From contig NZ_CP042432.1 in NCBI RefSeq assembly GCF_008033235.1, positions 3,596,001 to 3,660,000 on the forward strand: a stretch of 64,000 nucleotides of DNA, written 5' to 3'. The notes beneath the pieces are model-generated. The model was not told the origin of the DNA. It saw only the letters and a program-made list of their open reading frames with translations, and did no database searches. Numbering within the stretch: the stretch's first letter is position 1; the number at the start of each line of letters is the position of its first letter. Made by a program: the position numbers and the translations under genes. Below are positions 1 to 64,000 of the stretch, piece after piece. This stretch comes from Anseongella ginsenosidimutans. GTDB lineage: Bacteria > Bacteroidota > Bacteroidia > Sphingobacteriales > Sphingobacteriaceae.

Positions 1-136
1 AGTCAAGCAACAGAAAAGGGCTGATTCTCCGCTGGCTGATGCCTCCGCGTGGAATGTAATTGAATACCCGGAATCCGTTGCCGACCATACCCGGGTTGGC
101 CGGCTTGCTCAAAATATTTTCAATTGCCTTTTTCAT
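1..136 (-). CDS. Pirin family protein, N-terminal fragment
   Basis: Read on the minus strand from the ATG at 134-136, about 45 residues are visible before the window edge cuts the gene. The stretch GFRVFNYIPRGG followed by ISQRRISPFLLLD is the typical start of pirin-family bicupins, which bind a metal through histidines further downstream (not visible here). Some pirins have quercetinase activity or act as redox-sensitive cofactors; the role here cannot be told. An AAAGGT ribosome-binding site lies just upstream of the start. The family call rests on the N-terminal motif alone. Confidence 0.8.
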   Translation of the reverse strand, partial: MKKAIENILSKPANPGMVGNGFRVFNYIPRGGISQRRISPFLLLD

Positions 137-390
137 AATTTACCTTTCTTTTCACAAATGTATAGATAAGGATAAGCCACCCGGTTAACCTAAGTTAAGA
201 AAAGTGATCATGATATTCAGCGATCCTCGTGAACAGATTAAGAAAGGTGCTTGATGATCTGCCCGACAGCTAGTAGTTATTTGAAATTTCATTAATATTG
301 GTAAATATTGAAATCACTAGGCTCTTTTATGGGTTGTTTATCGTCATCTGATGTAAATTAACTAATTTAACCTTTAAAGTTATAGCTTCA

Positions 391-1809
391 ATGAAGTACT
401 TTCGGAATGCTAACGCTATTAAAAATCTTTTTTTACTAGCCTTACTCGTACCGGCAGCTGGTACAGCGTCTTATGCCCAGAAACGCCAGCTCAAGCCGCG
501 GATCGTTGTACTCACCGATATCGCTCCTAATGACCATGAGCCCGACGATATGGAGTCGATGGTGCGGTTGCTTGTCCATGCCGATCAGTTTGAGATTGAA
601 GCGCTCATTGCCACCACGGGCTGGAACAATACCGGAGGAAGTGAACGTATTGACTTCATCCATGATGCGTTAAATGCATATGAAAAAGATCTGCCAAATC
701 TAAAAAAACGGTCTGATCAGGAACGATTTACGGGCGATGAATCCAGGCAGCAAATTGGTTACTGGCCTGCTGCCGATTATTTGCGTTCGCGAACCGTGAT
801 GGGAAGCACAAAAATGGGGATGAAATTCATTGGGGAAGGCAACGATTCAAAGGGCAGTAACCTGATCATTGAGATGGCCGACGAAAATGACGACCGCCCG
901 ATTTGGGTTTCTGTATGGGGCGGCGCCAACACCTTTGCTCAGGCCATCTGGCGCGTGCAACAGGAACGGACACCAGAAGAGCTAAAGGCTTTTTTGAATA
1001 AATTCCGTGTTTACACAATCACGGACCAGGACAGACCATGGTCCGAAGGCGATACGGTTTCTTATGCAATAAGCGCTCATCAGTGGATACGGAAGTTCGA
1101 AGAAGACCTTTTGTTTCTTTGGTGCGAATCCGCCTGGAAACATCAAAACGGTATAGGCAGGAGTAATTGGGATGACTACGCCCTTCACATCCAAAAACAT
1201 GGCAACCTTGGCGCGATATATCCAAAATATAAATGGGGTGTTGAAGGCGACACACCGGCTTTTATGCACGTCATGCCAAATGGTTTGTCCGATCCGGATA
1301 TCCCAACGCAGGTTAGTTGGAGTGGCTATTTTGAATTTGGCTTAAGCCCCGACAACCTGACCCATTGTTACACCAATTATACCGGAGAACCTTACAACAT
1401 TGCCACGGCATATTTTAAATATTTCTATCCGGCTATTTTCAACAATTTTGCCGCACGTATGGATTGGGCCAAAGAAGGAAAGGGTAACCGCAACCCGGTT
1501 ATTATCATTAACAGGGATAAAGGCATCAGTCCCATTGAGATTGCATGCAAAACAGGAAAAAAGATAAAGCTTGATGCCTCAAAAACATTCGATCCGGATG
1601 GCGATCGATTGCGTTATAAATGGTGGGTAGTACCTGAAGCTGGTACATACTCAGAAAAGATTGAAATTTCAAATAGCGAATCAAAAATTGCTACCATTCA
1701 TATACCCTCTGACTCAGATGGAAAAAAATTTCATGTAATTTGTGAAGTGATCGATGATGGAACCCATAACCTAACCAGCTACCGCCGGATCATCTTTGAA
1801 CCAAAATAA
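391..1809 (+). CDS. Secreted nucleoside-hydrolase-like protein (DUF1593 / Sde182 family)
   Basis: A 472-residue exported protein. A signal peptide (hydrophobic residues about 12-28) ends near SYA|Q. Residues about 35-330 form the DUF1593 nucleoside-hydrolase-like domain: VVLTDIAPNDHEPDD resembles the aspartate-rich calcium site of nucleoside hydrolases. Residues about 375-470 form a C-terminal beta-sandwich of the Sde182 type (DASKTFDPDGDRLRYKWW). Family members are secreted and often linked to plant-polysaccharide use; the founding protein was described as cellulose-binding. Substrate is unknown. It appears to stand alone. A damaged, internally deleted copy of the same gene lies at 3009-3138, so the gene or an ancestor has been duplicated locally. 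Confidence 0.85.
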   Translation: MKYFRNANAIKNLFLLALLVPAAGTASYAQKRQLKPRIVVLTDIAPNDHEPDDMESMVRLLVHADQFEIEALIATTGWNNTGGSERIDFIHDALNAYEKDLPNLKKRSDQERFTGDESRQQIGYWPAADYLRSRTVMGSTKMGMKFIGEGNDSKGSNLIIEMADENDDRPIWVSVWGGANTFAQAIWRVQQERTPEELKAFLNKFRVYTITDQDRPWSEGDTVSYAISAHQWIRKFEEDLLFLWCESAWKHQNGIGRSNWDDYALHIQKHGNLGAIYPKYKWGVEGDTPAFMHVMPNGLSDPDIPTQVSWSGYFEFGLSPDNLTHCYTNYTGEPYNIATAYFKYFYPAIFNNFAARMDWAKEGKGNRNPVIIINRDKGISPIEIACKTGKKIKLDASKTFDPDGDRLRYKWWVVPEAGTYSEKIEISNSESKIATIHIPSDSDGKKFHVICEVIDDGTHNLTSYRRIIFEPK

Positions 1810-1934
1810 AGCAAAAACAATGAATGATTACCGGATCTTTTGAACCGGTTAAGCATTTCTTCCGCATTGCCTGTTCCATATCCGGGAATCTGCATTCCGC
1901 AGGCCTGCATGCGGGCTTCATTTGCCTCCTAAGC

Positions 1935-2111
1935 GGTGATATGGTAGATGTATTGCTTTATTACGAAACAGTAAGCCTTACCCAAAAAAAAGATGCAGGA
2001 ACTGTTTGAAAAAAGCAAATTCCACCATATCCAAGCATATCAAAAATTTATTTGAAGCAGGTGATTTGGACACCGAAATGGTTGTTCGGGATTTCCGAAC
2101 AACCGCTATAC
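1935..2111 (+). pseudogene. RhuM family gene remnant, two frameshifts
   Basis: Three short stretches in different frames join into a recognisable RhuM-family N-terminal region: MVDVLLYYETVSLTQKK (from 1941), MQELFEKSK (from 1993) and STISKHIKNLFEAGDLD followed by TEMVVRDFRTTA (to about 2105). The shifts fall at an A8 run near 1984-1991 and at a TT doublet near 2018. Intact RhuM proteins are about 330 residues and often sit in variable or defence-related islands; everything after the first ~60 residues is missing here. Homology stops just before the converging SRPBCC gene at 2122. The order of family-like segments across frames is clear; the cause (decay or sequencing error) is not, although the missing remainder argues for real decay. 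Confidence 0.7.
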
Positions 2112-2121
2112 CCAATCCTGG

Positions 2122-2586
2122 CTACTTTTTCTCCCAACGCTTTGTTGTCGATTCAAGTGGCTTCCCTGTTTCTAATAAGGATTTCAAGCTGGAGAGAACA
2201 CCTGCCCACCCTAAAGCTATGCCTTGATAAACTTCTTCAGGCAAGTATCTATGCGTGACTGTAAGCTGAACACTATCGAAGAATGGAGTTAATTCGAAAG
2301 TCACTTGTGATTGGTTTTTGTTCGCTTTTTCATCATCTGGCGTCGCCCAGGTTAGTACAAGTTTCTTGTTTGGCTCATTTTCAATTACTTCACCTACAAT
2401 GTCAATAGTTGAACTATTGTCGTAGTCTTGATGTTCCCAGGAAGACCCGACTTTCCAATCTGATACATTTCGATGCCTTCCCCAAAATTGCTTGGTCATT
2501 TCAGGATCCAATAAAGCATTCCAAAGTTGTTCTGTCGTTGTCTTAATAAACAGAACATAAACAAAATCTGGTTTTGTAGCTGTCAT
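2122..2586 (-). CDS. SRPBCC / AHSA1-domain protein
   Basis: 154 residues, the usual length for the AHSA1 (Aha1-like) branch of the START/SRPBCC fold. Typical features are TTTEQLWNALLDPEMTKQFWG near the start, the GSSWEHQD strand, and the C-terminal helix GWAGVLSSLKSLLETG. These proteins form a hydrophobic cavity and have no shared enzymatic chemistry. The gene is the second of a two-gene operon with the ArsR regulator upstream; stop and start overlap in an ATGA arrangement at 2583-2586, implying translational coupling. The ArsR + SRPBCC pair is a common bacterial module; the ligand is unknown. Confidence 0.88.
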   Translation of the reverse strand: MTATKPDFVYVLFIKTTTEQLWNALLDPEMTKQFWGRHRNVSDWKVGSSWEHQDYDNSSTIDIVGEVIENEPNKKLVLTWATPDDEKANKNQSQVTFELTPFFDSVQLTVTHRYLPEEVYQGIALGWAGVLSSLKSLLETGKPLESTTKRWEKK

Positions 2587-2903
2587 AACTTATTGTTTTT
2601 TGATTCTAAATTTTCCTTGAGTTGTAGCAACGTCTCCAAATGCTTGCTGTCAAAGTTCTTTAGCCATCGGTCATAAACCTGCTGTATAGGGATTGGATTG
2701 ATATAATGGAATTTTTCTCTTCCCACCCAAACGGTTACGACTAAGTTTGCTCTCTCTAAAACTGAAAGGTGCCTGGTTATTGCTTGCCTGCTCATTGTCG
2801 CATTTTCACAAAGTGCGGATAATGTTTGCCCATTATTTGCATTCAGGCTATCTAATAATTGTATCCGTTGTTTATCTGCCAGCGCTTTGAAAACCTCTTC
2901 CAT
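2583..2903 (-). CDS. ArsR-family winged-helix repressor
   Basis: 106 residues counted from the ATG at 2901-2903; the frame is open further upstream, but MEEVFKALADKQRIQLLDSL is the classic ArsR start and the upstream residues are not family-like. The winged helix includes LSALCENATMSRQAITRHLS (recognition helix) and the wing VWVGREKFHYIN. No cysteine pair typical of metal sensors is seen, so a non-metal signal is likely. It probably represses its own operon with the SRPBCC gene from the perfect palindrome at 2929-2954, which lies 25-51 bp upstream of the start. Confidence 0.87.
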   Translation of the reverse strand: MEEVFKALADKQRIQLLDSLNANNGQTLSALCENATMSRQAITRHLSVLERANLVVTVWVGREKFHYINPIPIQQVYDRWLKNFDSKHLETLLQLKENLESKNNKL

Positions 2904-2928
2904 AACACAAAGGTAACATTTAAATTTC

Positions 2929-2954
2929 AATATGCAACACAAATGTTGCATATT
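2929..2954. promoter_or_regulatory. Palindromic operator upstream of the ArsR/SRPBCC operon
   Basis: Two perfect 11-base arms, AATATGCAACA and TGTTGCATATT, are separated by four bases (CAAA). The site lies immediately upstream of the ArsR start on the minus strand. Size and symmetry fit binding of a dimeric winged-helix repressor. The arms are not followed by a T-run, so a terminator is unlikely. Confidence 0.7.
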
Positions 2955-3008
2955 TTTTAACAAGATATCGATTGCCCCTTATAGTGGTTATAAGATGCAT
3001 CAAATGTG

Positions 3009-3138
3009 CCGCGGATCGTCGTACTCACGGATATCGCTCCTAATGACACGTATGGCTAGGACAAAGAAGGAAAGGGTAACCGCAACCCGGTTGTTATCAT
3101 TAACAGGGATAAAGGGATCAGTCCCATAGAGATTGCAT
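3009..3138 (+). pseudogene. Internally deleted remnant of the DUF1593 gene
   Basis: Bases 3009-3047 match 496-534 of the intact DUF1593 gene in 37 of 39 positions by eye. The sequence then jumps to a match with about 1454-1547 of the same gene, including the shared run AAAGAAGGAAAGGGTAACCG. The copy therefore lost about 920 bases, with only 'AC' shared at the junction. Stops are present and no product is expected. Confidence 0.88.
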
Positions 3139-3170
3139 GATCGAAGGTTTCCGAATATTATCAACTCGTT

Positions 3171-3263
3171 GGAAGAAATACCAATACCCGCGTCCATGCG
3201 GTCCCTGAAGTCTTCATAATGTCGTATTCAACCACCCTTCTTACACACAATAACAACTATTTT
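3171..3263 (+). pseudogene. Remnant of the 3' end of a DUF1398 gene plus its downstream flank
   Basis: GGAAGAAATACCAATACCCG at 3171-3190 is identical to 5237-5256, inside the last codons of the DUF1398 gene. Similarity continues through the stop-codon region to CTTCATAATGTCGTATTCA and ACAACTATTTT, matching the sequence downstream of that gene up to about 5362, minus about 30 bases (5281-5310). Only the tail and the intergenic flank were copied, so it encodes nothing. Confidence 0.82.
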
Positions 3264-3735
3264 AATTGCAGTAGGTATTCATATACTCCTTAATTCTATA
3301 ATAGTACATTTCTACACGCCTGGAAAGACGGCAAAAACGATCCGGATCCTGTTTGATCATTTTATCAAATCGCTCCCTGAAAAGCTCAGCATAGTCGCCG
3401 TCAGTATAGTTTGAAAGTTTTATTAGTGCGGTGTAGAATTTGTCGTCTGAACCTGCCTTTTCAAAGAATAATTCCTGCAATTTTCCCCAGGCCGCTAAAT
3501 CGTATGTTTTCCTGTCGGCATCGCTGAACGAATAAAAGATGACGTATTGGTCCTCATTCGCTGGTATGCATTTTAGAAGCCTGTCTGAATTTACCTCTTT
3601 ATTTTGCGTTAAATCATCCAATGCTATTAAAATATTTGCTGAATACGATATGGTGTGATAGTTGATCTGGGCAGTAGCATGTTGGGTTAAACAAAGCACA
3701 AGAAGTACTCCACCTAAAATTTTTACACGTTTCAT
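3262..3735 (-). CDS. Small exported protein of unknown function
   Basis: 157 residues from the ATG at 3733-3735, chosen because it begins a signal peptide (MKRVKILGGVLLVLCLTQ, cleavage near ATA|Q). The open frame extends 23 codons upstream without signal-like character. The mature part is alpha-helical in appearance (TQNKEVNSDRLLKCIPANED, LAAWGKLQELFFEKAG) and ends in RIKEYMNTYCN. No family was recognised. A decayed relative with the ending RIKEYIDTYCN lies at 8727, so this gene had a local paralogue. It is divergent from the AraC gene at 3936. Confidence 0.7.
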   Translation of the reverse strand: MKRVKILGGVLLVLCLTQHATAQINYHTISYSANILIALDDLTQNKEVNSDRLLKCIPANEDQYVIFYSFSDADRKTYDLAAWGKLQELFFEKAGSDDKFYTALIKLSNYTDGDYAELFRERFDKMIKQDPDRFCRLSRRVEMYYYRIKEYMNTYCN

Positions 3736-3935
3736 TTTATTGGTTTGAGTTTCGGAGAAAGTCTGAGGATCAATCTTGAACCCGTAATGTGCGCAATCCT
3801 CCATAATTATCTATTGAACCCTGCAACAAAGTCATACCGGCTTCATTCGTAAACAAGCGATGCCTCTAACATTAAATATGCAAAAAATATTCATAAATTT
3901 AATCTCGAAATTTGCCATAGCTTCGTGATACCGGC

Positions 3936-4703
3936 ATGAAATATCAAACTTACATACCGTGCGATGGCCTAAAGCCCTTTGTAAATGCGTTCGCGATATC
4001 GGAAACGGAAGCGGAAAGCAGTTACAAAGTGTTGCCTGATACCGGTGTAGTAATAGGATTCCAATACAGGGGCCGGCTCTCCTATACAGAAGATGAAACC
4101 GAGATACCCCTTTCGGCTTCTGGTATAACCGGCATACGCGACCGCTATCGCATTTTCAAGAACTCCCGGAACATCGGAACTGTACTAGTATTTTTTAAAG
4201 CCGGCGGCGCCGCTTCTTTTTTTAAACAACCAATTAATGAATTGTTCAGAGAAAGCGTGTCGCTTGACAACTTCATTCGCCGATCTGACTTGCTGATCCT
4301 TGAAGAACGGATTTGCGGCGCAATAATAGATGAAGAAAGGATCGCCATCATTGAACAGTTTCTGCTTTCAAGGATGAAACAAGATGCAGCTGACCCCCTG
4401 GTGGCAAGCGCTATTTCGCTTCTCTGCCAAACCAAAGGAATACTAAGGATCGGCGAGCTATCAAAACAATTGCATACCAGCCAGAGTGTACTGGAAAAAA
4501 GATTCAGGCAGATTGCAGGCGCGTCCCCTAAAAAATTTGCATCTATCGTACGTTTTAAACATACGCTGATCAACTACAAGGCTACTTCCTCATTGACGGA
4601 ACTGAGCTATGAATCAGGATTTTACGACCAGGCCCACTTTATCAAAGAATTTAAACAATTTACGGGTGAGACGCCTGAGGCCTTCTTTACCGTCCGGTTC
4701 TGA
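3936..4703 (+). CDS. AraC-family transcriptional regulator
   Basis: 255 residues. The N-terminal part (about 1-140) resembles the DUF6597-type sensor domain found in many short Bacteroidota AraC proteins; the C-terminal part (about 155-253) carries two helix-turn-helix motifs, with LRIGELSKQLHTSQSVLEKR as the first and LTELSYESGFYDQAHFIKEF as the second, ending in the usual TGETPEAFF. It is followed by DUF1398 and RibD/DHFR-like genes on the same strand, which are plausible targets. The inducer is unknown. Confidence 0.88.
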   Translation: MKYQTYIPCDGLKPFVNAFAISETEAESSYKVLPDTGVVIGFQYRGRLSYTEDETEIPLSASGITGIRDRYRIFKNSRNIGTVLVFFKAGGAASFFKQPINELFRESVSLDNFIRRSDLLILEERICGAIIDEERIAIIEQFLLSRMKQDAADPLVASAISLLCQTKGILRIGELSKQLHTSQSVLEKRFRQIAGASPKKFASIVRFKHTLINYKATSSLTELSYESGFYDQAHFIKEFKQFTGETPEAFFTVRF

Positions 4704-4865
4704 CAGACTATCCCACTATTTCGAATTCAACGATTTTTTACAATTCAGGGGTCTTTACTTTCACGAATTTTACGCATTCAAATAGCAATAGAATGAAATG
4801 ACTTCTTCTGCAATCGTTCCGGTTGCAGGCGGAAATGGAAATTATTCACTTAAAACAACAAGCAT

Positions 4866-5282
4866 ATGTTTACACTTGAACAGGTTAAAAAAGCACTGGC
4901 TAAAGTAAAAACAGGAGCAGATTTCCCTGCTTATGTACAAGAATTGAAAAAGCTTGGCGTAACATGGTACGAAACTTTTGTTTCCGATGTCCATAGTAAC
5001 TATCACGGTGAAAACGGATATACGATACCTTCACCGCCGATATTTGCCCCGGTAGAAATTGCGGACGTACCCTCTGAATCCCGATTGAGGGAGGCAATAA
5101 AAAAGCATCAGGCAGGTGAAACAGGTTTTCCGACCATCAGGCAGCAAGCTGCGAATGCAGGAGTGCATAAATGGAAAGTGGATATTCAAGCGCTCACCTG
5201 TACGTATTACGACAGAGCGGGCCATGTAATCCTTGTGGAAGAAATACCAATACCCGCTTCCCTGCGCCCCCCGGAGTCTTGA
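4866..5282 (+). CDS. DUF1398 family protein
   Basis: 138 residues, the full normal length of DUF1398 (a small family found in enterobacteria and Bacteroidota, with no known activity). Family signatures are the helical start MFTLEQVKKALAKVKTGADF, the central VTWYETFVSDVHSNYHGENGY, and the C-terminal WKVDIQALTCTYYDRAG. It is cytoplasmic (no signal peptide) and lies 162 bp after the AraC gene. Its last codons and downstream flank were copied to 3171-3263. Function is not assigned. Confidence 0.82.
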   Translation: MFTLEQVKKALAKVKTGADFPAYVQELKKLGVTWYETFVSDVHSNYHGENGYTIPSPPIFAPVEIADVPSESRLREAIKKHQAGETGFPTIRQQAANAGVHKWKVDIQALTCTYYDRAGHVILVEEIPIPASLRPPES

Positions 5283-5382
5283 TAAGGAAGCGCTCCTTGT
5301 CGTAATATACCTTCATAATGTCGTATTCACCCGCTCTGCTTGCATCCAATAACAGCTATTTTTGTGAAACAAAATCATAGAA

Positions 5383-5991
5383 ATGAGAAAATTAAAATTG
5401 CTGATGCAAATATCGGTGGACGGCTACGTTGGAGGCCCAAACGGCGACCTTGACTGGCGAACATGGAATTATGATGACAAGTTGAAAGCCTTTGCAAACA
5501 ACCTGCGCGACAGTTGTGATACCATCCTTCTTGGCCGAAAAATGGCAGAAGTGTTTATTCCGCATTTCGAAGAGACGGCAAACAATTTACAATTCAAAAA
5601 TAGCGATAAAGCATCGGAGGAGAAATTTGCCTACGCTAATCGAATGGTGAACATGTCAAAAATTATCTTCAGCAAAACGATAAAAGCACTTGATGGAAAA
5701 AATGTTTCTGTGGAAAATGGCGACCTTCCAGCTGCAGTCAAAAATCTCAAAAGCAAAAAAGGCAAAGACATGATCGTGTATGGCGGAGCAGGATTTGTTT
5801 CATCACTCATCAAAGAAGGATTAATTGAGGAGTTCAACCTCTTTGTCAATCCTATAATGATAAACGAAGGTTTGAGAGTTTTCGATTTGCTTAAGCACAG
5901 GCAAAGACTTTCCCTGATAAATGCAAGGCCTTACGACTGTGGAATTGCAGTATTAACCTTCCAACTTGATCATGAAAACCATTTAAACTAA
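5383..5991 (+). CDS. Dihydrofolate reductase family protein (RibD C-terminal-like)
   Basis: 202 residues. Starts with MRKLKLLMQISVDGYVGGPNGDLDW, the common beginning of the RibD-C/DHFR-like fold, and contains TILLGRKMAEVF, the NADPH-site loop MIVYGGAGFVSSLIKEGLIE and FNLFVNPIMINEGLRVF. These proteins bind NADPH and are assumed to reduce a pterin-like or other heterocyclic substrate; most stand-alone copies are uncharacterised. It is too divergent to be the housekeeping dihydrofolate reductase. It follows DUF1398 by 100 bp. Confidence 0.87.
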   Translation: MRKLKLLMQISVDGYVGGPNGDLDWRTWNYDDKLKAFANNLRDSCDTILLGRKMAEVFIPHFEETANNLQFKNSDKASEEKFAYANRMVNMSKIIFSKTIKALDGKNVSVENGDLPAAVKNLKSKKGKDMIVYGGAGFVSSLIKEGLIEEFNLFVNPIMINEGLRVFDLLKHRQRLSLINARPYDCGIAVLTFQLDHENHLN

Positions 5992-6036
5992 ATACTAGTG
6001 CTACGGGTTCAATTATCCAGTATTCGGCTTTAAGTA

Positions 6037-6441
6037 TTAGCTCGGCATCTGGCTTTCGTCCATATAAGCCAATTCCCATTGGTGACCGTCTAAATCAGCA
6101 AAACTGTGCTGGTACATCCAACCATGGTCGGCAGCTTCGGCATAAATGGTTGCGCCCAATTCTTTTGCCTTAGCGACCATTTTCTCAACTTCCTGGCGGG
6201 AACTTGCATCCAAGGCTATGAGTACCTCCGTGCTTTTATTCGCATCACATATTTCCTTTTGCGTGAAAGTTTTAAAATAGGGCTCAGTAAGCAGCATAGC
6301 AAATATGGAATCGCTAATAACCATACAAGCCGCTTTGTCATCACTGAACTGAGGATTAAAACTGAATCCAAGACCTTCAAAGAAATTTTTCGACCTGTTC
6401 AGGTCTTTAACCGGCAGATTGACAAAAATTTTCGTAGCCAT
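6037..6441 (-). CDS. VOC superfamily protein (glyoxalase/bleomycin-resistance type)
   Basis: 134 residues with the two beta-alpha-beta-beta-beta units of the vicinal oxygen chelate fold. MATKIFVNLPVKDLNRSKNFF opens the first unit; STEVLIALDASSRQEVEKMV and the closing FADLDGHQWELAYMD form the second, with the late glutamate that often binds metal. It resembles the extradiol-dioxygenase/lactoylglutathione-lyase-like group common in Bacteroidota stress clusters. It lies downstream of the AraC/NmrA/DUF1772 operon on the same strand, 86 bp after DUF1772. Substrate unknown. Confidence 0.87.
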   Translation of the reverse strand: MATKIFVNLPVKDLNRSKNFFEGLGFSFNPQFSDDKAACMVISDSIFAMLLTEPYFKTFTQKEICDANKSTEVLIALDASSRQEVEKMVAKAKELGATIYAEAADHGWMYQHSFADLDGHQWELAYMDESQMPS

Positions 6442-6527
6442 GATTTTTTAGTTTTTTTTATGAATACTGAAAGCATATCCGTATATTCCTTTACTGTCCG
6501 CTTCTCAATATAATGGCAGAGAACTAC

Positions 6528-7019
6528 TCACTTTATTTTCAGAATTGATAAAATAACCAGTAAAAAACAAAGAACCGACCCTATCGTTCGGATTAAATTC
6601 AATTTGTTCCAGGGGGCCTCAAACTTTTCCCGCAACGAAAACAGCTCTTGCGGCGAAGCAGTGTTCACATTAATATCCATCAGCATATTGTTCAGTGGCA
6701 CATTCCCTGCCATGGTCACGCCAAACACCCCGACAACGTACATGGCGGTGGCCGACAGCAACAACCAGAATGAAAAATTGACCCCGGCATGGTACGATAA
6801 CCAGGTGGCCAGGGGCAGCACGATAAGGCTGCCCATAAAACTGGCGAAGAACCAGGGATTTAATATGGCTGTATTGATCGACTGAAAAGCCGTTATATAC
6901 TCCCTGTCCGAAAGCTTACCCAACGCGCCTGTAACGGAACAGGCATAGCTGTAAAACAATCCTGCCACCAAACCGGTAAGCAATACCGCGACAATGTGAA
7001 TGATCTGATAAAAATCCAT
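6528..7019 (-). CDS. DUF1772 / anthrone oxygenase-like membrane protein
   Basis: 163 residues from the ATG at 7017-7019, which leaves an 11-base gap after the upstream NmrA gene; an earlier ATG at 7043 would overlap that gene. Four hydrophobic helices are visible: IIHIVAVLLTGLVAGLFY, WFFASFMGSLIVLPLATWL, FWLLLSATAMYVVGVFGVT and the C-terminal TIGSVLCFLLVILSIL. The conserved GNVPLNNML and PWNKLNLIRT motifs are characteristic of DUF1772. Fungal relatives oxidise anthrones; the bacterial proteins are uncharacterised. It sits in an operon with the NmrA-like reductase. Confidence 0.85.
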   Translation of the reverse strand: MDFYQIIHIVAVLLTGLVAGLFYSYACSVTGALGKLSDREYITAFQSINTAILNPWFFASFMGSLIVLPLATWLSYHAGVNFSFWLLLSATAMYVVGVFGVTMAGNVPLNNMLMDINVNTASPQELFSLREKFEAPWNKLNLIRTIGSVLCFLLVILSILKIK

Positions 7020-7030
7020 TCTTTCATTTT

Positions 7031-7852
7031 TTAAACGTTCCAAACCCCTGTTTCTTTAGCTTTGGCCGCATATTCATTAAAAGTAGTTGGTTTGCGGCCT
7101 AGTACTTTTTCTATATCGTTCGTGGTCGATTCGTTTCTTCCATCCAATACTTCAGTAAACAAATATTGCATAAGCCAAATAATGTCTTCAGGGATTTGGT
7201 AGCCACGGAGGATGTTGACGTACTGATCCATATTCACTTCGTCGTACTCAACAGGCCTGTTGATGGCTTCGGAAATCATTTGGGTCGTATCTTTAAAAGA
7301 CAGCAATTCCGGGCCGGTCAGTTCATAGATCTTCCCCTTGTGCTGATCGTCCGTCAGCGCTTCAACCACCACATCCGCAAGGTCATCAAGATCGACAAAA
7401 GGTTCCAATGCTTTATGCTTAGGGACAATGATCTGGCCACCCAGAATATAATCAAGAAAATAGAATTCGCTAAAATTCTGCATGAACCAGCTGGACCTAA
7501 CAATCGTAGTGTGCAGCCCCGAATTCATGACGATCCTTTCTGCTTCCGCGGCCTCTTTCTCGCCCCTTCCGGAAAGAAATACCAGTTGCTGAACACCGGT
7601 TTTTTTTACAGCATCCACAAACCCCAGGATTTTTTCCAGCGCCCCGGGGGTCACAAAGTCCGGGTAGTAAGTGATATAAATTTTTTGGATACCGTCTAAA
7701 ACAGCAGGCCAGTTCCCAGGTTTATCCCAATCAAAAGGCGGGTTTCCGCTCCTGGAGCCTGCCCGAATGGGGATTCCCCTGTTTTGAAGACTTTCCGCCA
7801 CGCGTTTTCCGGTTTTCCCCGTCGCTCCCAATATCAAGATTTCATTTGCCAT
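7031..7852 (-). CDS. NmrA-like NAD(P)-binding protein (atypical SDR)
   Basis: 273 residues. The Rossmann fold opens with ILILGATGKTGKRVAESL, the dinucleotide-binding motif of NmrA/NAD(P)H-binding atypical short-chain dehydrogenases, followed by RAGSRSG, a position that normally prefers NADP(H). The middle LVFLSGRGEKEAAEAE and VRSSWFMQNFSEF are typical of the quinone-reductase/NmrA group, and ELTGPELLSFKD is the usual late motif. It may act as a reductase or as a redox-sensing protein. Second gene of an operon behind the AraC gene (82-base gap) and ahead of DUF1772. Confidence 0.88.
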   Translation of the reverse strand: MANEILILGATGKTGKRVAESLQNRGIPIRAGSRSGNPPFDWDKPGNWPAVLDGIQKIYITYYPDFVTPGALEKILGFVDAVKKTGVQQLVFLSGRGEKEAAEAERIVMNSGLHTTIVRSSWFMQNFSEFYFLDYILGGQIIVPKHKALEPFVDLDDLADVVVEALTDDQHKGKIYELTGPELLSFKDTTQMISEAINRPVEYDEVNMDQYVNILRGYQIPEDIIWLMQYLFTEVLDGRNESTTNDIEKVLGRKPTTFNEYAAKAKETGVWNV

Positions 7853-7934
7853 AAATTCTGTTTTTTGATTTAACGAATTATGACAAAAGTAGGAGGCGGC
7901 TAAAGCCAGAAATTGTACAATTCGGACAAAGCGC

Positions 7935-8714
7935 CTACTGCGGCTTTTTTAACTGCAAAGGCCTCTTTCCCGTAAATTTCTTGATGTTCCGTATAAAATG
8001 GGACTGGTCAGCATAGCCGTTTTCATAGACCACATCGCTCAATTTTGAAAAGCCGCCTGTGGTGATTTGACCCAAAGAGGTTTGAAACTGTATGATTTTT
8101 GCAAATTTTTTCGGGGAAATCCCCACACAATCATTGAATTTCCTTCGTAAGGTCCTTTCTGTGGCATTCAGGTGCCTGGCCAGTTCGTTAACAGTAATGA
8201 CTCCCTTCAGATCCAGGACAATTTGAATGGCCCGTTGTATTTCCCGGTATTCTTCCATTCCCTTTTCACGGGCAATCCCTGAAAGGAACCGGGCGATGAT
8301 TTCCACCTGCAAACCTATTTCAGGAGCAGCAGCTACCGCTTCCAAAGAATTTTCCACAGCTGCCCCTTGAAGGCTTGAAAGGTCAAAACAGTCATCGTTT
8401 AGTTTTTTAGGATCAACATCGAACAACAGTTTGGAAGCGAAGGGGTACAGCTGAAAAACAATCATTAAATAAGGGGCCTTTATCAAAAGTTCGAAAGGGG
8501 CGATCATTTGGCCGTATAGGAAAAAAGCGGTAAGTGCTTTTTTCCGGGGTATCAGAAATCCTTTTTCTGACTGCAAGTATACGATTCCCGGATAGCCATC
8601 CGCAAAAAATGGAAGCGTTGATTCCTGTACGCCCTCCTTCTCTTCCAGAACCAAAATTTCCTTGACGAACAATTCCAGATCGTGGTCAGCTATTATTTTC
8701 GCAGCATCTATCAA
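7935..8714 (-). CDS. AraC-family transcriptional regulator
   Basis: 259 residues. N-terminal sensor of the same short type as the 3936 gene; C-terminal double helix-turn-helix (ITVNELARHLNATERTLRRK, then LSDVVYENGYADQSHFIRNI) and the ending TGKRPLQL. It leads the operon AraC-NmrA-DUF1772, so it most likely controls those genes. Just beyond its start lies the tail of a decayed gene (8727) related to 3262-3735, a gene that also neighbours an AraC regulator. Confidence 0.88.
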   Translation of the reverse strand: MIDAAKIIADHDLELFVKEILVLEEKEGVQESTLPFFADGYPGIVYLQSEKGFLIPRKKALTAFFLYGQMIAPFELLIKAPYLMIVFQLYPFASKLLFDVDPKKLNDDCFDLSSLQGAAVENSLEAVAAAPEIGLQVEIIARFLSGIAREKGMEEYREIQRAIQIVLDLKGVITVNELARHLNATERTLRRKFNDCVGISPKKFAKIIQFQTSLGQITTGGFSKLSDVVYENGYADQSHFIRNIKKFTGKRPLQLKKPQ

Positions 8715-8726
8715 ATTTCTATTCCT

Positions 8727-8801
8727 TTAGTTACAGTAGGTATCGATGTACTCCTTTATTCTTCTATTGGATCCAGATCGCAGATCGAATATACTAATTT
8801 A
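8727..8801 (-). pseudogene. Remnant tail of a paralogue of the 3262-3735 gene
   Basis: On the minus strand the bases end in codons for RRIKEYIDTYCN and a TAA at 8727-8729, closely matching the C-terminus RIKEYMNTYCN of the small exported protein at 3262-3735. Further upstream in the same frame a stop appears near 8799, so no intact gene exists. Both the intact gene and this remnant lie beside an AraC regulator. Confidence 0.6.
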
Positions 8802-9065
8802 TTTACGAGCCTTTCACATCTAAAACAAATGAAAAGAAGCAAAAGAATGATGGGATTAGGTCAATATTTAGAATTTACTTTAGGATAATAGCTATGAATA
8901 TAGGACCCTACTGGGCTAACCTGGATTCTCAGCAGATGCTGCCGGAAATGTATCCCATTTTAAAATGGGACAGGCGGGATTGGGTGGAGTCCAGGAGATT
9001 ACTGGTGGAGCCAGGTTAATCCATCGGATTCGGAATGATTATATTTGTCTTAACCTTTTTGAGGA
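8802..9065. other. Low-content spacer with one doubtful 41-codon reading frame
   Basis: No established gene is visible. A plus-strand frame at 8894-9019 would encode 41 residues starting MNIGPYWANLDSQQMLPEMY with an aromatic-rich, protein-like composition, but no ribosome-binding site is seen and no family is known to me. It may be a leftover of a larger deleted gene, in keeping with the nearby remnants. Confidence 0.3.
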
Positions 9066-9687
9066 ATGTTTACTAAAAATAGAATTATGTGTACCTGTAG
9101 TCGTTTTCGAATTATTGTATTGTCCGTGTTCATCGTGGTCAATTATCCGGGCGCAACAAAGCAATCGGCAGATTGAAAAGACCAATTTATTTAAATATGG
9201 AAATCCTGTCACGGATGAACAGGTAAACTTTGATAATTTCGCGACCAATTTTCCTTTATGTGTACAGAATGCTGATGAAATTGATCTATTAGAAATCGAC
9301 TATATTGGAAAAGTTGAAAGTACCCGGCAGGCGATGAAACTGCTTCGGCATAATATATACCATAACGCTCCTGCCTGGGGGATTTCATCGAGTTACGGTG
9401 GCACGAAGGAGAGGGATAGAAAAAGCAACTTCTTTAGATTGTCGACTAAATCACGAATAGACACCACACAAATAAATGCCAATGAAATTATTGATACGTT
9501 AGCCAATCACTATATACACACCGGCGATGCCGTATATGCCATTAAAATAGTGTCACCAGAACATCAAACTTTTGATTACTATGTGTTTGTCAATTCGAAA
9601 ACCAAACAGGTAGTTACTAAAGGGAATATGTTGGCTTTTGATGTGCCCCTGGATTTTATTAGGAAAAAAACAAAAAACAGCTATTAA
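9066..9687 (+). CDS. Exported protein of unknown function, probable N-terminal frameshift
   Basis: The body (from about 9150) reads well: KTNLFKYGNPVTDEQVNF, CVQNADEIDLLEIDYIG, AMKLLRHNIYHNAPAWGISS, KIVSPEHQTFDYYVFVNSK. The only signal-peptide-like start, MFTKNRIMCTCSRFRIIVLS from the ATG at 9066, lies in a different frame and runs to a stop near 9176. The body frame instead passes through SIIRAQQSNRQ, which looks like a Bacteroidota cleavage site. One shifted base between about 9090 and 9150 would join the two. Alternatively, translation starts at an upstream ATG (8965) without a signal peptide. No family recognised. Confidence 0.5.
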
Positions 9688-9812
9688 AAATCCAATGCTT
9701 GTTAGCGTTGGAGAGTATTAGCCACGTAAGATGAATTGGATCAGGTGGAGAACTTCAAATCTCTTCCAGGTCAGGCACCCGGGCAAGCAGCGTTCGCCGC
9801 TTCTCTTCATCA

Positions 9813-11003
9813 TCAATTATGAGGACCTAGTTCATATGCTCCGGACCCCACAGGCACTAATGTAGCTTTGAGATCATCAATTTTCTCGCAACACAATTGT
9901 TCCATTACTTGCTTAAGCTGGGATTTAAACATGGCAATGGTATGGTTTCCTCCGTTATTTCCCAGGGCGGCAACGCCGTACATAAACGGCCTGCCCATAA
10001 AGGTAAAACTCGCTCCGGATGCAATTGCACGGGCAATATCAGGGCCGGACCGGACTCCTCCATCCATCATGACCGTTATTTGATCGCCGTATTTTCCGGC
10101 GAGGCATTGCAATGATCTTATAGAAGATTCTCCGGCATCTATTTGCCTTCCGCCGTGGTTCGACACAATGATACCATCCGCCCCGAGCGCAATACATTTT
10201 TGAATATCCTCTTCACTTACAATCCCCTTAACAACCAGCTTCCCTTTCCATTTATCACGGATGGCCGCTATTTTTTCACTGTTTATCCTTCCGTTAAACG
10301 TTTTATTCATGAACTTTCCCAGCTGGCTCATATCCATTTTGTTGTCCATGTATTTTTTCAGGGTTGCAAATTCCGGAATGCCCGTTTTAAGGGTCTCTAA
10401 AGACCAGACAGGCCTGCCGAAAGCCTGAAATATGTTCCTTAACGTCATTCTCGGAGGCATGGAGAGGCCCGCCTTGATTTCGCGATAACGAAAACCAAAA
10501 GAAGGCACGTCCGCCAACAGGGTCAGTACAGGACAATTTACACTTGTCAACCGGTCAAGGATATCATCCCGCAGCGCATTTTCAACAGGATGGTACAATT
10601 GAAACCAAAAATTGCTTTCGGTAATCTCCGCAATCCTTTCTATCGAACTCGTTGAAACCGTGCTTAATATAAATGGCACATTATGCCGTAAAGCAGCTTT
10701 AGCCAATATTTCCGGCGCATTTGGCCACATCAATCCCTGAAGACCTATAGGAGATATACCAAACGGCGCGTCATATTCACGGCCGAAAAGGGTCGTCCGC
10801 ATATTAACGTCGTTAAAATCCTTCAGGTATTGCGGACGCAGCTCAATTTTATGAAAATCAGATTCGTTTTTTAAAAGGTTAACTTCCTCGTTGCAACCTC
10901 CTTCGAGATAGTCAAAAGCAAATTTTGGAATACGCCTTTTAGCCCTGTTTTTTAAATCTCTTACTGATGGATACTCAGGTGCATATTTTAAAAGATCTTG
11001 CAT
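9813..11003 (-). CDS. FMN-dependent alpha-hydroxy-acid dehydrogenase (L-lactate dehydrogenase-like)
   Basis: 396 residues, full length for the FMN-dependent 2-hydroxyacid oxidase/dehydrogenase family (TIM barrel). Visible landmarks: FDYLEGGCNEEVNL near the start, APFGISPIGLQGLMWPNAPEI (flavin-binding strand), FWFQLYH, LVVKGI with the flavin lysine, and the active-site SNHGGRQID with catalytic His283 and substrate-binding Arg286, then MMDGGVRSGPDIARAIASGA. It oxidises an (S)-2-hydroxyacid, most likely lactate or a relative, passing electrons to oxygen or the respiratory chain. It has no operon partner. Confidence 0.9.
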   Translation of the reverse strand: MQDLLKYAPEYPSVRDLKNRAKRRIPKFAFDYLEGGCNEEVNLLKNESDFHKIELRPQYLKDFNDVNMRTTLFGREYDAPFGISPIGLQGLMWPNAPEILAKAALRHNVPFILSTVSTSSIERIAEITESNFWFQLYHPVENALRDDILDRLTSVNCPVLTLLADVPSFGFRYREIKAGLSMPPRMTLRNIFQAFGRPVWSLETLKTGIPEFATLKKYMDNKMDMSQLGKFMNKTFNGRINSEKIAAIRDKWKGKLVVKGIVSEEDIQKCIALGADGIIVSNHGGRQIDAGESSIRSLQCLAGKYGDQITVMMDGGVRSGPDIARAIASGASFTFMGRPFMYGVAALGNNGGNHTIAMFKSQLKQVMEQLCCEKIDDLKATLVPVGSGAYELGPHN

Positions 11004-11239
11004 ATCATATTATTTTTACCAGGTTAGCTCAAATTATTTCAGAAGCCCAAAATACGTAAAAAACAAATATTCGTTAATAAGTACGGGCTAAACAACTTTA
11101 CAAATGCCTGGAAGTGACGATAATAGAAATTAGCCCTGGGGTTCGGTATCTGGCTGCGGGGATTGAACACAGCAGTATTTTTTCAGAAAACGTTGATAAA
11201 TTACTTTTACTGACGATATTTCGTACTTTTAAATCAGGC

Positions 11240-12055
11240 ATGAAACTGCAACTGATAGATCTCTTACCGCCATTAAAAGACTACATTCATAAAATGTGGA
11301 TCTTCGAGGCCGCCGGTCGCTTACCAGGCGAGGATATGCGCATGCTGGTTCCTGATGGGCGTTTACTTATGCTGGTGCCGTTCAGAAATGTGATAACGGG
11401 CAAAATGGATAAGCGGGAATACCTGGCTGGTCCGCAAACTATGTCCCTGGTGGGCATTTCCGATTCGCCAGCAGTAGTGGATACGCAGCAGGATGGACCG
11501 ATTGGTATAATCGGAATTGATATCAACCCACTGGGAGCCTACCGTTTTTTTCGGCTGCCATTGAAGGAAATCAAAAACCAGCTTCATCCGCTGCCGGACC
11601 TGCTGGGAAAGGCGGCCAGGCAGCTGGAAGCAACAATTGCCGGCACAGAAAACATTTCCCGAAAAGTGAAACTCCTGCAAGAATTCCTGGTGAACCGGTT
11701 TCATTCGGAAACCCCGGATCTTGTTTTTGAATACTGTGTGCGGAAAATCGAAAATTCGCAAGGCCGGATATCCATCAGGCAACTGGAGCAGGAAACCGGT
11801 TATTCCGGCCGCTGGCTGAACAGGAAATTTGAGGAAAAGCTGGGGATGAGCCCAAAGAACTTTTCCTCTGTCAGGAGGTTCCAGTATTATTACCAGGCAT
11901 TGCTTACAAACGCGTCCAGGATCCTAAGACATAAAGAGTTTTACGATCATTACTACGACGAATCGCACTTTATCCGGGAATTTAAAAGATACACGGGCCT
12001 TCCACCAGCCCGCCTGGAAAACGCAACCAATAATTTCGGGCGGCTTTTTCTATAA
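11240..12055 (+). CDS. AraC-family transcriptional regulator
   Basis: 271 residues from the ATG at 11240. The frame is open further upstream (from 11114), but MKLQLIDLLPPLKDYIHKMW is the usual family start and the upstream residues are not conserved-looking. N-terminal DUF6597-type sensor (MLVPDGRLLMLVPF); C-terminal double HTH (ISIRQLEQETGYSGRWLNRK; EFYDHYYDESHFIREF) and TGLPPARLE. The second helix-turn-helix is less canonical than in the other AraC genes here. The VOC gene 66 bp downstream is a likely target. Confidence 0.85.
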   Translation: MKLQLIDLLPPLKDYIHKMWIFEAAGRLPGEDMRMLVPDGRLLMLVPFRNVITGKMDKREYLAGPQTMSLVGISDSPAVVDTQQDGPIGIIGIDINPLGAYRFFRLPLKEIKNQLHPLPDLLGKAARQLEATIAGTENISRKVKLLQEFLVNRFHSETPDLVFEYCVRKIENSQGRISIRQLEQETGYSGRWLNRKFEEKLGMSPKNFSSVRRFQYYYQALLTNASRILRHKEFYDHYYDESHFIREFKRYTGLPPARLENATNNFGRLFL

Positions 12056-12121
12056 GCAAGCGAGTTCCGATTTATACAATGCCGGCATCGCTCAAGTCCT
12101 TTTCTTTACAGAAAATAAATT

Positions 12122-12553
12122 ATGTCACTTATCGTTCCATACCTCAATTTTAAGGGCAATACAGAAGAAGCCTTCAATTTCTACAAATCCGTTTTCGGCG
12201 GTGATTTTACTTCCGTGCAACGGTTCGGCGACACCCCCCATGCCGGTGATATACCGCCAGGCCAGTCAAACAAAATAATGCATCTTTCCCTGCAAGTAGA
12301 TAAAGATACGTTGCTGTTGGGCAGTGATAACCTGGAGTCGATGGGTATGCCTCCGCTGGTGGAAGGCACGAACTTTTCGCTTTCCTGCCACCCTGAATCA
12401 GTAGAAGAGGGAACAATGCTTTTCAATGCCCTTGCTGCAGGCGGCCAGGTATTAATGCCTTTCGAAAAAGTTTTCTGGGGCGCTCATTTCGGAATGCTGA
12501 TCGATCAATTTGGCATTAAGTGGTTGTTTAATGTGGCAGAAGAGGGAGCATAG
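12122..12553 (+). CDS. VOC family protein, PhnB-like
   Basis: 143 residues, typical of the PhnB/YjdN-like branch of the vicinal oxygen chelate fold. MSLIVPYLNFKGNTEEAFNF, YKSVFGGDFTSVQRFGDTP, the central MHLSLQVDKDTLLLGSDN, and the closing FEKVFWGAHFGMLIDQFGIK are all standard. The family includes metalloproteins of unknown substrate, often linked to resistance or detoxification. It lies directly behind the AraC regulator. Confidence 0.88.
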   Translation: MSLIVPYLNFKGNTEEAFNFYKSVFGGDFTSVQRFGDTPHAGDIPPGQSNKIMHLSLQVDKDTLLLGSDNLESMGMPPLVEGTNFSLSCHPESVEEGTMLFNALAAGGQVLMPFEKVFWGAHFGMLIDQFGIKWLFNVAEEGA

Positions 12554-12598
12554 TTGCGCTGTTTTTTTGTTAATATGGCAAAATTAACACCCAATTAG

Positions 12599-12606
12599 TA
12601 TGTTTG
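12599..12606 (+). promoter_or_regulatory. Possible Bacteroidota -7 promoter element
   Basis: TATGTTTG matches the Bacteroidota -7 consensus TAnnTTTG exactly and ends 7 bases before the ATG at 12614, which would place transcription start at or next to the start codon. A -33 TTTG/TTG at the expected distance is not obvious, so the assignment is tentative. Confidence 0.35.
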
Positions 12607-12613
12607 CGGTGCA

Positions 12614-12802
12614 ATGACAATCGAAATCAAAGAAGCACTCGAGGCGTGTATTCGTCAACAAAGAGAATTGGAAAAGACTTATCCAAGCCATGTTCGTGAC
12701 GTGAAACTGTCAATATTGGTATTGATGGCCGGTAAAGGGCATGTACCTCAAAATGACAATGAGCGAAAAGAGTGGCTGAAATATGTGGAAACGCTCGCCT
12801 AA
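12614..12802 (+). CDS. Small cytoplasmic protein of unknown function (62 aa)
   Basis: 62 residues, mostly helical and charged: MTIEIKEALEACIRQQRELE, VRDVKLSILVLMAGKGHVPQ, NDNERKEWLKYVETLA. No family is recognised and no signal peptide is present. There is no Shine-Dalgarno sequence, but a perfect -7-like element sits 7 bases upstream, which would give a leaderless message. Its last codons overlap by four bases the end of the small converging gene at 12799-12951. Confidence 0.5.
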   Translation: MTIEIKEALEACIRQQRELEKTYPSHVRDVKLSILVLMAGKGHVPQNDNERKEWLKYVETLA

Positions 12803-12951
12803 ACACCAGCTTTTTTCGCCATTTTCTCTGACAGCGCGTTCAGCAGCAATTTATTATAGTTTTCAAGAAGAAAAACATACTTGTTTTTCCAGTAGTCGGG
12901 TTGTGCGGTAGCTCCATCCTTTTTATCTGCTTTTTTTTCTTGCGTTTGCAT
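12799..12951 (-). CDS. Small charged protein of unknown function (50 aa)
   Basis: A 50-codon minus-strand gene: MQTQEKKADKKDGATAQPDY then WKNKYVFLLENYNKLLLNAL and a basic end KMAKKAGV. A good AAAGGA ribosome-binding site lies seven bases before the ATG, unusual for this phylum and strong support for translation. A lysine-rich disordered N-terminus precedes one amphipathic helix. It is divergent from the ligase D gene (95 bp between starts) and converges on the 62-residue gene. A role connected to the ligase is possible but unsupported. Confidence 0.6.
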   Translation of the reverse strand: MQTQEKKADKKDGATAQPDYWKNKYVFLLENYNKLLLNALSEKMAKKAGV

Positions 12952-13046
12952 TGAATTTCCTTTCGAACAGCTTTCCTACCAATTCCGTGCCGTTTCTTCG
13001 CCGCTACAATTGCTTTGGCAGGTTATTTGAAATCAAAACCGTTAGC

Positions 13047-15062
13047 ATGGGACTCAATATAACTGCATTACTGAAGAAAAGAAAGCGCGCCCGGATGCCT
13101 TCCGGCATACAGCCAATGCTGGCCACGGCGGTAAACGAACCCTTCAGTGATCCGGCCTGGCAATACGAAGTAAAGTGGGACGGTTACCGCTGCCTGGCCT
13201 TTCTGAATAAGAGAAAGGTTGAATTATTATCCCGGAATAAAAAATCCTTTACAGGGAAATACTACCCCTTAACAACGATATTGGAAAAATGGCCCTTTAA
13301 TGCCGTTCTTGACGGAGAGATCCTGGTGATAAATAAAGAAGGAGTGGCCGACTTCGGGGCCTTGCAAAACTGGCGCAGCGAGGCGGACGGCGATTTGACC
13401 ATGTATATTTTTGACTTGCTTTGGTACGAAGGGAAAGACCTTACCGGGCTTCCCCTAAAGGACCGCCATTCGATATTGAAGGAAATATTACCCGCCGATG
13501 ATGACCGGGTTCGCCTGAGCCAGGTCTTCGAAGCAGACGGCCTTGAGTTCTATGAAGCAGCAAAAAAACTGGGGCTTGAAGGCATTATGGCTAAAAAGGC
13601 CGATAGTACGTATTCAGTTGGGACACGCACCAGACAATGGCTCAAGATCAAAATCGACAAGAGGCAGGAAGTGGTTATTGGCGGTTATACAAGGAACGAA
13701 GGTTCCACCAAAAGCTTCAGTTCGCTCCTGCTGGGTGTGTACGAAAATGGCAGGTTTCTATACGCGGGAAAAGTGGGAACGGGTTTCACCAACAAAATGC
13801 AAAAGGAATTGATGAAGGCATTTAAGCCGCTTACCATTCCCACCTGCCCTTTTGAGCATGAACCCGATGTCAATAAGCCATCCAGGTTTCGCCCGGATCC
13901 GCCGAAGGCTATTCCTACCTGGCTAAAACCTCAGTTGGTTTGTGAGGTCAGTTTTGCCGAAGTCACCAGCGACGGTGTGTTTCGCCATCCTTCCTTTCAG
14001 GGAATGCGCGAAGATAAAGAGGCCCGCGAGGTCACCAGGGAAAAGGAGATGGACACCGGAGCAATCCTGGAAGATAATAGCGAAAAAACTTCCCGTAAAC
14101 GGGCCCTGATACGATCTTCCAGCAGCAAAGCAGCAAAAACGCTGTTGAACCCCAATGAAAAAACCCAGGTAAAGAAAATCAATGGGCGCGAGCTGAAATT
14201 CACCAATCTCAATAAGCTGTACTGGCCAGACGAAGGATTGACCAAAAGGGACCTGCTCAACTATTATTACCAGGTTGCCGAATATATTCTCCCTTACCTG
14301 AAAGACCGTCCCTTGTCCCTTAACCGTTTCCCCAATGGCATCAAAGGAAAAAGTTTCTATCAAAAAGACGTAAAAGGCAAATCCCCCGGCTGGGTAAAAA
14401 CGCATCCCTACACCACTTCCGAAGGAGAAGATAAAGAATTCCTGGTGGGCGACGATAAGGCTACCCTTCTTTGGATGACATCCTTAGGCTGCATTGAAAT
14501 GAATCCCTGGTTCAGCCGGACAAAATCCCCGGACCATCCCGACTATTGCGTACTGGACCTGGACCCCGATAAAAACACGTTTGAACAGGTAATCCTGGCG
14601 GCGCAGGAAGTCAAAAAAGTACTGGATGACCTGGGCGTTCCCTCCTACCCCAAAACCTCCGGCTCCACCGGAATACATATCTATATTCCTTTGGGGGCAA
14701 AATACGACTATGACCAGTCTCAGCTGTTTGCACGCATGGTTGTCAACAAAGTCCACGAACGGATCCCGAAATTCACCAGCGTTGAGCGCCAGATAAAAAA
14801 CCGGAAAGGAAAAATGTACCTGGACTTTTTACAAAACCGCCCCGGCGCTACGCTCGCCTGCCCCTATTCACTTCGACCTAAACCCGGAGCAACCGTTTCC
14901 ATGCCGCTGTTCTGGGAAGAAGTAAAAAAAGGCCTGTCCATGTCTGATTTCACGATTCATAATACTCTTGAAAGGCTAAAAGCGGAGGGCGATCTCTTCA
15001 AAGCCGTATTGAGAAAAGGCATTGACCTGGAAAAGGTGATCGAAAAGATGGATAACAGTTGA
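13047..15062 (+). CDS. ligD: DNA ligase D, ligase plus polymerase domains
   Basis: 671 residues from the ATG at 13047 (MGLNITALLKKRKRARMPSG is the family-like start; the frame is open from 12951). The ATP-dependent ligase domain comes first: nucleotidyl-accepting Lys43 in YEVKWDGYR, then DGEILVINKEG, GLEGIMAKKADSTY and LKIKIDKRQEVVIGGY, followed by an OB fold ending near FRHPSFQGMRE. A basic serine-rich linker leads to the primase-like polymerase domain (RELKFTNLNKLYWPDEGLTK to the C-terminus) with the metal site VLDLDPD and TSGSTGIHIYIP. The protein acts in non-homologous end joining with Ku. The phosphoesterase domain found at the N-terminus of many LigD proteins is absent, and no Ku gene lies in the window. 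Confidence 0.93.
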   Translation: MGLNITALLKKRKRARMPSGIQPMLATAVNEPFSDPAWQYEVKWDGYRCLAFLNKRKVELLSRNKKSFTGKYYPLTTILEKWPFNAVLDGEILVINKEGVADFGALQNWRSEADGDLTMYIFDLLWYEGKDLTGLPLKDRHSILKEILPADDDRVRLSQVFEADGLEFYEAAKKLGLEGIMAKKADSTYSVGTRTRQWLKIKIDKRQEVVIGGYTRNEGSTKSFSSLLLGVYENGRFLYAGKVGTGFTNKMQKELMKAFKPLTIPTCPFEHEPDVNKPSRFRPDPPKAIPTWLKPQLVCEVSFAEVTSDGVFRHPSFQGMREDKEAREVTREKEMDTGAILEDNSEKTSRKRALIRSSSSKAAKTLLNPNEKTQVKKINGRELKFTNLNKLYWPDEGLTKRDLLNYYYQVAEYILPYLKDRPLSLNRFPNGIKGKSFYQKDVKGKSPGWVKTHPYTTSEGEDKEFLVGDDKATLLWMTSLGCIEMNPWFSRTKSPDHPDYCVLDLDPDKNTFEQVILAAQEVKKVLDDLGVPSYPKTSGSTGIHIYIPLGAKYDYDQSQLFARMVVNKVHERIPKFTSVERQIKNRKGKMYLDFLQNRPGATLACPYSLRPKPGATVSMPLFWEEVKKGLSMSDFTIHNTLERLKAEGDLFKAVLRKGIDLEKVIEKMDNS

Positions 15063-15218
15063 TAAACCTATTTTTCGCCCTGTCAGCCTTGCTAAATCGT
15101 TATTTTGTTACAAAAATCTTTTACGATGATGCTTCGGATAAGAAACAATATACTTATCTTGCGCTGATTTAGACAAACAAAACTAACTGATTATTCCATA
15201 TTTATTACTTAGCAGATT

Positions 15219-16649
15219 ATGCATTTAAATTCCGTGCTTTTACCTCCAAAAGTACTTTGGATTTCCACGTTACTCGTGATTTCTCCTTTTTTTTCCCGCG
15301 CGCAAACCGTGCAGGAACTTGGGGATCTGGCAGATTTTAAAAATCCCGGGCCTACCTGGCAAATGACCGGGAAAGTGAAGGCCAGCCTGGAAAATCCGGG
15401 GGAACTTATTCTTTCAGCAGGCAATGATATCCTCGTCAATTATCCCACCAGGAAAAAACACGGGCAGGACCTGTACACCGTAAATGAATACGGCGACATG
15501 GAGCTGGAACTGGATTACCTGATGGCCCGCGGTTCCAATTCGGGAATTTACCTGCAGGGGCGTTATGAGCTGCAGTTGCTGGATTCCTGGGGTGTCCCCA
15601 CGCCTTCCTACGGGGATAACGGCGGCATTTATGAACGCTGGGATTCTTCCAAACCCAAGGGATCGGAAGGATACGAAGGACGCGCGCCCAGGCAGAATGT
15701 GAGCCGTGCGCCAGGTGTATGGCAGCACCTGAAAGTTTCTTTCCGCGCTCCGCGCTTTGATGCTTCCGGTAACAAAACAGAAAATGCCGTTATTGAACAA
15801 GTGGTATTAAATGGCGCCCTGATCCATGAGAACGTCGTATTATCCGGGCCAACACGCGGAGCAATGAGCGAAACGGAAGCCGCAAAAGGCCCCCTTCGTT
15901 TCCAGGGAGACCATGGCGCTGTTGCTTTTCGCAACATCCGGGTCACCGTTTATGACGCTGGCAAAGAACAAGCAAACGAGGAAGAAAGATCCTTGCCCGA
16001 TCCTATTTTCGTGGATGCGCCGGTAAACACCAACCTTAGAAGCTTTATGGATATTCCCGGCGGCAAGCGCGTGGTCCACAGCATTTCCGCAGGCAGCAGG
16101 GAACAGGTACATTATACCTATGACCTGGACCACGGATCTTTATTCCAGGTATGGCGCGGCGGTTTCCTGGATGCTACCCCCATGTGGCATTCCCGCGGCG
16201 ACGGTTCTTCCAGGCCGCGCGGAGCAAAGGTATTCCTTGGCGAGCCGGTCCTTGCCCTGAGCCCCCTTGCTTCGGCACAGGCTAACTGGCCCGCCGACAC
16301 AACCGGCAGCAGCTTCGTTCCTGACGGATATACTCTGGACGAGCAAAACCGGCCCGTATTCAATTACCAGATCAATGGAGCCCATGTGACAGACGCCTCC
16401 AGGGCGTTAGACAAGGGTGAAGGCTTGCTTCGTGAAATTACCGTAACCGGCGGCAGCGGGGAACTGTACCACCTGGCAGCACGGTCGGAGAAGATTGAGC
16501 AGGTTAGCCGCGAACTGTACCTTATCGGCGATAATGCCTGGTACATCCGTATTAATGACGGGGCCAAGCCTGTCCTGCGTGAAAAAGAAGGGCAAAAAGA
16601 ACTGATTATCCCTGTGAACCAAAAGATTAGCTATTCAATATTATTCTAA
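15219..16649 (+). CDS. Secreted DUF1080 protein (3-keto-disaccharide hydrolase-like)
   Basis: 476 residues with a signal peptide ending FFSRA|Q. Residues about 45-250 form the DUF1080 concanavalin-like domain: MELELDYLMARGSNSGIYLQ, YELQLLDSWGVPTPSYGDNG, VWQHLKVSFRAPRFD, GDHGAVAFRNIRV. The remaining half (about 265-476) begins PDPIFVDAPVNTNLRSFMDI and looks like a second beta-rich domain seen N-terminal to related PVC-type proteins; it contains WRGGFLDATPMWHSRG. Characterised DUF1080 members cleave 3-keto-glycosides in the periplasm. The stop codon directly abuts the start of the cytochrome dehydrogenase, so the two are translationally coupled. Confidence 0.87.
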   Translation: MHLNSVLLPPKVLWISTLLVISPFFSRAQTVQELGDLADFKNPGPTWQMTGKVKASLENPGELILSAGNDILVNYPTRKKHGQDLYTVNEYGDMELELDYLMARGSNSGIYLQGRYELQLLDSWGVPTPSYGDNGGIYERWDSSKPKGSEGYEGRAPRQNVSRAPGVWQHLKVSFRAPRFDASGNKTENAVIEQVVLNGALIHENVVLSGPTRGAMSETEAAKGPLRFQGDHGAVAFRNIRVTVYDAGKEQANEEERSLPDPIFVDAPVNTNLRSFMDIPGGKRVVHSISAGSREQVHYTYDLDHGSLFQVWRGGFLDATPMWHSRGDGSSRPRGAKVFLGEPVLALSPLASAQANWPADTTGSSFVPDGYTLDEQNRPVFNYQINGAHVTDASRALDKGEGLLREITVTGGSGELYHLAARSEKIEQVSRELYLIGDNAWYIRINDGAKPVLREKEGQKELIIPVNQKISYSILF

Positions 16650-18647
16650 ATGAGAAGGTTTTATACTAATTTCCTCTGCTGTTTGTTGCTGTGTGCCGGC
16701 GCCTTTTTCCAGGCAGCAGCGCAGGAAACTCCAAAAGAAGAAGATTTTTTCCAGATCAAAAAGGTGAGGGTTCCGGAAGGTATCCTGCTGGAAGTAGGCG
16801 GGCTTACTACCCTTCCCAACGGGAACCTGGGTATTTCTACCCGGCGCGGCGACGTGTATATCGTGGAGAACCCTACCAGCAATACACCCTATTTCCGGAA
16901 ATTTGCCTCCGGCTTGCATGAGATCCTGGGATTGGCCTGGAAAGACGGTGATCTGTATTGCGTTCAGCGCGGAGAACTTACCCGCCTTGCAGATACCGAC
17001 ATGGACGGGAAAGCCGATCTGTATGAAACAGTATATGCCTGGCCGCTGACCGGGAATTACCATGAATACAGTTACGGACCTGCTATTGCACCTGACGGCT
17101 CCTTTTATGTAACCACCAATGTGGGCTTTTGGGGAGAGCAATGGTGGCGCGGAGACAGCCGCGTACCCTGGAGGGGCTGGACCATGCGGATCGCCCCCGA
17201 TGGCACTATGCAGCCCTGGGCGGCAGGCATGCGCTCACCTGCCGGACTCGGCTTTATTGGCGATGAATTATTCTATACCGAAAACCAGGGTGACTGGATT
17301 GGCTCCGGCGGCCTCTGGCATTTACGCAAAGGCGACTTTACCGGCAACCCTGCCGGGCTGAAATGGGCGCACCTGCCGGAATCTCCAGTGAAGCTTACCT
17401 ATAAGGAATTCACGTCAAAGATCGATATCCGGGAGGACAAACGCCCTGACGGCGGTTATATCAAACCGGAAAATATCCAGAACGAACAAGACTACCTGAC
17501 GGCGCAGGGGGTACAAAAATTCTTTCCTTCCTTGCGGCTGCCCGCTGTCTGGCTTCCCCACGGCATCCTTGGAATTTCCAATTCCCAGCCCATTAAGATC
17601 CCGGAGGGTCATTTCGGTCCTTTTGAAGGCCAGATACTCGTAGGCGACCAGGGAATGAGTATGATTTCCAGGGTATTCCTTGAAAAAGTAAACGGTGAAT
17701 ACCAGGGCGCCGCTTTCGCCTTCCGCAGCGGTTTCCGCTCAGGCGTACTTCGCCTGTCATGGGCTCCCGACGGTTCCCTGTTTGCCGGTGAAACCAACCG
17801 GGGTTGGGGCTCGGCCGGCGATGCAAATGAAGGCCTGGAGCGCCTGGTATGGAACGGGAAAACCCCTTTCGAAATGAAAGCCGTCCGCGCTATGCCGGAT
17901 GGATTCGAGATTGAATTCACCATGCCTGCGGACCCGGTATCGGCCGGCGACCTGGCCTCTTATTCTGTAGCCAGCCATACCTATAAATACCATCCTGTTT
18001 ATGGAAGCCCGCCCGTGGCCCAGGAAACCTGCAAGGTAACAGGCGTGAAACTTTCCGAAGACGGTTTAAAAGCGAGGATCGTCGTTGAAAATCTTCGCCC
18101 CCATTTCGTACATACCATCAGCCTGGATGGAGTGCGGGAAAAGGAACATTACTATTCACTTGTTCATCCTACCGCCTATTATACCCTGCATTCCATTCCG
18201 GAGGGCAAAAAATTGACGGCGGCTGAAGTAAGCACCAGGGATTCTTCCATCCCCGAAGTGGCAGCGGCTCCGGTAAGCGAACCTGAAAAGGGAAGCGGAC
18301 CGCAGTCTGTAGGTCAGAACGACGCAAAAGCCGTTTCAACAAAAGAAACCTCCGCAGCGCCGTCTAAAAAAACGACCACAGCTCCGGCAATAAACCCAAA
18401 GGAAATCAAAGGCCTGCTGGCAAAGTATACCTGCATTGCCTGCCATAATGCCGACAAACGGCAGGTAGGGCCGGCGTATAAAGATATTGCCGCAAGAAAA
18501 TACAGCAACGAAGAAATAGTCGAGCTGATCCATAATCCCAAGCCTCAAAACTGGCCGGACTACGCTACGGAAATGCCTCCCATGGCACATGTTCCGAAAG
18601 CGGAAGCGCTTAAGATCGCAGCTTATATTAATTCACTTGCAAAGTAG
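16650..18647 (+). CDS. Secreted dehydrogenase-like propeller protein with C-terminal cytochrome c
   Basis: 665 residues with a signal peptide (to FFQAAAQ). Residues about 35-400 form a beta-propeller of the PVC-type/glucose-dehydrogenase-like class (GLTTLPNGNLGISTRRGDVY, MRSPAGLGFIGDELFYTENQ, VWLPHGILGISNSQP, LSWAPDGSLFAGETNRGWGS). Residues about 410-505 look like a beta-sandwich. An Ala/Pro/Ser/Lys-rich linker (about 525-580) precedes a class I cytochrome c: haem motif CIACH (Cys595, Cys598, His599) and a likely axial methionine in EMPPMAHV. It probably oxidises a sugar-like substrate and passes electrons to the haem. The start follows the DUF1080 stop without a gap. Confidence 0.88.
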   Translation: MRRFYTNFLCCLLLCAGAFFQAAAQETPKEEDFFQIKKVRVPEGILLEVGGLTTLPNGNLGISTRRGDVYIVENPTSNTPYFRKFASGLHEILGLAWKDGDLYCVQRGELTRLADTDMDGKADLYETVYAWPLTGNYHEYSYGPAIAPDGSFYVTTNVGFWGEQWWRGDSRVPWRGWTMRIAPDGTMQPWAAGMRSPAGLGFIGDELFYTENQGDWIGSGGLWHLRKGDFTGNPAGLKWAHLPESPVKLTYKEFTSKIDIREDKRPDGGYIKPENIQNEQDYLTAQGVQKFFPSLRLPAVWLPHGILGISNSQPIKIPEGHFGPFEGQILVGDQGMSMISRVFLEKVNGEYQGAAFAFRSGFRSGVLRLSWAPDGSLFAGETNRGWGSAGDANEGLERLVWNGKTPFEMKAVRAMPDGFEIEFTMPADPVSAGDLASYSVASHTYKYHPVYGSPPVAQETCKVTGVKLSEDGLKARIVVENLRPHFVHTISLDGVREKEHYYSLVHPTAYYTLHSIPEGKKLTAAEVSTRDSSIPEVAAAPVSEPEKGSGPQSVGQNDAKAVSTKETSAAPSKKTTTAPAINPKEIKGLLAKYTCIACHNADKRQVGPAYKDIAARKYSNEEIVELIHNPKPQNWPDYATEMPPMAHVPKAEALKIAAYINSLAK

Positions 18648-18700
18648 ATCCAGCGTCGTTTCAAAGAGACTGGGAGCATAGCAGATGCTCTTATAACCAA

Positions 18701-18731
18701 ACGCCCCGGCACCATTCAGCTGCCGGGGCGT
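18701..18731. terminator. Bidirectional rho-independent terminator
   Basis: Perfect 11-base arms ACGCCCCGGCA and TGCCGGGGCGT are separated by nine bases and followed on the plus strand by TTTTATTT. On the opposite strand TTTGGTTAT follows. The hairpin sits between two converging transcription units (the cytochrome dehydrogenase and the SDR gene), so it can end both. Confidence 0.85.
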
Positions 18732-18768
18732 TTTTATTTCTACCCGGCTGCTTTCAGCCAGCCACATT

Positions 18769-18796
18769 AAAGAGGCAGCCGGAAAGAGGCAGCCGG
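18769..18796. repeat. Perfect 14-bp tandem duplication
   Basis: AAAGAGGCAGCCGG occurs twice in direct succession just beyond the end of the SDR gene. GCAGCCGG of the first copy also pairs with CCGGCTGC at 18744-18751, giving an extra hairpin beside the terminator. Probably a replication-slippage duplication. Confidence 0.75.
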
Positions 18797-18805
18797 CGGG
18801 CTGGT

Positions 18806-19546
18806 TCAGGCATTCAATCCTCCGTCAATGGTAAGCGCGGCGCCGGTAATGAACTTCCCTTCATTACTTGCCAGAAAAGCCACCAGCCCGGCAACATCCT
18901 CCCCTTTCCCGTATTCCGGAATGGCCATCCGGCTCCGTAGAAAATCCGCTAATTCCGTATTAGCCGGATTCATATCCGTATCGACGGGCCCCGGTTGGAC
19001 CAGGTTCACGGTGATCCGCTTTGCTCCCAGGTCCCTGGCCAGCCCACGGGTAAATCCCTGCAAAGCTGACTTGCTCATAGTATAAAGGGTAGCTTGCGGA
19101 CTACCCGCCTGATCAGCCATATTGCTCCCGATGGTAATAATGCGCCCGCCTTCGGCCATGTATCTGATCGAGGCATGCGAGGCCAGGTAAACAGCCCTCA
19201 CATTAACCGCCATTACATCCTCGTAATCCTCCAGCGAATGCTCTTCAAAGGGCTTCCCGTTATAAACTCCGGCATTGTTTACCAGCAGGTCAATGCGGCC
19301 AAATTTTTCGGCGGCACGGCTCACAGCGGCGGTCACCTCTTCCGGACGGCTGCTATCGGCTTTAACGGCCAGGGCTTCCCCCCCGGCGGCATTGATCTCC
19401 GACGCAATGGCTTCCGCTTTTTCAGCAGACCGGGAATACGTAAATGCAACGGCCGCACCTTCGGCAGCAAGCCTTTTTACAATCGAAGCGCCGATCCCCC
19501 GGCTGCCTCCCATAACTAATGCGGTCTTTTGAACTAATTTTTTCAT
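18806..19546 (-). CDS. SDR family oxidoreductase (3-oxoacyl-ACP reductase-like)
   Basis: 246 residues, classical short-chain dehydrogenase. NADP-binding motif GGSRGIGASIVKRLA, NNAG at the fourth strand, catalytic Ser in ITIGSN, catalytic Tyr and Lys in YTMSK, and the PGPVDTDM loop followed by FITGAALTIDGGLNA. The arginine/serine pair in TYSRS after strand two suggests NADP. It is divergent from an HxlR regulator 91 bp away, a very common pairing in which the regulator controls the reductase. Substrate unknown. Confidence 0.9.
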   Translation of the reverse strand: MKKLVQKTALVMGGSRGIGASIVKRLAAEGAAVAFTYSRSAEKAEAIASEINAAGGEALAVKADSSRPEEVTAAVSRAAEKFGRIDLLVNNAGVYNGKPFEEHSLEDYEDVMAVNVRAVYLASHASIRYMAEGGRIITIGSNMADQAGSPQATLYTMSKSALQGFTRGLARDLGAKRITVNLVQPGPVDTDMNPANTELADFLRSRMAIPEYGKGEDVAGLVAFLASNEGKFITGAALTIDGGLNA

Positions 19547-19637
19547 CCTTATTTATAATTTTTGTCAAAACTAAGGCGTGAACTACTATATTTGGGTGTA
19601 TCCAATTAATTATCAGGTACTAACAAAAAAGTAAGAA

Positions 19638-19997
19638 ATGCGAAAGGACAGCTCTACCAATACTTTGAATGAAAAACGGATCAATGCAAGCTGCGGCATG
19701 GCGTATTCCCTGAAGATAGTTGGAGGACGATGGAAACCGGCTATCCTGTGCCGGATCGCTTACGGGACCATGCGTTACAGCGAGCTTAAAAAATCAATTG
19801 AAGGTATTTCCGAACGAATGCTGGTTAACCAGTTACGGGAACTGGAGAACGATCTCGTTATTGAACGGATCGTATATGCAGAGGTACCCCCGCGGGTTGA
19901 ATACCGGCTTACCGCGCTTGGTGAAACCATGAAGCCCATGCTTGCAGCCATGTCTGATTGGGGGAATCTGCACCGTAATTATTTAAGCGAAGACTAG
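19638..19997 (+). CDS. HxlR/MarR-type winged-helix regulator
   Basis: 119 residues, full length for the HxlR family. The family signature is C-(x)-hydrophobic-(x)n-GGRWKPAILCRIAYG after a short N-terminus, with the cysteine in INASCGMAYSLKIVGG. The recognition helix lies in MRYSELKKSIEGISERMLVN, and the wing in VPPRVEYRLTALGETM. Such proteins respond to electrophiles or oxidants through the conserved cysteine. It likely represses the divergent SDR gene. Confidence 0.9.
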   Translation: MRKDSSTNTLNEKRINASCGMAYSLKIVGGRWKPAILCRIAYGTMRYSELKKSIEGISERMLVNQLRELENDLVIERIVYAEVPPRVEYRLTALGETMKPMLAAMSDWGNLHRNYLSED

Positions 19998-20068
19998 TGT
20001 GTGGATTCTAATGTCCTATCATTTTATTTTTTCCTTAAATTGAGCAAAAATAAAAACCGGCTATTGTC

Positions 20069-21496
20069 ATGAAGATCCTTTCCTTCTTGCTGCTTCTCGT
20101 GTTAGCAGGCTGCTTTTCAGGCTGCCGGCAAGAGGAACGGGAAACAGTTTACCGCCCCGGGACCGACCTGCTTGAACAAGCCTACACCACCTTCCGGGAA
20201 GAAAGCCTTTCAGAACGGCGGTTCAAACACCAGAATATTGAACCCCTGATCCGAAAAAGGATGGAAGGAAGCAGTTTTCGCGTGGAAGAACTGGGAAAGT
20301 CCGTGGAACAAAGGGCCATTTACCAGCTCACCTACGGAAAGGGGCCGGTAAAGGTCATGCTATGGTCGCAAATGCATGGGGACGAAAGTACGGCTACCAT
20401 GGCCCTTTTCGATCTGTTTAACTTCCTGGAAGGCAGGAACGATGATTTTGACACCCTGCGCAGTCTGCTCGCGGAAAACACCACCCTCTTTTTTATTCCC
20501 ATGCTGAACCCGGACGGCGCGGAAGCCTTTAAGCGCCGCAATGCCTACGGATTTGACATTAACCGGGACGCGGCCAGAACGGCATCTCCCGAGGCCAGGA
20601 TCCTGAAACAGGCCAGGGATAACGTAATTCCTGATTTCGGCTTTAACCTGCATGACCAAAGCATTTATTATAATGTGAAGGGCACACCCAAGCCTGCGAC
20701 GATTTCTGTGCTGGCGCCTGCCTTTGATGAGGAAGTAAACATGAATGAGGTTCGGAAAAGCGCCATGAAAGTGATTGTGGGGATGAACGAACTCCTGCAG
20801 CAGTACATTCCAGGGGGCGTTGGCAAGTACGATGATTCTTTTTATCCCACGGCTTTCGGAGATAATTTCCAGAAATGGGGCACCAGTACTATTTTGATTG
20901 AATCGGGTGGCTATAATGATGATCCTGAAAAGCAATTCATCCGGAAGTTGAATTTTATGGTCATCCTGAAAGCGTTAACTGACATTGCCACCGGCGCCTA
21001 CCAGGATTACGGCGAAACGCGTTATTTCGACATCCCCGACAACGATAACCAACTTACTGATCTGCTTATCCGCCACCTGCAGGTGCAGCGGGATAGCGCG
21101 GCGTACCTGACGGATATCAGCATCAAACAGGGAAATTCCTCCGTTACCCGGGATGCCAGTTTCATAGAAGATCTGGGCGATCTTTCCGTACTTTACGGTT
21201 ACGAAGAACTGGATGCAGAGGGCTTTCAATGGCAAGCCGGTAAGCTTTACGAGCAAACCTATGCTTCCGCTGCCGAAATAAACCAGGAAGAAGCGCTCTC
21301 CTTATTACGGAAAGGCTATTCCGCCGTGCGTGTTGCTTCGCCGGGCGGTGAAGCGAAAGAGCTTCCCCTGATCATTCTTTACGAAAAGGCCTACAAACCT
21401 TCCCGGCCGCAGATCGGCGAAAAAGGCACCTTTTTTATCAGCAAGAACGGACGTCCGCATTACGCGGTCGTCAGGGGGAAGCTGATCAAATTATAA
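20069..21496 (+). CDS. M14 family zinc carboxypeptidase-like lipoprotein
   Basis: 475 residues; the start carries a lipoprotein signal (MKILSFLLLLVLAGCFSGC). The M14 zinc site is complete: His103 and Glu106 in MHGDES, His195 in FNLHDQS; the arginine region NPDGAEAFKRRNAYGFDINR and catalytic Glu278 in ILIESGG are present. The domain spans about residues 45-330; the last 140 residues are an extra beta-rich region. It probably trims C-terminal residues of peptides or amidated cell-wall compounds at the periplasmic face. It leads a run of three plus-strand genes (20069-23792) with short gaps of 22 and 15 bases, suggesting one operon. Confidence 0.88.
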   Translation: MKILSFLLLLVLAGCFSGCRQEERETVYRPGTDLLEQAYTTFREESLSERRFKHQNIEPLIRKRMEGSSFRVEELGKSVEQRAIYQLTYGKGPVKVMLWSQMHGDESTATMALFDLFNFLEGRNDDFDTLRSLLAENTTLFFIPMLNPDGAEAFKRRNAYGFDINRDAARTASPEARILKQARDNVIPDFGFNLHDQSIYYNVKGTPKPATISVLAPAFDEEVNMNEVRKSAMKVIVGMNELLQQYIPGGVGKYDDSFYPTAFGDNFQKWGTSTILIESGGYNDDPEKQFIRKLNFMVILKALTDIATGAYQDYGETRYFDIPDNDNQLTDLLIRHLQVQRDSAAYLTDISIKQGNSSVTRDASFIEDLGDLSVLYGYEELDAEGFQWQAGKLYEQTYASAAEINQEEALSLLRKGYSAVRVASPGGEAKELPLIILYEKAYKPSRPQIGEKGTFFISKNGRPHYAVVRGKLIKL

Positions 21497-21518
21497 ATCC
21501 ATAAACTTATCTGAATCA

Positions 21519-22925
21519 ATGGCATCAAAAGATTACTCTCGCAGACAATTTGTTAAAGGAATGGCTGTTTCCGCTGCCGGCTTTATGATCCTGCCCCGCC
21601 ACGTGCTGGGCGGCAAAGGCTTCCTGGCGCCCAGCGACAAGGTAACCGTGGGCATCATCGGAGCAGGCGGCAAAGGGAGGCAAAACACAGGCTCGCTTTT
21701 GCAACTGAACGACGTCCAGGTTACCAGTATCGCCGATCCCGCTCCCTACTGGGATCTGAAGGACTTTTATTACAAATCAAAGGCCGGCCGCGGGCCGGTA
21801 AAGAAAATGATCGAAGACCATTACCAGGCACAGAACAGTTCTTACCGGATCAGCGAATACCTTGACTTCCGGGAAATGCTCGAAAAGGAATCTTCGCTTG
21901 ACGCGGTAGTCTGCTCCACTCCCGACAACACCCATGCTTATGTATCGTTAAAAGCCATGCGGGCCGGGAAACATGTGTACTGCGAAAAGCCCCTTACCCA
22001 TAATATCTGGGAAGCCCGGAAAGTAAAGGAAGTCGCAAAGGAAACGGGACTGGCTACCCAGATGGGAAATTCGCTTCATAGCGGAGAAGGTATCCGCCAG
22101 ACGGTGGAATACCTTCGCGACGGCGCCATCGGGAAAGTAGAAGAAGCGCATACCTGGGTACCTGCCCAGCGCTGGAACCCCGGCTTGAGCGGCATCCCTG
22201 CCAGCCCGGTCCAAAGCGGAGAAGATATCGGCTGGGACCTGTGGCTGGGCCCTACCCCTTTCATGCCCCTGCACCCGGAATACGTGCCGGTTACCTGGCG
22301 GGATTTCTGGGCGCTTGGATGCGGCGCCCTTGGCGACTTCGGCTGTCATGACCTGGACGCTTCCGTCTGGGCCTTCAACCTGCATACACCCAAAAGCGTA
22401 CAGGTATTTCCGGCCGGATACAGCGATGAACACATTGCTCCTTACGGAGAAACCGGCTATTATTATTTTGAAAAAAATGGCGACCAGCCTGATTTTAAGC
22501 AGGTCTGGTATTCCGGCGGACTGCAGCCTCCCCGGCCGGAATTGCTTCCAAAGGATGTGGAAATGCCCCACCGGGGCTCGCTCTTTATCGGCAAAAAAGG
22601 AATTATCGTTACCGGCGCGGGGGGCTCTAATCCGCAGATCTATCCCGAAAAGAGGCGTGAGCGGTACAATCCGCCAAAGCCGGAAATTCCCCGTTCCAAC
22701 GGCCATTTCAGGGATTGGATCGATGCAATTAAGGGAGGCCCGGCAGCAAGCGCTAACTTTATTTACGGAGCGCGCCTGACGGAACTTACCCTGCTTGGTG
22801 TACTTTCCCTTCGCCTGGGCGGAAAAAAGATCCATTGGGACGGCCCTGACATGAAAGCCATTGGCTTACCCGAAGCAGATAAGTACCTGCGGGAACCGGT
22901 CAGGAAGGGATGGGAAATGATTTAA
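21519..22925 (+). CDS. Tat-exported Gfo/Idh/MocA oxidoreductase
   Basis: 468 residues. A twin-arginine signal SRRQFVKGMAVSAAGFMIL opens the protein, so it is exported folded, probably with bound NAD(P). The Rossmann motif VGIIGAGGKGRQNTGSL, the DAVVCSTPDNTHAYVSLKAM strand, and EKPL in VYCEKPLTHN (catalytic lysine) are classic. The C-terminal half has GCGALGDFGCHDLDASVWAF, common in the secreted Bacteroidota/Planctomycetes subgroup. Some secreted members oxidise sugars at C3, which would feed DUF1080 hydrolases such as the one at 15219. Second gene of the 20069-23792 run. Confidence 0.92.
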   Translation: MASKDYSRRQFVKGMAVSAAGFMILPRHVLGGKGFLAPSDKVTVGIIGAGGKGRQNTGSLLQLNDVQVTSIADPAPYWDLKDFYYKSKAGRGPVKKMIEDHYQAQNSSYRISEYLDFREMLEKESSLDAVVCSTPDNTHAYVSLKAMRAGKHVYCEKPLTHNIWEARKVKEVAKETGLATQMGNSLHSGEGIRQTVEYLRDGAIGKVEEAHTWVPAQRWNPGLSGIPASPVQSGEDIGWDLWLGPTPFMPLHPEYVPVTWRDFWALGCGALGDFGCHDLDASVWAFNLHTPKSVQVFPAGYSDEHIAPYGETGYYYFEKNGDQPDFKQVWYSGGLQPPRPELLPKDVEMPHRGSLFIGKKGIIVTGAGGSNPQIYPEKRRERYNPPKPEIPRSNGHFRDWIDAIKGGPAASANFIYGARLTELTLLGVLSLRLGGKKIHWDGPDMKAIGLPEADKYLREPVRKGWEMI

Positions 22926-22940
22926 AGATAAAGGAAAACA

Positions 22941-23792
22941 ATGAACTATCGTATGCTCTTTTTGATGATCGCGGGGATCACCGCGTATTTTAACGCTGCC
23001 GCCCAGGAGAGGGAAATCATTCACTTATGGAAGGACGTTCCCGGCGAAACCGGTCCCAAAAAACCTCACGAGCTTTCGGATGATACCAGCCGGGACGTAA
23101 CCAGGATCTCGCGGGTGAGCGACCCCGTACTCCATGTTTACCGGCCTGCGCCCGGAAAGAATCGCGGGGCCGGCATCATTGTCTGCCCCGGCGGAGGTTA
23201 CTCCATCCTCGCTATTGATCTGGAAGGCCATGAAGTGGCCGCCTGGCTGGCCGATCTGGGCTTTACCGCTTTTGTACTGGAATACCGGGTTCCCAAAAAA
23301 CCGCTGAACGCCCTGCAGGATTTCCAACGGGCGGTGCGCGTGGTCAGAAGCCGTGCGGAGGAGTGGGGAATACAGTCCGGCAAGGTAGGCGCCATCGGCT
23401 TTTCAGCAGGCGGAGACCTGGTAGCGCGGGGCAGCTCCTTTCACGAAAAAAAACTTTACCCGCCGCAGGACAAGGCCGATTCCTTAACAGCAAAACCTTC
23501 CTTTTCCCTGCTGATCTACCCGGCTTATCTTGATAAGGGAGAAAACCGCAGCATTACCCCGGACCTGGAGATCGGCAGCGATTACCCGCCGGTATTTCTT
23601 TTCGCCACAGCTGACGATTCCCATGGAAACAGCACGCTGGTTATGGCCGGAGCGCTCCGCGACGCGAAAGTGCCGGCAGAGCAGCACCTCTATACCGAAG
23701 GCGGGCACGGCTACGGCCTCCGCCCAGGAAACCCTGCCGCTGACGCCTGGCCGGGGCTGGCCGCGAAATGGCTATCGCAGCTTGGGCTTTGA
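22941..23792 (+). CDS. Secreted alpha/beta hydrolase (acetyl-esterase-like)
   Basis: 283 residues with a signal peptide (to YFNAAAQ). Oxyanion region IIVCPGGGYSILAIDLEGHE, nucleophile serine in GAIGFSAGGDLVARG, acid residue in ATADDSHGNS and histidine in EGGHGYGL. This layout matches the BD-FAE/acetylxylan-esterase-like group used on decorated plant glycans. The sequence immediately after the nucleophile elbow (GGDLVARGSSF) keeps the pattern. Third gene of the run, 15 bases after the oxidoreductase. The first structured repeat lies 33 bases after its stop and may also act as its terminator. Confidence 0.88.
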   Translation: MNYRMLFLMIAGITAYFNAAAQEREIIHLWKDVPGETGPKKPHELSDDTSRDVTRISRVSDPVLHVYRPAPGKNRGAGIIVCPGGGYSILAIDLEGHEVAAWLADLGFTAFVLEYRVPKKPLNALQDFQRAVRVVRSRAEEWGIQSGKVGAIGFSAGGDLVARGSSFHEKKLYPPQDKADSLTAKPSFSLLIYPAYLDKGENRSITPDLEIGSDYPPVFLFATADDSHGNSTLVMAGALRDAKVPAEQHLYTEGGHGYGLRPGNPAADAWPGLAAKWLSQLGL

Positions 23793-23824
23793 ACCGGAAT
23801 ACAATAAGGGCGGCGCGCTGCGCC

Positions 23825-23904
23825 GGGGCTGGCCTGCCCGGACTCGCTCAGGCGATTCTTGCGGCGCAAGAATCAACATCGCTCGCTGCGGGCCGGCCAG
23901 CCCC
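23825..23904. repeat. Structured palindromic element, copy 1
   Basis: An 80-base element with an outer stem of two 16-base arms (GGGGCTGGCCTGCCCG, 23825-23840; CGGGCCGGCCAGCCCC, 23889-23904; one mismatch), a two-stranded internal loop (GACTCGCTCAGGC, 23841-23853; AACATCGCTCGCTG, 23875-23888), and an inner 8-bp hairpin GATTCTTG/CAAGAATC with a CGGCG loop. The outer stem can extend past a bulge through TGCGCC. Copy 2 at 24090 has the same loop strands in opposite orientation but different stem sequences. Confidence 0.85.
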
Positions 23905-24052
23905 CGGGCGCAATCCCTCCGCACATCGTGCGATCTCCGGGTTTATGTTTATAATGCATAAGCACACGATTAACCCTTATAAGTAGTTCACATAATATAA
24001 GTCGAAAATTGGCTTTATTACCGCTGAATAGCCGTTAATGTACCTGATTTTG

Positions 24053-24086
24053 TTGTACGCAGGCCAGCGCGCAGGCCAGCGTACAA
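24053..24086. repeat. Imperfect palindrome next to the structured element
   Basis: Ends TTGTACGC and GCGTACAA pair perfectly; the inside contains CAGGCCAGCG twice, so the 17-base arms pair with two mismatches each. It lies 3 bases before copy 2 of the structured element. It may be part of the same unit or a decayed relative, but it lacks the conserved loop strands. Confidence 0.6.
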
Positions 24087-24089
24087 GGC

Positions 24090-24167
24090 TTTGATTGCCC
24101 GCAGCGAGCGATGTCAATTCGTGCGGCTCCGCCGCACAAATTGCCTGAGCGAGTCCGGGCAATCAAA
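24090..24167. repeat. Structured palindromic element, copy 2 (inverted)
   Basis: Perfect 12-base outer arms TTTGATTGCCCG (24090-24101) and CGGGCAATCAAA (24156-24167), internal-loop strands CAGCGAGCGATGTC (24102-24115) and GCCTGAGCGAGTC (24143-24155), and an inner 12-bp stem AATTCGTGCGGC/GCCGCACAAATT with a TCC loop and one mismatch. Read on the minus strand, the loop strands equal those of copy 1 in 13/13 and 13/14 positions, while the stems differ in sequence and keep pairing. Confidence 0.85.
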
Positions 24168-24196
24168 CCAGCACGCGCGCGCCGCGGCCCATTTCA

Positions 24197-24248
24197 CTAT
24201 TCGCTACCCCGGCGCTATTCACCACCTGACGCTATTCGCCACCCGATG
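24197..24248. repeat. Three degenerate 17-18 bp tandem units across a stop codon
   Basis: CTATTCGCTACCCC, CTATTCACCACC and CTATTCGCCACCC start at 24197, 24215 and 24232. On the minus strand each unit reads like GGTGGCGAATAG, and the innermost contains the last codons and stop (TAG) of the copper-dehydrogenase gene. The coding end was therefore duplicated downstream. Confidence 0.7.
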
Positions 24249-27141
24249 CAATTTGCTCAATAACAGCAATAGCCGCAGCCTGATCTTCCCGCAAGTCATC
24301 CTGCGCCTGCAGTTCCTGCCTGGTCTTGTTTAAAATGGTCATGGCGGCGCTCTTGTCCTCGGTTGCACCCAGGCGTTGTACGGTGTAAGTCAGCAAATTG
24401 GGCAGGGCAGCTTCCTTTGCAATATCAATAGCCCGCTGGGCATCCAGTTCTACCATCGGTTCCAGGGCGTACCAGACGATAAGGGGAAGATTATGGTCTT
24501 CGAAGTCCTCTTCATGTGAACAAAGGTTCTCCAGGATCGTCCAGCATTGGGCCGGATCCATTCGCTGAACAGCAGACGCGATGTACAAACGCACCAGGGC
24601 CGACTCATCATTCGCCGCCATTTGTTCCAAACGGGCCACCGCACCGGCAGGCACTTTCTTATCTTCCGCCATCAGCTGTATGGCCCAGGAACGCACATAT
24701 TCGTCCTTATTATCCAGCAATTCCAGGAACTGCTGCTCGCTGATGCCCCCTGTTACATGGAGGGCCCACAACGCCCGCAGCTTCCGGGTGACGTCCGGGT
24801 TCTCGTTCAGTATCTTCCACAGGGCCTGGTGTACCTCGCCGCCGGCTTTTCTTTCCTGCAGCAGGCGACGGGCGTGCCGCACGTACCATTCATTTTCATG
24901 AAGCTGCAATTCCACCAGCTCCAGGTCCGTCTTTTTGCTGAGGTCCACTTTCACCCATTTATCTTCTTTGTGAGAGATTTTATAAATGCGGCCCAGCGTC
25001 TTGTTATGTACGTCGGGATTAGGGTTATGGCATTGATTCTGGTCATACCAGTCATGCACGAATATTGACCCGCTGGGAGCGATCTGGAAATTCAGCCAGA
25101 GGGACCAGGAATCGTTCGTGAGAATAAAGTCTTCACCGTGAGAAGCCGTGTACCCGGAGCCTGAACGGCTGATCTTATCCTGGTTTACGCGGTGGCCGTG
25201 AATATTGTTCATGAAAATGGAATTGCGATCCAGGCCCCAGTGTTCGTTACCCAGGTAAAACATGGCGCCGGCATGGGCATGGCCCCCGCCTGCTGCGGCG
25301 GAACGGAAATTCCCCGCATGCGGACCGCTGTCCCCTAACCAATGCACATGATCAGCAATGGTTTCGATATCATCGTACGTATACGGATTAAAGTGCTTTC
25401 CGCCCTGACGGAAGTAACGCCCTCCCTGGATCATATGAAATAAATGAGGGATCACACAAACCGTCACAAAGGTATGCCCGTAATCATTGAAATCGATACC
25501 CCATGGATTGCTGGTGCCGTGCGCGAATACTTCAAACTCATGCCGGGTAGGATGATAACGCCATACCCCCGCATTCAGGCCAACCCGTTCCTCATCCGGC
25601 GTGCCGGGCTTTCCAACCCTCGAATGGGTAAACACCCCGTGCGTGCCGTACAGCCAGCCGTCCGGGCCCCATTTAAAGGTATTCATTGTCTCGTGTGTAT
25701 CTTCGTAACCGAAACCGTCCAGCAGTATCTGCGGCTCACCGGCCGGTGCATCACCGGTTTCGTCAATGGGAATGTACATGAAATAGGGAGCGGCTCCTAC
25801 CCAAACGCCGCCAAAGCCTACCTCAATGCCGCTTACCAGGTTCAATCCGTCAATAAACAGCTTCCTTGAATCCAGGGAACCATTGCCATCGGTATCTTCA
25901 AAGATCAGGATCTGGTCTCCTCCCTTTCCTTCTTCGGCCCGCACGGGGTAGGTATGGGATTCCACGACCCACAAACGGCCCCGGTCATCCATTGCCATCG
26001 CGATAGGCTTGGTTATTTCCGGCTCGGAAGCAGCCAGGGAAATTGAAAATCCTTCCGGCAGCGTCATCGCTTTTACCGCTTCCTCCCCGGAAAGACCGGC
26101 ATGTTCCACTACGTCTCTTTCCGGCAGGATAATAATATCAGCAGGCGATAACTCCCGGACGTATTCCGGCCGCTCTTTATGAAAACGGAAATCATCAAAT
26201 GAAATATGAGACCATTTATTATCCCCTATATAATGTATCTCCGGCACTTTTCCGGTTTCTTCATCGACCAGGCGGATAAACATTTCCTTTCCCATATAAG
26301 GTTCCAGGTTCACCACCACCGGCCGGAAAACCCCCTGCGTTTTACCCGCAATATGCCCTACATTGACAGGGCCGGAAATCTCGAAAAAAGCCGTATCCTG
26401 CCCGGCAAGCACCAGTTCCACCCGCGTTCCTTCCAGCGCGCCTCCGGTCACTTTAAAAGACGCCCAGGGAGCGGCTATTTCAAACGTTTCCGAAGTAAGG
26501 ACGCCCGTAGCCACGTAATTATTTGTACCGCCGCTGGTTACGTAATAATCCCCGCTCTGTTTCAGCTCCATACTATCAGGATACCAGGGAGCCGGATCAA
26601 AGGCGACCGATTTAGCGCTGAAAGCGCTTCCTTCCGCCTTCCAGTCTGCTAAGCTTGCCCGTTCAAATCCGAGGTTCAGGGGCTTTCCGTTCTTTCGCGG
26701 AGAATAACCCACGTCGCTGATAGTCTTTTCAAAACTTTCTACGATCTCAAACCGCCCGTTCATCATCTGCCGGTGCCCCGGAATACTGCAGAAATAAACG
26801 TCGTCTTCCAGCGCTTCGAATTCGATCACCGCGGTATCTCCTTCCTCCACTACCGGTTCGCTGCGGAGGCCCAGTTTTTCCATGACAATATCATGCGCCA
26901 TCAGTTCTCCGTTGATAAGAGTGATCTTTACCCGCTCGCCTTTCTTTGCGCGCAGCACCGGGTTCCGCACGCCGTCAATATCGCCTCCGACGCCGGTGTA
27001 GCCGGTCATTTTCGAATTAAGAACGTACTCCCGGTCAATCGTGTCTTTTTCAGCCTTTTCCTTCTTCATTACACAGCCGCTCTGAATGCAGGCCGAAAAT
27101 AAAAGAGCAATAAAGGTTATCCTTTTCCTGGTCAGGTTCAT
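24232..27141 (-). CDS. Cupredoxin-fused PVC-type dehydrogenase lipoprotein with HEAT-like C-terminus
   Basis: 969 residues; likely lipoprotein (FSACIQSGC). Residues about 38-135 form an azurin/plastocyanin-like domain with all type-1 copper ligands: His83 in MAHDIVM, and Cys118, His123, Met127 in CSIPGHRQMM. Residues about 150-330 look like a carbohydrate-binding-like beta-sandwich. Residues about 355-720 are the PVC-type membrane-bound dehydrogenase propeller (GFSISLAASEPEITKPIAMA, MDDRGRLWVVESHTYP, GPDGWLYGTHGVFTHS, NPWGIDFNDYGH). Residues about 750-969 are helical HEAT-like repeats. No CxxCH haem motif is present, although cytochrome c domains are common in relatives. It is transcribed in the same direction as the ABC transporter genes, 187 bases downstream. 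Confidence 0.88.
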   Translation of the reverse strand: MNLTRKRITFIALLFSACIQSGCVMKKEKAEKDTIDREYVLNSKMTGYTGVGGDIDGVRNPVLRAKKGERVKITLINGELMAHDIVMEKLGLRSEPVVEEGDTAVIEFEALEDDVYFCSIPGHRQMMNGRFEIVESFEKTISDVGYSPRKNGKPLNLGFERASLADWKAEGSAFSAKSVAFDPAPWYPDSMELKQSGDYYVTSGGTNNYVATGVLTSETFEIAAPWASFKVTGGALEGTRVELVLAGQDTAFFEISGPVNVGHIAGKTQGVFRPVVVNLEPYMGKEMFIRLVDEETGKVPEIHYIGDNKWSHISFDDFRFHKERPEYVRELSPADIIILPERDVVEHAGLSGEEAVKAMTLPEGFSISLAASEPEITKPIAMAMDDRGRLWVVESHTYPVRAEEGKGGDQILIFEDTDGNGSLDSRKLFIDGLNLVSGIEVGFGGVWVGAAPYFMYIPIDETGDAPAGEPQILLDGFGYEDTHETMNTFKWGPDGWLYGTHGVFTHSRVGKPGTPDEERVGLNAGVWRYHPTRHEFEVFAHGTSNPWGIDFNDYGHTFVTVCVIPHLFHMIQGGRYFRQGGKHFNPYTYDDIETIADHVHWLGDSGPHAGNFRSAAAGGGHAHAGAMFYLGNEHWGLDRNSIFMNNIHGHRVNQDKISRSGSGYTASHGEDFILTNDSWSLWLNFQIAPSGSIFVHDWYDQNQCHNPNPDVHNKTLGRIYKISHKEDKWVKVDLSKKTDLELVELQLHENEWYVRHARRLLQERKAGGEVHQALWKILNENPDVTRKLRALWALHVTGGISEQQFLELLDNKDEYVRSWAIQLMAEDKKVPAGAVARLEQMAANDESALVRLYIASAVQRMDPAQCWTILENLCSHEEDFEDHNLPLIVWYALEPMVELDAQRAIDIAKEAALPNLLTYTVQRLGATEDKSAAMTILNKTRQELQAQDDLREDQAAAIAVIEQIASGGE

Positions 27142-27328
27142 GGTCTTTGGAAAAATTTAGTTTAGTTAGTACGCTGTGTTCTGTGCCGCCAATTTTCAGC
27201 ACATACAGCACGCTCAGTAAAATAATACTTCGCCCGCAATTTTAGAGAACCATGATAGAAAAAAGTCCCATTTTCTTTGCAATTACTGACTGAATATTAC
27301 CCATAAAACATGGCCGCTTCAGCAGAGC

Positions 27329-28294
27329 TTACTTCAGGAAGTGATCCACATTTTCGCGGGTAACCAGCTGAAAAGGAATATAGATGGAACCTCCGGCGGC
27401 GGAATCACTCTTTTGAATGTAATCGACCGCCATCTGAACGGCCTTTCTTCCCTGCTCGTCCGCGTTTTGGTAAACCGTTGCATCCAGCCGCCCCTCCTTA
27501 ACCGCCCGCAAGGCATCATCTATGGCGTCAATACTCACGACCACTACTTTTTCTTTCAGGCCAGCCTGCTCCAGCGCTTGTAAGGCGCCCATCCCCATTT
27601 CGTCGTTCTGGGCAAATACCGCATTGATCTTGCTTCCGTAAGATTGAATCCAGTTTTCCATCAGGCTCATCGCTTTAGCCCGGTCCCACTCGGCGGTTTG
27701 CTCCGCAAGGATGGTGATGCCCGGATGATCAGCCAGCACCGTCTTGGTTGCGGCCGCGCGCTTTAGTTGGGCAGCCTGCCCCATATAACCGTGCATAACC
27801 ACAATATTCCCCCTTCCGTCAAGCAGATTTACAATATGCTCAAGCGCTATTTCGGCCGATTCTTCATCGCGAGATCCTACGAAGCCGTCCGGCTCGGCGC
27901 TCGTTTCCGAATTGACGTTGATAATGGGAATGCCTGCTTCTTTCGCTTTTTGGACGGCCGGTGAGCTGGCCTCCATTTCACAAGGGTTGAGAATGATCGC
28001 ATCCACGCCCTGCGCAATAAAGCTTTCCACCTGCTGAACTTGTCTTACCGCCGCACGTTGCGCGTCGTTTACGATCAACTTCACCTGCTGCTCGCTTGCT
28101 TCGGCTTCCATGGCGTCCTTTACCTTTACAATAAATTCGGACTGCAGGCTGAGCATGGACGCGCCGATCACCAGCTTCCCGTCGGTTTGCCCGCCGCCCT
28201 GGCAAGCGCTAAGCAATACAGCGAGTACCCCTATTCCTGCGAAAGATCTGATGTTGCGGTCGCTAACTTTTGTTTTCATCTTGAATACTGACAT
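27329..28294 (-). CDS. Sugar ABC transporter substrate-binding lipoprotein (ribose type)
   Basis: 321 residues; lipoprotein signal with lipobox LLSAC about 30 residues in. Periplasmic-binding fold of the RbsB/Peripla_BP_4 class: KLVIGASMLSLQSEFIVKVK, VDAIILNPCEMEASSPAVQK, GIPIINVNSETSAEPDGFVG, VFAQNDEMGMGALQALEQAG and VVSIDAIDDALRAVKEGRLD. It captures a pentose, hexose or sugar derivative and delivers it to the permease. Last gene of the importer operon (ATPase, permease, binding protein); 5 bases separate it from the permease. Ribose-type importers are uncommon in Bacteroidota, which usually rely on SusCD and MFS carriers. Confidence 0.9.
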   Translation of the reverse strand: MSVFKMKTKVSDRNIRSFAGIGVLAVLLSACQGGGQTDGKLVIGASMLSLQSEFIVKVKDAMEAEASEQQVKLIVNDAQRAAVRQVQQVESFIAQGVDAIILNPCEMEASSPAVQKAKEAGIPIINVNSETSAEPDGFVGSRDEESAEIALEHIVNLLDGRGNIVVMHGYMGQAAQLKRAAATKTVLADHPGITILAEQTAEWDRAKAMSLMENWIQSYGSKINAVFAQNDEMGMGALQALEQAGLKEKVVVVSIDAIDDALRAVKEGRLDATVYQNADEQGRKAVQMAVDYIQKSDSAAGGSIYIPFQLVTRENVDHFLK

Positions 28295-28299
28295 CTTGG

Positions 28300-29259
28300 T
28301 TATTTTTTCCGGTCTATCAGCGCCGCAGCGATGATAATGACCCCTTTGATTATTTGCTGATAATAGGAAGAAATATTCAATAAATCCAACCCGTTATTAA
28401 TGACGCCGATCAATAGCACGCCAAGAACGGTTCCGCCGATACTTCCGATGCCACCGGCAAGGCTTGTTCCGCCGATAACCACGGCCGCGATCGCATCCAG
28501 CTCGTAGGCTACTCCGGCATTTGGCTGTCCGGTAGTGATCCTCGAGGCCAGCACGATCCCCGCAATGGCGGCCATGCCGCTGCAGATCATATAGGAAACG
28601 ACCTTTACGGTGTTCACAGGCACGCCGGATGCATAGGCAGCCTTTTCGTTCCCTCCTACCGCGTACATATATCTTCCTATCCTTGTTTTATTCAACAGGA
28701 AAGAACTGACCAGTATGATCGCGCTGAAGATAAGTATAGGAACCGGTACGCCCAGCAGGCTGCCGCCACCGATATAATTAAAGGAATCGGACAGGTTGGT
28801 CACCGGGCGACCTTCGCTGGCTACCAGGGCCAGCCCGCGGGCGATGGTCATCATTCCCAGGGTAACAATAAAAGGAGCAACTTTTCCCCGGGTCACCGCC
28901 AGGCCGTTCAGCCCTCCGATCGCCAGGCCGGCAAGAATAGCGGCGGTAAGCGCTGCTATGAGTGGATATTCTCCCGGGTGGGCAAATAAGGCGGCCACGA
29001 CCCCGGTAAAGGCTACTACTGAGCCCAGCGAAAGGTCAATCCCCCCGCTGATAATGACAAAGGTCACCCCAATGGCCAGGATCCCGTTAATTGATACTTG
29101 CCGCAGGATAATTGTCACATTCTGCAGGGAGAAAAAATTGGGCGTTACTAAAGATAATATCAGGCAAATAAGCGCAAAGGCACTTAGCATTCCGTATTTC
29201 CGCAGGTAGCCGCCGTTCATTATGCGCTTTGCGGGAAGGTTTTCAATTAGCTGGTTCAT
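28300..29259 (-). CDS. Sugar ABC transporter permease (RbsC type)
   Basis: 319 residues with eight to ten hydrophobic segments. Family motifs: ILRQVSINGILAIGVTFVII, SGGIDLSLGSVVAFTGVV, VTLGMMTIARGLAL, RYMYAVGGNEKAAYASGVP and ELDAIAAVVIGGTSLAGGIG. It forms the membrane channel of the importer as a dimer. Its start overlaps the end of the ATPase gene by 17 bases, indicating coupled translation. A later ATG at 29220 is possible, but the conserved-looking N-terminus supports the longer form. Confidence 0.9.
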   Translation of the reverse strand: MNQLIENLPAKRIMNGGYLRKYGMLSAFALICLILSLVTPNFFSLQNVTIILRQVSINGILAIGVTFVIISGGIDLSLGSVVAFTGVVAALFAHPGEYPLIAALTAAILAGLAIGGLNGLAVTRGKVAPFIVTLGMMTIARGLALVASEGRPVTNLSDSFNYIGGGSLLGVPVPILIFSAIILVSSFLLNKTRIGRYMYAVGGNEKAAYASGVPVNTVKVVSYMICSGMAAIAGIVLASRITTGQPNAGVAYELDAIAAVVIGGTSLAGGIGSIGGTVLGVLLIGVINNGLDLLNISSYYQQIIKGVIIIAAALIDRKK

Positions 29260-30733
29260 GTGTCATCGCGTATTTCATGATCAGTTCCTGGGAGGCCTCT
29301 TCCCTGCCCAGTTCTGCTTTCACCCTGCCCTCCCGGATCACCAGAATACGGTCGCTCAGGGCAAGGATTTCAGGAAGTTCGGAAGAGATCAGGATCACCG
29401 CTTTCCCAAGGGCTGCCTGGCTGGAAATGTACTGGTAAATTTCCTGTTTCGCCCCGATATCCACCCCGCGCGTAGGTTCATCAAGGATAATCAGCCCGGG
29501 ACTATTGAGATGCATTCCTGAAAGAACGACTTTTTGTTGGTTACCCCCGCTCAGGCTCTTTACCGCCTGATTGCGGGAAGAAGCCCGGATCCGGAATCGT
29601 TCTATTTCGCGGTCGGCTACCGCATTCTCGCGCGCCGGATCCAGCAGCATGGAACGGCTGTGCTTTTTGAGCGAAGAAAGCACCATATTGTGTTTTACCG
29701 AAGCCTCCGGTATTAAGCCCCATTGCTTGCGGTCTTCGGTTACCAGCCCGATGCCTTGTTTCTTTGCTGCCCCGGGCGAATCAATGCGCGCCGGGAGGCC
29801 GTTCAGCAGCAGTTCCCCGGATGTTATTTTTTCCATTCCTGCTATCGCATGGGCAATGGATGTTCTCCCGCTTCCCATGAGGCCGGCAATACCCATTACT
29901 TCTCCTTTCCGGACCGCGAAGGAAACGCCGCGAGCCCCGGCGGCATGCAGGCCCTTTACCTCCAGCAGGACGTCTCCGGGATGCGTCTCCTCCTTCCGGT
30001 ACAAATTTCCCAGTTCGCGGCCCACGATCAGTGTGATCAGTTCCTGCATGTCCAGCGCGTCCTTCTCACGGGTGGCAATATATTTTCCGTCCCGCAATAC
30101 GGTAACGGCATCCGCCACACGGAATATTTCATCCATTTTATGTGAAATATAAATAATGGCTTTGCCTTGCTGCTTCAGGGCATCTATAATTCTGAAAAGT
30201 ATAGCTGTTTCCCTTTGAGAGATGGCCGAGGTTGGTTCATCCATGATAAAGACGGAGGCCTGATTAGAAACGGCCTTAACAATCTCTACCATTTGCATGG
30301 CCCCGATACTCAGGTTTTTCATCTTTTCATGCACAGGGATGGTAATTTCCAGCTGTTTCATGAGTTCCGCCGCCTGCCCGTATAAACGACTGCGGCTGAT
30401 CCATCCCCCACGGGCCAGCGGTTCCCGCCGCATGAGAATATTCTCCGCCACGGTAAGTTCAGGGAAAACCAGTAATTCCTGGTGGATCATGGAAAGGCCA
30501 TGACGAATGGCATCCCGGGCGCCTGCGAAGCGGACCTCTTTCCCGCGAATGTATAAGCTTCCCTCGTCCGGAGGGAACATGCCCATGAGGATGTTCATGA
30601 AGGTTGACTTACCGGCCCCGTTCTCTCCCATTAAGGCATGAACGCTGCCGCCTTCCACCTGGAGGCGTACGTTATCCAACACCTTGACACCAGCAAAAGA
30701 TTTGGATATGTTTTCGGCCCTGAGTATCTCCAT
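29243..30733 (-). CDS. Sugar ABC transporter ATPase with two nucleotide-binding domains (RbsA type)
   Basis: 496 residues with two fused ABC domains. The first has a full Walker A (GENGAGKST) and Walker B (SVFIMDEPTSAI); the second has a degenerate Walker A (GLMGSGRTS) but intact signature LSGGNQQKV and Walker B IILDEPTRGVD, exactly the asymmetry known for RbsA/MglA/XylG. It powers import by the 28300 permease. First gene of the operon; a palindrome about 85-100 bases upstream of the start may be its operator. Confidence 0.92.
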   Translation of the reverse strand: MEILRAENISKSFAGVKVLDNVRLQVEGGSVHALMGENGAGKSTFMNILMGMFPPDEGSLYIRGKEVRFAGARDAIRHGLSMIHQELLVFPELTVAENILMRREPLARGGWISRSRLYGQAAELMKQLEITIPVHEKMKNLSIGAMQMVEIVKAVSNQASVFIMDEPTSAISQRETAILFRIIDALKQQGKAIIYISHKMDEIFRVADAVTVLRDGKYIATREKDALDMQELITLIVGRELGNLYRKEETHPGDVLLEVKGLHAAGARGVSFAVRKGEVMGIAGLMGSGRTSIAHAIAGMEKITSGELLLNGLPARIDSPGAAKKQGIGLVTEDRKQWGLIPEASVKHNMVLSSLKKHSRSMLLDPARENAVADREIERFRIRASSRNQAVKSLSGGNQQKVVLSGMHLNSPGLIILDEPTRGVDIGAKQEIYQYISSQAALGKAVILISSELPEILALSDRILVIREGRVKAELGREEASQELIMKYAMTHEPAN

Positions 30734-30816
30734 TCTCTTCGCAGCTGCATGAGTCAGCCGCTCAAAGATAAATTATTTTCGTTTTGAACCTAATGTTCCG
30801 TTAAGCCTGAAATTGC

Positions 30817-30835
30817 ACCTAAACATGTTTTAGGT
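30817..30835. promoter_or_regulatory. Palindrome upstream of the sugar ABC operon
   Basis: ACCTAAA and TTTAGGT flank CATGT; the centre AAACATGTTT is itself symmetric. It lies about 85-100 bases upstream of the ATPase start and just after the end of the DsbA-like gene. Without a clear T-run it looks more like a regulator site than a terminator. Confidence 0.45.
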
Positions 30836-30846
30836 TGGATACAGCA

Positions 30847-31554
30847 CTACCCGCCTTGATCAGATTCGGCAATCCTCAAAAATGCTTTCCGGAGTATTTC
30901 ATGGTGCCGGTAACCGGTTAAAATAATTCCTGTTTCCCCTGGCTTAGTAATGGTCAGCGTTGGAAAGCGGCCTATACGTTTATATCGTACGTCTTTTAAA
31001 TCGTCACGGAAGGCGGCCCTGCTTTTTTCTCCGCGAAGGTCCCTGGAAAAATCAGTAAGGGAAAGTAATCCGGGATTTTTAGCTGCAAGGTCTTTGGCGA
31101 CTTCCATTAGTATTTCAGGCTTCGCAATATTCCGTCCTTTGCACATGACTGCTTCCTGGAGTGCTTCAAAATACAGCGTTCCCGCCCTTGAAGATTGCAT
31201 TTCAGCGCTCTTCACGGCAATACAGGCCGGATAGGACGATGCCGGCGGATCTTCCATCCAAATATTATAGTGAATCTTCCTTCCGGAACGGTGCATGGCT
31301 TCCATCCAAAGCGGCCCCATTTGCGCGGGGCGGCTGATGGTATTCAGGGGATCGTCGTAATGGTCCCAGTCCTGGATCATGCCCCCCAGGCAGTAGCGCC
31401 AGCTAATTTTTTCGTTAAATTCTTCCAGCAATTTTTTCCATTCAGGCCCCAGCGCCCAGCTCCAGCAGCAAAGCGGATCGGTATAGTAAACGATCTCTAC
31501 ACGGTCCGTTTTGCTGCGTTCGCTGTTTATTTCCCCGCAATGAGTGCTTTTCAT
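30847..31554 (-). CDS. DsbA-like thioredoxin-fold protein lacking the second active-site cysteine
   Basis: 235 residues from the ATG at 31552-31554, which overlaps the catalase stop as ATGA; an ATG ten codons earlier is possible but overlaps more. Thioredoxin-like N-terminus VEIVYYTDPLCCWSWALGPE; the CxxC position reads Cys29-Cys30-Trp-Ser32, so the resolving cysteine is serine. The central helical insert (residues ~60-165) and late cis-proline region GRFPTLTITK match the DsbA/FrnE/SpxH-like group. No signal peptide is seen, so it is cytoplasmic. Disulfide oxidation is unlikely; an adaptor or glutathione-linked role is possible. Last gene of a four-gene oxidative-stress operon. Confidence 0.83.
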   Translation of the reverse strand: MKSTHCGEINSERSKTDRVEIVYYTDPLCCWSWALGPEWKKLLEEFNEKISWRYCLGGMIQDWDHYDDPLNTISRPAQMGPLWMEAMHRSGRKIHYNIWMEDPPASSYPACIAVKSAEMQSSRAGTLYFEALQEAVMCKGRNIAKPEILMEVAKDLAAKNPGLLSLTDFSRDLRGEKSRAAFRDDLKDVRYKRIGRFPTLTITKPGETGIILTGYRHHEILRKAFLRIAESDQGG

Positions 31555-32498
31555 TTTTTTGGTGATGCAGGGTAAGTATTCCATTGAATATCTTTGTCAG
31601 GCGTGGCTTTGTTTATTTCCGCACGGCGCAGCTTGCTGACTTCCTCGTTCTTTTCCTTCACGCTTTGTTCAGTCCTGTCGGTACCCGCCGGCGCCATGTT
31701 TAACAATCCGTCGGTTTCAAGGACTTTCTGCAGGGGATCGTCAATGTATTGCCACGTTTCGCCAAGTTCCGGGCTGCTGCCATCGTTCCAGGGACCCCGG
31801 ACTTCGGTTCCGTTAGACATATTGAAGTAGGTATTGCTGTAACGGGGATCGCTCTGCAGTACGCCGGGAGGGAAATTCGGCTGGATGGAATTAAGGGCTG
31901 CTTCGAACATCTGGAAATGTGCCACTTCCCTGGTCATCAGGAAACGCAGCGTTTCTTTAACGTAAGGATCTTCGGTAAACTGAAGCAGGTATTCGTAAAC
32001 GATCTTTGCACGTGATTCAGCGGCTATATTTGACCTCAGATCAACCGTCAGGTCTCCGTTTGCGGTGACATAAGCGGCTGTCCAGGGATTCCCGTTGCTA
32101 TCCGTAAGTGTAGGACCTCCGCCGGAAAGGACTCCGAACTGCGGGTTGGTCATCGCCTCATGGATAAAATTCTCTTTCGCCGCGGTACCGTTCAGCAGCT
32201 GCATGATCTCAGATTCTTCCGCGGCATTTTTTAAGGCGCCGCTCATCCCGCTGAGGAGCATTTGGATAGTTGCTCCCACAATTTCGAGATGGCTGAATTC
32301 TTCCGTGGCAATGTCCATCAGCAGATCGTATTTGTCCGGATAAGGCTGTTTGGCAGGAAAGGCCTGCACAAAATACTGCATGGCTGCTTTGAGTTCACCA
32401 TTAGCGCCGCCGAATTGTTCCAGCAGCAAGCTGGCAAAACGGGGGTCAGGTTTCGAAACACGGGCGTTGAACTGTAGTTCTTTTACGTGGTAAAACAT
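31551..32498 (-). CDS. Manganese catalase
   Basis: 315 residues, normal length for non-haem manganese catalases. Ferritin-like four-helix core with two Glu-His metal motifs: TEEFSHLEIVGATIQ and REVAHFQMFEAALNS, plus the first helix glutamate in GGANGELKAAMQYFVQ. Typical opening MFYHVKELQFNARVSKPDPR. It decomposes hydrogen peroxide with a dimanganese centre in the cytoplasm. The C-terminal ~60 residues are charged and variable. It lies in an operon with a zinc alcohol dehydrogenase, a small membrane protein and the DsbA-like protein. Confidence 0.92.
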   Translation of the reverse strand: MFYHVKELQFNARVSKPDPRFASLLLEQFGGANGELKAAMQYFVQAFPAKQPYPDKYDLLMDIATEEFSHLEIVGATIQMLLSGMSGALKNAAEESEIMQLLNGTAAKENFIHEAMTNPQFGVLSGGGPTLTDSNGNPWTAAYVTANGDLTVDLRSNIAAESRAKIVYEYLLQFTEDPYVKETLRFLMTREVAHFQMFEAALNSIQPNFPPGVLQSDPRYSNTYFNMSNGTEVRGPWNDGSSPELGETWQYIDDPLQKVLETDGLLNMAPAGTDRTEQSVKEKNEEVSKLRRAEINKATPDKDIQWNTYPASPKK

Positions 32499-32570
32499 AA
32501 TGTTGGGTTTTAGTTATATCCCCGCCGGGCAGGGAGTAAAATGAAACAATTAGCATAGTTGACCGGCCCT

Positions 32571-33062
32571 TCAGCCATTCGCATTACCCTTTCGCAATAA
32601 TCCAATGACCACAACGGTTACCGCCGCGGTTACCAGTACCTTTTGCACCAGCCCTTTGCGGTTATATTTCCATTCCGCTTTCCAGCCTTTCTCAGAAAGT
32701 ATATTTGGAATAACGCCCTTTCTGAAATCATCAATAATTCCTTCGGCCACATTAATACGGTCAGCCAGCAGCAGGGGCAGCCAATGGCCAAAACTCCCTT
32801 CGCTGTAATTAAATGCGTAGCGACGCACCTTCCCGCTAAGTCCCGAAGGCGGCACGGAAGTTCCAAAAACCGCAGTCAGCCCGGGGCGTTCGTTGGAATG
32901 AAGTACTTCCACGTTCCGGGGCTGTTGATAGGGACGCGTATAGTTTAAACGCTGGTGATCGTCTCCGGTATATTTTTTCATAGGGTAGGTAGGTTCGTTC
33001 CGGGAATCGGCGTCCACCGCCCAGCCTTTAATATGATCGAATTTGCTTTTTTCATTTTCCAT
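32571..33062 (-). CDS. Small C-terminally anchored protein of unknown function
   Basis: 163 residues. The N-terminal third is hydrophilic and rich in Arg/Asn/Tyr (WAVDADSRNEPTYPMKKYTG); the middle has PSGLSGKVRRYAFNYSEGSF and LLLADRINVAEGIIDDFRKG; one transmembrane helix closes the protein (VLVTAAVTVVVIGLLRKG). No signal peptide. I do not recognise a named domain. It sits 11 bases downstream of the alcohol dehydrogenase and 72 bases ahead of manganese catalase, so a stress-related role is the best guess. Confidence 0.75.
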   Translation of the reverse strand: MENEKSKFDHIKGWAVDADSRNEPTYPMKKYTGDDHQRLNYTRPYQQPRNVEVLHSNERPGLTAVFGTSVPPSGLSGKVRRYAFNYSEGSFGHWLPLLLADRINVAEGIIDDFRKGVIPNILSEKGWKAEWKYNRKGLVQKVLVTAAVTVVVIGLLRKGNANG

Positions 33063-33073
33063 GCTATCTCCCT

Positions 33074-34231
33074 TTATATATATGCAGATGGAGGAATGAG
33101 TACAGGCTTAATACAATTATCGAGTTTGGAGGAAAAGATATGGTAGGCGTCGGCTACTTCTTCCAGGGGCACCCTGTGCGTAACGATCGCTTTCGGATTA
33201 ATATACCCGCTTTGAATATGACTGATCAATTTAGGAAGAAGGCGTTTTACCGATGTCTGGTTGGCCCGGATAGTGATCCCCTTATTGACCACATTTCCTA
33301 TGGGAACGAAGTTAAAGGTAGGGCCATACACGCCCACAATGGAAACGATGCCTCCTTTCTTCACCGAATTAATAGCCCAGTAAAGAGCCGTTGCCGAACC
33401 AGCCTGAAGCAGCATTTTTCTTCCGGTGATGGTTTGCATGGCGCTTCCGGCCGCTTCGCATCCTACCGCGTCAATACAGACATCCGCTCCGTAATCTCCG
33501 GTCGTTTTCTTAAGGAACAAAACGGGATCTTCCAGCGACCTGAAATTATAAGCTTCGCATTGCGCATAATTTCTTACAAAATCAAGGCGGTATTCCAGGT
33601 GGTCAATCACGATAACACGTCCCGCTCCAAACAACCAGGCGCATTTAGCCGCCATAATACCCACGGGGCCCGCTCCGAATACGACAACCGTGTCGCCAAT
33701 TTTAATTCCGCCCATTTCCGCTGCCTGATAGCCGGTAGGCAGTACATCTGTTAACAGCACGGCATCGTCGGGGTCCATTTCCGGAGGAATGACCACCGGG
33801 CCCACATCCGCATAGGGTACCCGAACGTATTCGGCTTGCCCGCCGTCATATCCGCCGGCTGTGTGAGAATAGCCAAATATGCCGCCAACGGCGGTGGCTT
33901 CCGCATTTGATTCGTGGCAGTTACCGTATAATTCCTGTTTACAGAAGGGACAGACGCCACAAGCAATATTGAAAGGAACCAATACATGATCGCCCGGCTT
34001 TAACTTTTCAACCAGGGATCCGGTCTCTACCACGACACCGGTAAACTCATGACCGAAGGTCATTCCAACCCGTGTGTCAGGTACCAGGCCATGATATAAG
34101 TGCAGGTCGGAACCGCAAATGCAGGATCGGGTCACCCGGACAATTGCGTCGCCGGGATGTAAAATTTCAGGATAAGGTTTATCCCGGTCGGCACGGACCC
34201 GGAAAGGCCCCCTGTAATTCATCGCTAACAA
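33074..34231 (-). CDS. Zinc-dependent alcohol dehydrogenase (formaldehyde dehydrogenase-like)
   Basis: 385 residues of the medium-chain dehydrogenase family. Catalytic zinc region SCICGSDLHLYHG and GHEFTGVVVETGS; structural zinc cysteines in CGVCPFCKQELYGNC; NAD-binding GAGPVGIMAAKCAWLFGAGR followed by VIDHLEYR, where the aspartate selects NAD. The long form with GYDGGQAEYVRVPYADVGPV resembles glutathione-independent formaldehyde dehydrogenases. First gene of the operon with the small membrane protein, manganese catalase and the DsbA-like protein; probably an aldehyde or alcohol detoxification enzyme induced under stress. Confidence 0.92.
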   Translation of the reverse strand: MLAMNYRGPFRVRADRDKPYPEILHPGDAIVRVTRSCICGSDLHLYHGLVPDTRVGMTFGHEFTGVVVETGSLVEKLKPGDHVLVPFNIACGVCPFCKQELYGNCHESNAEATAVGGIFGYSHTAGGYDGGQAEYVRVPYADVGPVVIPPEMDPDDAVLLTDVLPTGYQAAEMGGIKIGDTVVVFGAGPVGIMAAKCAWLFGAGRVIVIDHLEYRLDFVRNYAQCEAYNFRSLEDPVLFLKKTTGDYGADVCIDAVGCEAAGSAMQTITGRKMLLQAGSATALYWAINSVKKGGIVSIVGVYGPTFNFVPIGNVVNKGITIRANQTSVKRLLPKLISHIQSGYINPKAIVTHRVPLEEVADAYHIFSSKLDNCIKPVLIPPSAYI

Positions 34232-34550
34232 GCTACCTCCTTTTTAAGTACTCTTTTAAGTGCTTAAAAACACGTGCCGCGTGTTGCGATCACAAAATTC
34301 GCACACCCCAAAACCTGCTTGTTTTTCCCCTTACCTGCTCAAAAAAAGTTTACATAGTACGCAGTGCGCACATTTTCTTTGTCTTGTCAGGAACAAAAAC
34401 AAAGAGCAGTTTAAGTACACGAATTTTTGATCGTAACACCAGGTGGATGTGTAAATGGATTTCCCTGGTGGGGAATATAATCCTGGCAGGGGAAACAGGA
34501 GCCTTTCCTGTCGTTAGGGCTGACGGCGGGAAAGGCTCTGTTTAAATTAT
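34232..34550. other. Intergenic region with a hairpin near 34499-34538
   Basis: No convincing gene. It lies between the end of the PQQ dehydrogenase (34551, minus strand) and the start of the alcohol dehydrogenase (34231, minus strand), so it must hold the promoter of the stress operon and the terminator of the sugar dehydrogenase. GAGCCTTTCC (34499-34508) pairs perfectly with GGAAAGGCTC (34529-34538), a possible terminator, though the T-run on the minus strand is poor. No clear promoter motif was found. Confidence 0.5.
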
Positions 34551-35792
34551 TTACTTCCCGATCCGGTACAATCTTCCCTGGTCGGTAACAGCATAGAGGG
34601 CGCCGTCTTTACCCTGGGTTATGCCCCGGAACCGCTGCTTTTCATCGGCGAGCAGCCGCTCTTCGCCGGTTACCTTATTGTCTTCAATTCTCAGGCGGGC
34701 TATATGCATACCGCTCAGGGCCGCCACGAACAGGTTGTTTTCCCATTCGGGGATCGCATTGCCACTATAAAAGGTGATCCCGCTGGGAGAAATAACCGGG
34801 TCATAATAATATACCGGCTGCTCCATTCCCTCCTTTTGCTGAATGGCGTCCCCTATTTTCTCACCGCTGTATTCCAGTCCGTATGTAATGACCGGCCATC
34901 CGTAATTTTTTCCAGGCGCAACGCGGTTTATTTCATCTCCGCCGCGGGGCCCGAATTCCGCTTCCCAGAGATCGCCGGTTTCTGGATGGAAAGCAAGGCC
35001 TTGTACGTTTCTGTGCCCATAGGAATAGATTTCCGCCCTGGCATCGTCCCTGTTCTCAAAGGGGTTGCCCGGAGCCGGCTGACCGTCAGGAGTGATCCTG
35101 ATCACCTTTCCCAGGGAAGAATTCAGATCCTGCGACTGCGGTCTTGTTTCCAGGTCCGACCGTTCGCCGGTGCTAAAAATCAGGTTCCCCGTTTTATCAA
35201 AAAGAATGCGGGATCCGTAGTGCAAGGCACTTTCATGAGCCGGAGTTGCACGGTAAATCACTTCCGCATTTTCAATGGTCTTTTCATCATCCGATAATTT
35301 CCCCTTGGCAATAGCGGTGAGGTTCCCTTCCGGAGTTTTTTCCGAAAAAGCCCAGTAAACCATCCGGTTATCATCGAAAGAAGGATCAATGGTAAGGCCC
35401 AGTAAGCCCCCCTGTCCGTCTGCGTTTACTTCAGGCAGACCCGTGATGGCCCCGCTAAGGGTACCGTCAGGGGAAGCAATCCGCATAGTGCCTTCTTTTT
35501 CGGTAATTAAAAACCGGCCATCGGGCAAACTGGTAATGCCCCAGGGCCTGTTGAGCCCCTCGCTCAGTACTTCAGTTTCGTACGGAGTGGTGGTTTTTAT
35601 TCCGCCAATGCGGGTTTGCCCCTCAAATGCCGGCTGATAATCTGTGTTCGGTTCCTTTGTTTCTACCGGCGCAATGGTCGAGTCCGGGCCGGCCACTTCC
35701 TCCCCGTTGGTCTTTCCCGGGGAAGACTGACAGGAAGAGATGCTCATTGCCAGGCCAAGCGCTATTAATGGAAATCTGGATGTGCTTATCAT
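34551..35792 (-). CDS. PQQ-dependent sugar dehydrogenase-like lipoprotein
   Basis: 413 residues; lipoprotein signal with lipobox SISSC. Six-bladed propeller of the soluble glucose/aldose sugar dehydrogenase class: LNRPWGITSLPDGRFLITEK, GGLLGLTIDPSFDDNRMVYW, HYGSRILFDKTGNLIFSTGE, YSYGHRNVQGLAFHPETGDL, WEAEFGPRGGDEINR and NYGWPVITYG, which supply the PQQ and calcium contacts in this family. It oxidises aldose sugars in the periplasm and passes electrons to the respiratory chain. No PQQ synthesis genes are in the window. It stands alone. Confidence 0.92.
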   Translation of the reverse strand: MISTSRFPLIALGLAMSISSCQSSPGKTNGEEVAGPDSTIAPVETKEPNTDYQPAFEGQTRIGGIKTTTPYETEVLSEGLNRPWGITSLPDGRFLITEKEGTMRIASPDGTLSGAITGLPEVNADGQGGLLGLTIDPSFDDNRMVYWAFSEKTPEGNLTAIAKGKLSDDEKTIENAEVIYRATPAHESALHYGSRILFDKTGNLIFSTGERSDLETRPQSQDLNSSLGKVIRITPDGQPAPGNPFENRDDARAEIYSYGHRNVQGLAFHPETGDLWEAEFGPRGGDEINRVAPGKNYGWPVITYGLEYSGEKIGDAIQQKEGMEQPVYYYDPVISPSGITFYSGNAIPEWENNLFVAALSGMHIARLRIEDNKVTGEERLLADEKQRFRGITQGKDGALYAVTDQGRLYRIGK

Positions 35793-35929
35793 AAAATTTT
35801 TTTCTAAAAGTAAGAATTATTCCTGAGGATGCCGTACATGTTTACTTCACAGATTATCACAGGATGTTTTGCGCCGAAAACGGGAAATAGTGTTGTGCAA
35901 TGTAAGGCTCCTTTTGAATATTATTGTTC

Positions 35930-36447
35930 ATGCTATTCAATTCGTTAGAATTCGCTGGGTTTCTGATTATTGTCTACTTGTTATACTGGTTTGCGTGCAG
36001 GAAAAATTTCCGTAGTCAGAATAACCTATTACTGCTGGCCAGTCATATTTTTTATGGCTGGTGGGACTGGCGTTTTGTTTTCCTTCTGCTATTGTCTACG
36101 GTCATTGATTACAGCTTCGGCCTCTGGATCAATCACACAACTGCTGAGAAACGCCGTAAGTTTTTTCTATGGCTGAGCATCGCCAATAACCTGGCCGTGC
36201 TGGCTGCATTTAAGTATTATAATTTTTTCGCGGGGTCTTTCAGGGAAATGATGAAAAATATGGGTTTCCATGTAAGCCCCTATATGCTCAACCTGATATT
36301 GCCTGTGGGAATATCCTTTTACACCTTCCATGGAATGTCTTATGTATTTGATATTTACAACCGGAAGATCAGTCCTGTCCGGACCTTCACCGATTACGGG
36401 CTTTTCGTGTCTTTTTTCCGCTCCTGGTAGCGGGCCCGATTGAACTG
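35930..36447 (+). pseudogene. MBOAT O-acyltransferase, truncated by frameshift and deletion
   Basis: The ATG at 35930 opens MLFNSLEFAGFLIIVYLLYW, the standard start of AlgI-like membrane O-acyltransferases (normally about 480 residues). Segments FRSQNNLLLLASHIFYGWWD and ILPVGISFYTFHGMSYVFDI are intact. The frame then breaks at a T6 run near 36411-36416: one more T would restore FFPLLVAGPIE, the conserved motif, up to about 36447. Beyond that the sequence no longer matches the family, and the catalytic histidine half is missing. The next frame carries the tail of an SGNH protein, the usual partner gene, so a deletion has joined the two. Confidence 0.8.
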
Positions 36448-37016
36448 CCCTGGATATCTGCTACAGCACAAAAAAACCTGACCTGGGCCTGCTGGAGATG
36501 GTCATAGACGTAAACCAGGTAAAAGCCTATAATACGCTCCTTTATGCAACATTAAGGAGCCTCCTCGGCGATTTTTCCAAAAAAGAGCAGCACCTGAAAG
36601 GTGACAAATATATTTCCGGCGGTTACGTGGAAAGCAAACTTATCATTCCTGACACGGATGAGCTTCATAATCCTTTGCCTCAAAAACGGATCAATTTCCG
36701 GGGCAACCAACATGCTGACGCCTTTAAAGACATTCTGGCCTTGCTGAAAGAAAAAAACATCCCCGTTATCCTGATCCAGGCGCCCACATCGGAAGCCTAC
36801 CTTTCCTCCATAGGCAATGAAGAGGAGATAGACCGTTATTTTTCATCCTTTCCAGGCGTCCCCTACTACAATTTCAACAAACTCATTTCCCTTAACGACA
36901 GCTGCTTTTTTGACGTTCACCACCTGAACCACCGGGGCGTATCCTTATTTAATAACGCACTCATCAGGAAACTCCCCGCTTTGCAGCTGGCAGCGAATGC
37001 GGGGCGGCACCGCTGA
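36444..37016 (+). pseudogene. C-terminal part of an SGNH/alginate-acetylase-like protein
   Basis: An open frame from about 36444 reads TALDICYSTKKPDLGLLEMV and continues to NAGRHR without a proper start; the first ATG (36498) lies inside the fold. The final DVHHLNHRGVSLFNNALIRK contains the Asp-x-x-His catalytic pair of SGNH hydrolases, and IPVILIQAPTSEAYLSSIGN is a core strand. The N-terminal block with the serine nucleophile is missing. Together with the truncated MBOAT gene this looks like a two-gene acetylation pair collapsed by one deletion at about 36440-36450. Confidence 0.7.
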
Positions 37017-37097
37017 TTACAGCCAGTACTTTTTTACTGAAGAGGCAATGATATATTCCGGTCTTTTTTTAGCTTCGTATCACATAGGAGCGTTTAT

Positions 37098-38417
37098 ATG
37101 AAATATAACCTTTACTTTTCTCTTCTACTCGTATGCGCATTACTTGTTATTTCCGGTTCCTGCAAAAAGGAAACTATTTTTATTATTGAAAAAAAGCCCC
37201 AGGTAACGCTAAAGATTGATAAGGTGATTAACGATTCTACGATCACCTTAAAATGGACAAAGTACGAAGGGAATGATTTCAAAGAGTACCAGCTTTACCG
37301 ATCCACCATTGTGCTGGAGAATAATGAATTTGTCTCGTCCAATAGTATCATTAAAGTAATGCACGATGCAGACTCCGTGGAATTCACAGAACGGGATATG
37401 CCATTTGCCAAAAACATAGATTACACAATTGTGGTGATAACAGACCCGGCAAGTGATGAGAACTCTTACAGCACCGCAACCTATATAAGGCCTCGCACCC
37501 TTTTAAGCGCTACTTTTTCCGATGTACTGATCAACAGAGATAGAAAAATGATCTATTTATATGACCGGCCATCCGGAAAAATTTCCGCAGTCGATTATGA
37601 GAAAAGCGTGGAGCTGGCATCCGTTGATCTGAATGTACCTATTGGCTATTGCGACCTGGGAGACTTTGGCGGAATTAATACGGAACTTTATGTTTCAACC
37701 TATGACGGTTGGATTGAGATATTGGACGCCGCCACGTTAACAACTAAGGACCGGCTTTATGTATCAGGAGAGGAAGCCTTATCCGTTGTGGCGGAGAAGG
37801 GAAAACTCTTTGTTTCTACAACCGACCGGTCAGAGGTGCCGGGGATGCCAAACGGGCCCTTAAAAGTATACGACCGGGCAACAAAAAAATTGATCGGAAG
37901 AAGCGGGCTCCATGAACGTACCCGGCTTCTTTACCTGGAAGGAACGGACCTGGAACTCATTGATATTACTATCAATTTAATTCCGGAAGATATCACGTTC
38001 TTCCGGTTTAATTCCGAAGGCAAAGCAGAAGTCGTAAAGGAAGACCCTTATCACGGGGACTACATGATAAGTCCCTCCCTCGCAAAATCTTTTCCGGACG
38101 GAAGCAAATTCATTACGTCCCGAAGTGGCAGTATATTCAATAAATCGCTGACCTTTGACCGGAACATAAAAGATCATTCCGGGAACTATGTGGATTTTAC
38201 ATTCAGCGAAAACGCGGACATTATCTATTGCGCCGTAAATGCGAAAAACAAGATCGAAGCCATTTCCTATCCGTCCCTTGCCCCTTTGAAAACCTATTCC
38301 ACCAGTTATCCGCCTTTAAGGATCTTCCGGGATGGCAATATACTGCTGAGCGTATCCGCCGGCATCCTGGGATTCGGCGGTGATAAATATTACTTGATTG
38401 ACAAGATCACCTTGTAA
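37098..38417 (+). CDS. Surface-type lipoprotein: FnIII-like domain plus beta-propeller
   Basis: 439 residues. Lipoprotein signal ends SGSC, followed by KKE. Residues about 35-130 look like a fibronectin type III domain (VTLKIDKVINDSTITLKWTK, FKEYQLYRSTIV, NIDYTIVVITDPAS). Residues about 140-439 have WD/YVTN-like propeller strands (IYLYDRPSGKISAVDYEKSV, ELYVSTYDGWIEILDAATLT, LFVSTTDRSEVP, FTFSENADIIYCAVNAKNKI). No catalytic signature was found; binding is likely. The next two genes have the same plan with other sandwich domains. The gap to the next start is 13 bases, so they are probably one operon. Confidence 0.78.
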   Translation: MKYNLYFSLLLVCALLVISGSCKKETIFIIEKKPQVTLKIDKVINDSTITLKWTKYEGNDFKEYQLYRSTIVLENNEFVSSNSIIKVMHDADSVEFTERDMPFAKNIDYTIVVITDPASDENSYSTATYIRPRTLLSATFSDVLINRDRKMIYLYDRPSGKISAVDYEKSVELASVDLNVPIGYCDLGDFGGINTELYVSTYDGWIEILDAATLTTKDRLYVSGEEALSVVAEKGKLFVSTTDRSEVPGMPNGPLKVYDRATKKLIGRSGLHERTRLLYLEGTDLELIDITINLIPEDITFFRFNSEGKAEVVKEDPYHGDYMISPSLAKSFPDGSKFITSRSGSIFNKSLTFDRNIKDHSGNYVDFTFSENADIIYCAVNAKNKIEAISYPSLAPLKTYSTSYPPLRIFRDGNILLSVSAGILGFGGDKYYLIDKITL

Positions 38418-38430
38418 TTCGGGTTTCGAT

Positions 38431-39912
38431 ATGAAAAGACCTTTACTCTTAGCCGTAAGCATTCTCTCAGCGCAACTTTTCCATTCAGGCTGTGAGAAAA
38501 AAGAAGTTATCACGATAGAACAGCCCAATGCCTGCTTTACAGTTCATATTAACCGGGACGGCCATCTGATATCAGACCAGCCTCCCTCAAATTTTCCGGA
38601 TTCGGCATTCTATTTTAAAAACTGTTCGGATTCATCGGATGCCATTACTTACTTATGGAATTTTGGCGACGGCTCCACTTCCACAGAAAGAAATCCGATA
38701 CACAGGTATCCTCAAAAAGGCAAATACGATGTTAGTTTAATCGTCAACAAGAACAACGGCGCCTTTGATACCGCGCACGCAGTCGTTTTAGTTGCAATCG
38801 GCCAGAAAAACATTTCTCTGGGAACGGATTACCACACCCGGCCTGTTGACATCGCGCCGACAGGAGAAGACACCTTTCTTTTGTTGGGGGAATCTGACCG
38901 GGCCGGCACTTATGACGACCTCCCCTCCTGCTTTTTAATGGAAATAGACAGCGAATTAAACTGGAAGAAAACCAAAACGTTTCCCACTTCCACGAGATTT
39001 AATTCCATGCTACAGGCAAGTGACGGTAATTACATTCTTACGGGAACTACCGGTGGAAGGGAAAGATTCAATGAACTGGCAAAAATGACGGAGAAGGGAA
39101 ACCTTCTTTGGACAAAACCTATTACTGCGGATGATCACTTTTTTTATGCAAAACAAACCAGTGACGGCGGGTATTTAGTTACGGGAACGAGGGCCATCCC
39201 GCAATCAAACGGCTACGACCGTCCGTACGCGCTAATTGTAAAAACGGATCCGAACGGCAATAAACAATGGGAAAAAGTCCTTAACACCGCGGAGGTTGAG
39301 ATTGGAGAAAGTGGAAGTATTATAGCCGATGAAGACGGAATTGTGGTCGCAGGCATTAAAATGTCGGTGGCCACGGAGACCGGCTATTGTTATTACTGCG
39401 ATTCTGTGATGATCGCAAAATACACCAACGCGGGTGAACTTCTTTGGAAAAATACGGTTGGTCTGGGCATACACCACATGGGAGGAACCAGGCTTTCAAG
39501 GATACCGGGCGGCAACTACATAATTACGAACGGCCGGGCATTATTCTTCTTTTCCCCATCCGGCATTTTCGAGAACCGGAAACTGCTGGATTATGCAACC
39601 GAAGTTAACATGGTCACCACCGACAATAAAATCTTGTTATTACAATCAAGATATTCAAATGGATACAATACGAATATTCTCAAATTAGACCAAAACGGGC
39701 TGTTCCAGTGGGATAGTTTCTTTAACGGTAGCCGGCGGTTGGAAAACGGGGGAGCAAGCTGCTGTTCGAGTACCTATCCTGTGGCAGCCCATCCAATGAA
39801 AAACGGTGGAAATATCCTGCTTGGCCGCCGAACAGACGCCCGGGAAGACAACTCCGGATATTACGACTCGATAATCCTCCTGCAGTTGGATAATGAGGGG
39901 AATCCTTTATAA
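38431..39912 (+). CDS. Lipoprotein with PKD domain and beta-propeller
   Basis: 493 residues from the ATG at 38431, chosen because it starts the lipoprotein signal (LAVSILSAQLFHSGC, then EKKE). A PKD domain lies at about 25-125, with the diagnostic YLWNFGDGSTSTERNPIHRY and GKYDVSLIV. The remainder (about 130-493) is a delta-60-like propeller (FNSMLQASDGNYILTGTTGG, QTSDGGYLVTGTRAIPQ, IADEDGIVVAGIKMS, NGGNILLGRRTD). The post-lipobox segments of this protein (EKKEVITIEQP) and the upstream one (KKETIFIIEKKP) are alike, so the two genes share ancestry at least at the N-terminus. Confidence 0.82.
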   Translation: MKRPLLLAVSILSAQLFHSGCEKKEVITIEQPNACFTVHINRDGHLISDQPPSNFPDSAFYFKNCSDSSDAITYLWNFGDGSTSTERNPIHRYPQKGKYDVSLIVNKNNGAFDTAHAVVLVAIGQKNISLGTDYHTRPVDIAPTGEDTFLLLGESDRAGTYDDLPSCFLMEIDSELNWKKTKTFPTSTRFNSMLQASDGNYILTGTTGGRERFNELAKMTEKGNLLWTKPITADDHFFYAKQTSDGGYLVTGTRAIPQSNGYDRPYALIVKTDPNGNKQWEKVLNTAEVEIGESGSIIADEDGIVVAGIKMSVATETGYCYYCDSVMIAKYTNAGELLWKNTVGLGIHHMGGTRLSRIPGGNYIITNGRALFFFSPSGIFENRKLLDYATEVNMVTTDNKILLLQSRYSNGYNTNILKLDQNGLFQWDSFFNGSRRLENGGASCCSSTYPVAAHPMKNGGNILLGRRTDAREDNSGYYDSIILLQLDNEGNPL

Positions 39913-39947
39913 GCGACCTGACCTTGATAATTTGGAAATACCGCCTT

Positions 39948-41750
39948 ATGTTAATTGACTACGCTACTATTTTTCGTTACTTGCTTGTCTGCCTTTTACT
40001 TATGTCACTATGGGGCTGTAAAAAAGAACATGCAAAAGACAATGACCGCGTTACTACTTACCCGGTATCGGAAGCAGACAGTACCGGCGTTGTCTTCCGC
40101 GGTTTTGTCATGGAAAAAGATATTCCGTTGATTTCAGAACTGGGTTTCGTCTGGTCGGAAAACCCCAATCCAGACATCAATGATGCATATCATGTTTCTG
40201 CGTTAAAGCCCGAAGCAGGCGGAGAGTTTTCAATTAAAGTTAGCAGCGGTATCAAAAAAAATGTTACGTATTATGTAAGAGCCTACGCTATTCTTAATGG
40301 TCAGTTCTTATATAGCAATCCTCAGTCATTTGAAGGCAAAGGAAGTAGCGGGCCGCGCATTAACAGGCTGATTCCTTATAGAGGAACCTGGGGGGATACG
40401 CTGCAAATAGTCGGAACCAATTATTCCACCGAATCATCCCAGGTGGAAGTTTACCTGGAGGAACTCCCCCTTCCGGTATTATCCGCGGGTCCGGATACGA
40501 TAAAATGCCTCATTCCGGATTCGTTTAATAAAAAAGCCGCAAAAGTGGTTCTTACTGTTAACGGGCAAACGACTCAATTTTCTGCATTCTATCTAACACC
40601 CCCAAGAATAGACTCACTTTCTGACTATCAAGGTCGTGCGGGAGAGCGAATTCGCATATACGGAGATTATTTCAGCCCGGTCCGGGAAAATAACCTGGTT
40701 AAAGTGAATGACAAGAACGCGGCTATTTCCTCCAACGGAACCACGTACCTGGAGATCGAACTTCCTGTCGATAATTATAGCTCCCGGAAGCCGTTGACTG
40801 TTGAAGTAGCGGGAAATGTCGCAGCATCTGAATTAAACTTTGAACTGTTGGTTTATCTCACCAGGATGCCGGATTTCCCGGGCAAGCCTCGTTTTGATGC
40901 GACGGGCGTTGTAACAGGTAATAAAGCCTATATAGGAACCGGCAGAGCGGGATCCGGAGGAGAAGTATATTCCTACGGCGATATCTGGGAATACGATCTC
41001 GTAAGCGGCGCCTGGAAGCCGAAAACGAATTATCCGGAAGGAGCGGCGAACAGCCTGTCCTCTTTTACACTAAACGGAAAGATCTATATGGGAACAGGAG
41101 TAAATATGCGGTATTATTCAAATAATTATTACGAATATGATCCGCTGGGAAATTCCTGGAAGCAAATAGCTAACTTCCCTTCGATTCCCCGGGTTGAAAC
41201 CCAGTCCTTCGTTATCGGGGAGAAAGCTTACGTAGGCGGAGGATTCGGAGATAGCCGCTATCTCTCTGACTACTATAGCTATACTCCTGAGACAAACTCC
41301 TGGGAACGGATAGCCGACATGCCGGCTAAGGAATACGTGAGGCAGGCTTCTTTTGTTCTGAATGGAAAGTTCTATATAGGAACAGGGCTGAACAGCTTTG
41401 GCCATTATACGAATGAATTCTGGGTATACGATCCTCTTTCAGACAAATGGTCCCGCGCGCCGGATTTCCCGGGCGAACTCAGGCAAAATGCCATCGGCTT
41501 CTCCATTAAGGGGAAAGGGTACATTTATGGCGGGCACCAGGACCATCACGGAGTGCCTGACATCTGGGAATTTTCCCCGGAAACCGGTGAATGGACAAAA
41601 AAGGAGAATATAGTAAGCAAGGCTCATTGGCTAAATGCCTTTTTTATCGCCAATGATAAAGCTTACATTATAACAGGAGCCTATAATACTCCGTATAGCA
41701 GTTTTTCAATCTTCTCCGGTTCCGGCGAGTTCTGGATCTTTGAGCCCTAA
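39948..41750 (+). CDS. Lipoprotein with IPT/TIG domains and kelch propeller
   Basis: 600 residues from the ATG at 39948 (lipobox LMSLWGC then KKE). Residues about 35-130 form a beta-sandwich common in Bacteroidota surface proteins (GVVFRGFVMEKDIPLISELG, SSGIKKNVTYYVRAYAILNG). Two IPT/TIG domains follow (about 135-300: INRLIPYRGTWGDTLQIVGT; IDSLSDYQGRAGERIRIYGD). The last ~290 residues are kelch repeats (GKIYMGTGVNMRYYSNNYYE, EKAYVGGGFGDSRYLSDYYS, GKFYIGTGLNSFGHYTNEFW, GKGYIYGGHQDHHGVPDIWE). A typical outer-membrane binding protein. Third member of the lipoprotein trio; the gap from the previous gene is 35 bases. Confidence 0.85.
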   Translation: MLIDYATIFRYLLVCLLLMSLWGCKKEHAKDNDRVTTYPVSEADSTGVVFRGFVMEKDIPLISELGFVWSENPNPDINDAYHVSALKPEAGGEFSIKVSSGIKKNVTYYVRAYAILNGQFLYSNPQSFEGKGSSGPRINRLIPYRGTWGDTLQIVGTNYSTESSQVEVYLEELPLPVLSAGPDTIKCLIPDSFNKKAAKVVLTVNGQTTQFSAFYLTPPRIDSLSDYQGRAGERIRIYGDYFSPVRENNLVKVNDKNAAISSNGTTYLEIELPVDNYSSRKPLTVEVAGNVAASELNFELLVYLTRMPDFPGKPRFDATGVVTGNKAYIGTGRAGSGGEVYSYGDIWEYDLVSGAWKPKTNYPEGAANSLSSFTLNGKIYMGTGVNMRYYSNNYYEYDPLGNSWKQIANFPSIPRVETQSFVIGEKAYVGGGFGDSRYLSDYYSYTPETNSWERIADMPAKEYVRQASFVLNGKFYIGTGLNSFGHYTNEFWVYDPLSDKWSRAPDFPGELRQNAIGFSIKGKGYIYGGHQDHHGVPDIWEFSPETGEWTKKENIVSKAHWLNAFFIANDKAYIITGAYNTPYSSFSIFSGSGEFWIFEP

Positions 41751-41792
41751 TTGCCCGCGTATTTCCTCAGATTTACCTTAACTTTATATACT

Positions 41793-42258
41793 ATGAAGAA
41801 GGGTTTTTCGAAAGGATCGCGGACAAGTCGACCCAGGTAGCCGGCTCGCCTATCGCGTTTATTGTAGCGGGAGGATTGATCAATGCCTGGATCGTTACGG
41901 GTCCGGTTTTTGGATTTTCCGACACCTGGCAGCTGGTAATCAATACCGGAACCACGATCATTACCTTCCTGATGGTTTCCCTGATACAGAAAACCCAGAA
42001 CAAAGATTCCAAAGCCTTACAACTGAAGTTGAATGAACTTATTGCTACCAGCAGAAGAGCAAGTAACCGGATGGTTGACATTGAAGATCTTACGGAGGAA
42101 GAGCTGGATGTGCTGCATAAATTTTATCAGCGGCTTTCTGAAAAAGCAAAAGCTCCAGGAACATCCACAAATCACATTCCATTGATATTGCGGACAGCAT
42201 CCATCAGTCAAAGGCGGAGCTTAGCAGCCAGGCGGACCGGCCAAGGGATACGGATTGA
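41793..42258 (+). pseudogene. Low-affinity iron permease family gene, two one-base shifts
   Basis: The body FFERIADKSTQVAGSPIAFI, VTGPVFGFSDTWQLVINTGT, TTIITFLMVSLIQKTQNKDS and MVDIEDLTEEELDVLHKFY is a clear low-affinity Fe permease-like protein (usually ~140 aa, two transmembrane helices). The natural start ATG at 41793 (MKKGF) is out of frame: one extra T in the T5 run at 41804-41808 would restore MKKGFFERIADKST. Near 42160 a second missing base separates the body from the normal tail SHSIDIADSIHQSKAELSSQ, which ends in TGA at 42256-42258. Either a real pseudogene or two sequencing errors. Confidence 0.75.
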
Positions 42259-42268
42259 GCGCTTCGGC

Positions 42269-43405
42269 CTATTGCTGATATATCCAATCCAGCTCAATTT
42301 TCGAAATATTCGTTACTGAAAGATGGGTTCCGGCCGACTGGCTGCCTGCACAATAACCAAATAAAACGGCATCCTCTGTAAAATGGATGGCGGTATAGCA
42401 ATACCAGCCATCCGGATCGGTTTCAACAGGTTTAATATGGCGCCAGCTTTTCCCTTCATCTTTCGATATAGCTAACGTTAAGGGCGTACGTTCGCCCTTT
42501 GTGGCCGCTGTTTCACCGTCATTATTGTTCCAAACCATCAACAGATCATTGGTTTCGGGTATTCGTTCAATGCTTGCCGGCGATAAGGGAGAGCTGACCG
42601 GACTGGGTACGGCCGGGCTCCAGGTTGCTCCCTGATCTGCGGACCAGGAGTAAAGCTGCTTCCCGGCGCTGGCTCGAATAAACATCAAAATATTGCCATT
42701 CTTAAGTTCTACCACACCCGGTTCCTGTGTAACAATCGTATCCGGCGTAGGCACAGGCGATCCCGCCTGCCATGTCTTCCCGTTATCGTCAGAAAAATAG
42801 CTCCACAATTGCGCTTTCTCCTTCCATTTAGTATCAGGAGTTTTATGCAGTGCAACTGCCATCAATAAACGCCCGCTACTTAACTGGATGACCCGGTCAT
42901 TATTCAACACAAAATAGCCTTTCTTATCGGTTATACAGGTAACAGGCCGGCTCCAGGTTTCGGCTTCATCTGTAGAAATACGCATCACGGGGATACAATC
43001 GGAAGTCGAATTTTTCCTCAGGTAGAACATTGCAATAGCTCCGTTCTGTAAACGCAGCAAAGAAACCGACATCACATTCATTAACCCTTCGTTCTCCACA
43101 ATAACCTCGTCCTCTTTCGTCCAGGTTTTCCCGCCATCAGCAGAATACCTGCCGGCAAGAAAAGCCGGATCATGATCCCCGCTCCCCTCCCCGGAATACT
43201 TGCTGTATACAAAAAGAATACGTCCGTCTTTTAACGTAATAAAACTACCTTCGCTATTCCTGGGATTTCCTGCCTTCGGGGCAATACGGAGTACCAGTTC
43301 TTTTTCCTTTAGCCGCTCCATTCCAGAATGCAGGGCATGCCTGGTTTTACAACTAAAAAAAGCCAGTACAACGAGGAGAAGAATAAATGCCCTGGAGAAA
43401 CTCAT
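42269..43405 (-). CDS. Sialidase-like lipoprotein with five Asp-boxes
   Basis: 378 residues from the ATG at 43403-43405, which begins a lipoprotein signal (SRAFILLLVVLAFFSC); the frame is open 30 codons further, and an ATG at 43418 is also possible. A six-bladed sialidase propeller shows Asp-box motifs SADGGKTW, STDEAETW, SDDNGKTW, SADQGATW and SKDEGKSW. Early GSFITLKDGRILFVYSKYSG and MWNNNDGETAATKGERTPLT match the exo-sialidase/BNR superfamily. Whether it cleaves sialic acid or another acidic sugar is not clear, because the usual RIP arginine motif is not obvious. Divergent from the serine hydrolase at 43516. Confidence 0.83.
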   Translation of the reverse strand: MSFSRAFILLLVVLAFFSCKTRHALHSGMERLKEKELVLRIAPKAGNPRNSEGSFITLKDGRILFVYSKYSGEGSGDHDPAFLAGRYSADGGKTWTKEDEVIVENEGLMNVMSVSLLRLQNGAIAMFYLRKNSTSDCIPVMRISTDEAETWSRPVTCITDKKGYFVLNNDRVIQLSSGRLLMAVALHKTPDTKWKEKAQLWSYFSDDNGKTWQAGSPVPTPDTIVTQEPGVVELKNGNILMFIRASAGKQLYSWSADQGATWSPAVPSPVSSPLSPASIERIPETNDLLMVWNNNDGETAATKGERTPLTLAISKDEGKSWRHIKPVETDPDGWYCYTAIHFTEDAVLFGYCAGSQSAGTHLSVTNISKIELDWIYQQ

Positions 43406-43515
43406 TATGCAACATTTCATGCCAGTTGCAATATAATCACAATATTTACAAAACACTATCCTCTTATTGTTATCTTGGAGGGAGGTTTTTGGCAACTTAG
43501 ATAAACAGGAAGGTA

Positions 43516-44694
43516 ATGAATCTGAAAATTCCGGTGATTTTCAAAGGACTGACTGGCAGTCTTGCAATGCTTTTTTTTTGTTTCAGCATTGCACCAGGGC
43601 AACCCATAAAGAGTCTTGATTCACTTTATACCACCTTATACGAGGAAGGCAATTTTAATGGCTGCGTTTTGATTGCGGAAAACGGCAAACCTATTTATAA
43701 GAAGGCGTTCGGCTTTGCCGATATTGCCGCCCAACGGCCGCTTAACTGCAATACAAAGTTTGAATTAGCATCTGTCGCTAAGCAGTTCACAGCGATGGCC
43801 ATTATGCAGTTACATCAGCAACGAAAGTTAAATTACACGGATAGCCTGACTAAATACTTCCCCCGGATGGGCTACAAAAATATTACTATCGCTGATCTTC
43901 TGCATCACACATCAGGATTACGGGAATTTGTAGTTGGAACGAAAGAAATATTTGATACTACACAAATAAATGGTAATCAGGAAATAGCTGCAGCGCTTAT
44001 CAAATATACACCTCCCCTGCTCTTTTCACCTGGCGATAAATTTAGCTACTGCAATACAAATTACGTGCTACTTGCCTTAATTATTGAAAAAGTGTCCGGC
44101 CTGAAATTCAGCCAGTATATGGACCGCTTTATTTTTAAACCCTTGGGCATGACCGGTACAAAAGTATATTCAAGACAGTCGGCAAAGCATAAACTTAAGA
44201 ATTATGCACTTGGATACATCTATGATCCCGTCAAAAGCCAACTTACGCTCAGCGATAACCTGGCCGGCTACCGTTACCAATATTATTTTGACGGTGTAGC
44301 AGGCCCTTATGGAATTAGCAGTAGTGTGGAAGATATGCTAAAATGGGATCAGGCGCTATATACTGACGTGCTGATCAGCCGCCATGAACAACAACAAGCA
44401 TATCTTCCTTTAAAATTAAACGACGGAACGACCGCGAGGTTGATGGAACAGTATTACGGTTTCGGCTGGCTTATTTCACCGCCTGAAAACAAAAGTTTTT
44501 TTGGTAAAAGGTACATGCACGCGGGAGGATATCCGGGATACACAAATATGATTGTCCGCTACCCCGAAAAAAACAAAACCATTATTATACTTAGCAATAC
44601 TTTTAATGCAATCAACATCTATGAAATCTGCGAAACGACGGAAGCAATCATCTTTGGGCAGCCATTTACTTTTCCTGGAACCGGAGCCTGGTAA
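43516..44694 (+). CDS. Class C beta-lactamase-like serine hydrolase
   Basis: 392 residues with a signal peptide (to FSIAPGQP). Catalytic motifs of the family are all present: Ser86-x-x-Lys89 in ELASVAKQF, Tyr178-x-Asn in SYCNTNYV, and His335-Ala-Gly in MHAGGYPGY. Other landmarks: DLLHHTSGLREF and FKPLGMTGTKVYS. Such periplasmic enzymes include D-aminopeptidases, esterases and penicillin-binding relatives; substrate cannot be predicted. A GGAAGG ribosome-binding site lies just before the start. The last 29 bases overlap the converging DUF417 gene. Confidence 0.9.
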   Translation: MNLKIPVIFKGLTGSLAMLFFCFSIAPGQPIKSLDSLYTTLYEEGNFNGCVLIAENGKPIYKKAFGFADIAAQRPLNCNTKFELASVAKQFTAMAIMQLHQQRKLNYTDSLTKYFPRMGYKNITIADLLHHTSGLREFVVGTKEIFDTTQINGNQEIAAALIKYTPPLLFSPGDKFSYCNTNYVLLALIIEKVSGLKFSQYMDRFIFKPLGMTGTKVYSRQSAKHKLKNYALGYIYDPVKSQLTLSDNLAGYRYQYYFDGVAGPYGISSSVEDMLKWDQALYTDVLISRHEQQQAYLPLKLNDGTTARLMEQYYGFGWLISPPENKSFFGKRYMHAGGYPGYTNMIVRYPEKNKTIIILSNTFNAINIYEICETTEAIIFGQPFTFPGTGAW

Positions 44695-45250
44695 TGCCCT
44701 GGATTCTTTTCGCGCAGTCGGCGGCGCAGACGAGGCCCGCGGCCATCATGATAATATCCTTGAGTACGAGCCTTCCTGCGCCCGACAGAAACGGAAAGCC
44801 GTAATGCGGCGTAGGGGAATCGCCACCCAGATTGGGGACGTAGACTTCCGGAGTTGTAATCAGGAAGGAAAGAGTGACGATAGACATGCCGAAGGTCAGC
44901 AAACCTCCCCATATCCCTGTCCGGGGCAGAAAAATTCCCAGAACGGTCAAAACACCAATTAATACGATCACCGATCCCAGGAAATAGGAAAACATATAAG
45001 TACCGTTCTCCTTATGCCATGCTATATTGGCCGCGACTTCTTTTCCTTCCGGATTTTTAAATTTCTGGTATTCAGGCGCTTCCTTATTGTAGAAAAAACT
45101 CATAAAGGGGCTGTTGGCTACAAAAGGCACAATGCCGTCGGCTTCGTAATGAAAGGCTTTAAGCCCTCCTATCCACACCATGACAATAAAAATGGCAATC
45201 CGGAGAAAGTTTACAAACTGGGATTCCAGCTTGGCTAACAAATCAAACAT
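44666..45250 (-). CDS. DUF417 (YkgB/DoxX-like) membrane protein
   Basis: 194 residues from the ATG at 45248-45250; the open frame extends upstream, but MFDLLAKLESQFVNFLRIAI is the family start. Four transmembrane helices: FLRIAIFIVMVWIGGLKAF, YFLGSVIVLIGVLTVLGIFL, GIWGGLLTFGMSIVTLSFLI, and the C-terminal GRLVLKDIIMMAAGLVCAA. The conserved HYEADGIVPFVANSPFMSFF loop identifies DUF417. The family is linked to hypochlorite/reactive chlorine defence in enterobacteria (RclC); relevance here is an inference. Downstream of an AraC gene on the same strand (64-base gap). Confidence 0.87.
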   Translation of the reverse strand: MFDLLAKLESQFVNFLRIAIFIVMVWIGGLKAFHYEADGIVPFVANSPFMSFFYNKEAPEYQKFKNPEGKEVAANIAWHKENGTYMFSYFLGSVIVLIGVLTVLGIFLPRTGIWGGLLTFGMSIVTLSFLITTPEVYVPNLGGDSPTPHYGFPFLSGAGRLVLKDIIMMAAGLVCAADCAKRIQGITRLRFQEK

Positions 45251-45314
45251 GAACGTTATTTTTAAAGCAAAGATGGCAGAATAATGCCTTGTATGCCATA
45301 GACAGCTTTGGATA

Positions 45315-46166
45315 TTACATGGACGAATATGCCACCATGGATACGCCGACACTTTCCCTGAAGGCGGTAGGCGCAATGCCCGCGTGCTTTTTAAAATAAC
45401 GGCTGAAATAATTCTCGTCTTCAAAATTCAATGCCGCCGCTATTTCCTTCATGCTTTTGAAAGTCAGGTGGATCAATTTTTTGGCCTCGAGGATAACCCG
45501 CTCCTGGATGAGGGCCGAAGGGGATTTATGAAAATGTGTTTTGCATTTTTTGGAAAACGCGTTGGGAGACATTCCTAACCGGGCAGCGTAAAACGACGGG
45601 CGCCTTTCTTCGATATAATGCTGTTCCAGCAAGTCCCTGAAGTTCAGGATGGGATGAAAAATTTGATTTCCTTCGTTCCCGGGAACCGAAGCCACTTTTG
45701 CCTTGCTGCCCAATGCCAGGATCAATTGCAGGTAGGTTCTGGCAACTGCCTGTGAATAGCTGTCCGTATAGCTCAATTCTTGCTCCAGTTTGTCAAATAC
45801 GCCTCTTATTTCGGCATAGTTTTCATCTTCCAATACAACAAAGGGCTGCGAATAAATGTTGTTGAATAACAATCCGTTGCAGGCTACCTCTTTTTTATGG
45901 TATTCAATGCAGTAGTAATCTCCATGAAACCATAAGGACCGGATGTTAACTTGCTTCACTGCCGAAAACCTGATAAACTGGCAAGGATTTGAGAACATGA
46001 TCACATTCCCCTTAAAATCGTATTCTGCAAAGTCAATCGTTACGCTTCCGCTGCCTTTAAACAGGAAAACACCATATAGCGGCCTTGGATTACCTTCATT
46101 AAATTCCACGGGCTCAACATCTTCTACAACGCAAAAGCTCTGTGCAGGTATGTTACTTTGCTTCAT
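45315..46166 (-). CDS. AraC-family transcriptional regulator
   Basis: 283 residues; cupin-like N-terminal sensor (YGVFLFKGSGSVTIDFAEYD, FSNPCQFIRFSAV) and a C-terminal double HTH (AARLGMSPNAFSKKCKTHFH; MKEIAAALNFEDENYFSRYF) ending GIAPTAFRESV. Different subgroup from the three short AraC proteins in the left part of the window; it resembles those controlling oxidoreductases and DoxX-like genes in Bacteroidota. It lies upstream of the DUF417 gene, its likely target. Confidence 0.88.
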   Translation of the reverse strand: MKQSNIPAQSFCVVEDVEPVEFNEGNPRPLYGVFLFKGSGSVTIDFAEYDFKGNVIMFSNPCQFIRFSAVKQVNIRSLWFHGDYYCIEYHKKEVACNGLLFNNIYSQPFVVLEDENYAEIRGVFDKLEQELSYTDSYSQAVARTYLQLILALGSKAKVASVPGNEGNQIFHPILNFRDLLEQHYIEERRPSFYAARLGMSPNAFSKKCKTHFHKSPSALIQERVILEAKKLIHLTFKSMKEIAAALNFEDENYFSRYFKKHAGIAPTAFRESVGVSMVAYSSM

Positions 46167-46235
46167 GTGGCCAATTTACAGTTTTGCCGCCACGATCATT
46201 ATCTTTGAAAGGTACAACCAGAATATGTCCTGTTG

Positions 46236-46694
46236 ATGAACGCAAAGGTCCCACCGGACGCTGTACTCTTAATTTGCGGCAGCCTGATGTGGCTGCTGGC
46301 AAGGCTTTTACCGCAATATGGTTTTACGCTTTCCGGCAGCGCGCTTTGGTCCTGCCTGGCCCTGCTTGCGGGATTTACGGTTCTGTTGTCAGCTAAAAGC
46401 GCTTTATTCCGGCATAATACAACTGCGCGGCCTGACAGAAAGTCATTACAAAATGCCAGGACATTAGTAACTACCGGAATTTACAGGTACACGAGGAACC
46501 CGGTTTATGTAAGTATGGCCCTGATGCTTCTTGCCTGGATGATTTTTCTCGAAAACTGGTTATCCATCTCCGGAATAATTATTTTCATCCTGTTTATTGA
46601 TAAGTACCAGATCCTGGCCGAAGAAGAAGCCCTGGAAAGAACCTTCGGCGAAGCATATTTACAATACAAAAAGCGGGTAAGACGATGGATATAA
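46236..46694 (+). CDS. Isoprenylcysteine carboxyl methyltransferase-like membrane protein
   Basis: 152 residues from the ATG at 46236. Four hydrophobic helices and the family C-terminal core: LVTTGIYRYTRNPVYVSMAL (S-adenosylmethionine-binding region), DKYQILAEEEALERTFGEAY and LQYKKRVRRWI. These PEMT/ICMT-like proteins methylate small membrane-embedded acceptors; the bacterial substrates are mostly unknown. It is divergent from the AraC regulator (70 bp between starts). Confidence 0.88.
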   Translation: MNAKVPPDAVLLICGSLMWLLARLLPQYGFTLSGSALWSCLALLAGFTVLLSAKSALFRHNTTARPDRKSLQNARTLVTTGIYRYTRNPVYVSMALMLLAWMIFLENWLSISGIIIFILFIDKYQILAEEEALERTFGEAYLQYKKRVRRWI

Positions 46695-46707
46695 ACGCGG
46701 AAACCTT

Positions 46708-47565
46708 CTACAAATGATAATACTTCATTAATTTTCCGGCCATCCTTATCAGTTCCTTCCGGCTTAACGGCCGTTCATATAAAAGGAAGCGGGCAATTTC
46801 CCCGGCAAATGATTCTACGCCAGGATGTTCTGTAGCATCTCTTTCCTGGCCGATAGCCAGTTTGGAAGCATTTGCCTGGGGATTCACCGGGAATGGCCCG
46901 GTGGCAACGGGCCTTTTAGCATCATTGACATACAGGGAAAGCATCGCCTGCCCGGTTCCCTTCGTCATATGGCCAATCAGTAAATAATAACCTTGCTGAC
47001 GGAGTTGTTCTTTACCCAAAACCCGGGGATTATTATTATCCCAGCGTCCGAACGTCAGGCCGTTTCTGCTTCCCATCCAGGGCTGGTTGTTATCCATTAA
47101 GCCGGCCCAAAAGCCTTCGTAATGGCCTCCATTCCTAAGGTTGCCGAAAATTGAATTCACATCTTTTAATTCACCCGGCTGCTTTCCCGCTTTCACGACG
47201 CAAAACCAGGTATAGCCGCTCCCGGTAATCAGGTGATCAAAGGCGTCTTCCTCATCCGACAGCAACTCCTGTTGATGAAAGACGATACTGCTATGACCGT
47301 TTATTTCGGCAACATTGGTTTTCAGTAACGGCATACCGGAACCCTTCATCTCACGACCCACGTCCGTTTTTTCGAAAACGCCGGCCGGAAACGAACGTAC
47401 CTGGTTCATCCATTTTTCTACACGGTTTTCCGAACCGGCTATTACTCCGCTATCGGCGTTCAGATCCACTATCAAGCCCTCTTCAATGGGAAAGAAACTG
47501 CCGGGCTCTACGGCAAGTCCCGGTACAGTCAAAAGAAACAAGCAGGCAATCCACGCTTTTATCAT
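46708..47565 (-). CDS. Secreted LamG/concanavalin-like protein
   Basis: 285 residues with a signal peptide (MIKAWIACLFLLTVPGLA). One jelly-roll domain fills the mature chain: EEGLIVDLNADSGVIAGSEN, INGHSSIVFHQQELLSDEED, YTWFCVVKAGKQPGELKDVN, ASKLAIGQERDATEHPGVES, ending FAGEIARFLLYERPLSRKEL, the typical last strands of LamG-like domains. Carbohydrate or protein binding is likely; no catalytic pair was seen. It converges on the methyltransferase gene with 13 bases between. Confidence 0.82.
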   Translation of the reverse strand: MIKAWIACLFLLTVPGLAVEPGSFFPIEEGLIVDLNADSGVIAGSENRVEKWMNQVRSFPAGVFEKTDVGREMKGSGMPLLKTNVAEINGHSSIVFHQQELLSDEEDAFDHLITGSGYTWFCVVKAGKQPGELKDVNSIFGNLRNGGHYEGFWAGLMDNNQPWMGSRNGLTFGRWDNNNPRVLGKEQLRQQGYYLLIGHMTKGTGQAMLSLYVNDAKRPVATGPFPVNPQANASKLAIGQERDATEHPGVESFAGEIARFLLYERPLSRKELIRMAGKLMKYYHL

Positions 47566-47681
47566 TTTATCGCTGTTAAACTGTCACAAGGTATAAAATT
47601 AACGGCGCTTAGGGAATCTTCGCGGAAATCGGAGCAAAATTCCATAAAAGATTGCTAATTTTAGAAGAAGCCAACAATGTT

Positions 47682-48563
47682 ATGATGTACAAATTCCTCC
47701 TGTTATTCGTATTAATTATCGTATCTGTGCCGGGACTCCGCGCCCAGGACAAACCGCTTCAGGTTATTATGATTGGCGCTCATCCCGATGATTGTGATAT
47801 CAAGTGCGGCGGAGTAGCGGCCCTGTATGCCGAAATGGGCCATAATGTAAAATTTATCTCCGTAACAAACGGAGACGCCGGCCATCATGAACAGGGCGGA
47901 AGCGAACTGGCCCGGCGCCGGGCCGGCGAGGCGCAGGAAGCGGCCGGGATCCTGGGTATTACCTATGAAATACTGGATCATCCTGACGGAAAGCTAATGC
48001 CTACCCTGGACATCCGGCTTGAGCTGATCCGCAAAATCAGGGAATGGAATGCCGATATCGTTTTTTCCCATCGCCCCAACGATTATCACCCTGATCATCG
48101 GTATACCGGAATTCTGGTGCAGGACGCTGCCTACCTGGTTGGTGTGCCGAATATTGCCGCAGATACGCCTCCTCTGGAGAAAAACCCGGTATTCATGTAT
48201 GCGCAGGACAGGTTTAAAAAGCCTTCCCCCTTTAGCCCGGATGTAAGCGTGGACATTACCCCGGTAATCGGCAAAAAAATTGATGCCCTGAATGCGCACC
48301 AATCGCAGTTTTACGAATGGCTCCCATGGATCAACGGCAACGAAAACAACGTGCCTGAAGGTGAACAGGAAAGAAAAAACTGGATATTACAACGAAGGTG
48401 GCCCTCCATCTCCCCTGAAATAAGGGCCAGCCTGGAAAAATGGTACGGCAAATCAACCGCGGCTTCCGCCGAATATGCAGAAGCCTTCGAAATTTGCGAG
48501 TACGGAAGCCAACCCTCGGAAGAGGAGATCCGGCGCCTTTTCCCGATGCTGGGAAAGGAATGA
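47682..48563 (+). CDS. Secreted PIG-L family deacetylase
   Basis: 293 residues from the ATG at 47682, which starts a signal peptide (FLLLFVLIIVSVPGLRA|Q). Zinc site motif GAHPDDCDIKCGG: the HPDD zinc ligands are present, but the usual glutamate two residues later (HPDDxE) is aspartate. The second part, FSHRPNDYHPDHRYTG, carries the other zinc histidine. Family members remove N-acetyl groups from amino sugars. Export fits a role in breakdown of acetylated glycans. Its stop is immediately next to the end of the converging LuxR gene. Confidence 0.9.
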   Translation: MMYKFLLLFVLIIVSVPGLRAQDKPLQVIMIGAHPDDCDIKCGGVAALYAEMGHNVKFISVTNGDAGHHEQGGSELARRRAGEAQEAAGILGITYEILDHPDGKLMPTLDIRLELIRKIREWNADIVFSHRPNDYHPDHRYTGILVQDAAYLVGVPNIAADTPPLEKNPVFMYAQDRFKKPSPFSPDVSVDITPVIGKKIDALNAHQSQFYEWLPWINGNENNVPEGEQERKNWILQRRWPSISPEIRASLEKWYGKSTAASAEYAEAFEICEYGSQPSEEEIRRLFPMLGKE

Positions 48564-49493
48564 TCACTTCATAGCCGGGTGTTCATATTTTCGTAACAAT
48601 GAAGTCAGCTGGGCCCTGTTCTTTAGATTCGTTTTCAGGTAAATTCTATGCGTGTGATCTTTGATGGTTTGAACGGTAACAAAAAGCTTATCAGCTATTT
48701 CCTGGTTGGTTTTGCCTTTGTAAATTTCCTGTACCACTTCTGATTCACTGCCTGTAATACCGTATTCGCGGATAAACCTCTCAAAAGAAGCCGCGCCTCC
48801 GTCATCTTCTGGTTTCAACGGAGGAACTTTCACCGTATAAGCGAAATAGACTCCGATAAATGTAGTTGTAAAAAAGAAAAGAAATATAAATATCAATTCT
48901 GGAATGAAGGTAGCTAACCGGTCCAGGAATAGCGGAATATGGATGGTCCCGAAAAAAAATACCAGCAAGATGAGAATACGTCTAGGCTTTTTCTCCACGT
49001 ACTTTACCCCTGAAAAGCATAGAAGCGAGCCGGCAACAAATGCTGTTAGTATTATAAATAAGGCATACAGCTGCCGGACATTTGCCAACAGATCAAACCG
49101 CTTATAGGCGACATACGCCAGGAGCATCACCAGGATCAGCAACGACGCTAAGGGCAGGAAAAACTTTCCGGGCTTTTTTTCCAGGAGGTTAAGCGCCCAT
49201 AGCAGGAGCATGAACATGCCCGTAATCAGAAATGGAATTCCTATTAATGTGAGATATTCAGGGAGCTGTGCGATTGCCTCATGAGTCCTTTCAGTAAAAA
49301 ACAGATGAAATAAAGCGTTGCTCCAAATTGAATAAAAACCGAAAGCGTAAACCAGTACCAGGAAATACTGTAAAAAACGGGAAGGAGGAATTTCCCTGAT
49401 CGCCTTTTTCTGAAAAAAAAGAATAGCACCTCCGGCGGCAAGGGCGATACTGAAAAAAAAGCAAATCCAAATATATAATCTCTCTGTGTCCAT
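48564..49493 (-). CDS. Membrane-anchored LuxR-type regulator
   Basis: 309 residues from the ATG at 49491-49493 (an earlier ATG five codons upstream exists). Seven hydrophobic helices fill residues 5-220 (LYIWICFFFSIALAAGGAIL, FLQYFLVLVYAFGFYSIWSN, LTLIGIPFLITGMFMLLLWA and others). The cytoplasmic C-terminus is a LuxR/GerE helix-turn-helix: FIREYGITGSESEVVQEIYK, GKTNQEIADKLFVTVQTIKD, HTHRIYLKTNLKNRAQLTSL. It thus binds DNA while embedded in the membrane and probably senses a membrane or envelope signal. The divergent neighbour at 49634 is a likely target through the inverted repeat at 49547-49580. Confidence 0.85.
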   Translation of the reverse strand: MDTERLYIWICFFFSIALAAGGAILFFQKKAIREIPPSRFLQYFLVLVYAFGFYSIWSNALFHLFFTERTHEAIAQLPEYLTLIGIPFLITGMFMLLLWALNLLEKKPGKFFLPLASLLILVMLLAYVAYKRFDLLANVRQLYALFIILTAFVAGSLLCFSGVKYVEKKPRRILILLVFFFGTIHIPLFLDRLATFIPELIFIFLFFFTTTFIGVYFAYTVKVPPLKPEDDGGAASFERFIREYGITGSESEVVQEIYKGKTNQEIADKLFVTVQTIKDHTHRIYLKTNLKNRAQLTSLLRKYEHPAMK

Positions 49494-49546
49494 ATGGGGT
49501 GTTAACAAGCGGTAAAAATATCCAAGCCCGGGATTCTTACACCAAT

Positions 49547-49580
49547 ACTAAAGTAGTGTTTTGTCAGATACTACTTTAGT
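49547..49580. promoter_or_regulatory. Inverted repeat between divergent genes
   Basis: ACTAAAGTAG (49547-49556) and CTACTTTAGT (49571-49580) pair perfectly with a 14-base spacer. The site lies 54 bases upstream of both the LuxR gene start (49493) and the membrane protein start (49634). Its symmetric position suggests an operator serving both. Confidence 0.6.
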
Positions 49581-49633
49581 CGCTGTTCGAGGAATAAAGG
49601 CCGGTGTATTTTTGGCCGTAAATCAAATAAAAA

Positions 49634-50290
49634 ATGGACAGCAACGTATCAATGTCAATCAGGCCCACATGGAGTGGCAGCCTTTCGCATGGCTGGAAAA
49701 CGATGAAAAGCCACTTCCTTTCGCTCTTGTTAATTGTAATAGTTTGTTCCATTGTGCAAATGCCATTACAATTATTTCACAAAGGCAACTCCGCGGACAG
49801 CAGCTCCTTAAAAATCCTGCTCGAATTCCTGGCACTTGCCTATTGGGTGCTGTTTTTGCCGGTCATCAATTACAGCGCTAACCTGCTTTTTATCCAGGCT
49901 GTCAGAAATGAAGTTCTTGAACTCAAAAATATAATCATCGGATTTAAGAACTACCTGGATATTGTATTAGTGCATTTGTTTGTAACGGCTTTGATCGGGA
50001 TCGCCTCAATTGCGCTTCTTATCCCGGGAATAATTGTAGCATGCCGCCTGGCCTTTGTGTCCTACCTAGTGATGGACAAAGGGATGGGACCCATTGCAGC
50101 CGTAGAAGCGAGCTGGAAAATGACCAGAGGCCATGGATGGAGAATATTCTTATTAGGCCTGACTTCCATTTTTATTTTCATAGGCGGGCTTTTATTTTTC
50201 GTGGTAGGTATTCTTCCGGCGATTATTTGGATAAAGGCAGCCTTCGCCTCTTTATACCAGGCAGTCCTTGATGAAAAAAATGAAGTATAG
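49634..50290 (+). CDS. Multi-pass membrane protein of unknown function (DUF975-like)
   Basis: 218 residues with five or six hydrophobic helices (SHFLSLLLIVIVCSIVQMPL, EFLALAYWVLFLPVINYSAN, VHLFVTALIGIASIALLIPG, IFLLGLTSIFIFIGGLLFFV). The segments PGIIVACRLAFVSYLVMDKG and ASWKMTRGHGWRIF resemble DUF975 and related glycerophosphodiesterase membrane-domain proteins, where the final WKMTRG-like motif is typical. No enzymatic site is visible. Divergent from the membrane LuxR regulator. Confidence 0.7.
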   Translation: MDSNVSMSIRPTWSGSLSHGWKTMKSHFLSLLLIVIVCSIVQMPLQLFHKGNSADSSSLKILLEFLALAYWVLFLPVINYSANLLFIQAVRNEVLELKNIIIGFKNYLDIVLVHLFVTALIGIASIALLIPGIIVACRLAFVSYLVMDKGMGPIAAVEASWKMTRGHGWRIFLLGLTSIFIFIGGLLFFVVGILPAIIWIKAAFASLYQAVLDEKNEV

Positions 50291-50338
50291 TTTTGACCGC
50301 GTAAGCTGTTATTTGTATATTCATCCTAAAATAATACC

Positions 50339-50860
50339 ATGTTTTATTTGTTTTGGGCAATTGTTAACATTGGAATATTCCTCCTTTTCTTAGGAATATG
50401 CTTCAGAGCTACCATACTTGTCCGGAAAAGGTTCGGGCTTTTCGCCTCCCTGATTTTTGCGTTCGGCCTTTTATCTTTCATTGGCAGCACTGAAAGCCAC
50501 AACAATACTGGAGCAAACGCGAACGGGATATGGGAATTTGCTTCAGGGGATAGCCTGGACAGAGCGCCAGCCTTTCAGATCATTATTGAACTGGAAGACA
50601 CCTGGTTTTCACAGCGCAGGCTGGATATTACCTACGGAAGGGACAAAAAAGACGGCGAAAACATCCCTATAAATGCCTACTCCTTCACGTCAGGCCTCGT
50701 TAGCGGAACAAAATGGAAACCTTTATCAATCGATGTCCGCAAGACAGACAATAACGCCAAATTCAACTATTTTGTCGGCGGCATTGTTGAATGGAAGCTT
50801 TTGGGGACGACTATTTTTAGCCAACACCAAGAATACGAAGGAATCGCGTCAATAAAGTAG
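50339..50860 (+). CDS. Small two-helix membrane protein of unknown function
   Basis: 173 residues. Two N-terminal transmembrane helices (MFYLFWAIVNIGIFLLFLGI and FGLFASLIFAFGLLSFIGS) are followed by a soluble beta-rich domain (APAFQIIIELEDTWFSQRRL, KWKPLSIDVRKTDNNAKFNY, GGIVEWKLLGTTIF) that lies outside the membrane. No family recognised. It follows the DUF975-like gene by 48 bases on the same strand and may share its transcript. Confidence 0.68.
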   Translation: MFYLFWAIVNIGIFLLFLGICFRATILVRKRFGLFASLIFAFGLLSFIGSTESHNNTGANANGIWEFASGDSLDRAPAFQIIIELEDTWFSQRRLDITYGRDKKDGENIPINAYSFTSGLVSGTKWKPLSIDVRKTDNNAKFNYFVGGIVEWKLLGTTIFSQHQEYEGIASIK

Positions 50861-50866
50861 GCCGGC

Positions 50867-51508
50867 TCAATCCTTCAACTGTTCTCGCAATTCACTATCC
50901 TCGCCGGTTAGCAGGTCAAAAACAGTTTTCCCTTCTGCATTTGGAATCTCTTTATCCGCACCGGACCGGTTCAATATTTTTACGCATTGCAGGTAATTTT
51001 CCAGGCTGGAATTGCCGCCGTTTTTCGATCCGTGAATGGCCCAGAAAAGCGGTGTAGCAGAAAAATCAATACATCGTCTGTTCACCTCCGCACCTTCCCG
51101 GATAAGCCTTTCGACTACTTTATATCTTCCGCACCAGGCCGCCCAATGCAGTGCGGTACCGCCATGACATCCTGCGTGATGAATATTTGCCCCTTTTTCT
51201 ATGTAAAGAACCGCCATTTGATCCGCATGAAGGCTCGAGGCAGCAATCAGCGGCGTATCCTGCTTGTCTACTGGCTCATTACCCTCGATATTCGCACCAA
51301 ACTCCAGAAATATCTTTGCCATCTCTGCCCCCTCTTCATCAGTATATTTCCCTGAAAACACGCCGTCACAAATCCGGTGCAGCGGGTGGGCTTTTGCCCT
51401 GTTCACCTCGTCGTAAGGAATCCCCTCATTGGCAAGATGCGGATCATTGGAAAGCGCCTGTCCAATTCCTTTGAAATCCTTATTGTCGATAAGCTTTTTT
51501 ATTTGCAT
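50867..51508 (-). CDS. Ankyrin repeat protein
   Basis: 213 residues with four or five ankyrin repeats: DTPLIAASSLHADQMAVLYI, IHHAGCHGGTALHWAAWCGR, VNRRCIDFSATPLFWAIHGS and the closing KEIPNAEGKTVFDLL. It starts MQIKKLIDNKDFKGIGQALS, the usual first repeat of this Bacteroidota group. Binding partner unknown; no signal peptide, so cytoplasmic. Converges on the 50339 gene with six bases between. Confidence 0.88.
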   Translation of the reverse strand: MQIKKLIDNKDFKGIGQALSNDPHLANEGIPYDEVNRAKAHPLHRICDGVFSGKYTDEEGAEMAKIFLEFGANIEGNEPVDKQDTPLIAASSLHADQMAVLYIEKGANIHHAGCHGGTALHWAAWCGRYKVVERLIREGAEVNRRCIDFSATPLFWAIHGSKNGGNSSLENYLQCVKILNRSGADKEIPNAEGKTVFDLLTGEDSELREQLKD

Positions 51509-51534
51509 CTTCTTATTTTTGGTTCCGGTCTTTA

Positions 51535-52941
51535 TCAGCGTTTTACCTTATTGAGCCAACCTTCATGCAATTTCAGAAGTTCCCTGACCTTTTCCGGGTT
51601 GTCCCCGGCACGGTTTTCTTGTTCGGCAATATCCGAAGGAAGATGCACCAAAAACAGTCTGTCCTTTCCCTTAAAATCTTCGCCGGTTTCTTCCTTCTTC
51701 CAATCCGGGTCCGGGTCATGGGGGTTTCCTAATAGTTTCCAATCGCCTTTTCTTACTGCCCAGCTGCTGGTTGCATCATCATAGGATCCTGTTTGCCAAT
51801 GCAGCTCGCGCGGAGTGGCATCTGCTGCGTCTTCAGCAATCAAAGGAAGTAAATTTATGCCTTCTATCCCTTTGCTATTATACGCTGCACCTGTAATCGC
51901 GGCTATGGTGGGAAACCAATCCATGCCGGATGCAACTATATTGCTGACTTTTCCTGCGGGGATCTTCCCCGGGTAACTGATAATCGCCGGCACCCTGATG
52001 CCGCCCTCGAACATGCTGAACTTGCCGCCGCGATAGGGGCCCGCATTCCCGCCGCCCCAAAACGCCCGTTCCTCAAAGGAATGCCCGTGGTCGGACTGAA
52101 AAATAATGACCGTATTTTTCAGCAGCCCTTTTTGTTCCAACTTTCTCATTACCTCCCCTATTCTTTCATCCAGCGTTGACACAAATGCAGCGTACTCTCT
52201 TCGTGGCGATTCCAGGTCCTTATAGTATTCCAGCCATTTAGGGGTTCCCTGGTAAGGATAGTGTGGAACGTTTGCCGCCCAATAAATAAAAAAAGGCCGC
52301 TCTTGCTCGCGATCGATAATAGTACCGATCTCATCCACCATCAAATCAGGGAAATACGCTCCCGGCCGGTAAACCTCCCGGTCGTTCTGGTATAAATCAT
52401 GTTTGTTCGGCCCGCTCCAGAAAAAGAAATGAGAGTAATTGTCGATACATCCCCGCTGGTGGCCAAAAAAGTAATCAAAACCCTGGGCATTGGGAAGCTT
52501 ACCGGAGGCATGTCCAAGGTGCCATTTACCTATCAGCGCGGTATAGTAGCCCTTATCCCGGAGCATTTCTGCAATGGTCACCTCGGATGAAGGAAGCCCT
52601 CCTTTCATTCCAGGATCATTTTCCGGTATCGGAACATTTCCCGGCAAGCCGGCGCCCAGGTTGGACTTTCCCGTTAGCAAGGCCGCCCTGGACGGCGAAC
52701 AAACCGGCGCAGCGGCATAGAATTGAGTAAAACGGACGCCCATGCCCGCCAACCGGTCCAGGTTAGGCGTGGCCAGGTCAGCAGATCCATAGCAGTTCAA
52801 ATCCAGGCTCCCCAGATCATCGGCTAAAATCACGAGAACGTTGGGAGGTGACTGCGCATAAACTGCTGCGCTGTGGACAGAAAGCGCTAAAGCCGCTAAC
52901 CCGGCGAGAATTATTTTATTCAGTTTTCTATTTACGTTCAT
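51535..52941 (-). CDS. Secreted sulfatase (formylglycine type)
   Basis: 468 residues with a signal peptide (to AAVYAQ). The type I sulfatase signature CSPSRAALLTG carries Cys81, which is converted to formylglycine by a maturase not present in this window. Metal site: ILADDLGSLDLNCYG at the start, SDHGHSFEERAFWGG later; KWHLGHASGKLPNAQGFDYF is the second signature. Probably removes sulfate esters from a host or plant polysaccharide. It is the second gene of an operon with the 280-residue exported protein (two bases apart). Confidence 0.93.
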   Translation of the reverse strand: MNVNRKLNKIILAGLAALALSVHSAAVYAQSPPNVLVILADDLGSLDLNCYGSADLATPNLDRLAGMGVRFTQFYAAAPVCSPSRAALLTGKSNLGAGLPGNVPIPENDPGMKGGLPSSEVTIAEMLRDKGYYTALIGKWHLGHASGKLPNAQGFDYFFGHQRGCIDNYSHFFFWSGPNKHDLYQNDREVYRPGAYFPDLMVDEIGTIIDREQERPFFIYWAANVPHYPYQGTPKWLEYYKDLESPRREYAAFVSTLDERIGEVMRKLEQKGLLKNTVIIFQSDHGHSFEERAFWGGGNAGPYRGGKFSMFEGGIRVPAIISYPGKIPAGKVSNIVASGMDWFPTIAAITGAAYNSKGIEGINLLPLIAEDAADATPRELHWQTGSYDDATSSWAVRKGDWKLLGNPHDPDPDWKKEETGEDFKGKDRLFLVHLPSDIAEQENRAGDNPEKVRELLKLHEGWLNKVKR

Positions 52942-52943
52942 AA

Positions 52944-53786
52944 TTAGTGATTTCCAGGCTGGCTAAGCCGTTTGCTATTCTGTATTTTGTCAAAGGCTTT
53001 TTTAGCTATTATCACTAAATTTTCCTTCTTAAGGTCGAGTATAGAAATGTAGTCTTTGTGGATTGTATAATGTTGAGACCAATTCACATAATCTTTATAC
53101 AGAAGCAATGTACAGATATCCGTTGGTTCCATATGATTCGAAAGTATATGCGTATGCATGGTACCCAAAGCTTCTTGCTCATCAGAGGTCTGAAACGGAA
53201 TTTCAATAAGAGAGTTATGCAATTTTCTTTTACTCTTGAGTTCATTATTAGCATTATACTCGAGGAGGTAGTCGTTGCCAATGAAAATTGACCCTTGTTT
53301 TTTTGATGCCGTTAAAACATAAACTTTTCGTTGATCGCCTTCTATCAGAGGGATTGGATTAAATGAAGTGTTTTCATAAAAAGTAAAAAAGCTATCCTTA
53401 TTCGACGTAAGCATGTCAACCGCTTTCTGCCTGATTACGATCAGATCACCTTCATCTCCGATTGGCAAACCCATCTCCGTATTTACCATTTCGGGTATGG
53501 GTGCAGGATCTTTACCGAACTGATATCTCACTAAAATTTTATTAAGATCTCTGTTGAAAAAAATAGAATAGATCAGCCCGTCAACACCCTGGTACGACAA
53601 GTATCCGCCAACACTATCTCTCTTGTCTTGAAAATTCATTAAAAAATGATCTGTAGCATACCAAGCTGCTTTTTCCAATCGATATAATTTTTTCCCTTCT
53701 CTTAACAAGGCTTCCGGATCAGGCTTCTGAGCCGAAAGTTCGATTGTTGAGCAGATAGTGAAAAACGCCAATACTAAATATTTCAT
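52944..53786 (-). CDS. Exported protein of unknown function, sulfatase neighbour
   Basis: 280 residues with a signal peptide (MKYLVLAFFTICSTIELSAQ). The mature chain has a helical start (PEALLREGKKLYRLEKAAWY), then beta-rich segments (SVGGYLSYQGVDGLIYSIFF, KVYVLTASKKQGSIFIGNDY) and a histidine-rich stretch LGTMHTHILSNHMEPTDICT. I do not recognise the family. The gene directly precedes the sulfatase by two bases. An IS1595 element is inserted 45 bases upstream of its start, in the region where its promoter should be. Confidence 0.75.
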   Translation of the reverse strand: MKYLVLAFFTICSTIELSAQKPDPEALLREGKKLYRLEKAAWYATDHFLMNFQDKRDSVGGYLSYQGVDGLIYSIFFNRDLNKILVRYQFGKDPAPIPEMVNTEMGLPIGDEGDLIVIRQKAVDMLTSNKDSFFTFYENTSFNPIPLIEGDQRKVYVLTASKKQGSIFIGNDYLLEYNANNELKSKRKLHNSLIEIPFQTSDEQEALGTMHTHILSNHMEPTDICTLLLYKDYVNWSQHYTIHKDYISILDLKKENLVIIAKKAFDKIQNSKRLSQPGNH

Positions 53787-53822
53787 ATATTTCTTATACG
53801 ATCAGACTAACCAAAAGTAGAA

Positions 53823-53830
53823 TTTTCTTT
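53823..53830. repeat. Target site duplication, left
   Basis: TTTTCTTT directly precedes the left end of the IS1595 element and is repeated exactly at 54834-54841. Eight bases is the known duplication length of this family. Confidence 0.85.
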
Positions 53831-54833
53831 AATGATTATCCGCAATTATACCTGGCCTTTCCGTACCATGTATCGGCAACAGCAGCAACTATAAGCCGAT
53901 CAAACAACTCTTTCCCAAAGTAGCGTCGGTTGACTTTATAGCAGAACTCATCGAGGTAGTTCTGAAGGTAGTCTGCTTTCACCTGATGGTTGATGCCCAA
54001 AAGGGCACGTTTAGCATTACTGATCATCGTATGCACCCAGGGTAGTACCTTGGAGGCTTCCTCAGGCTTAACGGTTCTCCGGACATGTTTGGAGACAATT
54101 TCGCTCAGTCTGTTAAAACCGCGCCACCCATCGCTCTTGATGGTCGTCACCGCCCGGGTACCACCCTGAACGGCTTGATTTACCGTAAGTGCTGAACTGT
54201 CAGGCACCACCACCATTTTCACGTAACGGAATGAAGATGATTTCTTATGCTTCTTGGGACGGCCTACTTTGGGTTCCACCTTGGCCATGACCACGACTTT
54301 GCTCTGCCCCTGGCTGCCACGGCCTCTTTTGGGAGGTTCATCGTCTTTCTCCTCTGAATGGGTCTTGAAAAAAGCATCATCCAATTCCACCACCCCTTCA
54401 AAATCATACTGCTCATCCCGAATGCCCATTACCGAGCGCAGCTTGTGCATCATGGCCCAAATGGGCTCATACCGTTTATGACCCAGCTGGCGCTGAAGTT
54501 CCAATGCCGAAATCCCCTTCTTGGTCATCGTCATCAGGTAAATCGCATATAACCAGTATTGAAACGGAAGTTTGGAACTTTCCATCACCGTTCCGCTACG
54601 AAGCGTTAGCCGATAACGGCAGCGTTTACAGTCGTGCGAATTGTAGGTCGTATTCCAATAATGCTCCCGGCTACCACATTTCTTACACACGATGCCCTGA
54701 CGTTCCTTTATTGCTCTAAAATGAGCAATGCAGCTCGCCTCGTCAGGATACCGTTTTACAAACTCTATAAAATTCATAATCGCTTCTTTGATGCCCTAAT
54801 ATAAGCATTTAGGTAGTATTACGGACAATCATT
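53831..54833 (-). mobile_element. IS1595-family insertion sequence, complete
   Basis: A 1003-bp element bounded by terminal inverted repeats of 22 bases (53831-53852 and the complement of 54812-54833; 18 of 22 match, both beginning AATGATT) and by perfect 8-bp target duplications TTTTCTTT. It contains one transposase gene. The left repeat overlaps the last codons and the stop of the transposase. Intact ends and identical duplications indicate recent insertion. It landed between the divergent sulfatase operon and pectate lyase gene. Confidence 0.92.
53836..54777 (-). CDS. IS1595-family transposase
   Basis: 313 residues. N-terminal zinc ribbon with two CxxC pairs (CKKCGS and CKRCRY), a helix-turn-helix-like segment MTKKGISALELQRQLGHKRY, and an ISXO2/DDE-type core with ELDDAFFKT as the first acidic site and DGWRGFNRLSEIVSKHVRRT later, ending YLDEFCYKVNRRYFGKELFD. 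It cuts and joins the element's own inverted repeats. The stop codon lies inside the left repeat, so the C-terminus is fixed by it. No frameshift is seen, so the element may be active. Confidence 0.93.
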   Translation of the reverse strand: MNFIEFVKRYPDEASCIAHFRAIKERQGIVCKKCGSREHYWNTTYNSHDCKRCRYRLTLRSGTVMESSKLPFQYWLYAIYLMTMTKKGISALELQRQLGHKRYEPIWAMMHKLRSVMGIRDEQYDFEGVVELDDAFFKTHSEEKDDEPPKRGRGSQGQSKVVVMAKVEPKVGRPKKHKKSSSFRYVKMVVVPDSSALTVNQAVQGGTRAVTTIKSDGWRGFNRLSEIVSKHVRRTVKPEEASKVLPWVHTMISNAKRALLGINHQVKADYLQNYLDEFCYKVNRRYFGKELFDRLIVAAVADTWYGKARYNCG

Positions 54834-54841
54834 TTTTCTTT
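54834..54841. repeat. Target site duplication, right
   Basis: TTTTCTTT directly follows the right inverted repeat and equals 53823-53830. Confidence 0.85.
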
Positions 54842-54914
54842 TTATAGTTTGTTCGCCCCTCGATACAACCCGGCCGCGGCCGCATTTTACCGGTAGAATT
54901 AGTAAATTGGCAGT

Positions 54915-56042
54915 ATGATGAATGCCGCAGCCAAAATATTCAATTTGGTTTTACTGATTGCAGCCGGGGCAACCACCGCGTCCGCGCAGAATGCAACCGA
55001 AATCCGGCCGGGCGGTTATTTGGAAATGAGCTGGAAGCAGGTGGCGGCAAAAATGCCTTCCAAATGGTACAGCACGGAAGAAGCAAAACTGGCAGCTGAA
55101 AATGTATTGCTCGCCCAAAAGGACATAGGCGGCTGGGCTAAAAATAAGGATTATCATAAGTTATCGAAAACAGAAGCAGACGAGCTGATAAAGCAGAAAT
55201 CGGAAATCGGCGCCACATTCGACAACGGTGCCACCATCAGAGAGTTAAAGTTTTTAGCGTTAATGTATTCCCATGTGAAGGATGAACGGTATAAAAAAGC
55301 CGTCGCGCGCGGGCTCGATTATATTTTTCTTGCTCAATATGATAACGGAGGCTGGCCGCAGTTTTACCCTGTCAGGCCGGGAACTCCTTATTCCGGCCAC
55401 ATCACTTACAATGACGATTCGATGGTGAATATCATGTCCTTTCTACGGGATGTATATTCAGACCATGAAGGTTTTGCTTCGCTGAAATTACCGGAAAAGC
55501 TAAAACAAAAAGCAAAAATCTCCTTTAACAAGGGAATTGAATGCATCTTAAATACCCAGATCATCGTGAACGGCAAACCAACGGTCTGGTGTGCCCAGCA
55601 TGATAAAGAAACAATGGTCCCAGCCAATGCCCGATCCTATGAGCTGGCATCATTTAGCGGATCGGAATCCGTTGACATTGCGCTGTTGTTAATGAGCATT
55701 GAGCGCCCTTCTGATAGGATCATCAAAGCAGTCGACGGCGCCGTGGACTGGTTTACCGCTCATCAAATAGAAGATACCAGGTTAAAAGAAACAGATAAAA
55801 ACGGAAAGGAAGACCTGGTTGTAATTCACGTCAGGAACGCCCCTCCGCTATGGGCGCGCTTTTATGACCTGGAAACAGGCGAGCCCTTTTTCTGCGACCG
55901 GGACGGTATAAAGCGTGAATCGCTTGCCGAAATAGGTTATGAACGACGAAACGGTTACAGCTGGTACACAGACGCGCCTCAAAAATTGCTCAAAAAATAC
56001 CCTGTTTGGAAGGCTCAACAGAGCAGCCCCAAAGACCTTTAA
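54915..56042 (+). CDS. Pectate lyase, PL10 family
   Basis: 375 residues with a signal peptide (to TTASAQ). The PL10 (alpha/alpha toroid) fold shows DIGGWAKNKDYHKLSKTEAD, FDNGATIRELKFLALMYSHV, GLDYIFLAQYDNGGWPQFYP, HITYNDDSMVNIMSFLRDVY and, near the end, PPLWARFYDLETGEPFFCDR and YERRNGYSWYTDAPQKLLKK. Catalysis by beta-elimination on homogalacturonan with calcium is expected for the family. The gene sits next to an HTCS regulator and a sulfatase operon, suggesting a small pectin or polysaccharide utilisation cluster. One base after its stop starts the orphan signal peptide at 56044. Confidence 0.92.
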   Translation: MMNAAAKIFNLVLLIAAGATTASAQNATEIRPGGYLEMSWKQVAAKMPSKWYSTEEAKLAAENVLLAQKDIGGWAKNKDYHKLSKTEADELIKQKSEIGATFDNGATIRELKFLALMYSHVKDERYKKAVARGLDYIFLAQYDNGGWPQFYPVRPGTPYSGHITYNDDSMVNIMSFLRDVYSDHEGFASLKLPEKLKQKAKISFNKGIECILNTQIIVNGKPTVWCAQHDKETMVPANARSYELASFSGSESVDIALLLMSIERPSDRIIKAVDGAVDWFTAHQIEDTRLKETDKNGKEDLVVIHVRNAPPLWARFYDLETGEPFFCDRDGIKRESLAEIGYERRNGYSWYTDAPQKLLKKYPVWKAQQSSPKDL

Positions 56043-56043
56043 G

Positions 56044-56151
56044 ATGAAAAAAGTATTTCTTTCTGTTTTAATCGCATTGGTTGGCAGCTCATCCCTGCTG
56101 GCGCAGCTAAATTTCTTCTACAGACTAAAGAGTCACCGCTTTGTTGAGTAA
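56044..56151 (+). pseudogene. Orphan signal peptide, gene body deleted
   Basis: ATG at 56044 gives 35 codons: MKKVFLSVLIALVGSSSLLA then QLNFFYRLKSHRFVE and a stop. The first 20 residues are a perfect Bacteroidota signal peptide with a cleavage site before Q, but nothing follows except sequence running into the 3' end of the HTCS gene. It follows the pectate lyase stop by one base, so an exported enzyme was probably once encoded here as the next operon gene and has been deleted. Confidence 0.6.
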
Positions 56152-59100
56152 GACGCAGATGCATTCGCGCTAAGAGCGGAGGCATTCATTCCGTAGAACG
56201 CTTTAAATGTCTTACTGAAATAGGAGACAGAGCCAAAGCCTACTTCCAGGGCGGTTTCGGAAACGCTCAGGCCCGACTGTAATAAGGAGTGCGCTTTTTT
56301 CAGGCGATATTGCTGGATAACTTCTCTCGCGGAAAGATTTACAAGGGCCGATAATTTCCGGTTGAGCGTGCGCCGGCTTATCGCCATCTTTTCGGCCAGC
56401 TGGCCCACGTCGAGTTGTTCATTATCGAGATTGCCTTCAATGATCGTATATAGTTTTCTCAGGAACAGGTTGCTAACTTCCTCTATATGCAGTTCGCTGC
56501 CAGGCGTGCTTAACTGCTTGTTATAAAAACGGCGCAGTTTGCGCTGGCGATGGATCAGATTATTTACCCGAAGGAGCAGTTCATGTATATGGAAAGGTTT
56601 TGTAATGTAATCATCCGCATCATTTTCAAGTCCTTTTATAAGGCTCTCGTGGGAGGCTTTCGCGGAAAGCAAGACAAAAGCTATATGGTCGGTTGCCGGA
56701 GAACTCTTTATATGCCGGCACAATTCATATCCATTCATTTCCGGCATCATGATGTCGCTGATGATAAGATCCGGCATACATTTTCCGGCGATTTGCAGCG
56801 CTTCCCTGCCATTAACTGCCATTAACGTCCTGTAACTCCCCTGCAGCGTTTCTGCGATGAACCGGCTTAATTCTCCATTATCCTCAACCAGCAATATCAG
56901 CTCAGTATCCGGCGGACCTGCCGGCTTCTGCACAGCCTCCGGCTCGCGGTCGGGTTCGCCCGCCCATACAGCCTCCATCCCAATAACGTCTTCCGGCACG
57001 CCGGCAAATTCGGGCGCTTCCACAGATGATTCATCCTCATCATTGAAGCGCAGGTCTTTTACGGCGTCATCAGGTTCCCGGCCGTTCGAAATCAGGTTAG
57101 AAAAAGCTGTTCCCCGGCTACTGGCTTTTTCGACCGGAATGAGTATGCGGAACAAGGTCCCGTTTCCGGGTTTGCTTTCCACTTCGACCGTTCCGTTCAT
57201 CAGGGAAGTCAGCTCCCTGACCAAAGCCAGCCCAATGCCGGTGCCTTCGTGCAATCTCGTATGTGAGTCGTCGGCCTGGTAAAACCGGTTAAAAACAAGC
57301 GCAAGTTTATCTTCCGGGATGCCAATGCCGGAATCCTTTACCTCCAAAAGCACGCCGGAAGATTGTTCATTGTCATACCTGGCATTCAAAATTACCCCTA
57401 TTTCTCCCCCGCATGGAGTGAATTTAATCGCATTAGACAATAGGTTGGAAAGGATTTTCTGCCATTTATCGGCATCGAAATTATAATTACCCTTAAGTCC
57501 GATATTAATCTGAAGCCGGATGTTTTTCAATTCAGCATGCGAGCCGAAGCTTTTTATATTTGATTCTACGAAACTTCCCAGGTCGCCCCGGGATAAGGAG
57601 ACCTTCATGCTGCCGGCTTCCATTTTCGACATATCAAGCAGCTGGTTAATCAGCCTCAGCAGCCGAAGCGCGTTGTTCCGGACACCACCAAGCCGCTTTC
57701 TGACAGGAGACGGCACATCGGTTTCCCGTTCCATTTGTTCCAGGGGAGCAATGATCAGGGATAACGGCGTGCGAAACTCGTGGGTAATATTTGAAAAAAA
57801 GCGGGTTTTCATCTCATCCATCACCCTCAGGTGCTTCGCCTCCTCTTGCTGCCTGATCATCTCACCTTTAATCAGCAGGCGGTTAGCCCGGTGCCGGTAA
57901 AAAAGGCAGGCGCAGCCGGTAAACAGCAGGAAATATAAAAGATATGCCCACCCTGTTTTCCACCAGGGCGGCGCAATGGTGACAAGCAATGTTTTAACAT
58001 GATCACTCCAGGAGCCTCCCCTATTGCTGGAATTCACCTTGAAAATATACTCTCCGGGCGCCAGGTTAGTATAGACCGCAATGCGTTGATTCCCGACTTC
58101 AACCCAATCCTCGTCAAACCCTTCAAGCCGGTAACGATACTGTATTCTGCTCGTATTGAAGAACTGAAGCCCGGCAAATGTGAACGTAATAAAATTCTGA
58201 CCATGTTTTAAGTCAAGACGCTTCAGGGAGGTAACTGCACCCTCCTTCCATCCCGGGATGGCTGAAACCGGCTTATTGTTCACGAGAATCTCCGTAATTA
58301 CTGTTTCCGGCCTATATGAACCGGCACGAACCGAATCGGGATGAAAAGAGGTCCATCCACGGGTGCCGCCAAAGAAAATCCGGCCGCCGGGAGATTTAAA
58401 GAAATGATAGCGATTGAATTCGCTGCCTTGCAGACCGTCATTAGTAACGAAAGAAAGTATGCTGTGGCTAAGGGGATCGAATCGGAAAACTCCTTTATTA
58501 CTACTGCACCAGAATCGCCCGTTTTTATCAGGAACAGCGGCATATACACTATTACTGGGAAGACCCTCCTTTACCGTAAAGGCCTGTACGCTCCCATCCC
58601 TTGTATCAAACCTGATCAAGCCGAGGCCCAGGCTGGTAATCCACAGGACGTCCCGGTCTTTGGGATCGGGGGTAGCCATCAGTAACTGCACATTGCCAAA
58701 AACCTGTTCACTTGGATACCGCATGGACTTGCCGCTTGCCGGGTGATACACTTCGATTCCTTTTCGATAGACAATGCATAACCGGTCGCGGAATGCCGTG
58801 ATATAAGCGAGATCACTAAACGCCGGACGCCATAAGGGCTCGGGCGTAATGGCGCCGGTAGCGAGATCGGTTTTTACAAGTATTGTATCCCGCTGCTTGT
58901 CGCCCGGTTTAATTCCCCAGCAAATGTTATGATCATCAAATGTAAACTGGCTCAAACGTAAGGTATCTGCATGAACCACGAACGAAGCCGGCTTCTCACC
59001 TGCTTGCTGAAGAAGCAGCAAGCCCGAAAAACTTTCCTCTGGTTTATTCCTATGGCGAAATGGCCGGCCAAGCAGCCAGATCCTGTTCTCCGCATCCACC

Positions 59101-60251
59101 GCATAACGCAAGCTGTATGCGTCCACTCCACGCAGGTAAGCGTTGGCGGGTGAGGCCCCGAAATAACCTGTAAGGACGTCCTGGAGAAAGCCCTGCGCAT
59201 AGGCATAAGAATGAAAACCGCTGGAGGAAAGATGGTTCAGCCGGGCTCCGAATGTATTAGTGCCTGCCCACAGAACGTTGGCACGGTCAATCATCATGGC
59301 GGGGATGTTTCCGGGCTTATTCGGATTTGTCCATACTTTGGTTAAGGAATGATCAGCGTTGATCCGAAACACATCTTCCCCTGAAGCAATATACAGTTCT
59401 CCCGCGGGGGACCGGTCCATGAAATAAACGGGCGTATAATCAGCCGGATGGGGAACGCTCACCGCCTTCCAACCGCGTGACGGGTGAAAAATTTCCAGGT
59501 ATCCGCCGTTCGCGATCAGCCAGTTGCCTGAATTATCCTGCCGCATCTGACTAATACGATGACTCCGGAGCGGCCTTCGCCGGGGAAGGTCCGAAATTTT
59601 TTCCAAGCGCTTACCGCTTACCATGTACAGGGAATGATCGGTACAAACATACATCTGTCCATCCCCGCCTTCCTGCAATGCCAGAATACGTTCGCCGGGA
59701 GGTATAGAAACTTCTCCTGGCGCAGGATGTTCCATCCTAAAATAACGGAGTCGCTTTAATTCCGGCGGAACCACCCAGTACGTTCCCCGGTGATCCTGCA
59801 GGAGGAAAAATGGCAGAAGCCCCCTTTCTTTTACCAGCCAGTCCAGTGAAGGATCGTCCCCGAGGTGCTTGATTTTCTCCGTTACCGGATCAAAAATGTC
59901 CACCTCCGCATTTTCGTACAATATCCACAATTGGTTTTTTTTGTCCAGGTAAATGGTTTGGATAACATCCGAGGCAATTGTAGCGGAGTCGCGCGGATCA
60001 TAATGGAAAGTCTTCACTTCATAGCCATCGTAACGTGCAAGACCGTCCCGGGTGCCCAGCCAGATAAAACCAGTACTGTCCTGCACTATCCCGTTTACAT
60101 AGCCCTGCGGCAAGCCGCTTTCTACATCCAGTGCCTGTACCCCCGTTGTTATCCTCTCGACCGGCGGGAGCCTGACGTCCTGTGCCCTGACATTTCCCGT
60201 CAAAGCAATTAAAAGCACAGCAGTTAAATGAAGCAGTAAACGTCTATCCAT
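56133..60251 (-). CDS. Hybrid two-component system regulator (HTCS)
   Basis: 1372 residues, full-length one-protein phosphorelay. Signal peptide (to NVRAQ); two periplasmic propellers of Reg_prop repeats (about 35-680: GLPQGYVNGIVQDSTGFIWL, GLARYDGYEVKTFHYD, GLPSNSVYAAVPDKNGRFWC); Y_Y_Y domain (about 690-760); transmembrane helix (about 767-785); HisKA with phospho-acceptor His824 in ITHEFRTPLSL; HATPase (VKDSGIGIPEDKL, GTGIGLALVRELT); a long acidic linker (about 1050-1120); receiver domain with Asp1166 in DIMMPEMNGYELC; C-terminal AraC DNA-binding domain (LSVSETALEVGFGSVSYFSK). Such regulators sense glycan fragments in the periplasm and switch on nearby degradation genes; pectate lyase and sulfatase genes are the local candidates. 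Confidence 0.94.
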   Translation of the reverse strand: MDRRLLLHLTAVLLIALTGNVRAQDVRLPPVERITTGVQALDVESGLPQGYVNGIVQDSTGFIWLGTRDGLARYDGYEVKTFHYDPRDSATIASDVIQTIYLDKKNQLWILYENAEVDIFDPVTEKIKHLGDDPSLDWLVKERGLLPFFLLQDHRGTYWVVPPELKRLRYFRMEHPAPGEVSIPPGERILALQEGGDGQMYVCTDHSLYMVSGKRLEKISDLPRRRPLRSHRISQMRQDNSGNWLIANGGYLEIFHPSRGWKAVSVPHPADYTPVYFMDRSPAGELYIASGEDVFRINADHSLTKVWTNPNKPGNIPAMMIDRANVLWAGTNTFGARLNHLSSSGFHSYAYAQGFLQDVLTGYFGASPANAYLRGVDAYSLRYAVDAENRIWLLGRPFRHRNKPEESFSGLLLLQQAGEKPASFVVHADTLRLSQFTFDDHNICWGIKPGDKQRDTILVKTDLATGAITPEPLWRPAFSDLAYITAFRDRLCIVYRKGIEVYHPASGKSMRYPSEQVFGNVQLLMATPDPKDRDVLWITSLGLGLIRFDTRDGSVQAFTVKEGLPSNSVYAAVPDKNGRFWCSSNKGVFRFDPLSHSILSFVTNDGLQGSEFNRYHFFKSPGGRIFFGGTRGWTSFHPDSVRAGSYRPETVITEILVNNKPVSAIPGWKEGAVTSLKRLDLKHGQNFITFTFAGLQFFNTSRIQYRYRLEGFDEDWVEVGNQRIAVYTNLAPGEYIFKVNSSNRGGSWSDHVKTLLVTIAPPWWKTGWAYLLYFLLFTGCACLFYRHRANRLLIKGEMIRQQEEAKHLRVMDEMKTRFFSNITHEFRTPLSLIIAPLEQMERETDVPSPVRKRLGGVRNNALRLLRLINQLLDMSKMEAGSMKVSLSRGDLGSFVESNIKSFGSHAELKNIRLQINIGLKGNYNFDADKWQKILSNLLSNAIKFTPCGGEIGVILNARYDNEQSSGVLLEVKDSGIGIPEDKLALVFNRFYQADDSHTRLHEGTGIGLALVRELTSLMNGTVEVESKPGNGTLFRILIPVEKASSRGTAFSNLISNGREPDDAVKDLRFNDEDESSVEAPEFAGVPEDVIGMEAVWAGEPDREPEAVQKPAGPPDTELILLVEDNGELSRFIAETLQGSYRTLMAVNGREALQIAGKCMPDLIISDIMMPEMNGYELCRHIKSSPATDHIAFVLLSAKASHESLIKGLENDADDYITKPFHIHELLLRVNNLIHRQRKLRRFYNKQLSTPGSELHIEEVSNLFLRKLYTIIEGNLDNEQLDVGQLAEKMAISRRTLNRKLSALVNLSAREVIQQYRLKKAHSLLQSGLSVSETALEVGFGSVSYFSKTFKAFYGMNASALSANASASYSTKR

Positions 60252-60386
60252 GCAGGTATGTTAAAGACCTTGCCCTGTCCCAAAGTTAACTGTATTTGTC
60301 CCAAAATTTAAAATTTAATACTAACCAAGAAGTTAATATTGCATAACGAACACAATATGATGCATTAAATTTTACTTTCAGTGAAA

Positions 60387-63300
60387 ATGATAGAAAAAAG
60401 AAAGGCGGTCCTGCTTTTCATTGTCGGGGCATTCATAGCCGGGATCCTTCTGGCGCCTTCTCCTTCATCAGCCCAGGCATATTGGAATAATGACTACTTC
60501 CAGCTGGCTTTTCAGCCTTCGGGTGGTTATATCCAAATCACCATCCGGAACAAGTACGATGACAATGCCTTTGTGGATAACGGGGACGATCGGAGCGGCA
60601 ATACTTCGCTAAGCTTCTCGACGGAAACGTTCGGAGAAAATGAATTTGAGCAAATTGCCTTATTTGATATTTTCGATGAAGACCCGGATTCGTTCCAGAT
60701 GTCTTCCGCTTCCATCACAGATGCAGCCAGAAATATGTTCTACCGCATCGAATACGAAACGGATGAAACGACCGGCCGGTACATCATCCGCCTATATATC
60801 AATAACGAAGGCAAGCACATAAAAAGGCTGCGGTTCCATATAAATAAATGGAACCGCAAAGGGGATGGCGGGCCCCAGGATCAGCATGACATTAACGTAA
60901 TCAAGAACGTGGATATTCCATCGCTGGGAAACTTCACCTATACTACCTCTTTCCGGGAAGACGGTAAGGTGAAATTGGACTGGAACAGCAACGATAACAG
61001 CGTGACAGACAGAAGTACTACCATTTTATATGCCGAAGGAGGGGAAGAACTTGACCGGTCAGCGGCCGGTGCGAATTCAGGCAGCTTTCTGATTGATCAG
61101 CAAAATTCCACAAACACTTATTACCTGGGGCAGGGAGCCTACAGCAATCATGTTACCGAGCGGACCGAAGACATTATCATTCCCGCCTTTACTCATCCAG
61201 ACAGTATATATGCTTCCTATAACGCGGTTACCAACCAGGCAGAGATCACCTGGACGATTCCAAAAGCTATTGGTGAAGAGGTTGAAAGCAGCGGTTTTAA
61301 GTTGCAGCGCGCTACCAAGCCCGATTTCAGCGATGCCATAAAGATTGATTTAACCCCTTTTCAAAACATGGAATACCACCCGGATTCCACCAGTTATACC
61401 TTCAGCGAAGCTCCCTACGCGGATGTATATTACAGGGTAACCCGGGACCTTGATCCTGATTGGGGATGGGGAATGGCAAAGACGGTCCATTTTACGGCGG
61501 GTCATGCCGCTATTTCCGGCAACTCCGGTGTGAACCTTTCCCTTGACAATACCGGAAGGCGCGCTGTCCTGCAATGGGACACGACAGGAATATGGGCGCC
61601 GGAAGCTGTTTTCATCATCACGCGCATTGACCTTGATAATGGCAATAACACGAATTTTAATCTCGAAGAAAAGGATTATTTCAGGGGAGAATTTACGGAT
61701 TCCCTGCTTATCCCCTGCCACCGGTATTCTTACAAGCTCCAGGTAAAACCTCCCGCCCGGCTGGGATTTCTCACAAATGAGCCCTACCAGACATCTAATA
61801 CTATTTTGCCGGTTGAAATAGGTACTATTTCCGGGCTAATTGTTTCCAAAGGCTATTTCAACAACCGGGTGGAGCTGCAGTGGAAGTCGGAAGGCGGGTT
61901 TGACAACTATATTATCAAAAGAAAGGTCTATGGATCTTCCGGCGCCTTTACTCAACTGAGTTCTGTAGCGGGCGGCCTTTCTTCCGCAGACATTGTTGCC
62001 ACAGATCAGGGTACGTCTCCAGGCATTTATTACGAATACATGGTAGTGGGCGTGGTTAATTGCAGTAATACCCTCAGGTATTCACAAGATACTTTATATG
62101 CGATCGGCTTTCGTGCGCCTACCGGTAATGTTTACGGGCGCGTCACTTATGAAAATGGCCAGGCCGTAACAGGCGTTTCCGTAAGGCTGGAAAGCGATGC
62201 CGGAGAAGGAAGGGGCCAAAGCATTTACCTGGATGGAAGCCCCGGAAGTTACCTGCGCCTGGATTCCCTGCAGGTCCCGTTCAGCGATTCAGCTTTCACC
62301 ATCGAAGCCTGGATCAGACCCGAAGACGAAGCGCCGGAAAACCAAGTCATTTTCAGCCGGGAAGGGCAATATGAACTAGGCTTCGGCGCGAACGGGGATT
62401 TGTATTTCAGCGCGAATGACCAACTAGTCAGCGCCGGCTATACGAATTCCAACCAGTCCTTTATTCATGTAACCGGCGTCCGCCATCGCGACACCCTGCG
62501 CATTCTGCTGAATGATTCCCTGCTCGCCGAAGCAATCCAACCGCTTCAGCCTCCCGCAGAACCGGCAAAGGAAGTTTATATCGGAAAAAATGCTGCCGGC
62601 AGTAATTTTAAGGGCTATATTGACGAAATGCGTGCCTGGAACGCAGCCTTGAACCGGCAGCAGGTCGCGCGGCAGCATACCCAGGTGCTTACGGGCGGAG
62701 AAAACGGGCTGGTCGCCTACTGGCGCTTCGATGAAACCATTTCGGATCAGTTTTATGACCTCTCTCACCGGGAGGAGCAATATAACCGGAATGATGGAGT
62801 AATGAATCCCGGCGCCGTACAGCGATCCGCCACGGTACCTACCGCTGAACAGTTATCGCTCAAGGCTTTCACCGACAGTACCGGCAACTATATGATAACC
62901 GGAGTTCCTTATTTTGGCAACGGAAGCACGTATACAATCGTACCGCTGCTGGGCACCCACCAGTTTGACCCGGTATCCGAAAAACGCCTGATATCCGCCG
63001 ACGATCCATCCTTTACGGTAAATTTTGTAGATAAATCTTCCTTCGCGGTGTCAGGGTATGTTTATTACCGGGACGGGACGGTGCCGGTGGAGGGTGTGCA
63101 GTTCCAGATAGACGGCAAGTATGCCCAAAAGGCCAATGGAGAGTTGCTTCAGACCGATACCGAGGGAAAATTCACCATTTTCGTTCCGGTGGGAACCCAT
63201 GAAGTGAAGGCGGTAAAAAACAATCACGTTTTTGTCAACGGGGGAAAGATCACCAACCGCTTCGGCGAGGATTTAAACTACCAGGGCCCTGTTAGCGAAC

Positions 63301-64000
63301 GGATCCTGTATGACAGTACGGCCATCCGCTTCATTGGCCGTGTAGCAGGCGGCGCGCTGCAGGAATCCTTCCCGCTGGGGCATTCCCTGTCAGAAAATAA
63401 CCTGGGGAGGGAACTGAGCATTACCATGAGTTTGCCCTCCGGAACCAAATATGAGCTGCATTCAGGCAGCAGGGACACCACGGTATGGGTCAATCACCTT
63501 TCCCCCGGGGCCAGGACGATCCTTCGAAGGTTCACCGGACACGGATCGTTTACCACCAGAACAAGATCGTAATCTATCCCGATTCCCTGACCGGGGAATT
63601 CCAGGCCGATCTTCTTCCTGAAAATTCATTGTAGACAACGTACAGGTTACCGGCTGGGGCAACCTGCTGGAAGGACAGGGCGTTGCCGTCGACTTCACCA
63701 ATAAATTTTTGAAACAGTATTCCGTGCTGGAATACAGCGATCACACCGACTCAGTCGCCTATAACGATTCTTACCAATTTATCAAGCGTGTAAACCCTTC
63801 CGTGAGCATCACGCAGCAAAACGCGGCAGGTGCAGACCTGGCCTACTTCGGGCATGATGTTTATGAAACAGTTGGAGCGGAGGGAGAAGAAATAAGCATA
63901 CCGGTAATAGACCCGGCTAAAACGGAAAGGGATATGTACCTGTTCCGCTACCCCGTATTCCGGCAGGGAAGGGAATACGATTTGCGGATCAATGCCTTTG
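60387..64000 (+). CDS. Giant secreted multidomain protein, frameshifted and cut by window end
   Basis: Signal peptide from the ATG at 60387 (a GTG at 60381 is possible), cleaved near SSAQ. After an N-terminal beta region (to ~280) come FnIII-like domains (about 280-560: YASYNAVTNQAEITWTIPKA, NRVELQWKSEGGFDNYIIKR), a carboxypeptidase-regulatory-like fold (NVYGRVTYENGQAVTGVSVR) with an inserted LamG domain (about 610-800: SAFTIEAWIRPEDEAPENQV, FKGYIDEMRAWNAALNRQQV), and another regulatory-like domain (FAVSGYVYYRDGTVPVEGVQ). The first frame stops at 63572. Homologous sequence continues in a second frame (GQDDPSKVHRTRIVYHQNK) after a shift at C5G4 (63502-63510), and in a third (FIVDNVQVTGWGNLLEGQGV to the edge) after a missing A in the A4 run near 63621-63624. 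Probably an intact surface protein with two sequencing errors, or a decaying one. Confidence 0.7.

Follow-up and report, generated by a model that had tools for sequence, protein, structure and literature searches.

REP, BIME and REPIN sequences, usually explained by RAYT (TnpAREP) transposases, are short dispersed intergenic palindromes that are genus-specific and often occur as inverted pairs, and the REP/RAYT literature describes the behaviour closest to that of the hairpins reported here (PMC3733652, PMC8266576, PMC6006769, PMC3116915). The form in which REP sequences are likely to be recognized is a folded single strand with an irregular stem (PMC8266576, PMC3116915). TnpAREP subclass 2.6 (RAYT group 5), which belongs to Bacteroidetes, the same phylum as the family here, is associated with atypical secondary structures and with copies elsewhere in the genome (PMC6006769). 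Another likeness is to attC sites, also folded single strands that are read through unpaired bases, and a further one to AGCGA-quadruplex DNA, known from oligonucleotides and regulatory-region sequences, in which AGCGA tracts pair with one another via G-A and G-C pairs (PMC5442326).

The window, a 64,000-nucleotide stretch of the Anseongella ginsenosidimutans genome (NZ_CP042432.1, positions 3,596,001 to 3,660,000), holds two hairpins that belong to a set of about 45 copies scattered through this genome. The family acts like REP yet lacks two features that define REP, the tag and a Y1/RAYT transposase. Unlike REP/BIME elements, it carries neither a GTAG nor a CGTC tag, its loops are conserved while its stems vary almost freely, and no RAYT is found in its own genome or in the congener; its units measure ~90-125 bp, compared with 20-40 bp for REP/BIME. 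The reading that we favor, and consider likely, is a lineage-specific family of interspersed, REP/BIME-like palindromic DNA elements that are probably mobile. The family has probably expanded recently.

Two hairpins between convergent genes

Copy 1 lies on the plus strand. Its outer stem consists of a left arm (23825..23840) and a right arm (23889..23904) that face each other over 16 positions with one T.C mismatch, and it encloses internal-loop strand 1, GACTCGCTCAGGC (23841..23853), an inner hairpin, GATTCTTGCGGCGCAAGAATC (23854..23874), and internal-loop strand 2, AACATCGCTCGCTG (23875..23888); both loop strands have the core TCGCTC. A spacer with no strand assignment (23905..24089), single-copy in the genome, separates it from copy 2, which lies on the minus strand and begins with its right arm (24090..24101), forming 12 bp with the left arm (24156..24167). 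Between these arms are loop strand 2, GACATCGCTCGCTG (24102..24115), identical to that of copy 1 at 13/14 positions, the inner hairpin AATTTGTGCGGCGGAGCCGCACGAATT (24116..24142), and loop strand 1, again GACTCGCTCAGGC (24143..24155), identical at 13/13. The original prediction had claimed both hairpins and exactly these loop-strand identities, and both parts agree with the sequence: the hairpins are present on opposite strands and fold far better than shuffled versions, with DNA fold z-scores of -4.9 (copy 1) and -4.2 (copy 2) that 0/200 shuffles equal. In addition, TCGCTCGCTG occurs 2 times in the window, against 0.08 expected.

The flanking genes, the only two neighbors of the family that were run against Pfam, encode an alpha/beta hydrolase (22941..23792, plus strand) and a DUF7133-domain protein (24232..27141, minus strand). 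They are convergent, with the stop codon of the first towards copy 1 and that of the second towards copy 2, and each gene ends at one hairpin. We also observe that GGACTCGCTCAGG and TCGCTCGCT are mirror repeats, reading the same backwards on one strand; they occur at 23840-23852 of the window and in most copies.

A family with fixed loops and free stems

The 4.32 Mb genome contains 12 exact copies of GACTCGCTCAGGC, whose mirror symmetry spoils a reversed-pattern control for this strand taken singly. A gapped pattern of both loop strands matches exactly at 13 places in the genome, against 0 for its reversed control, and a first covariance model, built on an alignment of 25 copies, finds 46 matches, two of them in the window; some of these are weak (bits <40), and one is the reverse-strand echo of a strong copy. 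The pair of loop strands is thus not a chance combination, given the 13 gapped-pattern matches against none in the control and the 46 model matches. A second covariance model, made from 46 copies (45 from the same genome and one from the congener), recovers much the same set. The original prediction had named two outcomes that would speak against it, namely no more copies, or copies with fixed stems and variable loops; further copies exist, and in them the loops are kept and the stems vary.

Every unit is one long hairpin made up of an outer stem, an internal loop and an inner hairpin. Loop strand 1 reads TCGCTCAGGC and loop strand 2 reads AA..TCGCTC, with TCGCTC present on both. TCGCT is 96-100% conserved on each loop strand and some adjacent positions are 64-80% conserved, values that are somewhat overstated, as the copies were found by these loops. 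The outer stem has a median of 15 bp and its arms come in 39 distinct forms across 44 copies, and the inner hairpin ranges from 20 to 54 nt. The stems of the two copies in the window had been described at the outset as unrelated, and nearly all stems of the family do differ; a few types nonetheless recur in varied combinations, for example TTTGATTGCCCG as an outer stem and GATTCTTGCG and GATTCTCCG as inner stems.

Across the 46 aligned copies, in an alignment fitted to the model, two-sided changes are found in 23/23 stem pairs, and covariation reaches 0.69, compared with 0.20 in shuffled and <=0.11 in slid controls. An independent MAFFT alignment yields two-sided changes in 19/23 pairs and covariation of 0.55 versus 0.17. 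Copies differ by over 30 bp in how far apart their TCGCT motifs stand, but the inner stem is always paired, and folding would therefore bring the motifs together. On the complement strand, the internal loop places GAGCGA opposite GAGCGA, a sequence arrangement that might allow G-C pairs with G.A pairs on either side. The likeness to AGCGA-quadruplex DNA lies in the AGCGA held by the complement of each loop strand.

Empty sites in the congener

Mobility was assessed in one same-genus genome, over stretches totalling 1.16 Mb that include 13 regions with both flanking genes adjacent. The element is absent from 12 of these 13 orthologous regions, where the gaps span 11-357 bp in the congener versus 198-1094 bp here. 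Two points weigh against mobility: neither a transposition event nor a target duplication nor a mover came to light, and the element-bearing gaps have also gained unexplained unique DNA, as in one gap of 518 bp versus 11 bp. With 12/13 regions lacking the element in the congener, this lineage has probably acquired most of its copies; with one congener compared, gain is the simplest reading and loss in the congener the alternative. The element is likewise absent from genomes representing other genera of the family. The mobility suggested originally is thus supported by the empty sites.

The 13th region, porX-like/tsaE-like, has the element in both genomes, and the congener holds a three-copy tandem array there. 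In A. ginsenosidimutans, this congener array is matched by a degenerate element on the minus strand (L109:3100-3210), immediately upstream of the tsaE-like gene. A TATTTTTG stretch directly precedes the tsaE-like gene, so this old copy may overlap the promoter of that gene.

Beyond the genus, the models give only marginal matches in 395 genomes of the class and within the family, and those in other families (G330, G124, G379) are weak. One of them, in a genome from another family of the class, is a lone hairpin (G330:C2:473204-473282, locus L123) in which each loop strand carries CTCGCT and the arms contain T/A runs, at a marginal score (E 7e-4 per genome). In contigs of distant genomes, exact-pattern matches number 3, in Planctomycetota, Trinickia and Solimonas, which is about chance level by our own estimate, and viral contigs contain no exact-pattern match.

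If the elements are mobile, as we favor, single-stranded DNA would fold into the hairpin, and a protein would read the internal loop, whose TCGCT/TCGCT strands (AGCGA/AGCGA on the complement) have two-fold symmetry, with copying or insertion to follow. The stems would matter solely by being paired. Copies would last mainly at gene 3' ends, presumably because insertion there does little harm.

Placement at gene ends and tests for a strand-specific RNA

All 46 copies analysed are intergenic. Gene context was taken from fetched stretches with a simple codon-based gene caller, two of the copies counted came from searching these fetched loci, and the context counts are not mutually independent, as one region can contain several paired or tandem copies. 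The left arm is closer to the gene than the right arm in 41/46 copies (p=4e-8), and in 22/26 regions with a single copy. Inverted pairs all face each other (->...<-, 8/8), and since the spacers of different pairs are mutually unrelated, the hairpin itself is the unit. A composite transposon with shared spacers is ruled out by spacers that are both unrelated and single-copy. A replication-strand bias was also rejected: orientation seems skewed at 0.56-2.75 Mb, and the skew vanishes with replichore borders placed by GC skew at ~1.2 and 3.2 Mb (corrected split ~16 vs 11, hand-counted). Several hairpin-bearing gaps (L115, L118, L119, L104) contain low-complexity tandem repeats of the AACCTTGAAACCTTGAACC kind.

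Some of the placement also agrees with an RNA element, either a 3'-UTR hairpin that ends or stabilizes the preceding transcript or a barrier that acts in both directions where genes converge. A same-strand gene precedes 35/46 copies, usually ~10-100 nt away, and of 43 copies, 34 lie in sense orientation relative to the closest facing stop codon versus 9 in antisense (p=1.7e-4), a bias that counts against mobility insofar as a transcript-level role would also produce it. Convergent gaps are enriched, at 16/35 compared with 17/106 background gaps >=150 bp (p=9e-4), and canonical terminators are few in the window (3/44 genes). We nonetheless regard an RNA element as unlikely. In tandem gene contexts, sense and antisense copies are nearly balanced (10 versus 8), the congener lacks the element at most sites, and none of the listed copies has a T run after its right arm, so the pattern of an intrinsic terminator is missing. 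At one locus (L095), a conserved intrinsic terminator already stands between the gene and the element. The hairpins match no Rfam family, the only hit being a chance scaRNA match outside them (E=0.24).

Strand-specific selection on RNA should leave more G-U than A-C mismatches on the selected strand, and no such excess is seen among 42 copies (20 G-T versus 23 A-C). Folding is moreover less favorable for the element strand than for its complement, by 2.5 kcal/mol on average (p=0.004). The mismatch balance and the folding together point away from a strand-specific RNA. DNA folding or repair of the arms by template switching would fit these observations, and a structure used both ways between convergent genes would give the same balance. 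The RNA role put forward in the original prediction is accordingly disfavored, both by the lack of a G-U excess and by the copy beyond a conserved terminator.

Template switching and the covarying stems

A different account, which we find distinctly improbable, treats the hairpins as neutral palindromes in which template-switch repair copies one arm onto the other and leaves the loops merely untouched, with no selection. Two studies describe such repair (PMC7202029, PMC8794818), and template switching can create and maintain paired stems (PMC8794818). Consistent with this, multi-base stem types change in both arms together, mismatched intermediates are few, and the tandem growth by core-plus-right-arm units seen in both A. 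ginsenosidimutans and the congener shows replication errors at the hairpins. Neutral repair gives no account of the dispersal to 35 regions, however, nor of the strong conservation of the loop strands or the rules of orientation. Such repair can operate alongside mobility, and part of the stem covariation could come from it. The initial claim of selection on a fold, drawn from covariation, holds for the conserved loops and the covarying stems but is too strong on selection, because paired changes also arise when palindrome arms are repaired by template switching (PMC8794818). More generally, covarying stems in a dispersed repeat are no proof of a functional RNA.

The search for a mover

For the mobile DNA elements that we favor, the mover may have been lost, may act from elsewhere or may belong to a non-Y1 family. 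The Pfam Y1_Tnp profile (PF01797) has no match at E<=1 in the A. ginsenosidimutans genome or in the congener, and scores above the cut-off in 34/60 genomes searched; the Y1/RAYT mover that had been envisaged is thus not found in the present genome. A mover gene flanked by copies was rejected as well, as the direct neighbors resemble typical host genes (dnaN-, metK-, miaA-, recN-, porX- and tsaE-like, judged by eye from their translations). Hairpins that appear to be expanding in a genus where no RAYT is detected suggest either that the mover was recently lost or that another enzyme class spreads folded DNA. The fixed loops and free stems give a sharp prediction of what such an enzyme would read. 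More tentatively, and with rather more doubt than belief on our part, the specificity of the hairpin may lie wholly in the symmetric loop, with the stems free and a dedicated non-Y1/HUH enzyme spreading the copies; pairs might then associate via their AGCGA strands.

It is less probable still that the hairpins form the REP family of a Y1 (RAYT/TnpAREP) transposase since lost from the genus, perhaps one related to subclass 2.6. Their intergenic location, inverted pairs and genus specificity are REP/BIME-type behavior, subclass 2.6 in Bacteroidetes is itself known for atypical structures (PMC6006769), and hairpins near a weak Y1 match in a family member (L214) hold AAGCGAGCGCTC. Against this stand the absence of a Y1_Tnp match from both genomes and the lack of a family tag: the 10 nt 5' of 44 stems contain 0 GTAG, 1 GTGG and 2 CGTC. 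The Y1-carrying relatives are also without this hairpin, as the second model (R2) and R1 both find no copies in them. Subclass 2.6 would be the natural home of the family if a Y1 gene were found; it differs in that no Y1 protein is present here, the genome having no Y1 gene that a hairpin could flank, and in that the hairpins near weak Y1 matches in relatives are of other types.

An attC-like integron site, or another folded single-strand recombination site, shares with the family a folded strand with conserved unpaired features but is very improbable, as no R'/R'' boxes (RYYYAAC / GTTRRRY) are seen by eye in the consensus or the listed copies, and the hairpins are single and dispersed beside core genes rather than arranged in gene-cassette arrays.

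Other hairpins occur in related genomes. In a member of the same family (G005, L214:772-1237), several lie near the weak Y1 (RAYT-like) match; they have GGATTTGCAATCC-type arms around CAAGCGAGCGCTC, and CAAGCGAGCGCTC has AGCGAGCG in common with the complement of loop strand 2 of the family here. In the congener (G001), a tandem array with a ~120 bp unit (L260:6200-6620) represents a second hairpin family, which has the same general architecture with other loop strands (CTTCAG / CTTTAG) and suggests that the genus holds several hairpin families.

Follow-up and report, generated by a model that had tools for sequence, protein, structure and literature searches.

A predicted blue-copper domain instead of haem c on a propeller protein of Anseongella ginsenosidimutans, and copper and haem as alternative modules among its relatives

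Results

The DNA analysed here, called the window, is a 64,000-nucleotide stretch (G000:C1:3596001-3660000) of the 4.32-Mb single-contig genome of Anseongella ginsenosidimutans. On its reverse strand lies the target gene, whose 969-aa frame begins with ATG and joins an N-terminal cupredoxin to a middle domain, a propeller and a C-terminal alpha solenoid (Table 1). By its propeller the protein belongs to TIGR02604 (340.1 bits, cut-off 122.2), with 224 bits against DUF7133; by its haem motif it does not, as CxxCH occurs nowhere in the 969 residues and the only cysteines are 18, 23, 118, 562, 704, 866 and 874. HEAT_2 reaches 22.7 bits, slightly under the Pfam cut-off of 27.7, yet a run of helices is predicted across residues ~735-969, with pLDDT mostly 60-87 in the structure model. 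The first-pass annotation had listed a copper domain, a propeller and HEAT-like repeats, and no CxxCH. All of these stand, but it had omitted the middle domain (residues ~146-330), for which Pfam gave 0 matches.

Table 1. Features of the target gene and its surroundings, numbered from the first letter of the window
Feature	Position	Strand	Remark
Whole target gene: N-terminal cupredoxin, middle domain, DUF7133/TIGR02604 propeller, HEAT	24232..27141	(-)	
Signal peptide, probably lipoprotein type	27073..27141	(-)	predicted from sequence; Cys23 or Cys18 as acceptor
Cupredoxin domain, residues 36-136	26734..27036	(-)	
His83 codon, predicted copper ligand	26893..26895	(-)	aligns with His80 of 6tfd
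Cys118 codon, predicted copper ligand	26788..26790	(-)	aligns with Cys117 of 6tfd
His123 codon, predicted copper ligand	26773..26775	(-)	aligns with His122 of 6tfd
Met127 codon, predicted axial ligand	26761..26763	(-)	aligns with Met127 of 6tfd
Middle domain, residues ~146-330	26152..26706	(-)	without Pfam match; retained in cupredoxin-less 872-aa relatives
DUF7133/TIGR02604 propeller, residues 350-726	24964..26094	(-)	
HEAT-type alpha solenoid, residues ~735-969	24235..24939	(-)	
Ribose-type ABC transporter genes (ATPase, permease, binding protein)	27329..30733	(-)	directly upstream of target, same strand
Second propeller protein, C-terminal haem c (CIACH)	16650..18647	(+)	PF00034

The transporter genes and a target homologue with 81% identity stand in the same order in L021, a metagenome genome labelled Anseongella ginsenosidimutans. 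This was the single relative found when genome_contigs was scanned with the target; a plasmid search returned partial matches only, below 60% identity and with 0 covering 80%, and viral contigs scanned for additional relatives yielded none. An FG-GAP repeat gene adjoins target homologues in several genomes (L047:3047-4414, L054:4053-5294, L051:6930-8126) and is not beside the target in its own window. Near the window's propeller genes, a 3-keto-disaccharide hydrolase gene (15219-16649) and a glycoside 3-dehydrogenase-like gene (21519-22925) provide a context of glycoside oxidation. The window also holds a third propeller protein, a GSDH protein at 34551-35792, and a DNA ligase D (12951-15062) with its ligase domain first and its primase-polymerase domain second.

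Two structures of Hyphomicrobium nitrite reductase align, through their N-terminal cupredoxin, with target residues 47-136: E is 2.9e-13 for 6tfd and 5.5e-13 for 2dv6, and falls to 5.6e-25 and 6.4e-25, respectively, when a profile of six members of the copper domain is used. Between the target and the Hyphomicrobium denitrificans domain, 39 of 90 aligned residues are identical. The isolated cupredoxin also passes Pfam Copper-bind (22.3 bits, cut-off 21.2). The predicted ligands His83, Cys118, His123 and Met127, which the first-pass annotation had numbered correctly, run in cupredoxin order, His-Cys-His(-Met), and all four align with 6tfd (Table 1), whose His122 is named as a ligand of the N-terminal copper in a passage of PMC7201279. 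They are invariant in 6/6 aligned members from six assemblies, and all four are kept in 22/22 fused copper ORFs of the survey below and in both separate cupredoxins aligned. The ligand loop reads C-x4-H-x3-M in the target and L021, and C-x4-H-x4-M in the other members of this subtype. Because the ligand motif alone is merely fairly rare in shuffles (among 5000 shuffles of the target's own residues, H-(25..60)-C-x4-H-x3/4-M arose in 45 and the exact spacing in 1), the case for a copper site is made by homology.

The same homology changes the class to which the domain had been assigned. It had been called azurin-like; judged by alignment, the Hyphomicrobium nitrite reductase cupredoxin described above, and not azurin, is the solved structure closest to it, and we rejected azurin as nearest kin at 16.4 bits against a cut-off of 105.1 for the TIGR02695 equivalog. 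Modelled alone, the copper domain reached a pLDDT of 57.7, and the full-length model, built from two sequences, a pLDDT of 39 with only the HEAT part confident; both are too poor for ligand geometry to be judged. A Foldseek search with the poor copper-domain model gave mostly copper proteins as top matches, the best at E 0.045 and none at E<=0.001.

The first-pass annotation had also paired the target with the second propeller protein of the window as related copper and haem versions. The latter does end in a cytochrome c, with CIACH at residue 595, but it scores only 24.8 bits against TIGR02604 (cut-off 122) and is, by that score, a member of a different and only distantly related propeller family. 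For this reason we rejected the two as the main haem/copper pair. The true haem partner is the closest paralogue in the same genome (G000:C1:3486191), a protein of 1276 aa that is 50% identical over the propeller and extends past the HEAT solenoid to its C-terminal haem c.

To compare modules on a common footing we counted them in 93 DUF7133-type propeller ORFs, namely those of the target's own genome and every ORF that matched DUF7133 at E<=1e-15 in eight further genomes (nine in all), together with selected relatives (L021, L050-L052, L133-L135). These and all other counts refer to Bacteroidota. With CxxCH taken as haem by motif alone, 60 ORFs carry CxxCH, 22 a cupredoxin, 11 neither and 0 both. 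This survey of cupredoxin fusions, which the first-pass annotation had proposed, bears out its view that the target has a type-1 copper domain where haem c is usual for the family. Fisher's exact test for the exclusion gives p 1.6e-13, which is not a probability of independent events because the counted ORFs share kinship. When independent pairs were drawn from supported branches of the tree, 2-3 went in the expected direction, 0 went against it and 2-3 showed no difference, numbers too small for a verdict (median p of the sign test 0.25-0.5). A further set, fetched after this count, comprised 20 of the 21 large copper ORFs of the azurin-like subtype listing that lay outside the 93; CxxCH was present in 0/20, and 19 have a DUF7133-type propeller above 300 bits, the remaining one being of the 16650-18647 type.

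The 11 ORFs with neither module are a mixed group. Four are the split forms described below (L050-L053), and L073 has a solitary cupredoxin nearby. L078 contains an in-frame stop, and L120 and L132 are short frames. L032 (G000:C1:1624834-1625948) is a DUF7133 gene broken into frames of 331 and 386 aa, of which the latter has CxxCH; it may be a pseudogene or a sequencing error. L024 (G000:C1:1779334) and L080 are full propellers of 700-714 aa that form a small clade with neither haem nor copper.

The own genome alone has DUF7133 matches at 20 places, which we read as 17 loci. A cupredoxin is found at 5 of these (N-terminal in the target, C-terminal in four) and CxxCH at 10, 16650-18647 included; one is frame-split with CxxCH in its second half, one has neither, and both modules occur in 0. 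As one genome encodes both kinds, the choice is made per protein and not per genome.

The copper domains fall into two subtypes that differ in frequency. At E<=0.001, 11 of the 395 Bacteroidota genomes searched have the target's subtype. It precedes the propeller in five, counting the own genome and one copy truncated at the end of its contig; another four carry the split form, and in the last two the match is weak and the frame 152 or 157 aa long. More widespread is the azurin-like subtype, which at E<=1e-10 was present in 85 of 296 genomes; of its matches, 35 (from 27 genomes, counted by eye) lie in frames of at least 800 aa.

On a tree of 76 DUF7133 propellers, from which 17 of the 93 were omitted as divergent or incomplete (14 haem, 1 copper, 2 neither), the five N-terminal copper rows form one clade (support 99/92). 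This clade joins the four split forms (100/97), and together they adjoin an 11-row clade in which 11/11 have CxxCH (100/99). The C-terminal copper rows are divided between one large clade and a position within a haem-rich clade, both away from these groups, and the hypothesis that all copper rows form a single clade is rejected (p-AU 2.4e-36). With split forms scored as copper, this tree requires four changes between haem and copper, taken without direction.

The split forms come from four genomes of one genus (L050-L053; G376, G352, G301, G313). Each encodes a propeller protein, 869-872 aa long, that has neither a copper nor a haem module and, on the same strand and one gene away, a cupredoxin-HEAT gene of 346-417 aa; in L051, the one read, the intervening gene is an FG-GAP repeat gene. 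The L051 propeller protein is 53% identical to target residues 134-948, that is, to everything except the copper domain, and the three split cupredoxins compared are 44-51% identical to the target's. The HEAT part of the cupredoxin-HEAT gene is nearer to that of its own partner (51% in L051, 46% in L052) than to that of the target (41% and 34%). We infer from this that the split form arose by duplication with complementary loss, in which the copper module would have departed with a copy of the solenoid. A comparable arrangement is seen in G171, where a tail-less propeller gene has a solitary cupredoxin 1.2 kb downstream that is 57% identical to the fused tail in its congener G119. As a rule, proteins that one genome fuses and another encodes side by side are functional partners.

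The family of the second propeller protein was examined separately. At E<=1e-50, 296 genomes yielded 50 rows for it, counted as 36 distinct ORFs in 27 genomes, with rows of identical 100-aa core counted once; the fetched copper frames of 650-720 aa (eight loci, L156-L163, and L152) are relatives of this family. Haem is present in 13 and azurin-like copper in 23, with 0 carrying both and 0 neither, and the tail is always C-terminal, haem or copper at the same place. The tree of the 36 needs at least two haem/copper changes, both forced by supported (starred) branches. That copper and haem are alternatives, as the first-pass annotation had proposed, is thus upheld by both families and by exchanges that recur on both trees.

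By profile comparison (hhalign, 96% probability) the target propeller has distant kinship with glucose/sorbosone dehydrogenases. The active site of PQQ-dependent members of that group contains an Arg-Asn pair. This pair is Arg-Asn in the GSDH protein of the window (GHRNVQG) and Ser-Asn in the target (GTSNPWG). Given the replaced Arg, PQQ chemistry is unsupported for the target, and we rejected the label of PQQ dehydrogenase on this ground and because PF07995, the GSDH domain, gave no match in it. A search for pqqC gave no match in the genome, nor did it in control genomes, which makes the blank result uninformative.

Discussion

Given the homology of the copper domain, its conserved ligands and the exclusion of one module by the other, we think it fairly probable that the target is a secreted propeller oxidoreductase in which an N-terminal blue copper takes the role of its relatives' C-terminal haem c. 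The protein would be exported and probably lipid-anchored. Its TIGR02604/DUF7133 propeller would oxidise a substrate, probably a sugar or glycoside, and electrons would pass from the propeller to the copper, where this is loaded, and on to a periplasmic or membrane acceptor. Two matches to haem-copper oxidase subunit I in the genome indicate that a respiratory sink is present. The cupredoxin and the cytochrome c would then be interchangeable modules in two propeller families, one or the other being used and not both, and their repeated exchange among relatives points to copper and haem as exits for electrons that can replace one another in this little-studied family.

Could the propeller instead cleave glycosides, as a hydrolase or an oxidation-elimination lyase, with the redox domain accessory or used for a transient oxidation? 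The haem-type relative Lac161_ORF7 (TIGR02604, HEAT_2 and cytochrome c) is described, in the part of PMC5342196 that concerns it, as a beta-galactosidase that hydrolyses lactose and releases glucose with a Km of 1.8 mM. This is the sole published activity of a TIGR02604 protein that we found in the open-licence literature, and it is because of this relative that we use the word dehydrogenase conditionally, substrate oxidation by the target propeller being plausible. The 3-keto-disaccharide hydrolase and glycoside 3-dehydrogenase-like genes of the window would also suit a cleaving enzyme. Counter to this, the report is a single one, its assay detects glucose by way of glucose oxidase/peroxidase (same part of PMC5342196), and Lac161_ORF7 is of the haem type and may be of another subfamily than the target. 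We regard glycoside cleavage as unlikely. For Verrucomicrobia, a section of PMC5615132 describes other cytochrome-c domain families with a carbohydrate context and unknown function.

Other readings concern the copper domain itself. It might serve as an entry or gate, tethered as in Hyphomicrobium nitrite reductase so as to shape a complex or deliver electrons, on a propeller that does not oxidise. However, the target has no reductase domain, its propeller has distant kin among glucose/sorbosone dehydrogenases, and relatives carry haem c in exchange for the module, all of which make this role improbable. That the cupredoxin fold is kept for copper storage, sensing or mere stability, with no redox role, gains some room because copper binding, and with it a redox potential, is putative for the target. 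The conservation of all four ligands in the fused ORFs and in the separate cupredoxins aligned, and the mutual exclusion of haem and copper, argue against such a role, which we consider very improbable.

Returning to copper as an electron outlet, the comparison with known systems shows which parts are familiar. The proteins named 'PVC-type heme-binding CxxCH protein' (TIGR02604/DUF7133; for example L028, G000:C1:3486191; Lac161_ORF7) share with the target a propeller far over the cut-off, followed by HEAT, but have a C-terminal CxxCH where the target has an N-terminal cupredoxin; L028 carries DUF6807 as N-terminal partner, whereas the middle domain of the target is without Pfam match. With the three-domain nitrite reductase of Hyphomicrobium denitrificans (2dv6, 6tfd/6tfo) the target has in common an N-terminal copper domain with four aligned ligands. 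In the target this domain is tethered to a propeller and not to a CuNiR core, and its ligand loop is one residue shorter. The two-domain core of HdNiR type has no match in the target, which has propeller and HEAT instead, and the direction of electron flow is presumably opposite. The C-terminal azurin-like tails of DUF7133 proteins (L022, L023, L026) and of the 16650-18647 family (L152, L160) likewise put copper for haem c with the same ligand set, but they belong to another cupredoxin subtype and are C-terminal or internal.

By analogy, alternation of haem and copper already has a precedent in nitrite reductases. Tethered CuNiRs carry either a C-terminal cytochrome (Ralstonia, Pseudoalteromonas) or a cupredoxin (Thermus scotoductus), according to a passage of PMC7201279, although these enzymes reduce nitrite and electrons flow in. 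For these propellers, we found no recognisable paper on cupredoxin-for-haem exchange in the open-licence literature; most subscription papers and all bioRxiv preprints were outside its scope. A broader proposal, to which we give even chances, is that Bacteroidota propellers repeatedly swap plug-in outlets of haem c or blue copper, at either terminus or on a separate gene that carries a copy of the enzyme's HEAT solenoid, drawing on two subtypes of cupredoxin and involving no fewer than two propeller families. The propeller would set the reaction, and metal supply or the partner oxidase would set the outlet.

TIGR02604-type proteins are numerous, as the 17 loci of one genome illustrate, and according to our literature search they are nearly unstudied. 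Their name assumes haem, and if copper and haem are interchangeable exits it misleads annotation. In that case the natural pairs (target and L028, L073 and L074) would be a ready test of what the electron outlet contributes, and the solitary copper domains would offer separable redox partners for assay.

A ThuA domain accompanies some of these proteins. In L084 and L088 propeller and cupredoxin are followed by a C-terminal ThuA (a Pfam match in L088, similar sequence in L084), and in L022, from the own genome, ThuA lies at the N terminus.
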